NCBI RefSeq assembly: GCF_900129615.1
Contig: NZ_FQWI01000011.1
Location: forward strand, 1 to 64,000
DNA: 64,000 bases
Direction: 5' to 3'
From: Pectobacterium carotovorum
GTDB taxonomy: Bacteria; Pseudomonadota; Gammaproteobacteria; Enterobacterales; Enterobacteriaceae
Shown here: piece after piece, positions 1 to 64,000 of the stretch
Layout of the letters: every line of letters begins with the position of its first letter
Numbering within the stretch: position 1 is the stretch's first letter
The notes under the pieces: generated by a model
The model's database searches: none
Told to the model about the DNA's origin: nothing
The model's input: the letters and a program-made list of their open reading frames with translations, nothing else
Position numbers and translations under genes: made by a program

Positions 1-100
1 CTATGCTATGGCGTACTTCATACTCAACAGCCCTATGACAAAAATTACGGCGTCGTAACCGATTGAAGTGCTTGACTGGCAACACGGTTACTCAATCGCC

Positions 101-243
101 GCAGCGCCTTGACCACTGGCTTTTCGGCGCTAATTGCGTCGCTACGCGATGCCTTCAGCGTGCGTGACCGCTATTCGGGCCGCCAGTGACGCGTTCCCGA
201 CGCGGCAGTCACGCCCACCTCAGCGCAATTTTTTACGCCTGGA
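101..243 (+). repeat. Interspersed repeat family A, copy 1 (partial)
   Basis: This non-coding stretch shares several blocks, in the same order, with the copies near 9.4 kb and 19.9 kb: a GGCGCTAA block, CGCTACGCG, GCCGCCAGTGACGCG and a final ATTTTTTACGCC. The left part found in the other copies is weak or missing here. The rest of positions 1-368 contains no credible gene; the only other structure is a GC-rich hairpin at 297-315 without a T-run. Confidence 0.7.
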
Positions 244-368
244 ACACACAGAGCAGCGACATATTTCGCAATAGAGGATTTATAAATGTCAGAATTAGCG
301 CCCGCTAAGGGCGCTGTTTATGTTTAGAAGGGATTTTGGCTATTGAGATTCAGCGATGCAGTCGCTTA

Positions 369-1451
369 CTACTCACTGATACGCAGGCCATCGGCGTTGA
401 ACACCAGACAGTTATTCGGGGAGAAGAAGACCTCAATATGTTCATAAGGTTTGAAGGCACTGTCACCCGCCAGCAGAAGTTTGAAGTTGTCGATGCCACA
501 GCATTGGCCGAACAGGTAGGTGCTGTTACCTAAACGTTCGACGACTTCACAACCGAATGACAGACGAATCCCCTCACCTTCCGGTGACACGTGTTCCGGC
601 CGCAGCCCCAGCGTTATCGCGCTGCCAACGGTCAGTTCGCCAGTGCGAATCGGCAGCTCAAGCTGCAACTGCTCAGCAACATTCACCGTCAGGCTATCCG
701 GCGCCCAATCGATGACCTGCGCAGGCAGGAAGTTCATTTTTGGCGAGCCGATAAAACCCGCAACAAACTGGTTAACCGGATGATAATAAAGCTCCATCGG
801 CGATCCAACCTGCTCGACTTTGCCGTAGTTCATGACCACAATTTTGTCGGCCAGCGTCATGGCTTCGACCTGATCGTGCGTCACGTAGATCATCGTCGTT
901 TTCAATTCCTGATGCAGTTTGGCAATGTGCAAACGCATATCCACGCGCAGCTCTGCATCCAGGTTCGACAGCGGTTCATCAAACAGGAACACTTTCGGGT
1001 TACGCACGATGGCGCGCCCTATCGCCACGCGCTGGCGCTGCCCACCGGATAGCTCTTTCGGTTTGCGCTCCAGCAGGTGAGACAGTTGCAGCGTCTTCGC
1101 TACCATCTCGATTTGGTGCTTAATCTGGTCTTTCGGGACGCCATTCACGCGCAGGCCGTAGCCCATATTCTCAGCGACGGTCATGTGCGGGTACAGCGCA
1201 TAAGACTGGAACACCATCGCCACGCCACGGTGAGCAGGGGCAACATCATTCACCACCGCCTCATCAATCATGATTTCACCGCCTGTGACATCTTCCAGCC
1301 CGGCAATCATTCTCAGCAACGTCGACTTACCACAGCCAGACGGCCCAACAAAAACGGCGAACTCTCCATCCGCAATCGTCAGATTCACATCGTGAAGCGT
1401 AATCGTTTTGCCAAAATGCTTACTCACTCTATCCAACTGGATCGACGCCAT
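369..1451 (-). CDS. ganK: Galactan-oligosaccharide ABC transporter ATP-binding protein GanK
   Basis: This is the ATPase that powers oligogalactan uptake through GanFG, of the MalK/UgpC type. In the 360-residue product I see Walker [10 protein letters not shown] (36-44), the Q-loop in VFQSYALYP, signature LSGGQ (134-138), Walker B VFLFDEP (154-160) and the H-loop histidine 192. About 120 further residues form the regulatory OB-fold domain typical of MalK-like proteins. The start chosen is ATG 1451, with AAGAGG about 8 bases upstream; a longer in-frame ORF to 1502 lacks a ribosome site and would add 17 residues foreign to the family. It diverges from ganE, so the 0.5 kb between them holds the shared control region. 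The name follows the Dickeya gan nomenclature. Confidence 0.92.
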
Positions 1452-1611
1452 AACGGTAACCTCTTGATAATTTTGCTTTTCAGGATATAAGCGCTGAGTC
1501 ACAACGGCCCAGTGGTCGTCTACTCAAAATGGCTCGGTAGCCCTTCCAGATGCATTAGCATCCGGCCAGGTTTACCTGCACGCTGGTCATAATTGCAATA
1601 TAACAGCATGG

Positions 1612-1625
1612 TGTAACCGTTTGCA
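1612..1625. promoter_or_regulatory. Candidate LacI-family (GanR) operator 1
   Basis: TGTAACCGTTTGCA fits the general LacI-family operator pattern TGNAANCGNTTNCA at every fixed position. It lies in the divergent ganK/ganE control region. GanR is a known LacI-type repressor of gan genes in Dickeya; its gene is not in this window, so the assignment is inferred. Confidence 0.55.
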
Positions 1626-1643
1626 CAAACAGGGGGTTACTTT

Positions 1644-1659
1644 TGTGCATAAGATCACA
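1644..1659. promoter_or_regulatory. Candidate CRP site in ganK-ganE intergenic region
   Basis: TGTGC-N6-TCACA differs from the CRP consensus TGTGA-N6-TCACA by one base. It sits 19 bases from the first candidate GanR operator, consistent with catabolite control of a sugar uptake operon. Confidence 0.6.
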
Positions 1660-1717
1660 GCCTTTACATGTTTCGCTGGCAGACGTGGCGCACTCTGCTT
1701 AATGTAATCGCCATTGG

Positions 1718-1731
1718 TGTAACCGTTATCC
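1718..1731. promoter_or_regulatory. Candidate GanR half-operator
   Basis: The left half, TGTAACCGTT, is identical to operator 1; the right half is degenerate (ATCC). It is therefore a weaker candidate site for the same LacI-type regulator. Confidence 0.35.
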
Positions 1732-1837
1732 TAGTTTGTGGAAAACGCGTAATAAAGCGTCAAGCACCACACAGCGACGATCGCCAAACAACGTGTACTG
1801 TTAGATGCCTCATTCTCTGCGGTGTACTGCCGTGTGA

Positions 1838-1849
1838 TGTAACGTTACA
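1838..1849. promoter_or_regulatory. Perfect palindrome TGTAACGTTACA upstream of ganE
   Basis: This 12-base perfect inverted repeat shares the TGTAAC half-site with operator 1 and lies 91 bases before the ganE start. It is a likely repressor operator, though its half-site spacing is two bases shorter than in operator 1. Confidence 0.5.
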
Positions 1850-1940
1850 CCAACATCGCACAGAGACAGCAAAAACGGCGAAAGCGGAAAGTACGCGACG
1901 ATTTCCTACCATGATGGGCCCACCAGGGCTTTGAGGACTA

Positions 1941-3176
1941 ATGATGAAAATGAAAACACTGGCCACCGTCATTATGATTTCACTGGGTATCACCGGTGTA
2001 CTCAGCAAATCAGCGCTGGCAGCCGACAAAGAACTTCTGGTATGGGAAGATATCAAGAAATCCGACGGCATCGCCGACGCGATCAAAGCCTTTGAAAAAC
2101 AGAATAATGTCAAAATCAAAGTGCTGGAAACGCCCTACGCACAGCAGATTGAGAAACTCCGTCTGGATGGCCCAGCGGGGATCGGCCCGGATGTAATCGT
2201 GATGCCACACGATCAGGTCGGTACCGCCGTGGTTCAGGGATTGATCAGCGAACTGAAGCTGGATCAGACGTTCCTGTCGAGTTTCACCAAACCAGCACTG
2301 GAAGCACAAACCTATAACGGTAAGCTGTACGGCGTGCCGAAAGCGGTTGAAACCACCGTGCTGGTGTACAACAAAGACCTGATGCCACAGCCGCCGGAAA
2401 AATTCGACGACCTGTTCACCTTCTCCAAACAGCAACGTGCCGAAGGCCGCTATGGTCTGCTGGCGAAATTTGACGAAATTTATTACGCCTATGGCGTCAT
2501 CGCCGGGATGGGTGGCTACATTTTCGGGCAGAACAGCAACGGTTCACCGAACGTAAAAGACATCGGTCTGGATAAACAAGCCACTATCGATGCCGTCAAC
2601 TACATCAAGAAATTCTATGCAGATGGCCTGTTCCCACCGGGCATCGTCGGTGAAACCGGCGCTAACGCCATCGATTCCCTGTTTACCGAGAAAAAAGCCG
2701 CTGCCGTGATTACCGGTCCGTGGGCGTTCCAACCGTACAAAAACGCGGGCGTAAACTATGGCGTCGCCCCACTGCCGCTGCTGCCAAACGGCGAGCATCC
2801 GCGTTCGCTGCTGGGCGTGAAAGGCTACAGCATCTCCACCTACTCCAAAAACAAAGAGCTGGCGCAGAAATTCATCGAGTTCATCAACCAGCCTGAGTAC
2901 GCCAAAATTCGCTTCCAGTTAACTGGCGAAATCCCACCGATCGCGGCGCTGGTTGACGATCCGCTGATTAAGGATGACGAAAAATCCCGTGCTGTCGCGA
3001 TCCAGTCTGGTTATGCCGTTCCTATGCCGAGCGTACCGGAAATGCAGGAAGTCTGGACGCCAGCGAACAGCGCGCTGCAACTGAGCGTGACCGGCAAGCA
3101 GGACACCAAAGCGGCGCTGGAATCTGCCGTGAAGATTATCAAAATGCAGATAGAAGCTAACCACAGTAACCAGTAA
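1941..3176 (+). CDS. ganE: Periplasmic oligogalactan-binding protein GanE
   Basis: This is the extracytoplasmic solute-binding protein of the galactan ABC importer, of the maltose/maltodextrin-binding (MalE, SBP family 1) type. It has a Sec signal peptide in residues 1-27, with a hydrophobic core ending ALA and predicted mature start at residue 28 (ADKELLVW). Its length of 411 residues is normal for the family. A GAGG precedes the start by 5 bases; ATG 1944 is an alternative that removes one Met. It is first in the ganEFG-AB run and is separated from ganF by about 100 bases, as is common where the binding protein is made in excess over the membrane subunits. Confidence 0.92.
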   Translation: MMKMKTLATVIMISLGITGVLSKSALAADKELLVWEDIKKSDGIADAIKAFEKQNNVKIKVLETPYAQQIEKLRLDGPAGIGPDVIVMPHDQVGTAVVQGLISELKLDQTFLSSFTKPALEAQTYNGKLYGVPKAVETTVLVYNKDLMPQPPEKFDDLFTFSKQQRAEGRYGLLAKFDEIYYAYGVIAGMGGYIFGQNSNGSPNVKDIGLDKQATIDAVNYIKKFYADGLFPPGIVGETGANAIDSLFTEKKAAAVITGPWAFQPYKNAGVNYGVAPLPLLPNGEHPRSLLGVKGYSISTYSKNKELAQKFIEFINQPEYAKIRFQLTGEIPPIAALVDDPLIKDDEKSRAVAIQSGYAVPMPSVPEMQEVWTPANSALQLSVTGKQDTKAALESAVKIIKMQIEANHSNQ

Positions 3177-3276
3177 TCCCCTGCACCACCGTGGGTCAAC
3201 ATGGGATCCCTTATTTCTCCCCAATCGGTTTCGGGATGTGAGGGATACCCATGTTTTTAAGAAAATGGAGGTAGAT

Positions 3277-4581
3277 GTGACCGTCAACGCCAGCGGCCTT
3301 ACGCCACAAGAAAGAGGATGTCGCCACGCCAGAACGGCTGTATTGCTGGCGCTCGTCCCCGGACTCGGACAGATTTATAATCGCCAGTTCGTCAAAGGCG
3401 CGCTTTTCTTTATCGTCATGGCCTGCTTCATCGGCATATTCCATGATTTCCTGCGAAACGGCGCCTGGGGGCTCATCACGCTGGGCACTGAGCTGCCGCG
3501 CGATCATTCTATCTTTCTGCTGGCAAAAGGCATTATCAGCGTGATCGTCGCCGCTTTTGGCGTCGGCGTTTACTATCTCAGCCTGCGCGATGCTTACGTG
3601 TGCGGTGCTAGACGCGATAAAGGCCTGCCGTTGAACAGCGTGAAAAAGCAATATCAGATGCTGCTGAGCGAAGGCTTCCCTTATCTGATGATCACGCCTG
3701 GCTTCATCCTGTTGGTCTTTGTCGTGGTTTTCCCGATTGTTTTCGGCTTTTCCATTGCCTTTACCAATTACAATCTCTATCACACACCGCCCGCCAAGCT
3801 CGTCGACTGGGTAGGGATGACGAACTTTATCAACATCTTCCGGCTCGATCTCTGGCGCTCAACGTTCTTTGATGTGCTGCAATGGACGGTGATTTGGACG
3901 CTGATTGCGACCACACTCCAGTGCGCCGTAGGCATCCTGCTGGCGATTTTGGTGAACCAGAAAGGGCTGCGTTTCAAGCCGCTGATCCGCACCATCCTGA
4001 TCCTGCCGTGGGCAGTGCCGGGCTTCGTCACTATTCTGGTCTTCGCGGGGATGTTTAACGAAACGTTTGGCGTGATTAATAACGGCATTCTGGCCGCATT
4101 GGGGATTGAGCCTAAAGCGTGGATGACCGACCCGTTCTGGACCAAGACCGCGCTGATTCTGATGCAAACCTGGTTAGGCTTCCCGTTTGTATTCGCCATG
4201 ACGACGGGCGTATTGCAGGCGATTCCTGACGATTTGTACGAAGCCGCAACCATTGACGGTGCCAGCAGCTGGTACAAGCTGACCACTATCACGCTGCCGC
4301 TGGTGCTCTACTCCATTGCACCGATCATCATCACGCAGTACACGTTCAACTTTAATAATTTCAACATCATCTATCTGTTCAACAACGGCGGACCGGCGGT
4401 GATCGGCTCCAACGCGGGCGGGACGGATATTCTGGTGTCCTGGATTTATAAGCTGACCATGTCTTCTTCCCAATATGCGATCGCAGCCAGCATCACCATT
4501 CTGCTGTCGATTTTTGTCGTGGGCGTCGCGCTGTGGCAGTTCCGCGCCACCAATTCTTTCAAACAAGACAACATGGCATAG
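3277..4581 (+). CDS. ganF: Galactan ABC transporter permease GanF
   Basis: This is an inner-membrane permease of the MalF type. Hydrophobic segments run through the whole protein, with the conserved ATPase-contact loop EAATIDGASS near the C-terminus. The N-terminal part carries an extra membrane segment pair (around LVPGLGQIYNRQFVKG), as in GanP/MalF-like proteins. I chose GTG 3277 because GGAGG lies 5 bases before it, giving 434 residues. ATG 3265 and GTG 3238 are in frame but have poor ribosome sites. It is followed at 12 bases by ganG, the partner permease. Confidence 0.9.
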   Translation: MTVNASGLTPQERGCRHARTAVLLALVPGLGQIYNRQFVKGALFFIVMACFIGIFHDFLRNGAWGLITLGTELPRDHSIFLLAKGIISVIVAAFGVGVYYLSLRDAYVCGARRDKGLPLNSVKKQYQMLLSEGFPYLMITPGFILLVFVVVFPIVFGFSIAFTNYNLYHTPPAKLVDWVGMTNFINIFRLDLWRSTFFDVLQWTVIWTLIATTLQCAVGILLAILVNQKGLRFKPLIRTILILPWAVPGFVTILVFAGMFNETFGVINNGILAALGIEPKAWMTDPFWTKTALILMQTWLGFPFVFAMTTGVLQAIPDDLYEAATIDGASSWYKLTTITLPLVLYSIAPIIITQYTFNFNNFNIIYLFNNGGPAVIGSNAGGTDILVSWIYKLTMSSSQYAIAASITILLSIFVVGVALWQFRATNSFKQDNMA

Positions 4582-4593
4582 GAAAGCGCGCAG

Positions 4594-5442
4594 ATGAAAA
4601 AACACAGCGTTAAACGCCAGAATTTTATCAAACTCGGCCTGACCTACCTGCTGTTGACGATCGTGGCCGTTATCATTATTTATCCACTGATCTGGACGGT
4701 TGGCGCGTCGCTGAACCCCGGCAACAGCCTGCTCAACACCTCGATCATCCCAGATAACTTCTCCTTCATTCACTATGAGGAGCTGTTTAACGGCCAGATT
4801 GACTACGCGGCGTGGTACTGGAACTCGATGAAAATCAGCTTCCTGACCATGATTCTGACGCTCGTCAGCGTCAGTTTCACCGCGTATTCCTTCTCTCGCT
4901 TCCGCTTTCGCGGCCGCCAGAATGGGCTGATGTTGTTTCTACTCTTGCAGATGATCCCGCAGTTCTCCGCGCTGATCGCCATCTTCGTACTGGCGCAGAT
5001 GCTGGGGCTGGTGAACAGCCATATTGCGCTGGTACTGGTTTACGTCGGCGGCATGATCCCGATGAATACCTATCTGATGAAAGGCTATCTGGATGCCATT
5101 CCGAAAGATCTGGATGAGTCCGCGCGTATGGACGGCGCAGGCAACTTCCGCATCTTTATCGAGATCATTATGCCGCTGTCCAAACCGATCATCGCGGTGA
5201 TAGCCCTGTTCTCGTTTACCGGCCCGCTGGGCGACTTCATTCTCTCCAGCACCATCCTACGCACGCCGGATCAGTACACGCTGCCCATCGGGCTGTACAA
5301 CCTGGTCTCGCAAAAGATGGGAGCCAGCTACACCACCTACGCCGCGGGTGCCGTGCTGATCGCGGTACCGGTCGCCATTCTTTATCTTTCATTGCAAAAG
5401 TACTTTGTCTCCGGCCTGACTTCAGGCGGAACCAAAGGGTAA
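4594..5442 (+). CDS. ganG: Galactan ABC transporter permease GanG
   Basis: This 282-residue MalG-type permease forms the translocation pore with GanF. It has about six membrane segments and the EAA-type loop ESARMDGAG, which contacts GanK. The start ATG is preceded by AGGAAAG. The gene lies between ganF and the galactanase gene in one transcriptional direction with short gaps, so it is almost certainly in the gan operon. Confidence 0.92.
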   Translation: MKKHSVKRQNFIKLGLTYLLLTIVAVIIIYPLIWTVGASLNPGNSLLNTSIIPDNFSFIHYEELFNGQIDYAAWYWNSMKISFLTMILTLVSVSFTAYSFSRFRFRGRQNGLMLFLLLQMIPQFSALIAIFVLAQMLGLVNSHIALVLVYVGGMIPMNTYLMKGYLDAIPKDLDESARMDGAGNFRIFIEIIMPLSKPIIAVIALFSFTGPLGDFILSSTILRTPDQYTLPIGLYNLVSQKMGASYTTYAAGAVLIAVPVAILYLSLQKYFVSGLTSGGTKG

Positions 5443-5477
5443 TAACTCAACATCTGTACCTATTCCAGGAACGTAAA

Positions 5478-6692
5478 ATGAAAATGAAAAAACGCGTACT
5501 GATGGCCGCCATGCTGGCAACTGGCCTGTTGACCTTCTCCCTGCCGCAAACCCTGTATGCCGCAGAGAATGTGACGATCAATAAGTTGACGAACGTCCCT
5601 GCCGACTTCATTAAAGGCGCGGATATTTCCATGCTGAACGAGGTGGAAAAGCACGGCGGAAAATTTTATGACGAACATGGCAAACAGAAAGATGCCATGC
5701 TGATCCTGAAAGAGAACGGCATTAACTATATCCGTCTGCGCATCTGGAACGATCCGAAAGATGCGGCAGGCAATGGTTACGGCGGCGGTAACAACGATCT
5801 GGCGACCACGCTGGCGCTGGCTAAACGCGCCAAAGCGAACGGAATGAAAATACTGCTGGATTTCCACTACAGCGATTTCTGGACCGACCCGGCTCACCAA
5901 AACAAGCCCAAAGCCTGGTCTGGCCTAAATGCAGCGCAGCTCACGACTGCCGTACATGACTACACCAAAGCCACCATTAGCGAATTCCAGAAAGCGGGCG
6001 TCATGCCGGATATGGTGCAGATCGGTAACGAACTGAACGGCGGGATGCTGTGGCCGGAAGGAAAAAGTTGGGGTCAGGGTGGCGGCGAATTCGATCGCCT
6101 CGCGGCGATGCTGAAAGCCGGTATTCAGGGCGTGAAGGACGTACAGGGCGCGAATAACGTCAAAATCATGCTGCATCTGGCGGAAGGCACCAAAAACGAC
6201 ACCTTTATCTGGTGGTTCGATGAAATCGTCAAACGTAATGTCCCGTTTGATGTCATCGGTGCCTCGTTCTACACCTACTGGAACGGCCCCATCAGCGCGT
6301 TGCAGTACAACATGAACGACGTCACCAAACGCTACAATAAAGACATCATCGTGGTTGAAGCCGCCTATGCTTACACGTTGGAAAACTGCGATAACGCGGA
6401 AAACAGCTTCCAGCAAAAAGAGTTGGATGCCGGCGGTTACCCTGCTTCCGTTCAGGGTCAGGCCAATTACCTGCACGATTTGATGCAAAGCGTCATCAAC
6501 GTACCCAACCAGCGCGGCAAAGGCGTCTTCTATTGGGAGCCAATCTGGCTGCCTACCCCAGGCGCAACCTGGGCCACGAAAGCGGGTATGAAATACAACA
6601 ACGACGAATGGAAAGAAGGCAACGCACGGGAAAACCAAGCGCTGTTCGACTGCAAAGGCAACGTACTGCCCTCCATCAAAGCGTTTAAGTAA
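5478..6692 (+). CDS. ganA: Periplasmic arabinogalactan endo-1,4-beta-galactosidase (GH53) GanA
   Basis: This GH53 endogalactanase cleaves beta-1,4-galactan oligomers. The 404-residue product has a signal peptide (residues 1-28, ending LYA), so it is exported; in Dickeya the equivalent enzyme acts in the periplasm. The acid/base glutamate is E185 in QIGNELNGG and the nucleophile is E294 in IVVEAAYAY. The TIM-barrel motif LRIWNDP is at 87-93. A galactan porin (GanL) would be expected to let substrate into the periplasm, but no such gene is in this window. Confidence 0.93.
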   Translation: MKMKKRVLMAAMLATGLLTFSLPQTLYAAENVTINKLTNVPADFIKGADISMLNEVEKHGGKFYDEHGKQKDAMLILKENGINYIRLRIWNDPKDAAGNGYGGGNNDLATTLALAKRAKANGMKILLDFHYSDFWTDPAHQNKPKAWSGLNAAQLTTAVHDYTKATISEFQKAGVMPDMVQIGNELNGGMLWPEGKSWGQGGGEFDRLAAMLKAGIQGVKDVQGANNVKIMLHLAEGTKNDTFIWWFDEIVKRNVPFDVIGASFYTYWNGPISALQYNMNDVTKRYNKDIIVVEAAYAYTLENCDNAENSFQQKELDAGGYPASVQGQANYLHDLMQSVINVPNQRGKGVFYWEPIWLPTPGATWATKAGMKYNNDEWKEGNARENQALFDCKGNVLPSIKAFK

Positions 6693-6738
6693 GTCGTAAA
6701 CCGTATTCAGAGCGTGACAACCCGTTTAGGAGAGAACG

Positions 6739-8799
6739 ATGTTCAAATTCCCCCCGCTAAGCAGCAAGGTGCCTGTTCTGCTGCACGGCGCAGACTATAA
6801 CCCTGACCAATGGCTGGACGACCCAGAGGTTCTGGAAAAAGACATTGAGATGATGAAGCAGACACAGTGCAACGTCATGTCCGTGGGCATTTTCAGTTGG
6901 TCTGGGATTGAGCCGGAAGAAGGTCGCTACGAATTTGGCTGGCTGGATGGCATCCTCGACACGCTGTATGCCAACGGTATCTTCGTTTTTCTGGCAACAC
7001 CGAGCGGCGCACGCCCAGCTTGGCTATCGCAAAAATACCCAGACGTACTGCGTGTAGGCAGCAACCGCGTGCAGGCGCTGCACGGCGGTCGCCACAACCA
7101 CTGCCTGAGTTCGCCGAACTATCGCGAGAAAGTAAAACAAATCAACACCCAGTTGGCAAAGCGTTACTCGCACCATCCTGCAGTGATCGGCTGGCATATT
7201 TCCAACGAATACAGCGGCGAGTGCCATTGCGATACCTGCCGCAGCACCTTCCAGAGCTGGCTGAAAGCGCGCTACGGCACGATAGATGCACTGAATAAAG
7301 CGTGGTGGAGCACCTTCTGGAGCCACACCTACACCGACTGGTCACAGTTAGAACCCCCGTCGCCCATCGGTGAAGTATCCATCCACGGCCTGAATCTGGA
7401 CTGGAAACGCTTTAACACCTCACAGGTCAGCGATTTCTGTGCCGCAGAAATTGCACCGCTAAAAGCCGAAAATCCGTCTCTGCCAACGACGACGAACTTC
7501 ATGGAATACTTCTATGATTACGACTACTGGCAGTTGGCGAAGGTGATCGACTTCGTCTCCTGGGACAGCTACCCGCTGTGGCATAACGCGGAAGATGACT
7601 GCACGCTGGGCGCCTACACCGCGATGTATCACGATCTGATGCGTACGCTGAAAGGTGGAAAACCGTTCTACCTGATGGAGTCAACGCCAAGCCTGACCAA
7701 CTGGCAGCCGATCAGTAAACTGAAAAAGCCGGGCATGCATATCCTGTCTTCGCTTCAGGCCGTCGCACACGGGTCAGACTCCGTGCAGTATTTCCAGTGG
7801 CGTAAAAGCCGCGGTTCCGTTGAAAAATTCCACGGTGCCGTCGTCGATCATGTCGGACATATCGACACCCGCGTTGGGCGTGAAGTGCAGGAATTGGGTG
7901 ACATACTCAACAAACTCGCACCGGTGGCAGGAAGTCGGGTTGACGCCAAAGTCGCCATCATTTTCGACTGGGAAAGCCGCTGGGCAATGGATAACGCCCA
8001 AGGGCCACGCAACGCGGGGCTGTTCTATGAGAAAACCGTCACCGAGCATTATCGTACGTTCTGGGAACAAGGCGTGGCGGTGGATATCATCAACGCCGAT
8101 GTCGATCTCAGCGACTATCAGCTCGTGATCGCACCGATGCTCTACATGGTACGCGATGGCTTTGCCGAACGTGTCGATGCCTTCGTCAAACAAGGCGGCC
8201 GCTTCGTCACCACCTACTGGTCTGGCGTCGTCAACGAAACCGATCTGTGTCACCAAAACGGTTTCCCTGGCCCGCTGCGTCCGATCATGGGGATCTGGGC
8301 AGAAGAAATCGATGGGCTGTACGATCATGAAAGTAACAGCATCAGCGGTCTGGACGGCAACGAGCAACGTCTGGTCGGCCCGTATCAGGTCACCCACCTG
8401 TGCGAGCTAATTCACCTTGAAGGTGCGCGGGCGCTGGCAACCTATGACAGCGATTTCTACGCGGGTCGTCCGGCCGTTACGGTCAATGATTACGGCAAGG
8501 GTCAAACCTATTACATCGCATCGCGTAACGATCTCGCCTTCCAGCGTGATTTCTTCACCACGCTGATACAGACGCTGGATTTACCGCGTGCGCTACCGAC
8601 CGGCCTGCCCTACGGCATTGTCGCTCATCGTCGTGATGACGGGGAAAGTGAGTTTATCTTCGTACAGAACTACACGGCAACGCCGCAACAGATCGCGCTG
8701 CCTGCCACCTACGAGGAAATGACCACGGGCAGCACACTTTCAGGGGCGCTCGACCTGTCAGGCTACGGCTGCCGGATTCTACGCCGCGCGCTACAGTAA
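6739..8799 (+). CDS. ganB: Cytoplasmic beta-galactosidase (GH42) GanB
   Basis: This GH42 beta-galactosidase releases galactose from imported galacto-oligomers. The 686-residue product has no signal peptide, so it acts in the cytoplasm. E157 in WHISNEYSG is the expected acid/base and E314 in YLMESTPSLTNWQ the nucleophile. The cysteines in GECHCDTC (160-167) match the zinc cluster known in this family. A C-terminal trimerisation (glutaminase-like) domain and a small beta domain follow the barrel. A good ribosome site (AGGAGAG) precedes the ATG. It is the last certain member of the gan operon. Confidence 0.93.
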   Translation: MFKFPPLSSKVPVLLHGADYNPDQWLDDPEVLEKDIEMMKQTQCNVMSVGIFSWSGIEPEEGRYEFGWLDGILDTLYANGIFVFLATPSGARPAWLSQKYPDVLRVGSNRVQALHGGRHNHCLSSPNYREKVKQINTQLAKRYSHHPAVIGWHISNEYSGECHCDTCRSTFQSWLKARYGTIDALNKAWWSTFWSHTYTDWSQLEPPSPIGEVSIHGLNLDWKRFNTSQVSDFCAAEIAPLKAENPSLPTTTNFMEYFYDYDYWQLAKVIDFVSWDSYPLWHNAEDDCTLGAYTAMYHDLMRTLKGGKPFYLMESTPSLTNWQPISKLKKPGMHILSSLQAVAHGSDSVQYFQWRKSRGSVEKFHGAVVDHVGHIDTRVGREVQELGDILNKLAPVAGSRVDAKVAIIFDWESRWAMDNAQGPRNAGLFYEKTVTEHYRTFWEQGVAVDIINADVDLSDYQLVIAPMLYMVRDGFAERVDAFVKQGGRFVTTYWSGVVNETDLCHQNGFPGPLRPIMGIWAEEIDGLYDHESNSISGLDGNEQRLVGPYQVTHLCELIHLEGARALATYDSDFYAGRPAVTVNDYGKGQTYYIASRNDLAFQRDFFTTLIQTLDLPRALPTGLPYGIVAHRRDDGESEFIFVQNYTATPQQIALPATYEEMTTGSTLSGALDLSGYGCRILRRALQ

Positions 8800-8809
8800 G
8801 GCTCATGCT

Positions 8810-8890
8810 TGTCGGTTAAGCATAACGATACTGGGCGAGCACAGTGCAGATGTTCCTACGGAACTTCATCACCGTGTGTCGCCTAACAGT
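8810..8890. repeat. Diverged copy of repeat family B
   Basis: The core (GGGCGAGCACAGTG, then CCT-CGGAAC-TCATCACCGTGT) resembles the repeats at 25.03-25.22 kb and 46.73-46.85 kb, but the inverted ends are not clear. It fills most of the gap between ganB and the EIIB gene. Confidence 0.5.
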
Positions 8891-8950
8891 AATGTTACGT
8901 GGACGGCATTATCATACGCACGCTGATAAACAAACGAAGAGGTGACTACG

Positions 8951-9292
8951 ATGGGCAAGATTCACAATTTTCGGAAATTGTTCGCATCAATGTTGGGTAA
9001 GCAAATTACCGAGATTGAAATCGCTTCACCGCTAGACAAAGAAAACTTGCAGCAACTGGTAACCGCCTTTGGCGGCAAAGAAAATATCGTCAGTCTGGAT
9101 GCCTGTATCACCCGCCTGCGGGTCGAGGTTCACAGCCTGCGGCTGGTTAACAGCGACAGTCTGCAAAAACTGGGCGCTATCGGCGTGATCATCGTCGGCC
9201 ATCAGGTGCAGGCCATCTTCGGCACCCAGTCGGATAACCTGCGGCGCGAGTTAGCCGCCTGGTTTGAGGATGATGGAGCAGAAGCGCGGTAG
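8951..9292 (+). CDS. Stand-alone PTS EIIB (glucose-type) domain protein
   Basis: The 113-residue product is a single EIIB domain of the glucose/sucrose type. The motif VSLDACITRLRVEV contains the phospho-acceptor Cys52, followed by LGAIGVIIVGHQVQAIFG, typical of the domain. No EIIA or EIIC is attached or adjacent. The start ATG 8951 has AGAGG eight bases upstream; the upstream GTG 8942 overlaps that site. It lies 150 bases after ganB in the same direction, so it may be read with the gan operon. Its substrate and partners cannot be deduced; a regulatory phosphorelay role or a relic of a lost permease are both possible. Confidence 0.85.
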   Translation: MGKIHNFRKLFASMLGKQITEIEIASPLDKENLQQLVTAFGGKENIVSLDACITRLRVEVHSLRLVNSDSLQKLGAIGVIIVGHQVQAIFGTQSDNLRRELAAWFEDDGAEAR

Positions 9293-9384
9293 CGGTTTTA
9301 AGTCTGCTCGGTCGCTATTTCTTAGCCACATTTTTATGCCACTATTGAAGCAGTTTCGTGCGCGATAATACCGTCATTTTCATG

Positions 9385-9606
9385 CTACCTCGTAGCACGC
9401 GCCCGACACGGGGCGGCTCAAACGCCGCCCGCCCCGTGACCCCTAGGCTTTTGGCGGAAATTATGCCGCTACGCGGTCCCATCGGTATTCATGCCCGCTA
9501 ACCGAGCCGCCAGTGACGCGTTCCCGACGCGGCACTGGCTTTCGCGGCATCCATGCCGCTCACTCGGCGGTCAAGCCTACCGATGCATAATTTTTTACGC
9601 CGGATA
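9385..9606 (+). repeat. Interspersed repeat family A, copy 2
   Basis: This is a GC-rich non-coding element in the 0.4 kb gap between the EIIB gene and the aldo/keto reductase. It starts with GCGCCCGAC followed by a strong inverted repeat (GGGGCGG...CCGCCC), then CCGCTACGCGG, GCCGCCAGTGACGCG and a terminal ATTTTTTACGCC. The blocks and their order match copies 1 and 3. No ORF here looks real. Confidence 0.75.
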
Positions 9607-9698
9607 ACAACCATACCCCCATACATTCACAACATTTGTGGCGCACGAAACCATCTTCACGTCCGCATAAAAATCACCACTTCGAAGGTATCAATTTC

Positions 9699-10664
9699 TT
9701 AGTAACGACTCGCGCGATTCAACAGTTCAATATCTTCTGCTGGCAGCACCAGCCGCGTCGCGCCCGCCAGTTCGGCTACCTGTTCCAGCGACGTCGCACT
9801 GGCGATTGGGGCAGTGATGCTCGGGCGTGCGATCAGCCATGCCAGCGCGACCTGCGATGGCGTCGTCTGATGCGCATTCGCCACGCTATCCAACGCTTCC
9901 AAAATGGTGCGACCGCGCTCGTTCAGGTATTTTTCTACTACGCCCTGCCCGCGTGCGCTTTTCGACGCATCCTTCGGCTGACGATACTTGCCTGACAGAA
10001 ACCCGCTAGCCAGCGAATAGTAGCTAATGACGCCAATCCCCTGCTCACGCACCAGCGGCTCTAGCGCGGCCTCATAACCCTGCCGATCGTACAAATTGTA
10101 TTCCGGTTGCAGCGTTTCATAACGCGCCAGATGGTTGGCTTTACTGACTTTCAGCGCCTCCGCCAGACGCGTCGCACTGTAGTTAGACGCCCCAATCGCG
10201 CGCACTTTGCCCTCTTTAATCAGCGCATCAAACGCGGCCAGCGTTTCTTCCAGCGGTGTATCTTTGTCGTCAGTATGTGCCTGATAGAGATCGATGTAGT
10301 CAGTTTGCAAACGCTGTAATGAGGCCTCGACCGCCTGTCGAATATAGCGGGGAGACAGCCCTTTCTTGCCATCGCCTAAATCCATACCCACTTTGGTGGC
10401 AAGAATGACCTTGTCACGCTGGCCGCTTTTTTTCAGCCAGTTACCGATGATGGTTTCAGATTCACCGCCCTGATTGCCGGGAGCCCAGCGCGAATAGACA
10501 TCAGCGGTATCAATGAAATTCAGCCCGTGCGCCAGCAGCGCATCCAACAGGCTGAACGACGTCGATTCGTCAACCGTCCAGCCAAAGACATTACCGCCGA
10601 AAGAAAAAGGTGGAACCACGATCCCAGAACGTCCAAGCTCACGTGTGGTATCTGATACTGACAT
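9699..10664 (-). CDS. Aldo/keto reductase family oxidoreductase
   Basis: This NADPH-dependent carbonyl reductase has the AKR fold. The full catalytic tetrad is visible: D52 and Y57 in NFIDTADVYS, K91 in LATKVG and H130 in YQAHTDD, with the cofactor-loop motif IGASNYSA further on. At 321 residues it is the usual length. ATG 10664 follows AAGGAGAG, so it is preferred over the GTG two codons upstream. The substrate is unknown. It stands alone between repeat A and nupC, transcribed away from nupC. Confidence 0.85.
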   Translation of the reverse strand: MSVSDTTRELGRSGIVVPPFSFGGNVFGWTVDESTSFSLLDALLAHGLNFIDTADVYSRWAPGNQGGESETIIGNWLKKSGQRDKVILATKVGMDLGDGKKGLSPRYIRQAVEASLQRLQTDYIDLYQAHTDDKDTPLEETLAAFDALIKEGKVRAIGASNYSATRLAEALKVSKANHLARYETLQPEYNLYDRQGYEAALEPLVREQGIGVISYYSLASGFLSGKYRQPKDASKSARGQGVVEKYLNERGRTILEALDSVANAHQTTPSQVALAWLIARPSITAPIASATSLEQVAELAGATRLVLPAEDIELLNRASRY

Positions 10665-10921
10665 AATCACTCTCCTTTTGAATCATGCAGAAAACATCAT
10701 GAAAAGCCCCGCCAGCCTGCAACCTCAAGTAGGCCGACGTCACTTTCTGTGTGGAATAAGAATAATGAATGATCAGAAAAGTGCGAATAACGAGACGTAG
10801 CATTTAGTTTAGATAAAATCCCAAGGTATAATTGTTTTTTTGCGTTCTTCCTCTCATTTTTAATGCACGCGTTACATAAAATGACGTGGAAAATTAGGCC
10901 TGCCTCATATTTGGAGCACAC

Positions 10922-12118
10922 ATGTCCCTGTCCCATATCGCGCAATTTATTCTGGCGCTGGTTGTTGTTGCGGCGCTGGCACTACTCGTCTGCCGCGATC
11001 GTAAAAGTATTCGTATTCGTTTTATTATTCAGTTACTCGTCATCGAAATTTTGCTCGCTTATTTCTTCCTGTACTCCGACATCGGATTAGGCGCAGTCAA
11101 AGGGGTCGCAGCGCTATTCGACAAACTACTCGGATTTGCAGGTCAAGGGACGGACTTCGTATTCGGTGACATGGTTAACAGTGAGAAGAACCTGATTTCC
11201 TTCTTCTTTAAAGTGCTCTGCCCTATCGTCTTCATTTCCGCGCTGATCGGTATCCTGCAACACATTAAAGTGCTGCCCATCATCATCCGCGCGATTGGTA
11301 CGGTTCTGTCCAAAGTAAACGGCATGGGTAAACTGGAATCCTTTAACGCAGTCAGTTCACTGATTCTCGGCCAGTCCGAAAACTTCATTGCCTACAAAGA
11401 CATTCTGGGCAAGATGTCCGAAAAACGCATGTACACCATGTCCGCGACCGCCATGTCGACCGTTTCGATGTCTATCGTCGGTGCGTACATGTCTATGCTG
11501 GATGCCAAATTCGTCGTTGCCGCGCTGATTCTGAACATGTTCAGTACCTTCATCGTGCTGTCGCTGATCAACCCCTACAAAGTCGGTGAAGAGCAGGAAT
11601 TGCAGTTGGGTAATCTGCATGAAAATCAGAGCTTCTTTGAAATGCTGGGCGAATACATTCTGGCAGGCTTCAAAGTGGCCGTTATCGTTGCAGCGATGCT
11701 GATCGGCTTCATTGCACTGATTGCCGCGGTCAATGCGATTTTCAGCGCCATTTTTGGCATCAGCTTCCAGGAAGTCCTCGGCTACGTGTTCTATCCGTTC
11801 GCCTGGATCATGGGTATCCCGTCTCACGAAGCCCTTCAGGTTGGTAGCATCATGGCAACCAAACTGGTTTCTAACGAATTTGTGGCGATGCTGGAACTGC
11901 AAAAAGTAGCAGGCGAACTGTCTCCGCGCAGCGTGGGCATCCTGTCTGTGTTCCTGGTGTCCTTCGCCAACTTCTCGTCCATCGGTATTATTGCCGGTGC
12001 GATTAAAGGTCTGAACGAACAACAGGGCAACGTGGTTTCCCGTTTCGGCCTGAAACTGGTTTACGGTTCTACGCTGGTGAGCATCCTTTCCGCCGCTATC
12101 GCCGGTCTGGTGCTGTAA
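10922..12118 (+). CDS. nupC: Nucleoside permease NupC
   Basis: This proton/nucleoside symporter of the concentrative nucleoside transporter family sits in the inner membrane. The 398-residue protein is collinear with E. coli NupC over its full length, including the [17 protein letters not shown] region, the [11 protein letters not shown] motif and the C-terminal [13 protein letters not shown] segment that line the substrate site. The 250-base upstream gap is AT-rich and contains an imperfect LacI-type palindrome near 10863, which could be a CytR site but is too weak to call. A hairpin terminator follows. Confidence 0.93.
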
Positions 12119-12149
12119 TCCTTCATCACGTTATAAAATTTTTATCTCT

Positions 12150-12181
12150 ATCCGGCGGCCTTATGCTGCCGGATTCTTTTT
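12150..12181 (+). terminator. Rho-independent terminator of nupC
   Basis: An ATCCGGC / GCCGGAT stem around a short loop is followed by TTCTTTTT, 30 bases after the nupC stop codon. Confidence 0.8.
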
Positions 12182-12196
12182 CCTACAAACCCTGAC

Positions 12197-12214
12197 ATAT
12201 CTTCCATAATTCCT
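12197..12214 (+). promoter_or_regulatory. Candidate BaeR box upstream of mdtA
   Basis: ATATCTTCCATAATTCCT resembles the E. coli BaeR box (TTTTTCTCCATDATTGGC) in its central TCCATAATT part. It lies about 150 bases before mdtA, where BaeR control of the pump operon is known in E. coli. Confidence 0.55.
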
Positions 12215-12363
12215 TCATTTTTGTCCGGCATCCCTTGTTTAAACTAGTAAAATAAGGCCATTGGTCTAATAACGTGCTGGGTATGACAGCCAACGCACAT
12301 GCAGCGTGAAGTATGCGGCTACGCCGTGCCTCCCGCGCAACCTGGAGAGAGTAATCCATCACT

Positions 12364-13599
12364 ATGAATGCCAAACGTATCCGAGGCCTGCTGGTAATTG
12401 CCGCCGTTATCGCTATTGCCGTACTGATCTGGCGCCATTTTACCCAGGTACCGCCTGCCGCCCCTGGCACGAGTGAACAGCATGCCGCCCGTACGTCACA
12501 TTCGGGAAGCAATAGCAATGGCGGTGGACGCCGCGCTGCTATGCGCACGCTGGCCCCTGTGCAGGCTGCGATGACGCAATCCGCTTCCGTGCCCTATTAT
12601 CTGTCCGGGTTAGGCACCGTGACAGCGGCCAACACCGTGACGCTGCGCAGTCGGGTGAACGGGCAATTGATGGCGTTACACTTTCAGGAAGGGCAACAGG
12701 TTAAGGCTGGCGAGCTGCTGGCGGAAATCGACCCGCGTCCTTTTCAGGTTGAGCTGACGCAGGCTCAGGGACAGTTGGCAAAAGATCAGGCCTCACTGGC
12801 TAACGCCCGACAGGATTTAGCGCGCTATCAGCAGTTGGTGAAAACCAGCCTGATCTCCCGTCAAGAACTGGATGCGCAGACCGCCGCCGTTCGTCAGGCG
12901 GAAGGCACGCTAAAAGCCGATGAAGGTGCCGTCGCCAGCGCACAGCTTCAGCTGGATTACAGCAAAATCACCGCCCCTATCAGCGGTCGGATCGGTTTAA
13001 AACAGGTCGATGTGGGGAATTACATCACCAGCGGCGACACCAATGGCATTGTCGTGATTACGCAGACCTACCCTATCGATGTGGTCTTTACCGTACCGGA
13101 AGCGGAAATCTCCACGATTCTGAGTGCGCAGAAATCAGGTCAGCCGCCCGTGGTAGAAGCCTGGGATCGTGCTAATCAAAAGAAACTCTCGCAGGGCATC
13201 CTGCTGAGCATGGACAACCAGATCGACGCCACCACGGGCACGATCAAGCTCAAAGCGCGTTTTGACAATCTGGACGATGCCCTGTTCCCGAACCAGTTCG
13301 TGAATATCCGCATGAAGGTCGACACGCTGAAAAATGCCGTCGTCGCGCCGTCCGCCGCCGTACAAATGGGCAATGAAGGCCGCTTCGTCTGGATTCTGAA
13401 TGATAAAAATGAAGTGAGTAAGCGTCAGGTTACCACCAGCATTCAGTACGGCCAGCTAGTTGTGGTGACCGCCGGGCTGGACGCGAATGTTCAGGTCGTG
13501 ACCGACGGTATCGACCGCCTGACCGAAGGCGCGAAAGTGGAAGTCATTCCCTCTGCGTTGACGGAGAAAACGCCCGCAATCGCTGGGGAGAAATCCTGA
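12364..13599 (+). CDS. mdtA: Multidrug efflux RND adaptor subunit MdtA
   Basis: This membrane fusion protein links the MdtBC pump to an outer-membrane channel. The 411-residue product has an N-terminal membrane anchor (residues 7-22), a biotinyl-lipoyl-like half motif around [23 protein letters not shown], a helical hairpin, and the paired lipoyl half near [10 protein letters not shown]. It is first in the mdtABC operon, and its stop overlaps the mdtB start by one base (TGATG). Confidence 0.93.
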
Positions 13600-16500
13600 T
13601 GCAGGATACCGTTCCAGCCAGCGGCGGTGGGCCGTCACGCCTGTTTATTCTGCGTCCGGTCGCCACGACGCTGCTGATGATCGCCATTCTGCTGGCCGGT
13701 ATTATCGGCTATCGGGCGCTGCCGGTGTCCGCGCTGCCTGAAGTCGATTATCCGACGATTCAGGTCATTACCCTGTATCCCGGTGCCAGCCCGGACGTGG
13801 TGACCTCGGCGATTACCGCGCCGCTGGAGCGGCAGTTCGGACAGATGTCCGGGCTAAAACAGATGTCGACGCAGAGCGCAGGCGGCGCATCCGTTATCAC
13901 GCTCCAGTTCCAGCTTGAGCTATCGCTGGACGTCGCCGAACAGGATGTACAGGCCGCTATCAATGCGGCCAGCAACCTGCTGCCTAACGATCTGCCCTAC
14001 CCACCGACCTACAGCAAGGTCAATCCGGCGGATCCGCCGATTATGACGCTGGCCGTCACCTCCAGCGCCATGTCGATGACGCAGGTGCAGGACATGGTGG
14101 ACAACCGCATCGCGCAGAAAATCTCGCAGGTGGCGGGCGTCGGGCTAGTATCGTTAGCCGGTGGGCAACGTCCGGCAGTACGGGTCAGGCTGAACGCGCC
14201 AGCGCTGGCAGCGTACGGTTTGACCAGCGAAACGATCCGCACCGCCATTACTGCCGCCAACGTGAATTCCGCCAAGGGGAGCCTGGATGGTCCGACGCGC
14301 TCGGTGACGCTCTCCGCCAACGATCAGATGAAATCCGTTGATGATTACCGCAAGCTGATTGTTGCATGGAAGAATGGCGCGCCGGTGCGGCTTCAGGATG
14401 TCGCAACGATTGAGCAGGCCGCCGAGAACATTCATCTCGGTGCCTGGGCGAATCGGCAGCAGGCGATCATTATTAACGTTCAGCGCCAGCCGGGTGCCAA
14501 CGTCATCACGACCACGGACAGCATTAGCAAGATGCTGCCCGCGTTGAAAGCCAGCCTGCCGAATTCCGTCGAAGTCACCACGCTGACTGACCGCACCACC
14601 AGCATTCGCGCCTCGGTGAAAGACGTCCAGTTCGAACTGCTGCTGGCTATCGCGCTGGTCGTGATGGTGATTTACCTGTTCTTGCGTAACGCCGTCGCCA
14701 CGCTGATCCCCAGCATTGCCGTGCCGCTGTCGCTGATTGGCACCTTTGCCGCCATGTATTTTCTCGGTTTCTCCATCAATAACCTGACGCTCATGGCGCT
14801 GACCATCGCCACCGGTTTCGTGGTGGATGATGCCATCGTGGTGATTGAAAACATCGCCCGCTATATCGAAAAAGGGGAAAAACCGCTTAACGCGGCGCTG
14901 AAAGGCGCGGGGGAAATCGGCTTCACCATTATCTCTCTGACCTTCTCCCTCATCGCGGTGCTGATCCCGCTGCTGTTTATGGGCGATATCGTCGGACGCC
15001 TGTTCCGCGAATTCGCCGTCACACTGGCGGTGTCTATCCTGATTTCCGCCGTCGTTTCGCTCACGCTGACGCCCATGATGTGCGCACGAATGCTGAGCCA
15101 TCAGTCGCTGCGTAAACAGAACCGCTTTACCCGCGCCAGCGAACGTTTCTTCACTCGCCTGATTGATGCCTACGGCGTCTGGCTGCGTAAGGTGTTGAAT
15201 CATCCGTGGCTGACACTCAGCGTCGCGCTCGGTACGCTGCTGCTGACAGTTTTGCTCTATATCTGGATCCCGAAAGGCTTCTTCCCGATACAGGATAACG
15301 GCATCATTCAGGGCACCGTGCAGGCACCGCAGACGGTCTCGTTCAGCAATATGGCCGACCGCCAGCAGCGTGTCGCATCCATCATCATGAAAGATCCGAC
15401 GGTGGAAAGCGTGTCCTCGTTCATCGGCGTTGACGGCACAAACGCCGCGCTGAACAGCGGCCGACTGCAAATCAACCTGAAACCGCTCAGTGAACGCAGC
15501 GAACGTATTCCAGAGATCATCAGCCGTCTGCAACAGCAAACTGCCCAGATCCCCGGCATTCAGCTGTATCTGCAACCGGTGCAGGATCTCACCATCGACA
15601 CCCAGATTAGCCGCACGCAATACCAGTTTACCTTGCAGGCGATGTCGCTGGACGAGCTGAGCGAGTGGGTGCCAAAGCTGATGACCGAGTTGAAAAAACT
15701 GCCGCAGCTAGAGGATGTCAGCAGCGACTGGCAAGACGGCGCAGCGGTCGCCTACGTCAACGTGAACCGCGACAGCGCTAGCCGTCTGGGTATTACAATG
15801 TCACAGGTCGATAGCGCGCTGTACAATGCCTTTGGTCAGCGACTAGTTTCCACCATCTATACGCAGGCCAGCCAGTATCGCGTGGTGCTGGAGCACGATA
15901 CGACCAACAACACCGGTCTGGACGCGCTGAATGAAGTGCGCCTCATCAGCAGCGACGGCGGAACCATTCCGCTCAGCAGTATTGCTACCATTGAGGAGCG
16001 TCAGGGGCCGCTGGCGATCAACCATATCGACCAGTTCCCGTCGACGACAATCTCCTTCAACGTCGCTAAAGGCTATGCGCTGGGCGAAGCGGTTGATGCC
16101 ATCACGCAGGCCGAGCAGCAGATGAATCTGCCTGCGGATATTACCACTCGTTTTCAGGGCAGTACGCTGGCGTTCCAGTCGGCACTGAGCAGCACCGTGT
16201 GGCTCATTGTGGCGGCGATTGTCGCGATGTACATTGTGCTTGGCGTGCTATACGAGAGCTTTATTCACCCGATCACCATCTTGTCTACGCTGCCAACGGC
16301 GGGCGTCGGCGCACTGCTGGCGCTCATGATGGCGGGGAATGAGCTGGATGTGATCGCCATTATCGGGATCATTTTGCTCATCGGGATCGTGAAGAAAAAC
16401 GCCATCATGATGATCGACTTCGCGCTGGCGGCGGAGCGAGAACAGGGCATGAAACCGTATGACGCGATTTATCAGGCCTGTCTGCTACGTTTCCGGCCGA

Positions 16501-16721
16501 TTTTGATGACCACTATGGCGGCGCTGCTGAGTGCGCTGCCGCTGATGCTGAGCACCGGCGTCGGCGCAGAACTGCGCCAGCCGCTGGGGATCTGTATGGT
16601 CGGCGGCCTGATCATGAGCCAAGTCCTGACGCTGTTTACCACACCGGTGATCTACCTGCTGTTTGATCGTCTGGCGACGCGATTCCGCCGTGCGCCACGT
16701 CAGGAGGAAGAAACCGAGTGA
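13599..16721 (+). CDS. mdtB: Multidrug efflux RND permease subunit MdtB
   Basis: This is one of the two RND pump subunits that form the MdtB2C heterotrimer in the inner membrane. At 1040 residues it is the same length as E. coli MdtB. The RND pattern of one N-terminal membrane helix, a large periplasmic loop, six helices, a second loop and five helices is clear. [15 protein letters not shown] contains the proton-relay acidic pair. The MdtA-MdtB-MdtC pump exports bile salts, novobiocin and other compounds in E. coli. The stop overlaps the mdtC start by four bases (GTGA). Confidence 0.94.
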
Positions 16722-19700
16722 AGTTCTTCGCCCTGTTCATCCACCGCCCCGTCGCCACCCTGCTGCTGACGCTGGCCATCGCGCTCTGTGGCGTATTAGG
16801 TTTCCGCCTGCTGCCGGTGTCGCCGCTGCCGCAGGTGGATTTCCCAGTGATCTCGGTCAGCGCCTCGCTGCCCGGTGCTTCGCCGGAAACCATGGCCTCT
16901 GCCGTCGCCACGCCGCTGGAGCGGGCACTTGGCAGGATCGCGGGCGTCAGCGAAATGACTTCCACCAGCTCACTCGGTAGTACGCGTGTCATTCTGGTAT
17001 TTAATCTCGACAGGGATATCAACGGCGCGGCGCGTGATGTGCAGGCAGCTATTAACGCGGCACAGAATCTGTTGCCGTCCGGCATGTCCAGCCGTCCGAC
17101 CTACCGCAAAGTCAATCCGTCCGACGCCCCCGTCATGATTCTGACGCTGACCTCGGACACCTACAGTCAGGGACAGCTGTACGACTTTGCTTCTACCCAG
17201 CTGTCGCAAAAAATTTCGCAGATGGAAGGCGTTGGCGATGTCTCCATCGGCGGGAGTTCGCTGCCCGCCGTGCGCGTCGCGCTGAATCCAGTGGCGCTGT
17301 TTAATCAGGGAATTTCCCTCGATGAGGTACGGCAGGCTATCGCGCAGGCAAACGTGCGCCAGCCGCTGGGGAACGTGGAAAACAGCCAGAAAAGCTGGCA
17401 GATACAAACCAATGATGAGCTCAAAACCGCCGATGCCTACGCGCCGCTGATTATCCACTACAACAACGGGGCCGCCGTCCGCCTGAGCGACGTCGCCACG
17501 GTAGAAGATTCGGTGCAGAACTCCCGTAACGCGGGGATGGCGAACTCGAAGCCTGCGATTCTGGTGATGATTCGCCGCGCGCCGGATGCCAACATTATCA
17601 CCACGGTAGACAATATCCGCGCCGCGATGCCAGAACTGCGTGCCAGCCTGCCTGCCGAAATACAGCTGGACGTCGCGCAGGATCGTTCACCCACCATTCG
17701 CGCCTCGCTGGCGGAGGTCGAGCAATCGCTGATTATCGCCGTCGCGCTGGTTATTCTGGTCGTCTTCCTGTTCCTGCGTTCAGCCCGTGCAACCGCCATT
17801 CCAGCGCTGGCCGTCCCGGTGTCGCTTATCGGCACCTTCGCCGCCATGTACCTGTGCGGCTTTAGTCTGAACAACCTGTCGCTGATGGCGCTTACCATTG
17901 CCACCGGTTTCGTGGTGGATGACGCCATCGTGGTGCTGGAGAATATTTCCCGCCACATCGAAGCCGGCATGAAGCCGCTACAGGCATCGCTTCAGGGCGT
18001 GCGCGAAGTGGGGTTTACCGTCTTATCGATGAGTCTGTCGCTGGTGGCGGTGTTCATCCCACTGCTGCTGATGGATGGCTTGCCGGGGCGATTATTCCGC
18101 GAATTCGCCGTCACGCTGTCGGTAGCGATCATGATTTCGCTACTGATCTCGCTGACGCTGACGCCGATGCTGTGCGCCCGCCTGCTGCGTGCTGTACCCA
18201 AGCGTAGCCAGCCGCGCATCCGTGGCTTTAATCGTGTATTGCTCGCCATGCAGCAAGGCTACGGGCGCTCGCTGAAATGGGTGCTCAACCATGCGCGCTG
18301 GGTGTTGCTGCTCCTGCTGGGAACGATCGCGCTCAACGTCTGGCTGTACATCAGCATTCCCAAGACCTTCTTCCCAGAGCAGGACACGGGCAGGCTGATG
18401 GGCTTCATTCAGGCCGATCAGAGTATTTCTTTTCAGGCCATGACGGTGAAACTCCAGAACTTCATGACCATTGTCAGCAGCGACCCGGCGGTGGATAACG
18501 TGAACGGGTTTACCGGCGGATCGCGCACCAACAGCGGCTCGATGTTTATCTCACTGAAACCGCTGTCCGAACGTGATGTATCGGCACAGCAGGTGATCAG
18601 TCGCCTGCGCGTCAAGCTGGCAAAAGAACCCGGTGCCAACCTGTTTTTAATGCCGGTGCAGGATATTCGTATCGGCGGGCGGGAAGCGAGCGCCGGATAC
18701 CAGTACACGCTGCTGTCTGACGATTTGAGCGAGCTGCGCATCTGGGAACCCAAGATTCGTGCTGCTTTCAGCAAACTCCCTGAGCTGGCCGATGTGAACT
18801 CCGATCAGCAGGATAAAGGCGCGGAAATGGCGCTCACTTACGATCGCGATGCGATGGCGCAGCTCGGCATCAGCGTTTCTGCCGCTAACGCGCTGCTCAA
18901 TAACGCCTTCGGACAGCGCCAGATTTCGACCATTTACCAGCCGTTAAACCAATACAAGGTGGTGATGGAAGTGGACGACGCCTACACGCAGGATGTCAGT
19001 TCACTGAACAAGATGTTCGTGATCAATAACGAAGGTAAGCCTATCCCGCTCTCTTATTTCGCCAGTTGGAAGCCGATCAACTCGCCGCTGTCGGTGAACC
19101 ATCAGGGGCTGTCCGCCGCCTCGACGATCTCTTTTAACCTGCCAGAGGGCACCGATCTTTCCAGCGCGACGGCAGCGATAGAAAGAACCATGACGTCGCT
19201 GGGCGTGCCGTCAGCGGTACGCGGTCAATTCTCCGGTACCGCACAGGCATTCCAGCAGTCGCAGTCTTCCCAACTGTTGCTGATTCTGGCAGCGATTATC
19301 ACCGTGTATATCGTGCTGGGCGTGCTGTATGAAAGCTACGTCCACCCGCTGACGATTCTGTCTACCCTGCCCTCGGCAGGCGTGGGCGCGCTGCTGGCGC
19401 TGGAGTGGTTCGGCGCACCGTTTAGTCTGGTGGCGCTGATTGGCATCATGCTGCTGATTGGGATCGTGAAGAAGAACGCGATCATGATGGTGGATTTTGC
19501 GCTGGTGGCACAGCGCAGCAGCGGGTTAAGCGCACAGGACGCCATTTTTCAGGCCTGCCTGCTGCGTTTCCGCCCGATTATGATGACCACGTTAGCCGCG
19601 CTGTTTGGCGCACTGCCGCTGGTGTTGACCAGCGGTGATGGCGCGGAACTGCGCCAACCGCTCGGCATCACGATTGTCGGCGGGCTGGTGATGAGCCAAA

Positions 19701-19798
19701 TCCTCACGCTGTATACCACTCCAGTGGTGTATCTGTTTTTCGACAAGCTGAGGAATATTCGGCGCAAAAAACCGGAGAAGGATTTGTCACTGTCGTGA
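16718..19798 (+). CDS. mdtC: Multidrug efflux RND permease subunit MdtC
   Basis: This is the partner RND pump subunit of MdtB. The 1026-residue product shares the same fold, with the acidic pair in [15 protein letters not shown] and the duplicated helical halves. It starts with GTG, overlapping the mdtB stop, so the two are translationally coupled. Unlike in E. coli, mdtD does not follow directly; a repeat of family A lies in between. Confidence 0.94.
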
Positions 19799-19879
19799 CG
19801 GAATAGGATTAACGTTAACTATCTAATTAATATGCTATTTATGGGGATATTTCGTGCGCTCAAGCTTCACCGTTTTTCT

Positions 19880-20097
19880 AATAGCGCCCCGAACGCGCCC
19901 GACCAAGGGCGGCTCAATTGCCGTCGCCCTTGGAACCCTGGCTTGTGGCGCTAAATTGTACCGCTACGCGGTGCCTTCGTCGAAAGCCGTCTCTTTACGG
20001 GCCGCCAGTGACGCGCTCCAGGCGCGGCAGCGGCTTTCGTGGCGTCCATGCCGCTTATCCGAGAGTATGCATTTCCCTCAGCATAATTTACGCCAAG
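19880..20097 (+). repeat. Interspersed repeat family A, copy 3, between mdtC and mdtD
   Basis: This element fills most of the 423-base gap between mdtC and mdtD. It starts with CGCGCCCGAC, then a CAAGGGCGG...CCGTCGCCCTTGG hairpin, GGCGCTAAATTG, CCGCTACGCGG, GCCGCCAGTGACGCG and a terminal ATAATTTACGCC. The order matches copy 2. Small ORFs inside it are by-products of GC-rich sequence. Confidence 0.75.
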
Positions 20098-20221
20098 GAA
20101 AATGCTCAGCGCACGAAACCTCTCCGAGATAATAATATTCGTGCTTTGAGAGCACCATGCGAAATGTGAGGACACCACCGACTATGCCCAATGTATTCAA
20201 CAATCCAGAGGGTCATGAAAG

Positions 20222-21622
20222 ATGACCCAACCAGCCTCCGTCCGCTGGCAGCTCTGGATTGTTGCCTTTGGCTTCTTTATGCAGACGCTGGATACCACCA
20301 TCGTGAATACCGCGCTGCCTTCGATGGCCGCGAGTCTGAATGAAAGCCCGCTGCATATGCATTCGGTGATTGTTTCCTATGTGCTGACCGTCGCGGTGAT
20401 GTTGCCCGCCAGTGGCTGGCTGGCGGATCGCATCGGCGTAAAAAACATCTTTTTCACCGCGATTCTGCTGTTTACGCTCGGATCACTGCTGTGCGCCCGT
20501 TCGGAGACGCTGAATGAACTGTTGGTTTCACGCGTCATTCAGGGTGTCGGCGGCGCGATGATGGTGCCGGTAGGCCGCCTGACAGTGATGAAGATCGTCC
20601 CACGCGATCAGTATATGGCGGCGATGACATTCGTAACGCTGCCCGGCCAGATTGGCCCACTAATGGGACCGGCGCTCGGCGGCTTTCTGGTGGAATACGC
20701 CAGCTGGCACTGGATTTTCCTCATCAACCTGCCAGTCGGCATTATCGGCGCGTTGGCAACCTGGTTCCTGATGCCCAATTACACCATGCGCACCCAACGC
20801 TTCGATATCAGCGGCTTCCTCTGGCTCGCCGTTGGGATGGCAACGCTGACATTGGCGCTGGACGGCAACCGCAGTCTGGGCATTCCGCCAATTGCCATTT
20901 TCGCGTTAATCGCCGTCGGGCTGATCGCGCTATTAAGCTACTGGCTGCACGCCCGTCACAACAAACGGGCGCTGTTTAACCTGCATCTGTTCGACACATC
21001 CACCTTTTCTATCGGCCTGACAGGCGGGCTCTTGGCGCGCATCGGCAGCGGCATGTTGCCGTTTATGACGCCGCTGTTTTTACAGTTGGGAATGGGATTC
21101 TCTCCGTTCCACGCTGGGCTGATGATGGTGCCGATGGTGCTAGGCAGCATGGGAATGAAGCGGATCGTGGTGCAGGTCGTCAACCGACTCGGCTACCGCC
21201 GCGTGCTGATTATCTCCACGCTGCTGCTGGCGCTGATCACGGCGCTGTTTGCACTGGTTGCGCTAATGAAATGGATCTGGATGATCCCAATTGTGCTGTT
21301 CTTCCTCGGTACGGTAAACGCCGTTCGCTTCTCCACCATGAACACGCTGACGTTGAAGGATCTGCCGGATACGCTCGCCAGCGGCGGCAATAGCCTGCTG
21401 TCGATGACCATGCAGCTGTCCACCAGCCTCGGCGTCAGCATCGCAGGCATTCTGCTGGGCATGTTTTCCCAGCCGCACATGGCGGCGGGAAGCGGCGAAA
21501 CGCACATGGTGTTTATTTACACCTATCTCAGCATGATCGTCATCATCGCCCTGCCCGTGTTGATTTTTAATCGCGTGCCAATGGACAGCGTCAAGCAGTC
21601 AACGCTGCCGCGTAAATCGTGA
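20222..21622 (+). CDS. mdtD: MFS transporter MdtD
   Basis: This is a DHA2-type major facilitator transporter of 466 residues with about 14 membrane segments. Typical motifs are [16 protein letters not shown] near the N-terminus and [10 protein letters not shown] (motif A). In E. coli the mdtD gene belongs to the mdtABCD-baeSR operon; its drug-export role there is weak, and an iron-citrate link has been proposed. Here it lies 8 bases before baeS but 423 bases after mdtC, so mdtD-baeSR may have its own promoter. Confidence 0.9.
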
Positions 21623-21629
21623 GGTCGTC

Positions 21630-22997
21630 ATGAAATTCGGAATCACCGCTAAACTGTTTCTCGCGATTTTCGCCACCTGCATGCTGGTGCTGATTACCAT
21701 GCACTGGGGTGTGCGCGCCAGCTTCGAGCGTGGCTTTATCGACTACATTAAGCGCGGCAACGAACAGCGGGTCACGCAACTGCGCGATGCACTGGCGGAG
21801 CAATATCAGCAGCACGGCAACTGGTCATTCCTGCGTAACAATGAGCGTCTGGTGTTCAAGATGCTGCACTCGATGGATCAGAACAACGATACCGACAACA
21901 GCATGCAAGGATGGCGAGTCCGTCTTTGGGTGCTCGATACTGGTAAACGCAAACTGTTTGGCTCTCCCGCTCCCATCCCGAACGAAGGCACCTGGCAGCC
22001 GATTGAGGTGCAAAACCAAACGGTCGGCTGGATTGTCGCCTCGCCCGTTGAACGCCTGACCCGCAACGCCGATATCAGTTTCGATCAACAGCAGCAGCGC
22101 ACCAGTTGGCTGATTGTCGCACTCTCGACGCTGCTCGCGATTATCGCCACCTGGCTCACCGCGCGTGGCCTGCTCGCGCCCGTCAAGCGGTTGGTCAACG
22201 GCATGCACAGTTTGGCATCGGGGGATTTCAGTACGCGCGTGACGGCAAGCTCGCACGATGAACTAGGCAGGCTGGCGCAAGACTTCAACCAGCTAGCCAT
22301 CACGCTGGAAAAAAACGAGCAGTCCCGTCGCGCGTTTATGGCCGACGTATCCCACGAGTTGAGAACGCCGCTGGCGGTGCTGCGTGGCGAGCTGGAAGCC
22401 TTGCAGGATGGCGTACGTAAACCCGACTCGAATTCTCTGCACTCGCTCCAGTCTGAAGTCGCGACGCTGACCAAACTGGTGGACGATCTGCATCAGCTCA
22501 CCCTATCCGATCGCGGGGCGCTGGCCTACCGCAAAACGTCCGTGGACGTGGTGCAAATTCTGCATATTGCTATCGCCGCGTTTCATGAACGTTTCCAGAA
22601 AAAGCAGATTACGCTCACCACCGCTTTACCGACTCAGGCTGGCGTCTTTGGTGACCCGGACCGGCTGAGCCAGCTATTTAATAACCTTCTGGAAAACAGC
22701 CTGCGCTACACGGATGAGCAGGGTCAGTTGACCATTACGGTGGTTCAGCAGCATAAACGCTGGGCGATTATCTGGCAGGACAGCGCCCCCGGTGTGACCG
22801 ACGAACAGCTCACGCTGATTTTCGAGCGCTTTTACCGTGCGGAAAGTTCGCGCAACCGCGCCAGCGGCGGCTCCGGGCTGGGGCTGGCGATCTGCAATAA
22901 TATCGTTGAGGCGCATAGCGGACGGCTGTATGCTGAACATTCACCATTAGGGGGAGTGATGATTACCATCGAGCTTCCCTTGCACGAAGCTGATTAA
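21630..22997 (+). CDS. baeS: Envelope-stress sensor histidine kinase BaeS
   Basis: This inner-membrane sensor kinase responds to envelope stress and phosphorylates BaeR. The 455-residue protein has membrane segments at about 6-27 and 160-180, a HAMP domain around 180-232 and the H-box ADVSHELRTPL with phospho-acceptor H242. The ATP-binding region has the N-box NNLLENSLRYTDEQG and G-box GGSGLGLAI. It follows mdtD by seven bases, and baeR follows by 25 bases. Confidence 0.93.
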   Translation: MKFGITAKLFLAIFATCMLVLITMHWGVRASFERGFIDYIKRGNEQRVTQLRDALAEQYQQHGNWSFLRNNERLVFKMLHSMDQNNDTDNSMQGWRVRLWVLDTGKRKLFGSPAPIPNEGTWQPIEVQNQTVGWIVASPVERLTRNADISFDQQQQRTSWLIVALSTLLAIIATWLTARGLLAPVKRLVNGMHSLASGDFSTRVTASSHDELGRLAQDFNQLAITLEKNEQSRRAFMADVSHELRTPLAVLRGELEALQDGVRKPDSNSLHSLQSEVATLTKLVDDLHQLTLSDRGALAYRKTSVDVVQILHIAIAAFHERFQKKQITLTTALPTQAGVFGDPDRLSQLFNNLLENSLRYTDEQGQLTITVVQQHKRWAIIWQDSAPGVTDEQLTLIFERFYRAESSRNRASGGSGLGLAICNNIVEAHSGRLYAEHSPLGGVMITIELPLHEAD

Positions 22998-23022
22998 GAT
23001 CCACACCTAAATAAGCAGAGCT

Positions 23023-23751
23023 ATGACAACCGCACCCGATTTCGCTATGGCATCACCGATTCTGATCGTCGAAGATGAGCCCAAATTGGGGCAACTGCTG
23101 GTGGATTACCTTCAGGCAGCGGACTATGCCACGCACTGGCTGCCCAACGGCAACGATGTCGTCGAGTGGGTGCGGCAGCATTCTCCTTCACTCATTTTGC
23201 TGGATTTAATGCTGCCGGGCTGCGACGGCCTGACGCTCTGCCGCACTATCCGCCAGTTTTCCAACGTGCCGATTATTATGGTCACCGCCCGTAGCGAAGA
23301 GATCGATCGCCTGCTGGGGCTGGAAATTGGTGCCGACGACTATATTTGTAAGCCCTTCAGCCCGCGTGAAGTGGTCGTGCGCGTCAGAACGCTGCTGCGC
23401 CGCTGCGGCTGGCAAAATGACGGGCTGAAAGCCGCAGAGAAAACCGAAACGGCCCTGTTGATTGATAAAAGCGGCTTTCAGGCCAGCTATCTGGGGCAGA
23501 ACCTTGACCTGACGCCAGCAGAGTTTCGCCTGCTCAAGACGCTCTCCACCGAGCCGGGCAAGGTGTTTTCTCGCGAGGCGCTGCTGGATAAGCTCTACGA
23601 CGATTATCGCGTCGTGACCGACCGCACCATCGATAGCCACATCAAAAATCTTCGCCGCAAGCTGGAACAGCTAGACGAAGAGACCTCATTTATCCGCACG
23701 GTATACGGCATCGGCTATCGCTGGGAAGCCGCGCCCTGTAATGAGGTATAA
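23023..23751 (+). CDS. baeR: Response regulator BaeR
   Basis: This OmpR/PhoB-type DNA-binding response regulator is the partner of BaeS. The receiver domain has the acidic pocket EDE (17-19), phospho-acceptor D61 in [10 protein letters not shown] and the conserved lysine in ICKPFSPRE. The C-terminal winged helix includes [12 protein letters not shown] and [15 protein letters not shown]. Its length of 242 residues is normal. Its expected target is the mdtA promoter, where a matching box is seen. Confidence 0.94.
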
Positions 23752-23781
23752 CGCCCACCGCCTTATGATGTTATGGAGACC

Positions 23782-24426
23782 ATGTTGAACGGACCAGACC
23801 CTGATAACCGCTACCCCATGGCCGGTTTCCCCCAAGTGTGTTTCATCAAGAATGTTGTCACCAACCCGAATATTGAAATTGGCGACTACACCTATTATGA
23901 CGATCCCGATGGCGCGGAAAATTTCGAGCAAAATGTGCTCTACCACTATCCGTTTCTCGGCGATAAATTAATCATCGGTAAATTTTGCGCTATCGCGCGT
24001 GGCGCAAAATTTATCATGAACGGGGCCAATCATCGGCTTTCCGGCCTGTCTACCTACCCGTTTCAGATTTTTGGCAACGGCTGGGAGAAAGTGACGCCCA
24101 AGCCCGGCGATCTGCCTTACAAAGGTGATACCCTCATCGGCAATGATGTCTGGATTGGCTATGACGCGCTGATCATGCCCGGCATCCGCATTGGAAATGG
24201 CGCCATCATTGCGTCACGCGCCGTGGTCACCGCCGATGTGCCCGCTTATACGGTCGTTGGCGGCAATCCGGCCAAAATCCTTAAATCCCGTTTTGCGCCG
24301 GACATCATCGATACACTGGAAACACTGTGCTGGTGGGACTGGCCGATAGAAAAAATCACGCGTCATCTGGAAATCATCGCGGCTGGCGATATTGCGGCGC
24401 TGCAAGCTGTCCATCTGTCAGAGTAA
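23782..24426 (+). CDS. CatB/Vat-type xenobiotic O-acetyltransferase (hexapeptide repeat)
   Basis: This is a left-handed beta-helix acetyltransferase of the Vat/CatB branch. It has hexapeptide repeats ([49 protein letters not shown]), the catalytic-histidine motif [10 protein letters not shown] (H84) and the family block [11 protein letters not shown]. The family modifies chloramphenicol or streptogramins, but chromosomal members often have unknown substrates, so resistance is not claimed. The start is uncertain: ATG 23782 has GGAG just before it, ATG 23773 is the longer option. It lies just downstream of baeR, where E. coli has no such gene. Confidence 0.8.
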
Positions 24427-24479
24427 TCGTCTTCCGTTCCACATGAATCCTTCCACACGAAGAAGAGGCTTTCACGCTA

Positions 24480-25031
24480 ATGACTGCGCTATTTTCCGAA
24501 ACCACCCGAATCGAGACACCTCGCCTGCTGCTGCGTCCGCTCTATCGTGATGATGCGCCTGCGCTGTTCGCCTTTATGTCCGACCCGGTTGTGATGCGCT
24601 TCTGGAATCATCCGCCCTGGCAGCACATCGAGCAGGCGCACGACGCGATTGACGAACACTGGAGCGCGCTGTGCGCCGGGCAGCACATGAAGCTGGGTCT
24701 GGAAGTCAAAGAGAGCGGCGAACTGATCGGCACCTGCGTGCTGTTCAACCTTGAGATTGAGTCTAAACGCGCCGAGATCGGCTACTGTCTGGCGGCGAGT
24801 GCGCAAGGCAAAGGCTATATGGCGGAGGCGCTCTCTGCGCTGCGGGATTTTGCCTTTGAAACGGCGGGACTCAGCCGACTGGAAGCCGAAATCGATCCCC
24901 GCAATATGGCCTCAGCCCGCTCGCTGGAACGACTGGGATTCACGCAGGAAGGGCTGTTAAAGCAGCGGTGGATCGTAGACGGCGAGGTGTCCGACTCTGC
25001 GCTATACGGTCTGCTGGCGGCTAAGCGTTAG
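24480..25031 (+). CDS. GNAT-family N-acetyltransferase, RimJ/RimL type
   Basis: This 183-residue GCN5-related acetyltransferase starts with the RimJ-like pattern IETPRLLLRPL. The acetyl-CoA binding signature is in AASAQGKGYMAEAL, followed by IDPRNMASARSLERLGF, typical of RimJ/RimL-like enzymes acting on protein N-termini or small amines. The substrate is unknown. An AAGAAGAGG ribosome site precedes the ATG. The stop codon abuts the inverted end of a family B repeat. Confidence 0.85.
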   Translation: MTALFSETTRIETPRLLLRPLYRDDAPALFAFMSDPVVMRFWNHPPWQHIEQAHDAIDEHWSALCAGQHMKLGLEVKESGELIGTCVLFNLEIESKRAEIGYCLAASAQGKGYMAEALSALRDFAFETAGLSRLEAEIDPRNMASARSLERLGFTQEGLLKQRWIVDGEVSDSALYGLLAAKR

Positions 25032-25219
25032 CCTAATGTTGATCGTTTAAGGATCGAGATACCGGGGCGACCACGGTGTGAGGCATCCCTGCGGGAACCT
25101 CCTCACCGTGTTTCCCCTATAAAATGCAAACGCATTTTAAATGCCGCTTGTGGCAGCCCGTCAGGGCGAGCACAGGGACTGTGCGAGTAAATCCATGCTT
25201 AAGTGACTGGTATTAGGCT
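25030..25219. repeat. MITE-like repeat family B, copy 1 (long form)
   Basis: The element is bounded by inverted ends AGCCTAAT...ATTAGGCT, continuing imperfectly inward (GATCGTTTAAG against CTTAAGTGAC). Its left half matches the repeat at 46.73 kb almost base for base, including GGATCGAGATACCGGGG and ATCCCTGCGGGAACCTC. The right part holds an extra 70 or so bases, including GGGCGAGCACAGGGACTGTG, absent from the other full copy. It contains no transposase ORF. The remaining bases to 25398 hold the yqjG promoter region. Confidence 0.65.
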
Positions 25220-25398
25220 CTAGCTCCCCATCCCCTTCCCATGCTGGTCAAAAATACTGTCTGACTTAATGAAAATTTTGTCATTTTCTCTTTTCCCAAG
25301 GCTGCTACTCTTTTAAGCCTACAATAATAACGGGTATCACCTCGCACACAGTGCGGGACAGGGGTAACCTGCAACAGTACAGATAAGGGGAAAAGTGT

Positions 25399-26358
25399 AT
25401 GTCAGGCTTAGTGAATGGCAAATGGGTTAACGGCGATGTCGCAGCGGAAGAGATCAAAAACGGGGCGTTCCACCGCGAAGAAACCAAATTTCGGCAAACC
25501 GAGCTGGTGCCAGAGGCAGGTCGTTACCAGCTTTTTGTCTCCTACCTCTGCCCGTGGGCATCGCGCACGCTGATTTTCCGCAAGCTGAAAGGGCTGGAGA
25601 ACATCATTTCCCTCTCCGTTGCCAACCCGCGTATCGCCGATAACGGCTGGGAATTTGCCACGCCACAGGATGCCGGCGAGCATGTGGGTGAGATAAACTA
25701 CCTGCACCAGCTGTACACCGCCAGCGTGCCCGACTACACCGGAAAGGTATCAGTCCCTGTGCTGTGGGATCGGGTAGAAGGCCGCATCGTGAATAACGAA
25801 TCGGCGGATATCATCCGCATGTTGAACAGCGAATTTAACGACCTGACCGGCAATCACCTTGATTTCTACCCGTCAGAGCTGCGCAGCGAGATCGACCGCT
25901 GGAACGAAACCGTGTACCACAACGTCAACAACGGCGTGTATAAGACCGGGTTCGCCAAAACGCAGGAACACTATAACGATGCTGTCACCACGCTCTTCGC
26001 CACGCTGAACGAACTGGACGATCATCTGGGTCGCCATCGTTATATCATCGGCGACACGCTGACCGAGGCCGACTGGCGTCTGTTTGTGACGCTGGTGCGT
26101 TTTGACGTGGCCTACCACGGCGCGTTCAAATGTAATCTGAAGCGCATTGCCGACTACCCGAACCTGTCGAACTACCTGCGTGAACTGTACCAGTGGCCGG
26201 GCGTCGCGGAGACGGTCAATATCGAGCACATCAAAGCGGGCTATTACGGTATTGCCTGGCTGAACCCGACGCAGATTGTGCCAGTTGGCCCACAGGTCGA
26301 TTTATATCAGCTCCACAACCGCGAAACGATTGGAAAATCCCGTATCGCGACGCGTTAA
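25399..26358 (+). CDS. yqjG: Glutathionyl-hydroquinone reductase YqjG
   Basis: This Xi-class glutathione transferase reduces glutathionyl-hydroquinones and acts in the cytoplasm. The 319-residue protein has the catalytic Cys51 in LFVSYLCPWASR and NESADIIRM for glutathione binding in the thioredoxin-fold domain; a helical C-terminal domain follows. It is collinear with E. coli YqjG by memory. The ribosome site AAGGGGAAAAG precedes the ATG. It stands alone between a repeat and trhP. Confidence 0.9.
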   Translation: MSGLVNGKWVNGDVAAEEIKNGAFHREETKFRQTELVPEAGRYQLFVSYLCPWASRTLIFRKLKGLENIISLSVANPRIADNGWEFATPQDAGEHVGEINYLHQLYTASVPDYTGKVSVPVLWDRVEGRIVNNESADIIRMLNSEFNDLTGNHLDFYPSELRSEIDRWNETVYHNVNNGVYKTGFAKTQEHYNDAVTTLFATLNELDDHLGRHRYIIGDTLTEADWRLFVTLVRFDVAYHGAFKCNLKRIADYPNLSNYLRELYQWPGVAETVNIEHIKAGYYGIAWLNPTQIVPVGPQVDLYQLHNRETIGKSRIATR

Positions 26359-26571
26359 TCCTGCGTTATCTGGCCTGCTATATTAATGGCAGGCCATTCT
26401 TTATTTAGGTCAAAAAAATTGATTTACGTCAAACGATTGATTTACGTCAAACAAAGGCCCCACATTTCGTGTGTCGTCTACTGCAATTTACCCCTATTAG
26501 CGCTAGAATCCTCCGCCTTTACTGCTCCCGCCGTGGAGCAGCCTGACTTGTGATCAGAATCGAGAGATACC

Positions 26572-27933
26572 ATGTTTAAACCGGAACTGCTTTCTCCGGC
26601 CGGTACGCTGAAAAATATGCGCTACGCCTTTGCCTATGGCGCGGACGCGATTTATGCCGGTCAACCCCGCTACAGCCTGCGCGTGCGCAATAACGAATTC
26701 AACCATCAGACGCTGGCGCAAGCCATTAACGAAGCGCATGAGCTGGGCAAGAAATTTTATGTGGTCGTTAACATCGCGCCGCACAATGCCAAACTGAAAA
26801 CCTTCCTGCGCGATCTGCAACCCGTGATCGAAATGGGGCCGGATGCGCTGATCATGTCCGATCCGGGCCTGATTATGCTGGTGCGCGAAAACTTCCCGCA
26901 GATGGATGTTCACCTTTCCGTTCAGGCCAACGCGGTCAACTGGGCGACGGTGAAATTCTGGCAGCAGATGGGGCTGACCCGTGTGATTCTGTCCCGCGAA
27001 CTGTCGCTGGAAGAGATTGCAGAAATTCGCCAGAACGTCCCAGATATGGAACTGGAGATCTTCGTTCACGGCGCACTGTGCATGGCTTACTCTGGTCGCT
27101 GCCTGCTTTCCGGTTACATCAATAAACGCGACCCGAATCAGGGCACCTGTACTAACGCCTGCCGCTGGGAATATAAGGTTCAGGAAGGCAAAGAGGATGA
27201 CATCGGGAATATCGTTCATCAGCACGAACCTATTGCGGTGAAAAACGTTGAGCCTGCGCTGGGCATCGGCGAACCGACCGACAAAGTCTTTATGCTGGAA
27301 GAAAACCTGCGCCCCGGCGAGTACATGAGCGCATTTGAAGACGAGCACGGCACCTACATCATGAACTCCCGCGATCTGCGTGCCATTCAGCACGTTGAGC
27401 GCCTGACGCAAATGCAGGTTCATTCGCTGAAAATCGAAGGTCGCACCAAGTCATTCTATTATTGCGCCCGTACCGCACAGGTGTATCGCCGCGCCATTGA
27501 CGATGCCGTCGCGGGGAAACCGTTCGATCCGACGCTGCTGGAAACGCTGGAAGGCCTGGCGCACCGTGGCTACACCGAAGGCTTCCTGCGCCGCCACGTG
27601 CATGAAGATTACCAGAACTACGAATACGGATACTCCGTTTCCGATCGTCAGCAGTTTGTCGGTGAATTCACCGGCGTGCGCCGCGATGGGCTGGCGGAAG
27701 TCGAGGTGAAGAACAAATTTTCCTGCGGCGACAGCGTGGAGATGATGACGCCAAACGGCAATATTCAATTCACCATCGAATCTATGCAGAATACCAAAGG
27801 GCAGCCGACCGATGTGGCACCGGGTAACGGCCATATCGTCTATCTGCCCGTGCCGGACGATGTCTCGCTGGATTACGCGCTACTGCTGCGCAATCTGCCG
27901 GGCACCACCACGCGCAATCCTAACGTGGAATAA
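26572..27933 (+). CDS. trhP: tRNA 5-hydroxyuridine synthesis protein TrhP (U32 family)
   Basis: This U32 'peptidase-like' protein, formerly YegQ, is needed with prephenate-derived chemistry for 5-hydroxyuridine at the wobble position of several tRNAs. The 453-residue product is collinear with the E. coli protein. The U32 core region contains EIFVHGALCMAYSGRC and the cysteines C170, C177, C193 and C197 in NQGTCTNACRWE, as in iron-sulfur-binding relatives. In E. coli it also lies next to the bae operon and cyaR, so gene order supports the name. Confidence 0.92.
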   Translation: MFKPELLSPAGTLKNMRYAFAYGADAIYAGQPRYSLRVRNNEFNHQTLAQAINEAHELGKKFYVVVNIAPHNAKLKTFLRDLQPVIEMGPDALIMSDPGLIMLVRENFPQMDVHLSVQANAVNWATVKFWQQMGLTRVILSRELSLEEIAEIRQNVPDMELEIFVHGALCMAYSGRCLLSGYINKRDPNQGTCTNACRWEYKVQEGKEDDIGNIVHQHEPIAVKNVEPALGIGEPTDKVFMLEENLRPGEYMSAFEDEHGTYIMNSRDLRAIQHVERLTQMQVHSLKIEGRTKSFYYCARTAQVYRRAIDDAVAGKPFDPTLLETLEGLAHRGYTEGFLRRHVHEDYQNYEYGYSVSDRQQFVGEFTGVRRDGLAEVEVKNKFSCGDSVEMMTPNGNIQFTIESMQNTKGQPTDVAPGNGHIVYLPVPDDVSLDYALLLRNLPGTTTRNPNVE

Positions 27934-27945
27934 ACCGGTAATGTC

Positions 27946-27968
27946 GCCGGATGTCACGTACATCCGGC
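27946..27968. terminator. Hairpin after trhP
   Basis: A perfect nine-base stem GCCGGATGT / ACATCCGGC lies 12 bases after the trhP stop. There is no T-run, so it may act as an mRNA-end stabiliser rather than a classic terminator. Confidence 0.5.
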
Positions 27969-28093
27969 AATGCCTCCCACAAGGCAATCCTTCCTTGCAG
28001 TATGCTCCCCCCTTATCGACCTTCCCCAACCGCGAATCAGTACGTCAGCCGCCCGAGGGTATCGTTACAAAGCTCAGGGTTTTTTAACGAATA

Positions 28094-28109
28094 TTAGAAA
28101 CAGATCACA
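28094..28109 (+). promoter_or_regulatory. CRP site (class II) of cyaR
   Basis: TTAGA-N6-TCACA has one strong half-site and is centred at -41.5 from the inferred cyaR start at 28143, the exact class II position. A -10 element TAGTAT lies at 28131-28136. CRP activation of cyaR is established in E. coli. Confidence 0.7.
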
Positions 28110-28142
28110 TCAATTAGCTGGTCTTGTGGTTAGTATTGCACC

Positions 28143-28237
28143 GCTGAGAAAACATAGAACGAAAAATAAGCGTAGTGATACTACTAGGAACCACCTCCTT
28201 GGCCAGCTCAATCTCCCTTGAGCTGGCTTTTCTTTTT
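28143..28237 (+). ncRNA. cyaR: Small regulatory RNA CyaR (RyeE)
   Basis: The 95-base gene begins GCTGAGAAAACATAG and carries the conserved loop AGGAACCACCTCCTT, the anti-Shine-Dalgarno seed that pairs with targets such as ompX, luxS and nadE in E. coli. It ends in a terminator stem CCAGCTCAATCTCCCTTGAGCTGG followed by a T-rich tail. This Hfq-dependent sRNA also lies just after yegQ/trhP in E. coli. The variable linker between the start and the seed differs from E. coli, as expected between genera. Confidence 0.92.
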
Positions 28238-28347
28238 ATCACGCCCCACCATTTCCCTACCGCAAACATTCACCGACTCTTCTGATTTCTACCTACCGAT
28301 TTAGTGTCTATTATTAATTCCACTATCCTGCTGAGGAGAAATAGGCC

Positions 28348-29247
28348 ATGGAAAAAAATCCGGTGACGCTGCTGATTCTGAATGGGAAAAGCGCGGGTAA
28401 TGAAGAACTTCGCGAGGCCATTGATGAGCTACGCAAGGACGGCTATACGCTGCATGTCCGCGTGACCTGGGAATACGGTGATGCCAAACGCTATGTGGAA
28501 GAGGCGATTCAGCTCAACGCGGATAACGTGATCGCCGCCGGTGGCGACGGTACCGTCAATGAAGTCGCCGCCGCATTAGCAGTACAGCCGGAAGCGGTTC
28601 GTCCATGTCTGGGGATTGTGCCGCTGGGTACAGCCAACGATTTTGCCACCAGCTGTCAGATTCCGATGGAGATGCACAACGCGTTGACGTTGGCGATCAA
28701 AGGCCGCGCCACCGCCATTGATATCGCCAAGGTGAACGACAGTCATTACTTTATCAACATGGCGACGGGCGGATTTGCTACGCGCATTACTACCGAGACA
28801 CCGGCCAAAATGAAGGCCGCGCTGGGAAGCGCCTCATACGTGCTGCACGCGCTCTTTCGCATGGACATGCTGCAAGCCGAGCGCTGTGAGATTCGTGGAC
28901 CGGATTTTCACTGGTCGGGGGATACGCTGGTTATCGCGGTAGGCAATGGTCGTCAGGCTGGCGGCGGGCAGCAGCTTTGCCCGGAAGCGCTAATCAACGA
29001 TGGGCTGCTGGAACTGAGCGTGCTGTCGGCAACCGAGCTGCTGCCGAATATGCTTCAAGCCTGGTTTACCGGCAGCGAAAACCAGAACATGATTTCCGCT
29101 ACCCTGCCCTGGCTGGAGATTACCGCCCCGGACGATATGACGTTTAATCTGGACGGCGAACCGCTCACCGCCAAACGTTTCCATATCGAGGTGCTTCCCG
29201 CTGCAATTCACTGTCGGCTGCCGCCCCAGTGCTCGCTGCTGGAATAG
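28348..29247 (+). CDS. yegS: Lipid kinase YegS
   Basis: This is a diacylglycerol-kinase-fold enzyme, shown to phosphorylate phosphatidylglycerol in vitro in E. coli. The 299-residue product has the nucleotide-binding motif GGDGTVNEV (65-73) and [10 protein letters not shown], both typical of the DAGK catalytic domain. AGGAGAAA lies before the ATG. The gene keeps the E. coli order trhP-cyaR-yegS. Confidence 0.9.
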
Positions 29248-29275
29248 CGGCGCGTTTCGATTATTCCTGTTTCAA

Positions 29276-29683
29276 CTATTCCCGCTTCAGGCGATTACTG
29301 TTTGCCAGATACAGCGTTACCACCAGCAGCAGAATCGCCGCGGAATAAATCAGCGTATCCGATGGGCTTTTGTGATCGACAATAATCAGGCGAATGATGG
29401 CCGTAATGCCGATGTAGATAAAATAGCGCAGCGGGAAGTGATAGCCGGACTGGAAATACTTCACGATCAGCGCAATGAACTCAAAATAAAGGAAATAGAT
29501 CACAATGCCTTCTATCAACTGATAGGAGGAATCTTTCTCGTTGGAGATCAGCAGCACTTTCGCCAGATGAAACGTTTCCTTGACCAAAAAAATCACCAGA
29601 ATGGTCGCCAGCACCAGCAGGCCGATATTGAGTATCGTCTGAAGCGCCTTGGCAGCCATCGCACTACGAGCAGAACCTGCCAT
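29276..29683 (-). CDS. psiE: Phosphate-starvation-inducible protein PsiE
   Basis: This is a small inner-membrane protein of 135 residues with four hydrophobic segments. The central and C-terminal block ([42 protein letters not shown]) matches E. coli PsiE nearly residue for residue; the first 20 residues differ. The molecular function is unknown. In E. coli it is controlled by PhoB and cAMP-CRP; I could not see a convincing Pho box upstream. Confidence 0.92.
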
Positions 29684-29861
29684 ATGTTATCTCCACATCC
29701 TATTTCACATTAACGCCAAGAATTCACAGCAAAGTAACCGGATGCCCCCGCACTGTCACGCCAAAATACGCTTAATTTAGTTTGAAATTACTGGCAAATA
29801 TGTCACGCAAAGTACAAGTCAATTTACTTATGCCCGTCAGACTTCAGGCTGCATGTGCGTT

Positions 29862-30665
29862 TTACCACCAGCGGTGGAAATGATGAACAGGGCCGATGCC
29901 GTGCCCAACCTCCAACGTGTCGGCCTGCTGTAACGCCTGTTGCAAGTAGTCTTTCGCGGCCTTAACCGTTTCGCCCCAGCTATCATGACGCGGTCGCAGC
30001 GCCGCCAGCGCGGCAGACAGCGTGCAGCCGGTGCCGTGTGTATGACGAGTATTCACGCGCGGAGAGCTAAAACGCTGTGGCTCGGCCTGCCGGCTGAACA
30101 ACCAGTCCGGGCTTTCCGCTTCACTCAAGTGACCGCCTTTCATCAGCACCGCCTGACAACCCATCGCCAGCAGCGCTTCCCCCTGTTCACGCATTTCCCG
30201 CTCGTTGGTGGCGGGTGACGTATTCAGCAGCGCGGCGGCCTCCGGCAGGTTCGGCGTAATCAGGGACACCAGCGGCAGCAGCTCACGACATATCGACTCC
30301 ACCGCCTCCGGCGCAAGGAGCGGATCGCCACTTTTCGCCAGCATCACGGTGTCCAGCACCACGAAAGGCACCGCGTAATGGCGCAGGCGCTCGGCAACGG
30401 CTTCGACAATATCGGTCTGCGCCAGCATGCCAATCTTGGCGCTGTCGATACGCACATCGCTCAGTACGGAATCCAGTTGCGCCGCGACAAAATCCGGTTC
30501 AATCCGGTAGACGGACTGCACGCCGCGCGTATTTTGCGCCACTAGCGCGGTAATGACCGACGTGCCGTAAGCGCCCAGCGCAGAAAACGCTTTTAAATCC
30601 GCCTGAATCCCCGCACCGCCGCTCGGATCGGTGCCCGCAATCGTCAACGCATTGATACGCTTCAT
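29862..30665 (-). CDS. thiD: Hydroxymethylpyrimidine/phosphomethylpyrimidine kinase ThiD
   Basis: This kinase phosphorylates HMP and HMP-phosphate in thiamine synthesis and salvage. The 267-residue ribokinase-fold protein has [16 protein letters not shown] near the N-terminus, which binds the pyrimidine, and [13 protein letters not shown] near the C-terminus, containing the catalytic cysteine and anion hole. Its ATG overlaps the thiM stop by four bases, so the two are translationally coupled under the TPP riboswitch upstream of thiM. Confidence 0.93.
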
Positions 30666-31456
30666 GCCAGATCCTCCGCGCGCAGGGTATAAAGCCGATC
30701 GAGAAAGTTAGGTATAAAGCTTCCCGTTCCTTGCGACGTCAAAGCTGCCTGCTGCCCCGCTAACGCCATGACATAGCACGCCGCCGCTACGTGCAATAAG
30801 CGGTCACCTTCCAAAGAACAGAAACCCGCCACGACCGCCGACAGCGCACAGCCCGTGCCAACCACACGCGTCATCATGCTATCGCCGCCGGTTACCGCGA
30901 TATCTCGCTCACCGTCCGTGACATAATCCACCACGCCGGTCACCGCAACAATCGTCCCCACTTGCCGAGCCAGCTCGCGGGCGGCAGGGAGCGCCGCCAG
31001 CGAATCATCGGCGCTATCGACTCCCCTCCCCTGTGCGGCTAAGCCCGCCAGCGCCATGATTTCAGATGCATTGCCGCGAATCGCCGCGGGTTTCCCTGCC
31101 AACAATTCACGACAGAATTCAGTACGAAAGGTCAAACCGCCTACGGCAACCGGGTCGAGTACCCACGGCGTACCCGCCTGATGTGCGCTGTTTATCGCCG
31201 CCCGCATCGCCTCAGCGCGCGTACGTTCCAGCGTCCCGACATTAATCAGCAGCGCATCGGCCAGCGCGCTAAACTGCGCAGCTTCTTCAGGATCGACCAC
31301 CATTGCCGGTGACGCATTCAGCGCCAGCAGCACATTAGCGGTAAAAGATTGCACCACATCGTTGGTCAAACAGTGCACCAGCGGCGAGGCAGAACGGAAT
31401 TGGGTTAGTGATGTTGCTGCCTGAGCGGCAGAAAAGTCGGCGGGCCGCATGTTCAT
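30662..31456 (-). CDS. thiM: Hydroxyethylthiazole kinase ThiM
   Basis: This salvage kinase phosphorylates the thiamine thiazole moiety. The 264-residue protein has the ThiM motifs [30 protein letters not shown]-like sequence and the C-terminal [13 protein letters not shown] catalytic loop. GGGAG precedes ATG 31456; ATG 31450 is also possible. A TPP riboswitch lies in the leader, so thiMD should be switched off when thiamine pyrophosphate is plentiful. Confidence 0.93.
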
Positions 31457-31499
31457 AGGTCTCCCAACCGGCGTGGAAGAAGGCGGCTACCGGTGGGCA

Positions 31500-31584
31500 T
31501 ACCGTGACTTCCCTACGCTGGCATTATCCAGATCAGGTGGTACGGGTATTTCTCAGCCTTCACAAAGAAGGGCACCCCGAGTCA
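31500..31584 (-). promoter_or_regulatory. TPP riboswitch (thi box) of thiMD
   Basis: On the minus strand the element starts ACTCGGGGTGCC and runs through the conserved GGCTGAGAAATACCCGTACC, CCTGATCTGGATAATGCCAG and CGTAGGGA core, the standard THI element. It ends about 45 bases before the thiM start. The stretch between contains GC-rich bases that can pair with the end of the aptamer, so translational control, as for E. coli thiM, is likely. Confidence 0.96.
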
Positions 31585-31747
31585 TGTACTACGCTTTGCA
31601 GGATAAGTAAGTGACGCCAGTAAAGCAAGCCATCGCCACGCGACCCCCACCCGACACAAAATGAAAAACCACAGGCACGTTGTGACATAGAGAAAAACGC
31701 CATAACCCTTTAGACTGGTTAATCAAACCCATACTGAGGAAATTGTG

Positions 31748-32767
31748 ATGACGATGATAAAGAGTTATGCCGCACCGGAAGCAGGCGCAGCGCTGGAGTT
31801 GTATGAGTTTGATGCGGGTGAACTGCAAGCGGAAGACGTCGAAGTCGTGGTTGATTACTGCGGCGTGTGCCATTCCGATCTCTCAATGATCGATAACGAA
31901 TGGGGTATGTCGAGCTATCCGCTGGTTGCAGGGCATGAAGTGATTGGCCGTGTACACGCACTGGGTGACGCGGCGAAAAGCAAAGGATTAAAGATTGGTC
32001 AGCGCGTCGGCATTGGCTGGACGGCTCGCAGCTGTGGGCACTGCGATGCCTGTATCAGCGGCAGTCAAACTAACTGTCAGCAAGGCAGCGTGCCGACCAT
32101 CCTGAATAAAGGTGGTTTTGCCGATAAGATTCGCGCGAACTGGCAGTGGGCTATCCCGCTTCCTGACTCCATTGATATCGAATCTGCGGGTCCGTTACTG
32201 TGCGGCGGCATCACCGTGTTCAAACCACTGTTAATGCACCATGTCACCGCAACCAGCCGCGTCGGCGTGATCGGTATCGGTGGTCTGGGACATATCGCGA
32301 TTAAGCTCCTGCACGCGATGGGCTGTGAAGTCACAGCGTTCAGTTCGAACCCGGCCAAAGAACAGGAAGTGCTGGCGATGGGTGCCGATAAGGTCGTCAA
32401 CAGCCGCGATCCGCAGGCGCTGACCGCACTGGCAGGCCAGTTCGATCTGATCATCAACACCGTGAGCGTCGATCTGGAATGGCAACCCTACTTCAACGCG
32501 CTCGCCTATAACGGGAAGTTCCATACCGTCGGCGCGGTGATGAAGCCATTCAGCGTTCCAGCTTTCACGCTTATCGCGGGTGACCGCAGCGTTTCCGGTT
32601 CTTCTACCGGCTCACCGCATGAGCTGCGTTCTCTGATGAAGCTCGCCGCTCGTGCTAACGTGAAGCCGCAGACGGAACTGTTCCCGATGTCGAAAATCAA
32701 TGATGCCATCCAGCACGTACGTGACGGCAAAGCCCGCTACCGCGTGGTACTGAAAGCCGATTTTTAA
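31748..32767 (+). CDS. ahr: NADPH-dependent aldehyde reductase Ahr
   Basis: This zinc-dependent cinnamyl-alcohol-dehydrogenase-type reductase, YjgB in E. coli, reduces many aldehydes. The 339-residue product follows the E. coli protein closely from start to stop. Catalytic-zinc region CGVCHSDLS with C41 and AGHEVIG with H63; structural-zinc cysteines C96, C99, C102 and C110; Rossmann motif [14 protein letters not shown] 31748 has GAGG nine bases upstream and reproduces the E. coli start; the GTG one codon earlier is not needed. Confidence 0.93.
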
Positions 32768-32774
32768 TCGGTAA

Positions 32775-32804
32775 AGACGCCTGAGCAATCAGGCGTCTGC
32801 TTTT
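32775..32804 (+). terminator. Rho-independent terminator of ahr
   Basis: A perfect ten-base stem AGACGCCTGA / TCAGGCGTCT with a GCAA loop is followed by GCTTTT, eight bases after the stop. Confidence 0.85.
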
Positions 32805-32920
32805 GCAGAATCAGTCCGCCCTACACCATCCTCTGGAGTACACCTGCGGTTAACATAATACTGAATCTATTCAATCTATTTCATGATAGGATTAAAAGGT
32901 GATACAAGAGGAGGTGAGCG

Positions 32921-33844
32921 ATGCCTTTTAAACAATATGATCATGATTTCATTGATAAAAACAAGAAAGCGTCTTACCCGGTAAGGCTCGCCCTATTATC
33001 GTCAACGCTGATCGTTATATTTAATCTTCTGTTCTTAAAGCATCGAGATTTTCAGGAGCAGTTGCACAACAATCCTGGGTTTTATACCGATGCGATCGCA
33101 CTGGTTTTTCTTTTTTTTATCCTATCGTGTACCAGTAAAATATCACTTAACCATACTTCGGCTTTATCCATTCGCCTCGGGCTACACGTATGGATATGCT
33201 CCGCCACGTTTGATTTTATGGATGAGTTTGTTTATCAGACTAAATTTATTGGATATTACGTTGAGGATTTACTGAGAATTATTGGTATGTTTGGCGTCGG
33301 ATTTGGTGTTTATAACCTGATACAGCAAATCAACAATAAGTATGTTGAAGCCAGAATACAGTCATTTAGCGATGAACTCACCCAGCTTCCTAATCGTCGG
33401 TTTTTTATTAACGAATTAAAAAAACTCGAAGCGAAAACACCCTATTTATTTATTATTGACATCGATAATTTCAAAGTCATCAATGACAAATATGGTCATA
33501 CGAAAGGCGATGAAATATTAAGTAAATTTGGCCATATTCTTTCCCGTTTCGATAATAGTGAAGTCGTCGCAACCCGAATCGGTGGCGAAGAATTCGCGAT
33601 TATTCTGTATGCCGGGACACAGGCTCGGGCAGAGAAGCTGGCAAGAGAAGTACTAAAAAATGCGAACAAAATCATCATTAAAAATATGCATCATCTTTCT
33701 GTCAGTATTGGTGCCGGCCAAAAACAGCCTCAGGAACCCACTGAACACTTTATGAAACGCGTGGATGTCGCCCTGTACCAGGCCAAAAGCACAGGTAAAG
33801 GCAAGGTTGAATGGGCTCTGGAACCGAAAGAAAAAACCCTGTAG
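32921..33844 (+). CDS. Membrane-bound diguanylate cyclase (GGDEF domain)
   Basis: This 307-residue protein is predicted to make cyclic di-GMP. Four hydrophobic segments lie at about 22-40, 56-72, 85-100 and 118-135. The GGDEF domain begins at DELTQLPNRRFF and has the metal-binding FIIDIDNFKVINDKYGH and the active-site GGEEF (221-225), an active variant of the motif. The usual product-inhibition site (RxxD just before it) is not present; the position reads DNSE. The gene is AT-rich compared with its neighbours, which suggests acquisition. Its input signal and targets are unknown. Confidence 0.88.
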   Translation: MPFKQYDHDFIDKNKKASYPVRLALLSSTLIVIFNLLFLKHRDFQEQLHNNPGFYTDAIALVFLFFILSCTSKISLNHTSALSIRLGLHVWICSATFDFMDEFVYQTKFIGYYVEDLLRIIGMFGVGFGVYNLIQQINNKYVEARIQSFSDELTQLPNRRFFINELKKLEAKTPYLFIIDIDNFKVINDKYGHTKGDEILSKFGHILSRFDNSEVVATRIGGEEFAIILYAGTQARAEKLAREVLKNANKIIIKNMHHLSVSIGAGQKQPQEPTEHFMKRVDVALYQAKSTGKGKVEWALEPKEKTL

Positions 33845-33885
33845 CCCGCCCCTCTTATCCCCGCAACACGGCCGCATGGACGCGC

Positions 33886-33972
33886 CGTCCTCTGAAACAC
33901 ATCAACGCCATTTTCGCTGAAATGAAAGACGGGAAAATCACAGGCCGTATGGTGATCGACCTGCCACTGTAA
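33886..33972 (+). pseudogene. 3' remnant of an AdhP-type alcohol dehydrogenase gene
   Basis: The frame ending at TAA 33970-33972 reads RRPLKHINAIFAEMKDGKI then TGRMVIDLPL. This matches the conserved C-terminus of E. coli AdhP-type zinc alcohol dehydrogenases (RPL-INTIF-EM-EGKI-GRMVID). The preceding 300 codons are missing: immediately upstream is the end of the GGDEF gene. There is no start or ribosome site. It looks like the scar of a deletion or of the insertion of the AT-rich GGDEF gene into an adh locus. Confidence 0.75.
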
Positions 33973-34034
33973 GCCACGATTGATTAATATAAAACGAGAT
34001 AACACAGCGCTATCCCGTCTGTTTTCTTTATAGC

Positions 34035-34853
34035 TTAGCTAAGCGCTTGGGTATTACCGGGGCACACGAGCTGTTTACTTTTAATATGGTAAACCTCGAC
34101 GTCAGGACGCGTGAAAAAGGCGATTTCCCACGGGTTTTTAGTGACGAATTCATGGCGTACTTTTTCATAGAGCGGATTATCACGCGCGATAATAAACGCT
34201 TCCCCTTCAATAATCGTGTAGTTCCACTCAATGGCTCGCTCGAAGGTATAATGGCTGCGTTCATCCATCGCAAAAAAGCAGTGCGGATTACGTTTGAGCA
34301 GCTGAGATTTAAAGGTTTCAGGGAACGTAATCAGGAAGATATCGTTATCCACGGACGACAGGAATGCCAGCACCGTAGTATGCGGCTGTTCGGCAGCCAT
34401 AGTAATCAGTACACCGACCTTATTGGAGAAATCCTGCTTTTCCGTCGATGGAAAATCAACCATCGGCGTCAGCGGCACAGGCTTTGACGGACGGTTATCT
34501 TGCGGAAACTGATAGCCCGGTTCGCGGATATCCAGCACAGGCGTGAAACCGTGCAGGAGCTGGCACTCTCGCGGTTCCAGCACGACCCAATCGCCATCGC
34601 TGGCGACCACACGCCCTTTGTAAGAAGTACGATAGACCTGAATATTGGCATCAAATTCATCAACCCCGGAGCGGTTATCAAGGTGAATAGTTGCCAGATC
34701 GCCAACGGTAAACTCATGCCCGTGTGGGAAAAAAACGCGCAGACTGTTATCCGCATTGGGGTAGACGCCACAAATATGGATGACCACGCCATCCTGCTTA
34801 TAACCCGCCAGTACACCGAGAGTTTGCTTTCCTAGATAGCTCACGAGACTCAT
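34035..34853 (-). CDS. Conserved protein with C-terminal FMN-binding split-barrel (PNPOx-like) domain
   Basis: The 272-residue product has a beta-rich N-terminal half (about 1-125) that I do not recognise and a C-terminal half (about 140-255) with the pattern of pyridoxamine-5'-phosphate-oxidase-like split barrels: ITMAAEQPHTTVLAFLSSVDNDIFLITFPETFKSQLLKRNPHC in outline, then EWNYTIIEGEAFII. Such domains bind FMN, haem or F420, so a redox or haem-related role is possible. No signal peptide. It stands alone, with its 3' end facing the adhP remnant. Confidence 0.6.
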   Translation of the reverse strand: MSLVSYLGKQTLGVLAGYKQDGVVIHICGVYPNADNSLRVFFPHGHEFTVGDLATIHLDNRSGVDEFDANIQVYRTSYKGRVVASDGDWVVLEPRECQLLHGFTPVLDIREPGYQFPQDNRPSKPVPLTPMVDFPSTEKQDFSNKVGVLITMAAEQPHTTVLAFLSSVDNDIFLITFPETFKSQLLKRNPHCFFAMDERSHYTFERAIEWNYTIIEGEAFIIARDNPLYEKVRHEFVTKNPWEIAFFTRPDVEVYHIKSKQLVCPGNTQALS

Positions 34854-35048
34854 ACATCACGCCTTATTCAGATTGGGCTTCAGAGAGGATGCGACCCTGC
34901 TTCACTCGGGCCGTTCCAGCAGCGGTCAGGAAACGGAGAAATCATTCACGCTAACCGCATCACTTCCTACCTATCAACGGAGAAAGCGCTGAAAACTTTA
35001 GGCTGAATAGGTAGGAATTAAAAGCGATAAGTAGGACGTATCAGTCAG

Positions 35049-35816
35049 TTATTTCAGCACCAGCATAGTGATTCCCACGCCGATCAGCATCAGACAAAAC
35101 GCCCCACGCAGGTAAACAACGGGCAGCTTGTGTGCTAAAGCCACGCCCCAGGAAACACTAAAGATCCCGCCCAACGCCAGTGGTAAACCAATACCCCAAT
35201 CAACGTTACCCGCCTGCGAGTAGGATAGCAGCGCCGCCAGTGCGCCCGGAACAACGAGTATCAACGCCATGCCCTGCGCCTGCGTTTGCGCAAAGGCAAA
35301 CAGCGTAACCAACACCGGCACCACAACCAGACCGCCACCGACGGTAAAAATACCGGACATAAACCCGCTTGCGACGCCGAGCAGCGGCAGGTATTTGGTC
35401 GACAGCACAATTTCCGACGTTTGGCTGCGCTTCTTGTTATACCACTGCCACATATAGAACGCCGCCAACACCAGCAGGAAAGTGGCAAAGGCGCGCTGGA
35501 GATTGTGAACATCAATCGATGAGGCAATGTGAGCCGCAAGGTAAGCAGACCCCGTCGCGAAAGCACACATGGTCAGCGCCACCCGCGTATCGATGCGGTT
35601 ACGCTGGCGATAGCGTAGAAAACCAATCAGCACGTTAGGCGTAATCATCACCAGCGCGGTTCCCTGTGCCATATGTTGATCCATCCCGAAGAGCACGCCC
35701 AGAATCGGAATCGCGATCAGCCCACCGCCAATCCCCAGCATTCCTCCACAAAATCCCAGCCCAATCCCCAAAAGCAAACACAACAAGATATCGCTGAACA
35801 TCATTAAGCTAAACAT
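35049..35816 (-). CDS. TSUP-family (TauE/SafE-like) membrane transporter
   Basis: This 255-residue integral membrane protein has about eight hydrophobic segments and the two glycine-rich repeats of the sulfite exporter TauE/SafE family: GFCGGMLGIGGGLIAIPIL in the first half and GFMSGIFTVGGGLVVVPVL in the second. Members move sulfite, sulfonates or other organic anions; the substrate here is unknown. No clear ribosome site lies before the first ATG; Met5 or Met6 are alternative starts. Confidence 0.85.
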   Translation of the reverse strand: MFSLMMFSDILLCLLLGIGLGFCGGMLGIGGGLIAIPILGVLFGMDQHMAQGTALVMITPNVLIGFLRYRQRNRIDTRVALTMCAFATGSAYLAAHIASSIDVHNLQRAFATFLLVLAAFYMWQWYNKKRSQTSEIVLSTKYLPLLGVASGFMSGIFTVGGGLVVVPVLVTLFAFAQTQAQGMALILVVPGALAALLSYSQAGNVDWGIGLPLALGGIFSVSWGVALAHKLPVVYLRGAFCLMLIGVGITMLVLK

Positions 35817-35889
35817 AAAAAATGCATGACCTATATATCACAAGACTATCTGGAGAACCGCGTGTCAGGCCGGTAGACAGACAATGGCT

Positions 35890-36276
35890 TTAGGGTAAAT
35901 ATTCCGCGATTTCGATCAAATTCAGATCGGGATCGCGCAGATAGAGAGAACGAATTGGCTGCGTTGCACCGGTTCGCATCACTGGTCCTTCGCTAATTGG
36001 CCAGCGGCAGCGTGCCAGATGATCCATAACCTGCTCCAGCGGCACCGACGCAATAAAGCACAGGTCGAGCGATCCCGGAACGGGCAGATGCGCTTTCGGT
36101 TCATGTTCGGCACCGCGCAGGTGCACATTGATTTTTTGATGACCAAAATGAAAAGCAACGCGCCCATTCGCAAACGTTTCTTCCCGCATTTGCAACACAT
36201 CAACATAAAAATGTCGGGTCGCCGCAAAATCAACGCAGGTCAATACAAGGTGATCGACATGATCGATAAGTGACAT
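35890..36276 (-). CDS. VOC-family (glyoxalase/dioxygenase-like) protein
   Basis: This 128-residue protein has a single vicinal-oxygen-chelate fold: VDHLVLTCVDFAATRHFYVDVLQM at the start, and YLRDPDLNLIEIAEY at the end, which supplies the usual metal-binding glutamate. It may act as a lyase, dioxygenase or drug-binding protein. It diverges from the LysR-type regulator gene across 213 bases, so that regulator is a likely controller. Confidence 0.85.
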   Translation of the reverse strand: MSLIDHVDHLVLTCVDFAATRHFYVDVLQMREETFANGRVAFHFGHQKINVHLRGAEHEPKAHLPVPGSLDLCFIASVPLEQVMDHLARCRWPISEGPVMRTGATQPIRSLYLRDPDLNLIEIAEYLP

Positions 36277-36489
36277 TGATAAGTCCTATCCTGAACGATA
36301 TTTCTCACATCCTAGGAGTAACGCGGTCTTTTGATAATCCCTGAATACTCAATGACCCTTTCCTGTCAGGAAAACCATCCGCCGTGCTACATTACAGCGT
36401 GACATAAGACATGTGCCCGCATACTGCGCGGTATCAATACGCCAGTCATTGGCCTGCTTTTCTGCCCTGCTGAGGACTCTCGATACGCC

Positions 36490-37392
36490 ATGATTAACCC
36501 GACGCACTTTGACCTCCAGTCGCTCCGCATCTTTTTGCAGGTTGCCCAAACGGGTAGCCTGACCAAAGCCGCAGAAAAATTCCACATTACGCTTTCAGCC
36601 CTGAGCAAGCGTATCGCCGAACTGGAGCGCACCGTGGACTGTGCGCTGTTTATTCGAATGCCGCGCGGCCTGACGTTAACCCCCGCAGGAAAGGAATTGG
36701 TGAATCACGCGCGCAATGTGTTGAGCAACGTGGAGCGTATGGCGAGTGAAATGAACGACTACGCCGTTGGCGTGCGCGGCCACGTACACATGTGGGCGAA
36801 CACCTCGGCGATTATTCAGTTTCTTCCGCAGGATTTGGCGTCATTCCTTCTGGCACGACCGCTCATTCGTATTAACCTGGAGGAAAAGCTCAGTAAGACC
36901 GTGGTGACGGCGCTCGCGATGGGAGAAGCCGATATCGGCATCTTCGCTGACAATGTCGGCTCGCAGGGGGTCGAGAAGATTCCTTATCGTCAGGACAAGC
37001 TTGTCGTACTCGTTCCGCCCCAGCACCCACTTTCCGCAAGGCCAGAAATCAGCTTTAACGACACACTGGGCTACGACTATGTCGGCCTCAATAACGGCAG
37101 CTCGTTGCTGAAGCAGTTAAAAGATGCCTCAGATGAGCTGGGGAGAGTGCTGCGCCTGCGGGTGCAGGTCAGCAGCTTTGACGGCATTTGTCGCATGATC
37201 GAAGCAGGACTGGGGATCAGCGTCTTGCCGGAGGGCGCGATTCGCCCGGGAGTGCTCGGCACCGGGTTACGCGCCATCAGTCTCACTGACGAGTGGGCTT
37301 CACGCCAGCTCTGGCTGGGCGTGAAATCCGGCGCGACGTTGCAACCCGAAGTCGCCAATCTGCTGACACATCTGCGGCAATGCGGCACGTAA
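36490..37392 (+). CDS. LysR-family transcriptional regulator
   Basis: The 300-residue product has an N-terminal winged helix (QSLRIFLQVAQTGSLTKAAEKFHITLSALSKRIAELE in outline), with the LysR-type recognition helix, and a periplasmic-binding-like effector domain from about residue 90 to the end. The divergent VOC gene is the likely target. The effector is unknown. Base composition is similar to the surrounding core genes. Confidence 0.9.
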   Translation: MINPTHFDLQSLRIFLQVAQTGSLTKAAEKFHITLSALSKRIAELERTVDCALFIRMPRGLTLTPAGKELVNHARNVLSNVERMASEMNDYAVGVRGHVHMWANTSAIIQFLPQDLASFLLARPLIRINLEEKLSKTVVTALAMGEADIGIFADNVGSQGVEKIPYRQDKLVVLVPPQHPLSARPEISFNDTLGYDYVGLNNGSSLLKQLKDASDELGRVLRLRVQVSSFDGICRMIEAGLGISVLPEGAIRPGVLGTGLRAISLTDEWASRQLWLGVKSGATLQPEVANLLTHLRQCGT

Positions 37393-37408
37393 AAGTGAAG
37401 CGCGAGCC

Positions 37409-38182
37409 TTAGCCTTCTTCGCTACCCGTTTTTTCATAGCCGAGGCGGCCAACAAAGGGTAAACGCAGCGCGGGCGGGTTCATATCCACGCCCATGCTCA
37501 GCCCCAGAATGTTGGCCTCAATTCCCTCTTCAATGCCCATCGTGATACCCAGCACGCCCAGCAGTGAAATCTGCACACCGCTTCCCGATGGCGACAGCCC
37601 CACTGGGCGCGTGATCGGACGGTAATCTTTGCCAATCGCATTAGCGGGCATATCCAGCTTGAGCGCGGGCACTGCGCGGCCAATGTGCGCCAGAAACGTA
37701 TTGCTGTTCGGTCCCGGCCAGGCGTGGTAAGTATTCGGCCACGGGTAGCTTTTTATCGCAGCCTCAATCTGTGGGATCATCGCTTCCGCGTTGTCGCCAC
37801 GGTGTTCCACCAACAGCTTCGGTTTCGCACCATACCAATACGCATCGGCCACCGAACGGTTAAGACGGACGACGTTATCGCTCCCCCAACTCACGACTTC
37901 ATAGCGGCGATATTGGGTTTCCCCTGCTTTCTTGAAAATGATCCACGGATGTACCGCCACCAGCCCACGCCAGCCGTATGTCGGCGCAGCATAAACCTGC
38001 ACGATAGCAGTCTGGCGAAATTGCACAGGGTTCGGCGCCAAGCCGGAAGAATCACGTTTGGCAGACCACCAGCTTTGCCCATTAAACGTTTCGCCGTTAC
38101 GCGTTGACTGCGCCCAGCTTTGCCAAAAAGACAGCAACAGCACACAAATAAACCCAATCCCCAAGAATTTGAGGTACGTCAT
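37409..38182 (-). CDS. DUF3750 domain-containing protein
   Basis: The 257-residue product starts with a hydrophobic segment (residues 5-24) that is either a membrane anchor or an uncleaved signal, then a domain with YGWRGLVAVHPWIIFKK, YPWPNTYHAWPGPNSNTF and GLSPSGSGVQISLLGVLG. I recognise this pattern as DUF3750, of unknown function and common in proteobacteria. It converges with the LysR gene, leaving 16 bases between the stops. Confidence 0.8.
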   Translation of the reverse strand: MTYLKFLGIGFICVLLLSFWQSWAQSTRNGETFNGQSWWSAKRDSSGLAPNPVQFRQTAIVQVYAAPTYGWRGLVAVHPWIIFKKAGETQYRRYEVVSWGSDNVVRLNRSVADAYWYGAKPKLLVEHRGDNAEAMIPQIEAAIKSYPWPNTYHAWPGPNSNTFLAHIGRAVPALKLDMPANAIGKDYRPITRPVGLSPSGSGVQISLLGVLGITMGIEEGIEANILGLSMGVDMNPPALRLPFVGRLGYEKTGSEEG

Positions 38183-38585
38183 AGGCCAGATAGCTCACTG
38201 AAAAGAGGGAACGGAATCGATACGCCTGTGAGCGAGCGCCCACAGTGAAAATCGCTCAAAAAAATCATTCCACCAGTTTACCGCCAGTTGGCGGTTAGGT
38301 TAAGCGCTGGGTGAAATATTGACCTATTTTTACGTTATGTGGGTACGACGACAACCGTCTCAAAGCATTTTATGGAATGCTCGTTTTAATGCATGGCTTG
38401 GTTGAAAATAAACCTAAAATAAACAAACCATCAAAAAATACATTCTCATTGAATAATAAGAAATAAACTAATCAGAATGCATCATTCTATTTATTTTATA
38501 GCCACCACCTCCCATAAATAAATCACTGACTATAATCAGCGATAATATTAGTGAACTCCCCCTGAGAATAAAATGGAGAAATTAA
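38183..38585. other. AT-rich control region before the PVA-like gene
   Basis: This 403-base gap contains no credible ORF. Two inverted repeats are visible: AGCATT-TTATGG-AATGCT near 38366, and AGAATG-CAT-CATTCT at 38474-38488, the second flanked by AT-rich sequence. They are candidate operators for the downstream hydrolase gene. No known binding-site consensus is matched with certainty. Confidence 0.4.
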
Positions 38586-39716
38586 ATGATAAGAAATAAT
38601 AAGCACCTTAAGTCTACGGTATGCGCACTGTCATTAGCCGCATTAACGCTAGGCTCAGCGGTTTCACTCGCCTGTACGCGATTCGTTTATAAGGACCTAC
38701 AGAATCCTGATTACCCTATTACGGCCCGTTCAATGGACTGGGCCGATGATACCGAGACCAACCTCTGGATTTTCCCCCGAGAATTAAAACGTTCTGGTGC
38801 CGCAGGCCAGCATTCTCTGGAGTGGACATCAAAATACGGCAGTGTCATTGCCTCTGCTTTCGACAGTAACCCAAATATGGCCTCCACCACCGATGGCGTG
38901 AATGAAAAAGGGTTGGCGGCCAACGTACTCTGGCTGGCGGAATCTAAATATCCTAAAACCGCACCGACGGCACAAAAACCAGGCTTAAGCGTCGCTGCGT
39001 GGGCACAATATGTACTGGATAATTTTGCTACCGTCGATGAAGCCGTAAAGGCGCTGAAAGAGGGAAAATTTATACTGGTCACAAAAGACTTACCACATCA
39101 GGATAGAAAGGCAACGCTTCACCTCTCCTTATCCGATTCATCCGGTGACAGTGCAATTATTGAATATATCGATGGCAAGCAGGTCATTCACCATAATAAG
39201 GATTATCAGGTGATGACCAATTCTCCGACGTTCGATCAGCAGTTGACGCTGAATGCCTATTGGGATCAGATAGGTGGCAATGTGATGCTACCGGGAACGA
39301 ACCGCGCGGCCGATCGTTTTGTCCGCGCCTCATTCTATGTGAAAAATGTTGCCCCCAATAAACTCATTCCAGGGGTGGCAGAGAAAAGTAAAATAGAAAA
39401 AGATAAGGCGGACTTAGCCACCGCATTCAGTATCATACGTAATGTTTCGGTCCCTTATGGTTATTCCTTACCGAACATGCCAAATATCGCCTCAACGCGC
39501 TGGCGTACCGTTGTTGATCATAAGTCGCTACAATACTTTTTTGAGTCTGCCGTATCCCCCAATATTTTTTGGGTTGATTTGAATAAGATCGACTTTTCTC
39601 CTCGTGGAAATAACGCCAGTAAGTTAGATTTAGGACCAAACCAAAGCACCATTTATTCTGGTCAGGCTTCCGGGCACTTTAAACCCGCTACGCCGTTTGA
39701 ATTCGCTGGGCTGTAA
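38586..39716 (+). CDS. Penicillin V acylase / choloylglycine hydrolase family Ntn-hydrolase
   Basis: This Ntn-hydrolase cleaves linear amides, either penicillin V or N-acyl compounds such as acyl-homoserine lactones. The 376-residue precursor has a signal sequence (1-29, AVSLA) whose removal exposes the catalytic Cys30 (CTRFVYKD), so it is exported and self-activates. Other family residues are seen in ARSMDWADD and in NDYQVMTNSP-like sequence. It closely resembles the structurally characterised P. atrosepticum enzyme (PaPVA), though this is from memory. It is transcribed alone, with a hairpin after it. Confidence 0.88.
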   Translation: MIRNNKHLKSTVCALSLAALTLGSAVSLACTRFVYKDLQNPDYPITARSMDWADDTETNLWIFPRELKRSGAAGQHSLEWTSKYGSVIASAFDSNPNMASTTDGVNEKGLAANVLWLAESKYPKTAPTAQKPGLSVAAWAQYVLDNFATVDEAVKALKEGKFILVTKDLPHQDRKATLHLSLSDSSGDSAIIEYIDGKQVIHHNKDYQVMTNSPTFDQQLTLNAYWDQIGGNVMLPGTNRAADRFVRASFYVKNVAPNKLIPGVAEKSKIEKDKADLATAFSIIRNVSVPYGYSLPNMPNIASTRWRTVVDHKSLQYFFESAVSPNIFWVDLNKIDFSPRGNNASKLDLGPNQSTIYSGQASGHFKPATPFEFAGL

Positions 39717-39761
39717 ATAGGGAAATTATTTTTCGATATGCTGTTTATTTCACGATGATGT

Positions 39762-39788
39762 TAAAGCGCCATTTTTTCATGGCGCTTT
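39762..39788. terminator. Hairpin after the PVA-like gene
   Basis: An AAAGCGCCAT / ATGGCGCTTT stem around a T-rich loop lies about 45 bases after the stop. There is no long T-run after the stem on the plus strand, so it may be bidirectional or weak. Confidence 0.6.
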
Positions 39789-39917
39789 CGCGTTATGCCA
39801 TCAAACATCCACAAATTGAACACTCCAATAAACTATTTAGTAAACTGCTTTAAAATATCCCTTCCGTTGAATCAAGGATAATTTTCACGAAAATCAACCA
39901 ACGGGGTAATAAAATTT

Positions 39918-41963
39918 ATGAAAAATTTCAATATCGAAATTAATGTATGTGACAGTACAGGAAAATCAACCTGCACCGTTCATCCACCAATCAACGTTGA
40001 TCACCACACGTGTTGCAATACAAACAGCCAGTGCGAAGAGAATCCAAACATCTCTGGCGTTTCCTCCGTATTCGGGCGCACAGGTGTCGTAACAGCACAA
40101 GCAGGCGATTACACCGCAGATCAGATCACAGAGACGGCAACAAGAAAGTTTGTCACACCTGATGAAAAGTCCGTATGGAATGCAAAGCAATCTGCATTAA
40201 TTTCTGGCACTAATATCCGGACGCTTTTTGGACAATCTTTGCTCGGTAGCGGAGATTTCTCACCGACCCCCGCTCAAATGGGTGCAGCAGCAGCAACGCA
40301 TACCCACACAACCTCAGATATCACCGACTATACGCAGAAAACCAAGCAGCTGATCGCCGACTCACTTGAAGCCGGAAATGGCGTAACGTTAAGCCACAAT
40401 GCCTCTAATGGCAAAACGGTCATTAGTGCGACGGTCAGCAGTGGTTCAGGTAACGGAGGGTATACCGTTGTTAATAAAGCTGGCGCAGCAGCAGGTGAAA
40501 ATCATTTATTCAACATTAGCTCTCAGACATCCTACGCGTATGACGCTTATGCACTGAAAGAAGAAAAAGGTGCAAGCAATCAAACCTATCTGGTAGATGA
40601 CTTTGATAGCGCCAGCAAACTTAACTATAACAGTACGAGCACGGTAAATTTTAACGGTTCGGTGACCCCCTTTACTGGCGATACGTACGAGTTACAACAA
40701 GATGGCGGTTTCCACAGCGCTGAAATAAAAGCTGATGGGGAATTTCTTTCGATCGTCCCAGAGACTAGCACGTCTATTATTCCGGTCATGACATCGGACA
40801 CCGCGCCTACCGGTTATGTCGCAAGCGCTTCCAATTTTGCGATCTCTACCGCAGCCTTTCACCCTTATGTGGCTTTCGATGGAAAAGACAATATCGGAGA
40901 ATGGCCAGACTGCTGGAGTACCGATAATCAGTGGCTCCCGTCTGTGGCGAACCCACACTGGTTGCGGATCGACCTTCCAGAAGGAAAATCGGTTCTCAGC
41001 TACCAGATGGTTAACCGCTCAAGAAATGAATTAGGCAACCCTAAATCCTGGAAATTTCAGGGAAGCAATGATAACGGCGGCACATGGGATACCCTGCATG
41101 AGGTTACAGACAGCGCAGACAATAATCCCGGAAGTAAAAGAAGTTATAAGCTTGGCACAACCGTCACCTATAAAAGCTATCGGTTGCTGATCACGGCCAA
41201 AAATGGAAACCAGCCATTTACTACGCTGGCCGAGCTAAATTTATTTTCCCCCATTGGTCGATTTGTGATTCACTCAAACAGTAAATATTACGGGGTAACC
41301 AACGGTGTCTTATCAGAAATCACTGGTGAATTAACCAAAGAAAAAATTGATCAATTTGGTGTTTTCAGCCTGGATAAACTCCCGACTTCCGGAAAAGAGT
41401 TGTCCGCTCCGGTGAAAATTGTTTCAAATGAAAAACTGAAGGTAAAAACGACATATATTCCTTTCCCACAAATCGTGTTACCTAAAGAACTGATGCATGC
41501 CAACGCCTGGGAGAAAATTAATTCAGCAACCTTAACAGCTGTACAAACTAATGCAGGCAAAGTTCGCGTTGCGGTATCACGCGATCTGAACGATTGGTTC
41601 ACATGGGATGGCACAGCATGGTTGTCTATTGGTGCACTCTCTGCCGATACAACAGGTGCAACCGCATTAATTCAGAGTGGCATGACACCAGGCGCTTTAA
41701 ATGCAGTAACAGCGGCACAGTGGGGACAACTTTTTGCTGCAACAAATAATGTACCAGACCGTATCGCATTTGCCTTTGGATTAGATGTCACCGATCCAGC
41801 AATCGATGTTTCTTCCATCGATAAACTGGCATTAAATGTCGATAACGCTTCATCCTGGAAATTGCAAACGCCAGCGGAAGTAGAAATTCGTTGGAATAGC
41901 AATAGCATCACATTCCGCACAGTGGTTGCCGGGAATTACAAGCTCGCTTATCAACATCCATAA
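39918..41963 (+). CDS. Orphan tail-fibre-like protein with discoidin (F5/8 type C) domain
   Basis: The 681-residue product is a mosaic. Residues 1-45 are cysteine-rich (C11, C19, C32, C33, C39). Residues 46-175 carry motifs common in phage tail fibres: SVFGRTGVVTAQAGDYTADQ, SVWNAKQ, GAAAATHTHTTSDITDYTQ and a repeat-like GNGVTLSHNASNGKTVISA. Residues 291-446 look like a carbohydrate-binding discoidin domain (AFDGKDNIGEWPDCW, WLRIDLPEGKSV, SWKFQGSNDNGGTWDTL). The last 230 residues are not recognised. There is no signal peptide, and no other phage or tailocin gene nearby. It has a clear terminator and stands alone. It may be a phage-derived adhesin or receptor-binding protein. Confidence 0.7.
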   Translation: MKNFNIEINVCDSTGKSTCTVHPPINVDHHTCCNTNSQCEENPNISGVSSVFGRTGVVTAQAGDYTADQITETATRKFVTPDEKSVWNAKQSALISGTNIRTLFGQSLLGSGDFSPTPAQMGAAAATHTHTTSDITDYTQKTKQLIADSLEAGNGVTLSHNASNGKTVISATVSSGSGNGGYTVVNKAGAAAGENHLFNISSQTSYAYDAYALKEEKGASNQTYLVDDFDSASKLNYNSTSTVNFNGSVTPFTGDTYELQQDGGFHSAEIKADGEFLSIVPETSTSIIPVMTSDTAPTGYVASASNFAISTAAFHPYVAFDGKDNIGEWPDCWSTDNQWLPSVANPHWLRIDLPEGKSVLSYQMVNRSRNELGNPKSWKFQGSNDNGGTWDTLHEVTDSADNNPGSKRSYKLGTTVTYKSYRLLITAKNGNQPFTTLAELNLFSPIGRFVIHSNSKYYGVTNGVLSEITGELTKEKIDQFGVFSLDKLPTSGKELSAPVKIVSNEKLKVKTTYIPFPQIVLPKELMHANAWEKINSATLTAVQTNAGKVRVAVSRDLNDWFTWDGTAWLSIGALSADTTGATALIQSGMTPGALNAVTAAQWGQLFAATNNVPDRIAFAFGLDVTDPAIDVSSIDKLALNVDNASSWKLQTPAEVEIRWNSNSITFRTVVAGNYKLAYQHP

Positions 41964-41981
41964 TCATTAAGTTATATTTTT

Positions 41982-42007
41982 AAGCCGCTATTTCAGCGGC
42001 TTTTTTT
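41982..42007 (+). terminator. Rho-independent terminator after the tail-fibre-like gene
   Basis: AAGCCGCT-ATTTC-AGCGGCTT is followed by a T-run, 18 bases after the stop codon. Confidence 0.9.
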
Positions 42008-42110
42008 ATTGGATTTAAACTCGAACAATGTCGAATAAATTCCATTAAATCCATTGTATTTTAGTGCAGAATTAAAATAGCCAGATTGCTATTATAACTC
42101 TAACACTACA

Positions 42111-42419
42111 TTACAACGCCTTCGCATTTCCTGCCCATTCGGCATAGAAATGACTCGAACAAATTCCAGGCTCAATTTCCTTTATCTCTGTATTGACTAA
42201 TCCCAGATTGACAAAGGGATCGTCAGCCAGAATGTCTTCCATATCAGAAAGTTCTAACCCGTAGGCTAAAATAAATCCCCCCGTTCCATCCTCCAACGGG
42301 CCAGCAAAAATAATATTTCCTTTTTTAATATTATCCGCCAGCCATTTTTTGTGGGCGTCAATACTCTTTTCAAGTTCATCTTTAGGGCTGGTGTAATACA
42401 GCGTAATGGCATAGAGCAT
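42111..42419 (-). CDS. YciI-family protein
   Basis: This 102-residue protein has the YciI (dimeric alpha-beta barrel) pattern: AHKKWLADNIKKGNIIFAGPLEDGTGGFIL, with the conserved histidine and the aspartate in DDPF. Members include chloromuconolactone-dehalogenase-like enzymes; most have no known function. It ends a likely three-gene operon with azoR (39-base gap) and the exported hydrolase. Confidence 0.8.
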   Translation of the reverse strand: MLYAITLYYTSPKDELEKSIDAHKKWLADNIKKGNIIFAGPLEDGTGGFILAYGLELSDMEDILADDPFVNLGLVNTEIKEIEPGICSSHFYAEWAGNAKAL

Positions 42420-42458
42420 GATTGCTACCTCAATGATTATTGTTTGGCTATATATCTT

Positions 42459-43079
42459 TTAAGCTATGGATGTAACCACCGAATGGATAGAGGACTGCGC
42501 ATTTTGGATTTCACGATGCTTGATTTCATCCCCTTTTGAAGCGCCTTCCGCGCGGACGAAATGAATATCGGTAATGCCAAGAAAGCGGAAAAAGCCCTGG
42601 AGATAACGTTCCTGAAAATCCATATCTAAAAAAGGCAGCGTAGTATAAAAACCACCACGGGAGGAAACCACAATAACCGTTCTTCCCCCAGATAAACCTA
42701 CTGGGCCTTTTTCCGTATATTTAAAGGTCTTTCCTGCCTGCGCAAGACGGTCCAGCCACGATTTCAATTGGCTAGAGACAGAAAAGTTATACATCGGCGC
42801 GCCAATGACGATAACGTCATTCGCCAGAAATTCCGCAACCAACGCTTCAGAGAGTTGGTGTTCCCGCAGCGTTGCTTCATCCGCTGAAGAAGACGCTATT
42901 TGGCGGAAACCCGCCGCAATCGGCCCGGTTAAGTGGCGTATTTCATCTTTAACCACATCCCGATAAGCAACGACGGCATTCGGATGCTGTTTGACTAACT
43001 GTTCCACAACGTCAGCAGAAATCTGTCGGGAAACGGAACCGCTCTCAAGAATACTGGAGTCTATATGTAAAATGTTCAC
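42459..43079 (-). CDS. azoR: FMN-dependent NADH:quinone oxidoreductase / azoreductase AzoR
   Basis: This flavodoxin-fold quinone reductase (206 residues) has the nucleotide motif ILHIDSSILESGSVSR, the FMN-binding PMYNFSVSSQLKSWLDRLAQAGKTF and SSRGGFY blocks of AzoR. It protects against quinones and also reduces azo compounds. I chose GTG 43079, with AGGAGAAG 6 bases before it, which gives the family's standard MNILxIDSS start; the ORF upstream to 43106 lacks a ribosome site. It lies 34 bases after the exported hydrolase gene. Confidence 0.88.
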   Translation of the reverse strand: MNILHIDSSILESGSVSRQISADVVEQLVKQHPNAVVAYRDVVKDEIRHLTGPIAAGFRQIASSSADEATLREHQLSEALVAEFLANDVIVIGAPMYNFSVSSQLKSWLDRLAQAGKTFKYTEKGPVGLSGGRTVIVVSSRGGFYTTLPFLDMDFQERYLQGFFRFLGITDIHFVRAEGASKGDEIKHREIQNAQSSIHSVVTSIA

Positions 43080-43113
43080 AATGACTTCTCCTACATTGAG
43101 TTTCAACGCTCAC

Positions 43114-43887
43114 TTATTTAACTGCTTTAGCCGCGCTAGCAATAAAATCCGCGACAGCTTCCGGGTGTGACACCAGAGACATATGGCTAGACGAAATAGA
43201 CTGTGTCTTTGCACCGATATGGCTCGCGATGTCTTTCTGAATCGATGGATTTAATGCCTTGTCCTTCTCCGTCAACAAATACCAGGTTGGTTTATTTTTC
43301 CACGCCGCCTGCTGAACGCGATCGCCAAAGGCTTTTGCCGCAATCGGCTGTTGCACCGCAGCCAGCGCCTGTGCTTTCTTCAGGGGGACATCACCCGCCA
43401 TCACCTCACGGTACTTTTCCGCGTTATCCAGCCAAATCAGGCCATTAGAATCGGGTGCCATGCCTTCCATCGGCGCTTTCAGGCGTTGCAATAAATCAGA
43501 GACGGATTCTCCACTGTCTGGCACCAGCGCCGACAAATAGACAATGCCGCGAACCTTGGGATCATTACCGGCCTGCGTCACGACGGCCCCCGCCCATGAA
43601 TGCCCCACCAGCAGCACATCGCCCTGCTGCCTTTGCAGCACGCGCTCCGTCGCTTCAACGTCATCCGCTAAGGAAGTGAGCGGGTTTTGCACCGCCGTCA
43701 CGTGGTATCCCATTTCCTGTAGTCGGGCCGTGACGGCGGACCAGCTGGAGCCATCGGTAAAGGCACCGTGGACTAAGACGATATTGTTAATTTTTGCCGC
43801 CTCCGCAACATTGTGAACGCTGGCAGACAGCACCAGACCTAACGCGATAGCCAGATGGCCTAGCCATTTAATGCGGTAATGCGTCAT
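43114..43887 (-). CDS. Exported alpha/beta-hydrolase
   Basis: The 257-residue product has a signal peptide (1-30, ending AEA), then an alpha/beta-hydrolase fold: oxyanion region IVLVHGAFTDGSSW and nucleophile elbow GHSWAGAV, typical of the methylesterase/hydroxynitrile-lyase-like branch, with a catalytic histidine in SSSHMSLVSHPEAV. I placed the start at ATG 43887, after AGAGGAAAG; an ORF extends to 44007 but has no ribosome site. It is the first gene of the hydrolase-azoR-YciI set and diverges from the GlxA-like regulator gene. Confidence 0.88.
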   Translation of the reverse strand: MTHYRIKWLGHLAIALGLVLSASVHNVAEAAKINNIVLVHGAFTDGSSWSAVTARLQEMGYHVTAVQNPLTSLADDVEATERVLQRQQGDVLLVGHSWAGAVVTQAGNDPKVRGIVYLSALVPDSGESVSDLLQRLKAPMEGMAPDSNGLIWLDNAEKYREVMAGDVPLKKAQALAAVQQPIAAKAFGDRVQQAAWKNKPTWYLLTEKDKALNPSIQKDIASHIGAKTQSISSSHMSLVSHPEAVADFIASAAKAVK

Positions 43888-44053
43888 ATGCTTTCCTCTG
43901 GAAGGGTGATACGGCTGCTGGTTTCCCCCGATGCGTTTCATCAGGGGTAGCGAATGGTTGAATGTTAATCGTGGTTGATGCTTGCGGTAAGATGGCAAAC
44001 TTGACATAGTTCATGCAAAATTCGCCAAATCGTGTCTGGCAGGCAAAATCACT

Positions 44054-45082
44054 ATGCACATCTCCATTCTGGCGCTGCCGGGCAGTATGCAGTCGGCCAT
44101 ATCCGGGCTTTCCGATATCTTCTGGATGGTTAATCAGACGCTCATTACACAGCCTGATAGCATCGCTTCTACCGACTCGCCGCTGTCTTTTGAAACGTCC
44201 ATCGTCAGTGCAGACGGCAAGCCCGTGCGTGATGCGCAGGGGAGACTGATTCACGTAGACAGTTCGTTTGACGCAGTGGGTAAGTCGGATGTCGTGCTGG
44301 CGACCGGAATGATGCTCGGGCCCGATAAATTACCGATGTCGATGTCATCCGTTAATGAATCCGCACTGTGGCTCAGGGAGCAATATCGACAGGGCTCGCT
44401 GATAGGCGGTGCCTGTGCGGGGGGCTTTATTCTGGCCGAGGCCGGGCTGCTGGATGGCCGGTTCTGCACCACGACATGGTGGCTCTACCACACGTTTAAG
44501 CAGAAATACCCGAAGGCAAAACCGGTGTGGGGCAAAGCGCTGGAAGAACAAGATGGCATCATTACCACTGGTGGACCATTGTCCTGGGTCGAACTTGCCC
44601 TGCATATTATTCGCCGCAGTGGCGGACATAAGCTCGCAAAATTAGCAGCAGATATTGCAGTAGCAGATAGCCAGCCCCTTTCTCAACGCATTTATGCCCC
44701 ACAAGGGTTCATTAATACCGTACATCCCTTGCTACTGCGTGCTGAACAGATCATCCGCTACGAGAACCCGGCAATTACCGCAGAAGAATTAGCAAGCGCC
44801 CTGAATTTCAGTGACCGAACGCTTCACCGCAAGCTCAAAGAGCTCACAGCGGAAAGCCCGAAAAACTTTATTACCCGCGTCAGGATCGAAATGGCCTGTC
44901 GGCTGCTTGAAAACCCAATGACCCATATCAAACAGGTCGCCGCCGAATGTGGCTACAGTGAAGACACAGCCTTCCGACGCGCCTTTTCCCAGCAGATGGA
45001 GATGACGCCGACCCAGTTCAGGAAATGGGCGCTGTTGAGGAATAATCAGCAGATCGCGCTGGATCATGAGGATGATGATTAA
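44054..45082 (+). CDS. GlxA-family transcriptional regulator (DJ-1/PfpI-like plus AraC HTH)
   Basis: This 342-residue regulator has an N-terminal DJ-1/PfpI-like domain (1-190) with the nucleophile-elbow cysteine C121 in GGACAGGFILAEAGLL, and a C-terminal AraC double helix-turn-helix (about 235-330; ALNFSDRTLHRKLKEL and VAAECGYSEDTAFRRAFSQ). Such proteins usually bind small ligands and activate neighbouring genes. It faces away from the hydrolase-azoR-YciI genes across 166 bases, so it probably controls them. Confidence 0.9.
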   Translation: MHISILALPGSMQSAISGLSDIFWMVNQTLITQPDSIASTDSPLSFETSIVSADGKPVRDAQGRLIHVDSSFDAVGKSDVVLATGMMLGPDKLPMSMSSVNESALWLREQYRQGSLIGGACAGGFILAEAGLLDGRFCTTTWWLYHTFKQKYPKAKPVWGKALEEQDGIITTGGPLSWVELALHIIRRSGGHKLAKLAADIAVADSQPLSQRIYAPQGFINTVHPLLLRAEQIIRYENPAITAEELASALNFSDRTLHRKLKELTAESPKNFITRVRIEMACRLLENPMTHIKQVAAECGYSEDTAFRRAFSQQMEMTPTQFRKWALLRNNQQIALDHEDDD

Positions 45083-45187
45083 GGCGATGACTCTGAAAGA
45101 CACAGCTTACGGTAAACCGCCGTCTTGATTGGCACCTTTGCTACACATTGCTATTCACTCAGGGAATGAATTAAGGACATAAAATCG

Positions 45188-46645
45188 ATGATAAGGAAAA
45201 CCGTTATTGCCACGTTGATCGGCCTATCGGCAGTATCCATCAGCCAGGCAAATGACAAGATAGATACGCTCTACCAACGCCTCACGCAGCAGGATGCGGC
45301 TGCATTAACCGCGTTGACGGCACTAGCGACAGGCAACGACCCGCAGGCATTGAGCACGCTGGGGTTCATCTATGAATATGGCATCACCGTCCCGCAAAAT
45401 ACGACACAAGCGCTCCAGTATTATCAGCAGGCCTGCGAAATAGACGGCAATGTTGGCTGCTACAACGTCTGGTATTTTTATCAATACGGCAAAGGCGTGG
45501 CGCAGGATAAAGCTCGCGCCAAACAGTTCTCAGAAAAAATGAACCGAGCCGACATAAAAATACCCGTTGATGTGATGGATAAGGTTGTCGATTACATTTA
45601 TTCCGCGAAAGCCGCTGCCGATAGTGATATATCCTATCGACCTAAACTAATTCGAGCAGTAAGACGATATTTGACGAGCGGCGATGCCGATACTCAACGC
45701 TTCTTCACCCATATTGGTTTTAGCAAACAGGATATTCTGCGACTCGCGACATTCTGGGCAAAGGATGGCGATCCAGAAATTAATTTCCACGTCGGTCATT
45801 TTTATAATTTTGGCTATGCCGATATCAAAAATGAGAACATTGAGGCGTTGAAGTGGTTCCGTGTCGCCGCTGAAGGTGGCCATCGAGAAGCACAAAATAT
45901 ACTTGGGTTCGTCTACGAAAAAGGGCGTTGGGGCGTTTTCCCAGATGGGGTAGAAGCTGAAAAATGGTATGAGCGTGCAGCAAAGCAAGGCGATGATGAT
46001 GCATTAATGAATCTGGGGAAAATGTATTATAACGGTGTGCTTATCAAGGCCAATTACAGTAAGGCCTATACCTTGTTTGAACAAGCCTATAAACGTGACT
46101 TGACTGGTGCCAGCCGCTATTTATCCCAGATGTATTACAGTGGGCAGTACGTTGAGGTAGATTGCCATCAGGCTCAAAAGTACGCAGGGAGTACAGATAA
46201 CAATTATTTTCGCCAGTGTGAAAAAGACAAACGCGAGAGAATAGCGACCCGCGACGTATTACCACTTTTAACGTTAAAGCATGAATCTAGCCCATACGGT
46301 GGAAATAATAATCCCTATAAATGCGAGCTTAATTTCTCTATCAATACGAATAAATTAGGCGAAGTCGCCAATTTTCGCGCCACGCTGCAACTCAAAAATA
46401 GTGAAGGCGCTTCAGCCGAACAAACACTCGCCTTCCCGCCTTTTGGGTTGAGTAGCCTTGATGCCGGAATGATGGGAGAAAAATTCATTTTTTCCCAGGA
46501 ATCAGCTCTGCTCCCACAGTACCAATCTGATTTTTGCCAGTTCCACGATGTGGAATATCAGGTCATCGCGGCTACCGCCACGATCAACGGCGAAGAGGTG
46601 GATGTGCTTAAGGCTGGGATTTTGAAGCAAGAGGAAAAGCGTTAA
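45188..46645 (+). CDS. Exported Sel1-repeat (TPR-like) protein
   Basis: The 485-residue product has a signal peptide (1-21, SISQA) and Sel1-like repeats: ALSTLGFIYEYGITVPQNTTQALQYYQQA, then GVAQDKARAK, GHREAQNILGFVYEKGRWG and DDALMNLGKMYYNGV. Four to five repeats are visible up to about residue 310. The C-terminal 140 residues form a separate domain with a possible disulfide (C385 region and C457 region). Sel1 proteins act as scaffolds or as immunity/toxin-binding partners. No partner gene is adjacent. Confidence 0.8.
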   Translation: MIRKTVIATLIGLSAVSISQANDKIDTLYQRLTQQDAAALTALTALATGNDPQALSTLGFIYEYGITVPQNTTQALQYYQQACEIDGNVGCYNVWYFYQYGKGVAQDKARAKQFSEKMNRADIKIPVDVMDKVVDYIYSAKAAADSDISYRPKLIRAVRRYLTSGDADTQRFFTHIGFSKQDILRLATFWAKDGDPEINFHVGHFYNFGYADIKNENIEALKWFRVAAEGGHREAQNILGFVYEKGRWGVFPDGVEAEKWYERAAKQGDDDALMNLGKMYYNGVLIKANYSKAYTLFEQAYKRDLTGASRYLSQMYYSGQYVEVDCHQAQKYAGSTDNNYFRQCEKDKRERIATRDVLPLLTLKHESSPYGGNNNPYKCELNFSINTNKLGEVANFRATLQLKNSEGASAEQTLAFPPFGLSSLDAGMMGEKFIFSQESALLPQYQSDFCQFHDVEYQVIAATATINGEEVDVLKAGILKQEEKR

Positions 46646-46734
46646 CACTCAGGATTAATAGCGTTAAAGTCGTGTTTACGTGATTTCATTGCACGATAGG
46701 GCTTACGGCCGACATGAAAAAGCGCCATCGATGA

Positions 46735-46854
46735 ATGTAATGCCGATCGTTTAAGGATCGAGATACCGGGGGCTACCACGGTGCGAGGTATCCCTGCGGG
46801 AACCTCATCACCGTGTTTCCCCCTAAATCCATGTTTAAGTGAACAGCATTACAT
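46735..46854. repeat. MITE-like repeat family B, copy 2 (short form)
   Basis: This 120-base element has imperfect inverted ends: ATGTAATGCCGATCGTTTAAG on the left against the complement of TTAAGTGAACAGCATTACAT on the right. Inside it matches the 25.03 kb copy (GGATCGAGATACCGGGG, ATCCCTGCGGGAACCTC, TCACCGTGTTTCCCC). It has no coding capacity. It sits at the left edge of the region of small regulators and toxin-antitoxin genes. Confidence 0.65.
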
Positions 46855-46897
46855 CGAGGAATAGCGCTTTCACCTTTTTCTACCCTACTCCCTGCCC

Positions 46898-47113
46898 TCA
46901 TTTCACGCCTGAATAACGCGACGGCCAAATCTCTTCCGGCCTTTTCCCCATCGCTTCGGCAATCAAGCGTTCTCCTTTCGGCCAATGTCTGGTAAGCGCA
47001 TTCGCCAGCGTAGATGACGCCAACCCCGCCGCTCTGGAAACCGCCGCCAGCGTCGTCCCTTTCTTCCGTAACCCCGCGATGATATCCGCCGGGTGCCAGT
47101 CAGTGTGATTCAT
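46898..47113 (-). CDS. Ner/Nlp-family small DNA-binding regulator
   Basis: This 71-residue protein has one helix-turn-helix. It matches the Ner (phage Mu) / Nlp (SfsB) pattern: DWHPADIIAGLRKKGTTLA, SRAAGLASSTLANALTRHWPKGE, RLIAEAMGKRPEEIWPSRY. Such proteins repress phage early genes or activate sugar genes. AAAAGGAG precedes the ATG. Its start is 19 bases from the first GACT-N3-AGTC palindrome, so the adjacent C-like regulators may control it. Its own targets are unknown. Confidence 0.85.
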   Translation of the reverse strand: MNHTDWHPADIIAGLRKKGTTLAAVSRAAGLASSTLANALTRHWPKGERLIAEAMGKRPEEIWPSRYSGVK

Positions 47114-47131
47114 TCCATTGCTCCTTTTGTT

Positions 47132-47142
47132 GACTATAAGTC
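47132..47142. promoter_or_regulatory. C-box-like palindrome 1 (GACTATAAGTC)
   Basis: This is a perfect GACT-N3-AGTC inverted repeat, extended by one base on each side (TGACTATAAGTCA). It lies between the divergent Ner-like gene and the first C-like HTH gene, 40 bases from palindrome 2. Confidence 0.65.
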
Positions 47143-47171
47143 ACAATTATAGCACAAAACTTAACGAATGT

Positions 47172-47182
47172 GACTAATAGTC
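47172..47182. promoter_or_regulatory. C-box-like palindrome 2 (GACTAATAGTC) followed by CGTG
   Basis: GACT-AAT-AGTC is directly followed by CCGTG-type sequence and then a degenerate second box (GACTGATAAGC). From memory this is the layout of C-boxes bound by restriction-modification controller proteins such as C.PvuII and C.Esp1396I. It lies 37 bases before the first HTH gene. Confidence 0.7.
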
Positions 47183-47219
47183 CGTGGACTGATAAGCATC
47201 AAAATTGAATGCTAGTCAC

Positions 47220-47450
47220 ATGAAAACATCAGACTCAGTGAAAGTCCTGCTAGGACAACGTGTAAAAACACTCAGATTGCAAGCAGGTCTGTCGCAAGAA
47301 GCTTTTGCTGAAAAATGCGGTCTGGATCGTACCTACATCAGCGGCATTGAGCGCGGTATCAGAAATCCCACTCTGGAAATCCTCCACATCATCGCCAACG
47401 GATTACATACAACTCTGAATCACCTATTCACTTTCAGTGATCCCAACTAA
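47220..47450 (+). CDS. XRE-family regulator resembling restriction-modification C proteins, copy 1
   Basis: This 76-residue protein is a single XRE helix-turn-helix domain: GQRVKTLRLQAGLSQEAFAE, KCGLDRTYISGIERGIRNP, LEILHIIANGL. Size and motif match controller (C) proteins of type II restriction-modification systems. No Shine-Dalgarno sequence precedes ATG 47220, as in leaderless C genes. It is one of two tandem, nearly identical genes, each with a C-box-like operator upstream. No restriction or methyltransferase gene is found nearby. Confidence 0.85.
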   Translation: MKTSDSVKVLLGQRVKTLRLQAGLSQEAFAEKCGLDRTYISGIERGIRNPTLEILHIIANGLHTTLNHLFTFSDPN

Positions 47451-47483
47451 CGTCACGATTTTGTTGGTTATACAATCAATTGT

Positions 47484-47494
47484 GACTCATCGTC
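47484..47494. promoter_or_regulatory. C-box-like palindrome 3 (imperfect) followed by CGTG
   Basis: GACTCATCGTC plus CGTGG and GGATAAGCA repeats the layout of the box before copy 1 (TGTGACT, GTCCGTGG, GATAAGCA shared). One half-site base is changed, so affinity may differ. Confidence 0.6.
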
Positions 47495-47532
47495 CGTGGT
47501 CGGATAAGCAACAAAAGATAATGCTTATCCGC

Positions 47533-47757
47533 ATGGAAAGATCAAAAGACATCACAGTCCGCTTCGGACAACGAGTAAAAACACTTCGCTTACAAGCAGG
47601 GCTTTCACAAGAAGCCTTCGCAGATAAGTGCGGATTAGATCGTACCTATATCAGCGGCATTGAGCGCGGAGTGAGAAACCCGACGCTGGAAGTGATTGGG
47701 GTTATTGCTGATGGTCTGGGGATAAAATTGAAAATTCTTTTCGATTTCTCTTGCTAA
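47533..47757 (+). CDS. XRE-family regulator resembling restriction-modification C proteins, copy 2
   Basis: This 74-residue protein is a near duplicate of the preceding one: the segment GQRVKTLRLQAGLSQEAFA is identical, and KCGLDRTYISGIERG too; the C-terminal dimerisation part has diverged (VIGVIADGLGIKLKILFDF). Upstream sequence is duplicated as well. I chose ATG 47533 by comparison with copy 1; the ORF upstream to 47437 overlaps copy 1 and is an artefact. The next gene begins 19 bases later, so copy 2 may be co-transcribed with it. Confidence 0.83.
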   Translation: MERSKDITVRFGQRVKTLRLQAGLSQEAFADKCGLDRTYISGIERGVRNPTLEVIGVIADGLGIKLKILFDFSC

Positions 47758-47776
47758 AATAAAAAGGTAAATCAAT

Positions 47777-48475
47777 ATGCCACAGTGGATTGAACCTCTG
47801 TCGTGGATTGCGGGGATTTTTTGCGGTATAGTTTTACTTTCAGAAACTCTCATCAAGAATTTTAAGAAATTTAATAAAAAAATCAATAAAAACAAAACAT
47901 GGAAAGTTTTAGATGAAGCATTTCAAGGTTTTAGAATAGGAAATCCAATTGATAATTTAGGAGGTTCGAGGTTAGAAAAAATTGCAAGAGAAGGAATAGG
48001 AAACATAAAAATATCAAAAATAAAATTAAAAAACGGAAATGAACTCAGCATTACCTACGACAGTATAAAAAATCGTATCATTTATATGGAGATTGATTGG
48101 AATCAAAATAAAAGTGGTGAAAAAACTGGCATTAATGGGTTAACTTTCGGAAAAACAACATTAAGTGAAATAAGAAAAAAGTATCAAAGCAATGGCTTTT
48201 CATACAAAGAAAGATCTTTTATAAAAAGTGGTGACGTAACTGCTACATTTAACGCCTTTGAGTTAAAAAGCTCACCAAACGACATTATTGTTTTTGTCAC
48301 AAAAACTTCAGAAAAAATTGAAAATGAAATAAAAACGAATAAAACCAAAAAAATAAATAAAGTAGGGGGAATTTTCACGCTAGACGCAATAATCATTTCC
48401 GATGAATCATATTTAGATAACATATGGGGAGAAGAAAAAATTTATGACCCGATTAGCTCACCAATTAGAATATAG
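47777..48475 (+). CDS. Unknown AT-rich membrane-anchored protein
   Basis: I do not recognise this 232-residue protein. Residues 8-24 form one hydrophobic segment (WIAGIFCGIVLLSETLI), followed by a lysine/asparagine-rich linker and a globular part that starts around residue 50 (GFRIGNPIDNLGG) and includes GINGLTFGKTTLSEIRKKY. The N-in or N-out topology is unclear. Its base composition is far more AT-rich than the core genes here, so it was probably acquired. It follows the second C-like regulator by 19 bases and may be the gene controlled by it. No nuclease or methylase motif is seen. Confidence 0.7.
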   Translation: MPQWIEPLSWIAGIFCGIVLLSETLIKNFKKFNKKINKNKTWKVLDEAFQGFRIGNPIDNLGGSRLEKIAREGIGNIKISKIKLKNGNELSITYDSIKNRIIYMEIDWNQNKSGEKTGINGLTFGKTTLSEIRKKYQSNGFSYKERSFIKSGDVTATFNAFELKSSPNDIIVFVTKTSEKIENEIKTNKTKKINKVGGIFTLDAIIISDESYLDNIWGEEKIYDPISSPIRI

Positions 48476-48627
48476 AACATTCATGTTATTTGTTTTAATA
48501 AAAAGCCACGCTATAAATAAATTCATTCTATTCAGGAAGCAAAGCAGTATGAGTCACTTCACATTCCGTGGGGATAATTGCACTCACCTAGCCGTTCGAT
48601 ATTGGTAGATACAATGTCAACGCTGCG

Positions 48628-49080
48628 CTAGCTGTTGCGCCGGAAACCGTATTCCTCATAAAACGCCGCAGCCCGTGCATCTTTCGCATCAACAATCAGC
48701 ACTCGCACCCCCATCGTATTACGCACAGATAACGCCATATTCACAGCATGTCCAAGCAAAAGTTGTCCGTAACCTTTCTTCTGTTCAGCAGTCGATACCG
48801 CCAAACGCCCCATACGCATAGCAGGCACCGGATATCCAGGCAGTCGCTTACGGTCATTTTCACTGAGCTCGTGCAAATATAAGTGTGCTGCGGACAATGA
48901 GCAGTAGCCCAGAATACAGGTAGGCTGCGACTCATCGAGCAGGATATGAGTCGTAGCGATTCCATCACGCTGATGTTGCGAGGCTCGCTTTTGTAGGTAA
49001 TCATCAAGAGCCAAAACACCACAAGAAAAACTTGAACGGTCATGGCGGCGGCCGTCCAACAATGAAAATATCAGAGCCAT
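48628..49080 (-). CDS. GNAT-family toxin of a TacT/AtaT-like toxin-antitoxin pair
   Basis: This 150-residue acetyltransferase resembles TacT/AtaT toxins, which acetylate aminoacyl-tRNA and stop translation. It shows the typical start (FSCGVLALDDYLQKRA), GYCSLSAAHL, PAMRMGRLAVSTAEQKKGYGQLLLGHA (acetyl-CoA loop) and AAAFYEEYGF. The gene starts 3 bases after the antitoxin stop. The pair is expected to be an addiction module; target and activity are inferred from family. Confidence 0.85.
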   Translation of the reverse strand: MALIFSLLDGRRHDRSSFSCGVLALDDYLQKRASQHQRDGIATTHILLDESQPTCILGYCSLSAAHLYLHELSENDRKRLPGYPVPAMRMGRLAVSTAEQKKGYGQLLLGHAVNMALSVRNTMGVRVLIVDAKDARAAAFYEEYGFRRNS

Positions 49081-49083
49081 AGG

Positions 49084-49353
49084 TTAGCGTTTCATCAAAT
49101 TGGCAGCCCCTTCCATCGCTTTATGCAAACGATCATTAGGCAGAAACGGCTGATTCAACGCAGCCAAGAAACGGCGAGATTCTTGCTCAGAAAGCGTAAC
49201 AGCGGTATCTGCGGCAATGGCGGTATCCGCTTCACGCAACACCGCATCACGCACAAATGCAGAAACAGCGATACCACGTAATGCGGCAGCCTTAGTGATG
49301 CGTTCTTTATCGTGAGCATTCAACCGAAGATCTAAACGAGCAGTAGTAGTCAT
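49084..49353 (-). CDS. DUF1778 (ribbon-helix-helix) antitoxin
   Basis: This 89-residue protein has an N-terminal ribbon-helix-helix (TARLDLRLNAHDKERITKAAALRGIAVSAFV) and a C-terminal tail (SEQESRRFLAALNQPFLPND) of the DUF1778/TacA type that wraps the GNAT toxin. AGGAGG precedes the ATG. It should repress its own operon through a palindrome just upstream. Confidence 0.88.
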   Translation of the reverse strand: MTTTARLDLRLNAHDKERITKAAALRGIAVSAFVRDAVLREADTAIAADTAVTLSEQESRRFLAALNQPFLPNDRLHKAMEGAANLMKR

Positions 49354-49366
49354 AGTGACCTCCTTT

Positions 49367-49387
49367 TGTACGTAATTTTACCGTACA
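49367..49387. promoter_or_regulatory. Candidate operator of the GNAT/DUF1778 pair
   Basis: TGTACGTAA and TTACCGTACA form an inverted repeat with one extra base, 14 bases before the antitoxin start. Ribbon-helix-helix antitoxins usually bind such sites. Confidence 0.6.
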
Positions 49388-49674
49388 GAAAAAGATTGCG
49401 CCACCGTTTGTGGTTGGATAATTTGTCACCACTTAAATCTGTCTAATCCCGAAACACCAATCCAATGAAACTACTTTGCAACGTTGTCGTTTTTAAGTTA
49501 AAAATCCAGTGGATTGAAAACTTACAAGGAGACCATCCTGTACGCCGCAAAAACGTTATCAGGACGGTAGTAATAAAGCCTCTTACTTGAAATCGACACA
49601 AAGAAAAAATAATAAAAAATAACTAGTTATATAAAACAGCCAATACTGCCGGGATTATCAAAAGAGGTAACATC
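49388..49674. other. Gap between the toxin-antitoxin pair and the HigA-like gene
   Basis: Nothing certain is visible here. A 41-codon frame at 49467-49592 sits where a HigB/RelE toxin gene would be expected upstream of the HigA-like gene, but its sequence shows no convincing toxin motif. Confidence 0.4.
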
Positions 49675-50013
49675 ATGGCAATCATCACCCAATCCACTAA
49701 ATTCGAAAAAGTCATTAGCCACGATGATGCAATGGTTGCGGAACTACGAGAAAATCCTGGATACGCAGAAATATACCTCCAGACAGCGCTAGAGGATATT
49801 TATGAGGAAGGTGGCATCGCGGCATTCCTGACAGCATTACGCCGTGTTGTTGAAGCGCGTGGCGGAGTGGGCGAAATAGCCAAAAAATCGGGACTGTCTC
49901 GCCAACAGCTATACAGAACATTGTCTGAAAATGGCAACCCGACGCTGACGACGCTCACCGAAATCACCAGAGCCGCAGGCGTTCGACTGATTCCCTATAC
50001 TCACAATAACTAA
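49675..50013 (+). CDS. HigA-like addiction module antidote protein
   Basis: This 112-residue protein has the pattern of HigA/'addiction module antidote' antitoxins: an N-terminal helical part (YLQTALEDIYEEGGIAAFLTALRRVVEARGG) and a C-terminal helix-turn-helix (VGEIAKKSGLSRQQLYRTLSENGNPTLTTL). AGAGG precedes the ATG. Its usual partner, a RelE/HigB-type toxin, is expected directly upstream but is not found. It may be a solitary antitoxin, and lies 33 bases from the left guaA-end repeat. Confidence 0.85.
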   Translation: MAIITQSTKFEKVISHDDAMVAELRENPGYAEIYLQTALEDIYEEGGIAAFLTALRRVVEARGGVGEIAKKSGLSRQQLYRTLSENGNPTLTTLTEITRAAGVRLIPYTHNN

Positions 50014-50046
50014 AAATATCAGTAGCTCAAGAGCCCAGAAAGACGT

Positions 50047-50130
50047 AAAAAACCCGCAGTTACGCGGGTTTAGATATTTTTTGCTGTTTAGCACAACGCT
50101 ATTTCAGACGCTGGCTTATTCCCACTCGAT
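50047..50130. repeat. Left copy of the guaA-end direct repeat (attachment-site-like)
   Basis: These 84 bases repeat the guaA terminator, the short downstream sequence and the last 12 coding bases plus stop of guaA. They match positions 54532-54617 except for one substitution and a two-base gap. In guaA orientation, identity stops right where guaA codon sequence would continue. This is the pattern left by site-specific recombination into the guaA 3' end. Confidence 0.85.
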
Positions 50131-50305
50131 TGTAAGTCAAAGTAACTTACCAATTAAAATCAATAAATTAGATAAAAATATTGAATACCATTCAAAATAC
50201 TACGATGTCATTCTACATGAGCCCATTGATAGTCTACGTTACATTACCTTACTTGACGCCGTCATTCAGGCGCAGGGACTGGTCGCGGCCTTAACCCCCA
50301 TTTAG
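50131..50305 (+). other. Orphan short reading frame at the left end of the guaA insertion
   Basis: An open frame runs from the repeat into unique sequence and ends at 50305. It reads SNLPIKINKLDKN, then YYDVILHEPIDSLRYITLLDAVIQAQGL. I do not recognise it. It has no ribosome site and may be the 3' end of a gene lost from the element, or simply a terminal sequence of the element. Confidence 0.3.
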
Positions 50306-50329
50306 TAAATCAAAAGGCAATAACAACAC

Positions 50330-52168
50330 TCAGGCCATGATTCGGATTTGATCAGATGCTAATAGCTTGCTTTCAATGAGTTCATCTCGTGCTCCATCTG
50401 GGTCACTGGTGAAGAGTACGATACGCAGATCCTCCTCCGCACGGGAGAACGAGACATATGCAAGTTTCTGAGTTACAGAACGTTGCCGCTCAGAAGGCTC
50501 GCCAGCAGTGAGCGGGGTTAGAGTCTTACTAAAGCTGTATTGGTTCCATGCGGCTTCGACATCGTCATAGACGACCAATACTTTTGGATACTCCTCCCCC
50601 TTAACGCCATGCTGAGTACTATAAGCGGTATTGTTGTTAAGAAAATCAGCATAACGGGATACCATCTCAGGCGTCATTTTGAACAGCGAGTCTGCGAGCC
50701 AGTCTCCTTTATCAAGACTATGAAGATCCTTATCGAACAGCTCAGCCCGAGGGGCACGATCAAGATGCTCACTCAGCCTTTCAGAAGGCTGGATGATCTG
50801 ATTCTCGATACAAAAACGAAGGATCGCTCCGATCGTCTCCGTATCCCACAAAGTCTGCAATTGCCCAAGCAAAGCCCTCGAAGTCTCAATCATCAATTTC
50901 AGTGATTTTTCCGCATTTAATCCATCGATCGCGAAAGCTGGACTATCGCGACGAAGCAAATTGATAATGTTTCGTTCATCACCCTGACGTTGAGCATAGA
51001 TAAGAGGGCAAATCGTCGAAAGAAATGGTTTGAGAAGAAAATGGGTACCTTCCTCAAAAGCATCCTTTGCGCGGGACGACGCAAAATCGCCAGTGAAAAG
51101 ACGGTTGAGGTCAGCAAAGCCAAGCCGACGTGCGATCATTTGACGTGCCAGAAAGAGTTTCATGACATCATCGCGATCTGTCCAGCCCCACTCTTCGACT
51201 GCAGCATCCATACGAGCTAGCGCCCGCTCAATCTGGTCTTCTGAGTAGCGCCTGCGTGGCTCCGATGGCTCTTCTGCCCCAATAAGCAAAAATTCGACAC
51301 TACCTTCACGTGCAGCATTTTCGCCAGCGGCATACTGTTCAACATCTCCCCGATAAGCATTGAGAAGTCGGATGACGCTCTGGGAACATCGGAAATTTTC
51401 CCTTTTCTTGATGACTTCACCTTTGTCAGGCGGTGCAAAATTACCTGCACTCCGGTCGTAAATTTGTTGCCAAGGGTCACCAAAATAACCGATCAAAGGA
51501 AGTTCAGCACCCGAACTAACGAGATTGAGCCCTGAAACGATACCCTCAAATGTATCCTGTGCTTCATCGATAAAGATGTAAGGGAAACGTAGGCCGATGA
51601 TCCGTCTGAGGGTTTCATTATTTGCAAGTAAGTAGCTTGCAATCTCAATGACGTCGTCGTGGCCGATCTGTCCTTTTGCGTAATCGCTGAAGCTCGTGTC
51701 GGCATAGTCAAAATGTTTGATTGAGGAGAGAAGTTCAAGCTCCTCAGTCAACCGTTCAATTTTTGCACGGGCATTTAGTGCCTTCTTGCTGTTACCACCG
51801 TTATCATCTTCCCTAGCCTTTTCTATAAGCTTTGGAATCCTACTCTCGCAGAGCGCTTGCCTAATATTTTCGTGAAAACGACTTATCTGTTCCCACAAAA
51901 ATCCATGCAGAGTTGAAATCCGGTATAGCTCATCGAACCCCAGCCTCCCCTTGATGATCTCAACTGCACGCTTGGTAAAGGTAATACAGGCAATGCGTTG
52001 ACCATTTTTTCTAAGGAAATGCCCCTCTTTGTGCCTAACCCGACTAAGAGCATCAACGAGGGAGCTAGTCTTGCCCGCCCCCGCACCAGCTATCATCGCA
52101 AAGCTACGATGGTCATCTATGCATTCTCGGACTTGAATATCCGCGTCGCTTTCTACCCATGTCACCAT
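50330..52168 (-). CDS. gajB: UvrD/PcrA-like helicase, Gabija GajB-type
   Basis: This 612-residue SF1 helicase has Walker A AGAGAGKT (27-34), motif Ia ITFTKRAVEI, Walker B IDEAQD (200-205), a motif III-like GDPWQQIYDRS, and late motifs VKGEEYPKVLVV and AYVSFSRAEEDLRI. Paired with an upstream class 2 OLD nuclease, it fits GajB of the Gabija anti-phage system. It is longer than the founding B. cereus GajB (about 490 residues). I chose ATG 52168, after GGGAG, 13 bases after the gajA stop; the ORF upstream to 52240 would overlap gajA. Confidence 0.85.
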   Translation of the reverse strand: MVTWVESDADIQVRECIDDHRSFAMIAGAGAGKTSSLVDALSRVRHKEGHFLRKNGQRIACITFTKRAVEIIKGRLGFDELYRISTLHGFLWEQISRFHENIRQALCESRIPKLIEKAREDDNGGNSKKALNARAKIERLTEELELLSSIKHFDYADTSFSDYAKGQIGHDDVIEIASYLLANNETLRRIIGLRFPYIFIDEAQDTFEGIVSGLNLVSSGAELPLIGYFGDPWQQIYDRSAGNFAPPDKGEVIKKRENFRCSQSVIRLLNAYRGDVEQYAAGENAAREGSVEFLLIGAEEPSEPRRRYSEDQIERALARMDAAVEEWGWTDRDDVMKLFLARQMIARRLGFADLNRLFTGDFASSRAKDAFEEGTHFLLKPFLSTICPLIYAQRQGDERNIINLLRRDSPAFAIDGLNAEKSLKLMIETSRALLGQLQTLWDTETIGAILRFCIENQIIQPSERLSEHLDRAPRAELFDKDLHSLDKGDWLADSLFKMTPEMVSRYADFLNNNTAYSTQHGVKGEEYPKVLVVYDDVEAAWNQYSFSKTLTPLTAGEPSERQRSVTQKLAYVSFSRAEEDLRIVLFTSDPDGARDELIESKLLASDQIRIMA

Positions 52169-52181
52169 GCTATTCTCCCTC

Positions 52182-54275
52182 TTAGACAACGACTTCTGTA
52201 TCCACAGCCGCTGATAGCTGGGGTAATAAGCGTGACTCAAGCCAACTCAATCCTTCGGCAATATACCTAGGGACAGTCCATTCCTGAGTGCAAGCCAATA
52301 TATCCATGGCGAAATCGGTCTTTTTGAAACTATCTGACCGAACTCTCTCGTAGACGACCTGGTAAACATCGCTAAGAGGGACGTGGACGTTGGTGCCGAT
52401 AGATAACGTACCGGATCGAAGTAGCCCAAGATTCTCATAGACGATTGCCTCTTCTAAAGTTCGCGGACGAAGTGTCGCGTTCGTCACACCATCTGTGACC
52501 AAAATATCCGTCTGAAAGGCAATGCAGCGATCCTTATCAGTGTGTTGTTTCTCGGCAGAAGTCAATGCCATCAAATCGGCGATTGTAGTCTGCCCGCAAA
52601 GTTTTTTTAGAGATGCGTTAGAGGTCCTTGCTCCGACTACATCTGCTCGACAGGCGCTCGGATGGCCGGTAGGTGCCACAGAATCAATATCAGTGATAAC
52701 AAGGTAGGGGATATGAAGGAAGCTGAGCAGACCTTCGAAGCGGTGGGCATAGGCCCCTCCGACTTCTAGGATTGTTAGATATACAGTCCTCAATCGCCCT
52801 GCAGCACGTTCGATCATGGATGGCATTAGCAGTTTCTCAACTGCACCTTCGACAAGTATGGCGGCATCAGCAAAAAATAGGTCGCAGTGTGTAAGGCGTA
52901 AATAGCGTTTCAGGAAGGCTAGCGATTCTGACGGGGAAACAAGGTTACCATCTACCATCTCCACTTCCGGCTGGAAAGTCCGTAGACTTCGAACCATTGA
53001 GGCATTGCGAATACGAGTCGCTCCTATTTCACCCTCGCTGTAACAGCGCTGGAAATAGCGAACTTTCTCAAAGTCCACAGCTTCCATGATATGAGAAGAG
53101 TGTGTGGTTACGACAAGTTGTGGCACTAGATTAGGTTCGCCAGCCGCCTCAGCGGACTGGTTGATTACCTGCCATATATTAGAGATGAAAGTTTGTTGTA
53201 CCTGAGCGTGAAGGTGAACCTCTGGTTCTTCAATAAATATCATCAGGCACAAAGGCCTGTTTTCAGTGGTCATTACCCACTGAGAATGAAAGTGCCGGGC
53301 CTGAATAGCCATAAATATTAAATTTTTAAAACCAAGACCGTTATATAACTCGGGAAGTTCATGCTTTCGGCTAGGGTCAATATAAAGCAGCTCGGTATTT
53401 CCACGCAGTGCAGTTTCAGGGCTAAGTGACGAGATAATCTGTAATTCTCGATCATTGATCGATGGTACACCAAGGTGTTTGATGAGGTCGATCAGCGGGG
53501 CAAACTGCTTTGCATAGTGATCTGTCAGCTGTTTGTTATTATCATCGATTACTTTGTGAGCATCTGCTGCATGACCGACTTGCTCAAGATTCTTTTGGTA
53601 GAAGGTGGAGAAAGCCGATGAGAGCCGGTTACTACGGCTGCTATCGTCATCGTTAATATTGCGCTGCGCGTCCACAAACTCTACCCGTATAAGATTCTTC
53701 AGAAGGCGTTTACCTTCATCAGGATCAAGGTGATTAGTTAGGATCTCTGGCGGTGCTCCCTCCTGAATTTTCTCATCGAGAGAGGAGTAGCAAACTGCAA
53801 AATGTCGTCCAAGATTTCCACCAAGCGCTAAATATTGCGACAGCGACTTAGAGCGGATCCCACCTTCCATTGGTGGATAAGCGGCGTCGTAATTGTCACG
53901 TAACTTCTTTGGTTCCGAGACTTCATACGACAGCCGAATTCCTACTCGAGTGAAATCCGAAAGTTTTGGCAACAGTGTGAAAACTCTACCGAAACCGATG
54001 CTCTCGGGATCAATGGTGAACCAAATATCAAGACTAATTTTGGGAAGCTGGGCAGCATCTCCGGTCGTTGCAAATGTGTCGAAATCAGGCATTCGGGCAA
54101 CGGAGAAATCGTGAATCTTAAAATCGCGTCCGCCAAGAAAGCAGCGAAAAATTGCGGTGGCAGAAGTCTTACCGCTGTTATTGGGTCCAACAAAAATGGA
54201 TTCCCTATCTTCAAGGTCAATCTGAACATTTTCCAGTCGGCGGAAATTCCGAATTGCTACACCACTTACTTTCAT
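52182..54275 (-). CDS. gajA: OLD-family ATPase/TOPRIM endonuclease, Gabija GajA-type
   Basis: This 697-residue protein has an ABC/SMC-like ATPase half with Walker A GPNNSGKT (30-37), a Walker-B-like CLMIFIEEPEVHLH (343-356) and the H-loop VVTTHSSHI (389-397). The TOPRIM domain follows with E476 in ILVEGAVEKL and D529/D531 in ITDIDS, the metal-binding residues of OLD nucleases. GajA is a nucleotide-controlled DNA nickase that acts with GajB. At 697 residues it is longer than the founding GajA (about 580), with an extended C-terminus. The 256 bases upstream, to the right guaA-end repeat, should hold the promoter. Confidence 0.88.
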   Translation of the reverse strand: MKVSGVAIRNFRRLENVQIDLEDRESIFVGPNNSGKTSATAIFRCFLGGRDFKIHDFSVARMPDFDTFATTGDAAQLPKISLDIWFTIDPESIGFGRVFTLLPKLSDFTRVGIRLSYEVSEPKKLRDNYDAAYPPMEGGIRSKSLSQYLALGGNLGRHFAVCYSSLDEKIQEGAPPEILTNHLDPDEGKRLLKNLIRVEFVDAQRNINDDDSSRSNRLSSAFSTFYQKNLEQVGHAADAHKVIDDNNKQLTDHYAKQFAPLIDLIKHLGVPSINDRELQIISSLSPETALRGNTELLYIDPSRKHELPELYNGLGFKNLIFMAIQARHFHSQWVMTTENRPLCLMIFIEEPEVHLHAQVQQTFISNIWQVINQSAEAAGEPNLVPQLVVTTHSSHIMEAVDFEKVRYFQRCYSEGEIGATRIRNASMVRSLRTFQPEVEMVDGNLVSPSESLAFLKRYLRLTHCDLFFADAAILVEGAVEKLLMPSMIERAAGRLRTVYLTILEVGGAYAHRFEGLLSFLHIPYLVITDIDSVAPTGHPSACRADVVGARTSNASLKKLCGQTTIADLMALTSAEKQHTDKDRCIAFQTDILVTDGVTNATLRPRTLEEAIVYENLGLLRSGTLSIGTNVHVPLSDVYQVVYERVRSDSFKKTDFAMDILACTQEWTVPRYIAEGLSWLESRLLPQLSAAVDTEVVV

Positions 54276-54531
54276 ATAATCCCCCTCCCTGACACATTAA
54301 GAAAACAATCCGAAAACTGGTGCTCCTCGCTCCGTTTGCAATCCTATTCTATCTGTAACAACCAGACTCTTTTTACCATACCTATTATGTGATTGGGGGA
54401 TGTAGTGGTCACAGCTTTAGAGTTTTTTCAGCGCAATAGTTGTAATCCATCTGGCGTAAAACCATCTCAAATTCCATTTGAAAAATGAGTTTCTCATGCG
54501 ATAGCTGCCTGAAAATGCCAGACATAAAAAC

Positions 54532-54556
54532 AAAAAACCCGCAGTTACGCGGGTTT
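54532..54556 (-). terminator. Rho-independent terminator of guaA
   Basis: On the minus strand, AAACCCGCGTAACTGCGGGTTTTTT forms a stem-loop with a T-run, about 47 bases after the guaA stop. An identical terminator is present in the left repeat copy. Confidence 0.9.
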
Positions 54557-54617
54557 AGATGTACTTTTTGCTGTTTAGCACAACGCTATTTCAGACGCTG
54601 GCTTATTCCCACTCGAT
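54532..54617. repeat. Right copy of the guaA-end direct repeat, within guaA end and terminator
   Basis: This is the copy attached to the intact guaA gene: last four codons, stop, short spacer and terminator. It matches the left copy at 50047-50130 in 83 of 86 aligned positions (one substitution and a two-base gap). The 4.5 kb between the copies carries only gajA, gajB and a short orphan frame. Confidence 0.85.
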
Positions 54618-56180
54618 CGTCGCAGGTGGCTTGCCCGATACGTCATAAACGACGCGAGAGATGCCGTCGACTTCGTTGATGATGCGGTTGGAGACGCGGC
54701 CGAGGAAGTCGTATGGCAGGTGTGCCCAGTGCGCGGTCATAAAGTCGATGGTTTCTACCGCGCGCAGCGCGACAACCCAATCGTATTTACGGCCATCGCC
54801 CATCACGCCCACGGAACGAACTGGCAGGAAGACGGTGAATGCCTGGCTGACCTTGTTGTACAGGTCGGCTTTGTGCAACTCTTCGATGAAGATCGCATCC
54901 GCACGACGCAGCAGGTCGCAGTATTCTTTCTTCACTTCACCCAGCACGCGTACGCCCAGACCTGGGCCAGGGAACGGATGACGGTACAGCATGTTGTACG
55001 GCAGACCCAGTTCCAGACCGATCTTGCGTACTTCGTCTTTGAACAGCTCTTTCAGCGGCTCAACCAGACCCAGCTTCATCTCTTTCGGCAGGCCACCCAC
55101 GTTGTGGTGTGACTTGATCACGTGCGCTTTGCCCGTCGCAGAAGCCGCAGATTCGATCACGTCTGGGTAGATGGTGCCTTGCGCCAGCCATTTCACTTGT
55201 TCTTGCTTGCTGGCTTCTTCATCGAACACTTCAACGAACACGCGACCGATAATTTTACGCTTGGCTTCCGGCTCATCTTCACCCGCCAGTTCGCTCAGGA
55301 AGCGATCTTCCGCCGCCACGTGAACAATGTTCAGACCGAACTGATCGCCGAACATTTCCAGAACTTGATCGGCTTCGTTCAGACGCAGCAGGCCGTTATC
55401 GACAAACACACAGGTCAGACGATCGCCAATCGCACGGTGCAGCAGCATCGCAGTAACAGAAGAATCCACGCCGCCAGACAGGCCCAAAATCACGTGATCG
55501 TTGCCTACCTGCTCACGAATACGGTTCACCGCATCGTCGATAATCTTGGCTGGTGTCCACAGCACTTCACACTGGCAGATATCAAGAACAAAACGCTCCA
55601 GCATGCGCTGGCCCTGACGGGTGTGCGTCACTTCCGGGTGGAACTGCACGCCGTAAAAACGCTTCTCTTCGTTCGCCATGATGGCAAACGGACAGGTATC
55701 GGTACTGGCAACGGTCTCAAAGCCTTCTGGGATCGCCGTTACTTTATCGCCGTGGCTCATCCAGACATCCAGCAGCGGTGCACCTGTGGCGCTCAACGCA
55801 TCCTGAATATCACGCACCAGCGCGCTATCCGTTTTCACTTCTACCTGCGCATAACCAAACTCACGCTCGTTGGAACCTTCAACGTGGCCACCCAACTGCA
55901 TCGCCATCGTCTGCATGCCATAGCACACGCCTAATACCGGTACGCCAGCATTGAAAACGTATTCTGGCGCACGCGGGCTGCCAAACTCGGTGGTGCTTTC
56001 CGGGCCACCGGACAGGATGATCCCGTTCGGATTAAACCCACGAATCTGTGCTTCCGTGACATCCCATGCCCACAGTTCACAGTAAACGCCCAGTTCACGC
56101 ACGCGACGTGCAACCAGTTGCGTGTACTGTGAGCCGAAATCCAGAATAAGAATGCGGTGTTGATGAATGTTTTGAGTCAT
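54603..56180 (-). CDS. guaA: GMP synthase (glutamine-hydrolysing) GuaA
   Basis: This enzyme converts XMP to GMP, using glutamine as nitrogen donor. The 525-residue product equals E. coli GuaA in length. The class I glutamine amidotransferase domain has C86 in [11 protein letters not shown] and the catalytic FHPEVTHT; the ATP pyrophosphatase domain has the P-loop [13 protein letters not shown]; the C-terminal dimerisation domain ends in IEWE. ATG 56180 matches the E. coli start (MT-NIH-HRIL); ATG 56189 is also possible. The 3' end is a known insertion hotspot in bacteria, and a duplicated guaA end lies 4.5 kb away. Confidence 0.95.
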
Positions 56181-56298
56181 GAGGAGCATGTTCCAAAAAG
56201 CAAAAGACAAAAGCGAAAAGTAAACCCAGCTAACCGCTCCGCCTCATTCAAAGGCAGAGCGGCGCAAAATAGTACAGGGTTTATGGCATTAAATCACC

Positions 56299-57765
56299 TT
56301 ATGAACCCATACGGTAGTTCGGTGACTCTTTAGTAATGGTAACGTCGTGAACGTGGCTTTCCTGAATGCCCGCGCCGCTGATGCGTACAAACTCAGCCTG
56401 CGTGCGCAGTGCGTCGATAGTGGCGCAACCGGTCAGACCCATGCAAGAGCGCAAGCCGCCCATCTGCTGGTGAACGATCTCTTTCAGGCGGCCTTTATAG
56501 GCTACGCGGCCTTCGATACCTTCCGGCACCAGTTTGTCGGCGGCGTTATCGGTCTGGAAGTAACGGTCTGATGAGCCTTTGGACATTGCGCCCAGTGAAC
56601 CCATGCCGCGATAAGATTTGAATGAACGCCCCTGATACAGTTCGATTTCGCCCGGGGATTCTTCCGTACCCGCCAGCATAGAACCGACCATGACACAGGC
56701 TGCGCCTGCCGCGATGGCTTTAGCGATGTCGCCAGAGAAGCGGATACCGCCATCGGCGATGACAGGAATGCCCGTGCCTTCCAGCGCTTCAACCGCATCA
56801 GAGATAGCCGTAATCTGCGGTACGCCCACGCCAGTTACGATACGCGTCGTACAGATAGAGCCAGGGCCGATACCGACTTTCACTGCGCTCACGCCCGCTT
56901 CGACCAGCGCTTTCGCACCAGAGCCTGTCGCAACGTTACCGCCGATGATTTCAAGGTTCGGGTATTTAGCGCGCGTTTCACGAATACGCTGCAATACGCC
57001 TTCGGAATGGCCGTGTGAGGAGTCGATCAGCAGGACGTCAACGCCTGCGGCAACCAGCGCATCAACACGCTCTTCGTTACCTGCACCCGCACCAACCGCT
57101 GCACCTACACGCAGACGACCGTGCTCGTCTTTACAGGCGTTCGGTTTACGTTCTGCTTTCTGGAAATCTTTTACCGTGATCATGCCGATCAGGTGGAATT
57201 GGTCGTCAATCACCAGCGCTTTTTCAACGCGTTTTTCGTGCATTTTTTGCAGCACGACATCACGCGCTTCGCCTTCTTTGACCGTGACCAGACGCTCTTT
57301 CGGCGTCATGAACGCGCTAACCGGTTTTTCCAAATCGGTAACAAAACGCACGTCACGACCGGTGATGATACCGACCAGTTCGTTGTCTTTTGCCACGACA
57401 GGATAGCCAGCGAAGCCGTTGCGCTCGGTCAGTTCTTTCATTTCACGCAGTGTGGTTTCTGGCGTCACGGTTTGTGGATCAACCACCACGCCGCTTTCGT
57501 GTTTTTTCACGCGGCTAACTTCTTCAGCCTGACGCTCAATGGACATATTTTTGTGAATAAAGCCCAGACCGCCTTCCTGCGCCAGCGCAATGGCCAGGCC
57601 AGATTCGGTAACGGTATCCATCGCTGCGGACAGCATAGGAATATTCAGGCGAATGTTTTTCGTCAACTGCGTGGACAGATCGGCAGTGTTAGGCAGAACA
57701 GTAGAATGAGCGGGAACCAGGAGGACGTCATCAAACGTCAGTGCTTCTTTAGCGATACGTAGCAT
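56299..57765 (-). CDS. guaB: IMP dehydrogenase GuaB
   Basis: This enzyme oxidises IMP to XMP, the first committed step of guanine nucleotide synthesis. The 488-residue product is the same length as in E. coli. It has a TIM barrel with the catalytic cysteine in [11 protein letters not shown], a flap with [13 protein letters not shown] upstream of it, and a CBS pair around residues 95-200 ([46 protein letters not shown] in outline). ATG 57765 is preceded by GGTGAGA. It forms the guaBA operon with guaA. Confidence 0.95.
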
Positions 57766-57828
57766 GGGCAATATCTCACCAAGGTGGATGTAAGAATAGA
57801 TAAAATATTGCCGTGGCATTATACAGAG

Positions 57829-57842
57829 CGTAATCGGTTGCC
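57829..57842. promoter_or_regulatory. Candidate PurR box before guaB
   Basis: CGTAATCGGTTGCC matches the PurR core CGCAAACGTTTGCG at 10 of 14 positions and lies 64 bases before the guaB start. PurR control of guaBA is established in E. coli. Confidence 0.5.
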
Positions 57843-57936
57843 TCCAGCATTATTTTACTAAAATGCTTGATTACCTGTTTCAGGTAGGTAGTATCGATCA
57901 ATTAAGTGACTGTTTTAAAATTTGATCTGGCTCACA

Positions 57937-59331
57937 ATGTCTCAATTTCCCTCCTCTGCAATTTTTACCGTTAGCCGCCTGAATCAGACGGTTAGACAAC
58001 TGTTGGAAATGGAAATGGGCCAGATTTGGCTCTCCGGCGAAATCTCCAACCTTTCTCAGCCCTCATCCGGCCATTGGTATTTCACGCTGAAAGACGAACG
58101 TGCACAGGTGCGCTGCGCGATGTTTCGTACCAGCAACCGTAAAGTAACGTTCCGCCCGCAAAACGGTCAGCAAGTGCTGATTCGGGCGAGCATTACGCTC
58201 TACGAACCCCGTGGTGACTATCAGCTGCTGGCGGAAAGCATGCAGCCCGCTGGCGATGGCCTGCTACAGCAGCAGTTTGAGCAGCTCAAACAGCGTCTCG
58301 CCGCCGAAGGGCTGTTCGACCAACAGTTTAAGCAAGTACTCCCCTCTCCTGCCAAACAGGTCGGCGTGATTACATCAGCCAGCGGTGCCGCCCTGCACGA
58401 TATCTTGCAGGTGTTACAGCGCCGCGATCCGTCACTGCCGGTGATCGTGTATCCCACGTCGGTGCAAGGTGCGGAAGCACCGCTACAGATTGTTCGCGCT
58501 ATTGAGCTGGCTAACCAGCGGGATGAGTGTGACGTGTTAATCGTCGGGCGCGGCGGCGGTTCGCTGGAAGATCTGTGGAGCTTTAATGACGAACGGGTAG
58601 CCCGCGCGATTTTCGCCAGCCGCATTCCTATCGTCAGCGCCGTCGGCCATGAAACCGATGTCACCATCGCCGATTTCGTGGGTGACCTGCGCGCGCCAAC
58701 GCCGTCCGCTGCTGCCGAGTTAGTAAGTCGTAACCAACTTGAGCTATTGCGTCAGATACAGTCCCAGCGTCAGCGTCTGGAAATGGCGATGGATTATTAC
58801 CTTGCCCAGCGCAATCGGGACTTTACCCGTCTGCACCACCGCTTACAGCAGCAGCATCCGCAGCTGCGGCTGGCGCGTCAGCAGGCACAGCTGGTTAAAC
58901 TGCGTCAGCGGCTGGATGATGCTATGCAGCAGCAGCTACGGCAGACCTCGCGCCGAAGTGAACGCTTACAACAGCGCCTGATGCAACAGCAGCCGCAGAC
59001 CCGGATTCATCGTGCACAGCAGCGTTTGCAACAGCTTAGCTATCAGATGCAGAGCGCGGTGGAACGTCAGTTGAATCAGAACAAGCAGAAGCTAGGCATC
59101 GCCTGTTCAAGGCTGGAAGGCGTTAGCCCGCTGGCGACGCTGGCGCGCGGCTATAACGTCACCACAGCCCCGGACGGTAAGGTGCTGAAAAACGTCGCAC
59201 AAATCACCCCCGGTGAAACACTGAAAACCCGCTTGCAGGACGGCTGGGTGGAAAGCCAGGTCACGACGCTGGTTCCAAATCCAGATTCCGCGAAAAAGCA
59301 GCGAAAACCCTCATCCCGGACGCCAAAATAA
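57937..59331 (+). CDS. xseA: Exodeoxyribonuclease VII large subunit XseA
   Basis: This is the catalytic subunit of the single-strand-specific exonuclease VII. The 464-residue product has an N-terminal OB-fold ([40 protein letters not shown] in outline), the conserved catalytic stretch [33 protein letters not shown] and [26 protein letters not shown], then a long coiled coil rich in glutamine and arginine. ATG 57937 is the family start. It diverges from guaB as in E. coli. Confidence 0.95.
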
Positions 59332-59559
59332 CGCGATCGGCATAAAATGCGTGAATGGGGATTTGTCCTAAAACAACGGCGATCCCCCATTCTTGCCCCC
59401 GGCATCTGAACTATACTCATTCCCAGCTCACTAATTTATATTCACCGTTTTCACTGCATGGGTTACCAGCCTCCACGTGGTGAAATGAAGTGGATAAAGA
59501 CAGTGAGCTTTGTTGATCGTCTGTGTTACCCCTGATGAGCGTTTTCAAGGAGATGAGGT

Positions 59560-60603
59560 ATGAAGTCCAGACCGATTTGTAGTGTGATCCCCCCTTACAT
59601 TTTGCATCGTATTATCGCAAACGGCACAGACGAGCAGCGCCACTGCGCGCAACAGACGCTGATGCACGTTCAGTCATTAATGGTCAGCCACAATCCGCGC
59701 CCGGAACCTCATGAGAAATTACCCGCCGGGCAGGCAAATCGCAGCATTCATGATGCCGAACAGCAACAACAATTGCCCGGAAAGCTGGTACGCGCTGAAG
59801 GTCAACCCAGCAACGGTGATATCGCCGTCGATGAGGCCTATAACTATCTGGGCGTCACTTACGACTTCTTCTGGAAGATTTTTCAACGTAACTCACTGGA
59901 CGCCGAAGGGCTGCCGCTGGCTGGCACAGTCCATTACGGTCAGGATTACCAAAATGCCTTCTGGAACGGGCAGCAGATGGTGTTCGGAGATGGCGACGGC
60001 AAAATCTTTAATCGCTTCACGATTGCGCTTGATGTGGTCGCACATGAACTCACTCACGGCATCACCGAAAACGAAGCGGGACTGATCTATTTCCGCCAGT
60101 CCGGTGCGCTCAATGAATCGCTGTCCGATGTCTTTGGCTCCATGGTCAAGCAGTATCATTTGGGGCAAACCGCTGAGCAGGCCGATTGGCTTATCGGTGC
60201 CGAGCTTCTGGCTGACGGTATTCACGGCATGGGGCTGCGGTCGATGTCCCATCCTGGCACAGCGTATGATGATGAACTGCTCGGTATCGACCCCCAGCCC
60301 TCTCACATGAACGAGTATGTGAACACGCGTGAAGACAACGGCGGCGTACACTTGAATTCAGGCATCCCCAACCGGGCATTCTATTTGGCGGCCATTGCGC
60401 TGAGCGGCCATTCATGGGAAAAAGCGGGTCGCATCTGGTACGACACACTGTGTGATAAAACGCTGCCGCAAAATGCGGATTTCGAAATCTTCGCGCGCCA
60501 TACCATTCAACATGCCGCTAAGCGTTTTAACCACACTGTTGCTGACATCGTCATGCAGTCGTGGGAAACCGTGGGCGTGGAGGTTCGGCAGGAGTTCCTA
60601 TGA
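59560..60603 (+). CDS. prt1: Protealysin/Prt1-type neutral metalloprotease (M4)
   Basis: This thermolysin-family zinc protease (347 residues) has HELTH at 162-166 with the third zinc ligand E186 in GALNESLSD, and the catalytic histidine in GGVHLNSGIPNRAF. The short propeptide starts with the PPYILHRI motif typical of protealysin-like precursors. There is no signal peptide. It matches what I recall of Prt1 from soft-rot erwinias, which degrades proteins during plant infection. The stop overlaps the start of the emfourin gene by four bases. Confidence 0.9.
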   Translation: MKSRPICSVIPPYILHRIIANGTDEQRHCAQQTLMHVQSLMVSHNPRPEPHEKLPAGQANRSIHDAEQQQQLPGKLVRAEGQPSNGDIAVDEAYNYLGVTYDFFWKIFQRNSLDAEGLPLAGTVHYGQDYQNAFWNGQQMVFGDGDGKIFNRFTIALDVVAHELTHGITENEAGLIYFRQSGALNESLSDVFGSMVKQYHLGQTAEQADWLIGAELLADGIHGMGLRSMSHPGTAYDDELLGIDPQPSHMNEYVNTREDNGGVHLNSGIPNRAFYLAAIALSGHSWEKAGRIWYDTLCDKTLPQNADFEIFARHTIQHAAKRFNHTVADIVMQSWETVGVEVRQEFL

Positions 60604-60947
60604 AGACGCTGCCGGCGCTCAACGACGATGCCATCATTGAGCTAGCGCGTGAAGGGGGATTTGCCTTTATCCCTAAGCTGGCGGGGCCGCGACGCTTCGC
60701 GCTCGCCAGCGTACCGCCATCCGAACGGGAGCGGATTTGTAACGCGATCCGCAATGCCTTTCCTCAGGCTCGCGAACCCGGCCAACCAGACGGCCCCGGG
60801 CGCGGCGACCAGTTCTATTACCGCATCCACATCAGCTACTGCCAACCGCAGCAGAATCACTATACCGATGTCATCCTGCTGATCCCCGAAGACCGCGCGC
60901 CACCGGAGCTGACCGAGCTATGGCGCAACGGCGTACAGGACTCATAA
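60600..60947 (+). CDS. Emfourin-like inhibitor of the adjacent M4 protease
   Basis: The 115-residue product resembles emfourin, the protein inhibitor found in operons with protealysin-like proteases: LNDDAIIELAREGGFAFIPKLAGPRRFALA, then RDQFYYRIHI-like sequence and ILLIPEDRAPPELTELW. Its ATG overlaps the protease stop (ATGA), with GGCAGGAG upstream, so the two are translationally coupled. The ORF runs further upstream inside the protease gene, but this start is the natural one. Inhibition of the protease is inferred from the family. Confidence 0.83.
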   Translation: MKTLPALNDDAIIELAREGGFAFIPKLAGPRRFALASVPPSERERICNAIRNAFPQAREPGQPDGPGRGDQFYYRIHISYCQPQQNHYTDVILLIPEDRAPPELTELWRNGVQDS

Positions 60948-60952
60948 CGAAT

Positions 60953-61177
60953 TTAATCGGCAGGCGCGTAGCTGAACACGACTTGCCGTTTGGAAATCAT
61001 CCCGTGCTGCTGACAGAAGTAATCCACCGCACCACAGGCTTTCAATTCCTGAAGCAAGTGCTTACATTCAGGGCACGCAGCCTCACGCAGATAATCCTGC
61101 TGGCAGGCAGTACACTGAAACCGCGCACCGCTTTTCCAGGCCAGAGGATGACCACAGTTCAGGCAATTTGCTTCCAT
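60953..61177 (-). CDS. Zinc-ribbon protein, YfgJ-like
   Basis: This 74-residue protein has three CxxC-type pairs: CLNCGHPLAW, CTACQQDYLREAACPECKHLLQ and C-termini around YFCQQHGM, giving two zinc ribbons. Size, cysteine pattern and position between guaBA-xseA and der match E. coli YfgJ, whose function is unknown. It is adjacent to the cupin gene in the same direction. Confidence 0.82.
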   Translation of the reverse strand: MEANCLNCGHPLAWKSGARFQCTACQQDYLREAACPECKHLLQELKACGAVDYFCQQHGMISKRQVVFSYAPAD

Positions 61178-61179
61178 AT

Positions 61180-61626
61180 TTATCCTCTCGTTTCACCACG
61201 TTCAGACAACACATTTCTGTCCAATTCCGGCAGCATAACCACACTTTCCTGCTCGTTGGCGTCAGTGCGGGAAATCACCAACACGGCAACCTCATCACTG
61301 GGATTATAGGGCAAATGCGGGACGTTCTCAGGGATATAGAGGAAATTGCCTTCGGGTAATTCAATCATGTTTTCAAGCTGTTCCCCGTAATACACACAGG
61401 AAATACCGCTTAGCGCGTAAATTGCTGTTTCATGATGTTCGTGCTTATGCGCCTTTCCTTGCGAACGCGGCGGAATCCAGGCCAACTGCATATGAAGATG
61501 TTGGGCACCCACCGTCTCGCGTGAAATTCCAACCGAGTAAACCAATCCTTGCTTGCCCTGATGCTGGGTCTGCGGGGCAATCCGCTGGCAATATACGCCC
61601 CGTTCAGAATGATTTGTTTTCATCAC
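61180..61626 (-). CDS. Cupin-domain protein
   Basis: This 148-residue single-domain cupin has the metal-binding pattern HKHEHHETAIYALSG (motif 1) and PEGNFLYIPENVPHLPYN (motif 2). Its function is unknown; related small cupins act as isomerases, dioxygenases or sugar-phosphate binders. It ends two bases before the zinc-ribbon gene, so the two are likely co-transcribed. The start has Met-Met; either may be used. Confidence 0.83.
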   Translation of the reverse strand: MMKTNHSERGVYCQRIAPQTQHQGKQGLVYSVGISRETVGAQHLHMQLAWIPPRSQGKAHKHEHHETAIYALSGISCVYYGEQLENMIELPEGNFLYIPENVPHLPYNPSDEVAVLVISRTDANEQESVVMLPELDRNVLSERGETRG

Positions 61627-61735
61627 TGCACCTCTGGCAAAAGACTGTCCAAGAGTACGCTAGCAAATTCTTGTTCTGTCAGCCAAAAGGCAAGACGTAA
61701 GACTCTGTCACTTACTGCAACAGGAGCCAACAGCG

Positions 61736-62695
61736 CTAAATCACGCCCAGTGAACGTAAACCATAGAGCCCCAGCGCGATCATAAAGAATGCCCCCACCG
61801 TAGTCAGCCCGATAATATTGGCGGCCAGCGTGGCGTTTCCCCCCATGGCTCTCGTCATTGCATAGCTGCCAGCTGCGGTGGGCGTTGAGGAAAATAGAAA
61901 AATAATTCCCAGCTCAACGCCGCGGAAACCAACAAGCCATCCACCCAGCGTGAGCAACCCCGGTACAACGAATATTTTCGCCACAGAAGAAAGCACAGCC
62001 ACATTGGACGAGCGGAACATGCTGCGCCACTCCAGGCTGGCTCCAGCACAGAGTAACGCCAGCGGCAGTGCCATTGAGGAAATAAAGCCACCGGTTTGCT
62101 TAATAACGTTCGGCATCGGCAGTTGGCTTTGCCCATAGGCCGCACCAAGAAGCAGGCCAATAATCAGCGGGTTTGTCACAATCCCCCGCAACAGTTGGCT
62201 TACTGGGATCTTCTGTTCGGGCGATTGCCGCTGCAAGCTGCGCGTCAAGGTAATGACAGACAGCGCGTTAAACATAATGACCGTCACCATCAGATATAAT
62301 GAGCCAACAGCAATGCCTTCATCGCCATAGGCACTCATCGCAAAAGCCAGCCCCATCACGCCAGTATTCGACCGGAACCCGCCTTGTACGAAGATGCCAC
62401 GCTCCTTCGGATCCTTGACTAGCCTCGTCGCCGCAATCTCCAAAAGCAGAAACGTTGCCAATGTTCCGACTGTGCCATAAACCACCAGCGGCCACTGGCT
62501 TGCAAAAGATTGCTGATTACCTGCAACACTAAAAAACAGCAGACAGGGAAGAGAAACGTTGAATACGACCCGCATTGCCGTATCACAAAATGCATCATTA
62601 AGCAGATTGAGCTTGCGCAACGCAACGCCCATAAACAACATCAGCAAATTGGGCATCGTGACGTTGAACGCAAAACTCCAGGTTTCCCAGGACAT
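61736..62695 (-). CDS. AEC-family auxin efflux carrier-like transporter
   Basis: This 319-residue protein has about ten hydrophobic segments and the paired-half architecture of the auxin efflux carrier family (MPNLLMLFMGVALRKLNLL at the start, YGQSQLPMPNVIKQTGGFISSMALPLALLCAGASLE in outline in the middle). E. coli relatives include YfdV and YhiN-like or malonate transporters. Substrate unknown; in a plant pathogen auxin cannot be excluded or assumed. Confidence 0.85.
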   Translation of the reverse strand: MSWETWSFAFNVTMPNLLMLFMGVALRKLNLLNDAFCDTAMRVVFNVSLPCLLFFSVAGNQQSFASQWPLVVYGTVGTLATFLLLEIAATRLVKDPKERGIFVQGGFRSNTGVMGLAFAMSAYGDEGIAVGSLYLMVTVIMFNALSVITLTRSLQRQSPEQKIPVSQLLRGIVTNPLIIGLLLGAAYGQSQLPMPNVIKQTGGFISSMALPLALLCAGASLEWRSMFRSSNVAVLSSVAKIFVVPGLLTLGGWLVGFRGVELGIIFLFSSTPTAAGSYAMTRAMGGNATLAANIIGLTTVGAFFMIALGLYGLRSLGVI

Positions 62696-62732
62696 GGCTT
62701 TCCTTGGTTATTATTGGTTTCTTCTCTGACAA

Positions 62733-62762
62733 AACGGGGCGAATATCGCTATTCGCCCCGTT
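62733..62762. terminator. Terminator between der and the AEC transporter gene
   Basis: A strong stem AACGGGGCGAAT / ATTCGCCCCGTT with a five-base loop lies right after the der stop. Placed upstream of the AEC gene, it should end der transcripts coming from the right. Confidence 0.85.
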
Positions 62763-62768
62763 AATACA

Positions 62769-64000
62769 TCACTTACTTTTTTTAAGGTGTGACATCAAAC
62801 GCTTACGCTTGCGTAGCTGGTTTGGCGTCAGCGTGTTGCGCTTGTCCGCAAAGGGGTTTTCCCCTTCTTTAAACTGAATACGAATCGGCGTACCCATCAC
62901 TTCCAGCGAACGACGATAGTAGTTCATCAGGTAGCGCTTGTAGGAATCCGGCAGGTCTTTCACCTGATTCCCGTGGATCACCACAATCGGCGGGTTATAA
63001 CCACCGGCGTGCGCATATTTCAGCTTCACGCGGCGACCGCGCACCAGCGGCGGCTGGTGATCGTCTGATGCCATTTGCATGATACGGGTCAACATCGCCG
63101 TACTGACGCGACGAGTCGCGCACGAATAGGCTTCGGTTACCGACTCAAACAGGTTACCCACGCCGCTACCGTGTAGCGCAGAAATAAAGTGAATGCGGGC
63201 AAAATCGATAAAGCCGAGGCGCATATCCAGCGTTTCTTTCACCTGCTCACGCGCTTCCTGCGACATGCCATCCCACTTGTTCACCACAATCACCAGTGAG
63301 CGCCCACTATTGAGGATAAAGCCCAACAGCGAGAGATCCTGATCGGAAATGCCTTCGCGCGCATCAATAACCAGCAGCACTACGTTGGCATCTTCAATCG
63401 CCTGCAATGTCTTGATAACAGAGAATTTTTCTACCGTTTCCGTTACTTTGCCGCGCTTACGCACCCCGGCGGTATCAATCAGAACGTATTCACGTTCGTC
63501 ACGCACCATCGGGATGTAGATACTGTCACGCGTCGTACCGGGCATGTCGAACACCACTACGCGCTCTTCACCCAAAATACGGTTAGTCAGCGTGGATTTA
63601 CCCACATTCGGACGCCCGACAATCGCCAGTTTGATCGGCAAATCTTCAGGATTAAAATCGTCCTCTGCTTCTTCTTCGCTGGCCTGCTCTTCCGCTTCTA
63701 ACGCTGCCCAGTAAGCCGCGTTCTCTTCTTCTTCGGTTAGTTCGACCGGCTCTTCTGTTTCATCCTGTACAAACGGCAGCAGAACCGTTTCCAGCAGCGA
63801 TGTTACGCCACGGCCATGAGACGCCGCGATCGCGTACACTTCGCCCATTCCGAGCGAGTAGAAATCCGCCGTGACCATATCCGGGTCAAGGCCATCGGTT
63901 TTGTTAGCGACCAGCACGGTCGTCTTTTCGCGGCTGCGCAAATGTTTAGCAATGCCTTCATCCGCAGGCATCAGCCCCGCGCGTGCATCCACCATGAACA
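62769..64000 (-). CDS. der: Ribosome-assembly GTPase Der (EngA), 5' end outside the window
   Basis: Der is an essential double GTPase needed for 50S ribosome assembly. The window covers about 410 residues. The first G domain's end is present ([23 protein letters not shown]), followed by an acidic linker, then the second G domain with [28 protein letters not shown] and NKWDGM. The KH-like C-terminal domain ([23 protein letters not shown]) and the basic tail are complete. By comparison with E. coli, about 87 N-terminal residues, including the first P-loop, lie beyond the right edge. Confidence 0.95.

Follow-up and report, generated by a model that had tools for sequence, protein, structure and literature searches.

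The end of guaA (GMP synthase) is a known insertion site of genomic islands, and the closest described system there is the GIsul2 family. In the part of PMC9376610 available to us, GIsul2 has 19-bp att sites with the centre GAGTGGGA at the guaA end, its integrase moves both GIsul2 and an int-less CR2-sul2 unit between att cores in recA-deficient E. coli (in the CR2-sul2 transfer the int gene sat on the same donor plasmid), integration is abolished on loss of int, and Int and att suffice for integration. Cis-mobilizable elements (CIMEs), as defined in the available part of PMC5704250, keep both att sites and have lost their integration and transfer genes. Defence genes near guaA have been described in another host, Stenotrophomonas maltophilia, where guaA borders a defence-rich spot with mixed cargo (island #13, PMC11680222), a likeness to the present locus that leaves att structure aside as far as that source was available. 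Streptococcus suis integrative mobilizable elements (IMEs) lie in guaA (PMC12479173) and guaA has been used for typing (PMC12090758); the available parts of these two papers do not link Gabija to guaA, and our literature search found no paper joining Gabija with a guaA island among the matches listed.

A Gabija pair between two guaA-type cores

The window (the whole stretch of DNA analysed, 64,000 nucleotides of Pectobacterium carotovorum) carries guaA at 54603..56180 on the minus strand, an ORF with exactly one match per genome in 25/25 genus genomes, whose 3' end is the attachment site of a 4.5-kb unit. Two near-identical copies of this end lie 4.5 kb apart at 50047-50130 and 54532-54617, as an earlier, sequence-only reading had described, with 96% identity overall (ungapped blocks of 59 nt at 97% and 36 nt at 92% over the compared spans 50047-50133 and 54532-54620). 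Each copy comprises the last 15 guaA bases including the stop (ATC GAG TGG GAA TAA), a spacer and a shared terminator hairpin, the hairpins folding at -12.5 kcal/mol, well under shuffles (z -3.7 and -4.1). A 50-base piece of the repeat occurs exactly twice in the window vs. 0 expected from 100 shuffles, and the repeat matches solely these two places in the whole 4.76-Mb genome (E <= 0.001).

Both copies contain the GAGTGGGA core, the guaA-proximal one as GATCGAGTGGGAATAA (54603..54618, minus strand), with the centre given for GIsul2 in PMC9376610, and the distal one as AATCGAGTGGGAATAA (50116..50131, minus strand). On the guaA side the likeness of the copies ends at the 15-base core, and the att site is a short core (published at 19 bp, with this same centre) rather than the 84/86-base repeat; what had been proposed as attachment-like sites is therefore right for the cores and too long for the repeats. 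The distal spacer and terminator (50047..50115, minus strand) are the original guaA end, judged from the fold and from a spacer 97% identical to the empty sites of two relatives, G011 and G022. The proximal spacer and guaA terminator (54532..54602, minus strand) are native-like as well, the spacer sharing 93% identity with the same empty sites vs. 69% with the spacer of the Phytobacter island described below, and because of this native-like spacer the repeats exceed the att core in length. Immediately ahead of the hairpin it reads the element-like AAAGTACATCTAAACC, which resembles the element's AAAGTACCTCTAAGCC. The native-like proximal spacer probably results from homologous exchange between the copies, and excision through the terminator followed by re-entry is an alternative source that would give this pattern. 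No tRNA was found within the window as an insertion target.

The unit encloses only a Gabija pair, as had been suggested from the sequence, and no integrase ORF lies between the copies in the ORF list, nor did the genome integrase search match anything on this contig. The first gene, gajA (52182..54275, minus strand), encodes an intact 697-aa class 2 OLD nuclease with an ABC-type ATPase (AAA_15) and an OLD-like TOPRIM domain (PADLOC E 6.3e-211; PF13175 E 4.3e-44; PF20469 E 6.2e-18), and 13 bases on lies gajB (50330..52168, minus strand), encoding an intact 612-aa UvrD-like helicase (PADLOC E 1.2e-175; PF00580 UvrD-helicase E 1.1e-14). Known Gabija likewise joins an AAA and TOPRIM nuclease to a UvrD-like helicase in adjoining genes, but the window proteins are far from the solved GajA and GajB chains (E 3e-9 and 4e-6, respectively) and their defence role is a predicted one; NCBIfam gave no model above cut-off for either protein. 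GajA is 85-88% and GajB 85-87% identical to the copies of Phytobacter, Pseudomonas piscis and Erwinia, without internal stops, and dN/dS against these copies (0.07-0.09 for gajA, 0.11 for gajB) points to two intact genes under purifying selection, which presumably still protect the host cell against phage. The pair is slightly closer to that of P. piscis than to the Phytobacter and Erwinia copies, from which it is separated by a dS of 0.75-0.99. Comparison with the fetched loci at the DNA level shows that the gajA leader (54278..54354, minus strand) is common to Gabija loci elsewhere (88% to P. piscis over 77 bases, 85% to Phytobacter over 55), and that the gajB 3' flank (50277..50329, minus strand) is common to the Phytobacter guaA island (92% over 59 bases, gene end included).

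The unit is like the GIsul2 family in its site at the guaA 3' end and in the GAGTGGGA core at both ends, and like CR2-sul2 in being an integrase-less stretch between cores, as far as the available part of PMC9376610 describes them, but it is without int, alpA, rep, trb and sul2 and its cargo is Gabija. The absence of alpA, repA/repC and trb genes from the 4.5-kb unit was seen both in its ORFs and in DNA comparison with the Phytobacter island, and the unit lacks the tyrosine integrase beside guaA that marks a GIsul2-type IME. Its DNA had no match in plasmids and E. coli genomes; GajA matched five phage records and 15 plasmid records (the latter at E <= 1e-100), every one under 60%. GajA of this clade was found in 0/24 same-genus relatives, three of which carry a distant GajA (34-35%). 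A scan of 28 of 37 loci for direct repeats flanking Gabija elsewhere gave none clear of shuffles (two exceeded the shuffle maximum by 1), which suggests that repeats like the window's are no general feature of this Gabija clade; the scan reached 1.5 kb upstream of gajA and some 2 kb past gajB, and so misses repeats lying farther out, as in Phytobacter, and the nine remaining loci, several close to contig ends, were dropped by hand.

Occupants of the guaA site in other genomes

The same Gabija clade is found in integrase-bearing islands at guaA. In Phytobacter massiliensis JC163, guaA (91.5% identity over 519 aa) is followed by an island of 19.5 kb bounded by a core on either side, which carries a related arm, a tyrosine integrase of 396 aa that has an arm-binding domain, AlpA, an AAA_25 protein, a NikA-like protein, TrbJ, TrbL, GajA (85%), GajB (85%), a RES protein and HipA. 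It also contains a 257-aa ORF, a putative RepC by analogy with GIsul2, which no library named. Erwinia endophytica has the order guaA, integrase (98% to that of Phytobacter), further genes and Gabija (GajA 85%), with no second core found in the 22-kb locus, whilst a cut contig of Citrobacter sp., without guaA, has mobC-trb-Gabija-RES in that order and a core close to its end. A compact order of guaA, integrase (58%), GajA (71%) and GajB in Xanthobacter agilis is possibly a small autonomous Gabija island. The integrase of the related islands is likened to that of GIsul2, as described in the available part of its source, through site, core and gene content and not through sequence. Within the window's genus, one relative (G006) carries at guaA an integrase-bearing element of 16.9 kb that lacks Gabija, and a close integrase occurs in 2/25 genus genomes (G006 at 97%, G007 at 54%). 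An integrase near the same site, which the sequence-only reading had proposed to look for, is present in Phytobacter, Erwinia, Xanthobacter, G006 and G007. The Phytobacter-type integrase is carried by at least 33 of the 392 genomes in the family sample (E <= 1e-120), a lower bound, with four candidates per genome scored in most. Outside guaA, the Gabija pair stands alone among other genes in Pseudomonas, Variovorax and Polaromonas loci (ORFs judged by eye), where homology is confined to the genes and short flanks, and the 22-kb Gabija locus of P. piscis contains no core.

Empty sites with a single guaA end, which the sequence-only reading had proposed to look for, are present in 10/24 same-genus relatives (G005, G011, G012, G017, G018, G019, G021, G022, G023 and G024), in which no more than about 110 bases separate the guaA tail from the sequence lying outside the window's distal copy; the other 14/24 have different DNA after the guaA tail. 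The guaA end of G018 joins an element-type spacer to the native flank; it looks like the scar of an island lost via the terminator repeat, and its spacer is the opposite product of the same kind of exchange or excision as the window's proximal spacer. A second core-like site downstream of guaA was found in 2/24 relatives, G006 and G016, within the 16-18 kb fetched. Second repeat matches in G008 and G023 were considered as other cargo and rejected, since they cover only the terminator part (26 and 49 bases) with the core absent; far matches in G002, G007, G014 and G015 were likewise rejected as terminator pieces with no core. By eye, the terminator pieces in G007, G014, G015 and G023 adjoin a stretch resembling the same insertion sequence (IS) tail.

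Other cargo between core-like sites at guaA, a further thing the sequence-only reading had proposed to look for, is seen in other genomes. Twenty family loci were fetched in a sample that was not random, 19 were examined and 16 of these begin with guaA; the family sample search gave no integrase match for 18/19. Five of them (G190, G346, G176, G303 and G091) have a further core-like site downstream, several of these cores being loose matches, and the 8-base centre is by itself weak evidence. No integrase match (E <= 1e-5) lies in the stretches bounded by core-like sites at guaA in G016 (11.5 kb), G303 (8.2 kb), G176 (8.2 kb) and G091 (0.9 kb). For example, the G303 locus (L179:203-10760) has two tandem stretches, the first combining a retron I-A set (RT, ATPase, HNH) with two GmrSD-like genes, whilst the G016 stretch beside guaA contains an IetA-like ATPase and pieces of an MkoA-like helicase and ends in a far core, its distal copy being 86% identical to that of the window. 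The guaA-side end of the G016 stretch, GGGAGTGACCGGTACTGGC, resembles the CR2 terIS GGGAGTGACGGGCACTGGC in the available part of PMC9376610.

Origin of the unit

Next to the proximal terminator lies an element arm with CTGGCA-like repeats (54461..54531, minus strand), homologous to the pre-integrase stretch of the integrase-bearing guaA islands (78% over 74 bases, E 1.2e-7 in the database of fetched loci); the longer stretch 54461-54617 shares 78% identity with the integrase-side arm of Phytobacter. The arm is followed by the decayed 3' end of an IS3-family transposase gene, a probable deletion scar (54406..54464, minus strand), which matches the end of orfB of an IS in G011 (81% over 59 bases, E 2.9e-9 in a small database of fetched loci) and has, by eye, a stop in the old frame; the G011 orfB belongs to the IS3 family (NCBIfam E 4.6e-87). 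As the arm adjoins this IS3-like end, which is in turn followed by the gajA leader, the integrase-to-transfer block of the relatives appears to have been replaced by the IS-like scar. On the distal side, an AT-rich stretch of 143 bases (50134..50276) has no convincing homolog, with only short, weak matches (E 0.001-0.009) in 4/24 relatives, no match in plasmids or E. coli, and nothing among the fetched loci beyond the 50277-50329 flank.

Fragmentary integrases at guaA suggest that integrase loss is common at this site. Near guaA, 4/24 relatives (G003, G014, G015 and G023) have integrase fragments only, and 2/24 (G006 and G007) have a full-length integrase; two family loci (G190 and G346) have a broken integrase, and in Morganella psychrotolerans Gabija is accompanied by a core and a 117-residue integrase piece (52%). 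In one IMG/VR contig (IMGVR_UViG_2847550744_000003, 6933-11378), phage lysis-type genes (by eye) are followed by a core, an arm, a fusion of integrase residues 1-250 (98.8% identity) with GajA residues 311-697, then GajB and, 4.4 kb further along, another core. If it is not an assembly artefact, which it could be, this contig would represent a separate internal deletion between two guaA-type cores.

We consider it likely that the window's unit is a CIME, the integrase-less remnant of a GIsul2-type integrative mobilizable element that brought Gabija to the guaA site as cargo. A GIsul2-type element would have entered the guaA 3' end by site-specific recombination, its integrase, AlpA, replication and transfer genes would then have been lost, probably when an IS of the IS3 family inserted and a deletion followed, and both core sites and the intact gajA-gajB pair would have been kept under purifying selection, whilst the flanking guaA ends may later have grown more alike by homologous exchange. 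The likeness to a CIME concerns gene content and att sites and does not extend to mobilisation, as far as the available part of PMC5704250 goes; for the unit to excise or spread, an incoming element would have to supply a GIsul2-type integrase. Two things speak for a remnant: the same Gabija clade rides integrase-bearing guaA islands in other genera, and an IS3-type transposase scar sits where the integrase and transfer block would be. Against this, the IS3 match is short, with an E-value from a small local database, and the distal arm has no homology support, its 143 bases matching nothing convincing. The dS of 0.75-0.99, together with the slightly nearer pair in the core-less P. piscis locus, suggests that the parent is not among the islands seen, and with the window's GajA in 0/24 relatives no intermediate was seen either.

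The sequence-only reading had proposed a very small mobile defence unit, and its site, its pair and its missing integrase all hold, but decay of a larger element explains the unit better than a minimal mobile design does. That the unit is kept as such, with guaA att cores, and is moved by visiting GIsul2-family integrases is unlikely, and survives as a rival because of the integrase-less units in G303, G016 and other genomes (G176 and G091). It also has a precedent in the movement of CR2-sul2 by the GIsul2 integrase (PMC9376610, available part), and the spacer pattern would fit a single round of excision and re-entry. However, the IS scar and the fragmentary integrases around guaA point to decay, no second occurrence of the unit was found in the genomes and contigs searched, and the cognate integrase was not found in the window's genome, where the best match to an integrase of this clade is 35% with none at E <= 1e-90, which speaks against supply from elsewhere in the same genome. 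More broadly, and as a rather doubtful proposal, GIsul2-family integrases might sustain a set of defence cassettes that have no integrase, are addressed to guaA and swap at one site in trans, much as gene cassettes do with a visiting recombinase. The set might, with similar doubt, count as members Gabija here, retron I-A with GmrSD-like genes in G303 and the IetA/MkoA-like genes in G016. If movement in trans were true, defence genes that carry no integrase would still spread, and searches that begin with integrases would overlook them.

The standalone pairs in Pseudomonas, Variovorax and Polaromonas, with homology limited to genes and short flanks, and the nearness of the window pair to P. piscis would also suit a separate arrival of Gabija, through homologous or illegitimate recombination, in a guaA-element remnant that had already been emptied. 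We regard this as improbable, as guaA islands of Phytobacter and Erwinia carry the same clade, which in Citrobacter lies among the same neighbours, and as the gajB 3' flank is shared at 92% with the Phytobacter island. A plain duplication of the guaA end without site-specific recombination would account for repeats longer than the published 19-bp att site, but it is already largely refuted and we give it almost no credence: the guaA-side likeness stops at the 15-base core, and the arm past the proximal terminator is homologous to integrase-bearing elements that occupy the same point. Read as a remnant, the unit would tie Gabija to a kind of island whose integrase is published as moving an integrase-less unit (PMC9376610, available part), would cleanly illustrate how a defence pair can persist after its carrier element is gone, and would make guaA a named site for surveying such remnants and their mobility.

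The native flank

Beyond the distal copy lies the native chromosomal flank (49675..50046), which adjoins guaA in 10/24 relatives and contains an antitoxin-like ORF on the plus strand (49675-50013; Pfam dnstrm_HI1420, E 8.4e-13). By eye, this ORF is without the 107-aa partner ORF seen beside its counterpart in G011 and G023, and the window antitoxin is apparently solitary. At 48628-49353 the window has a TacA-like antitoxin and GNAT acetyltransferase pair, likely a toxin-antitoxin module, which is also found at the same spot in four relatives (G002, G009, G016 and G019). Further out, at 47205-47757, two adjoining, similar HTH regulators share 77-82% identity at the DNA level and are apparently a tandem duplicate.
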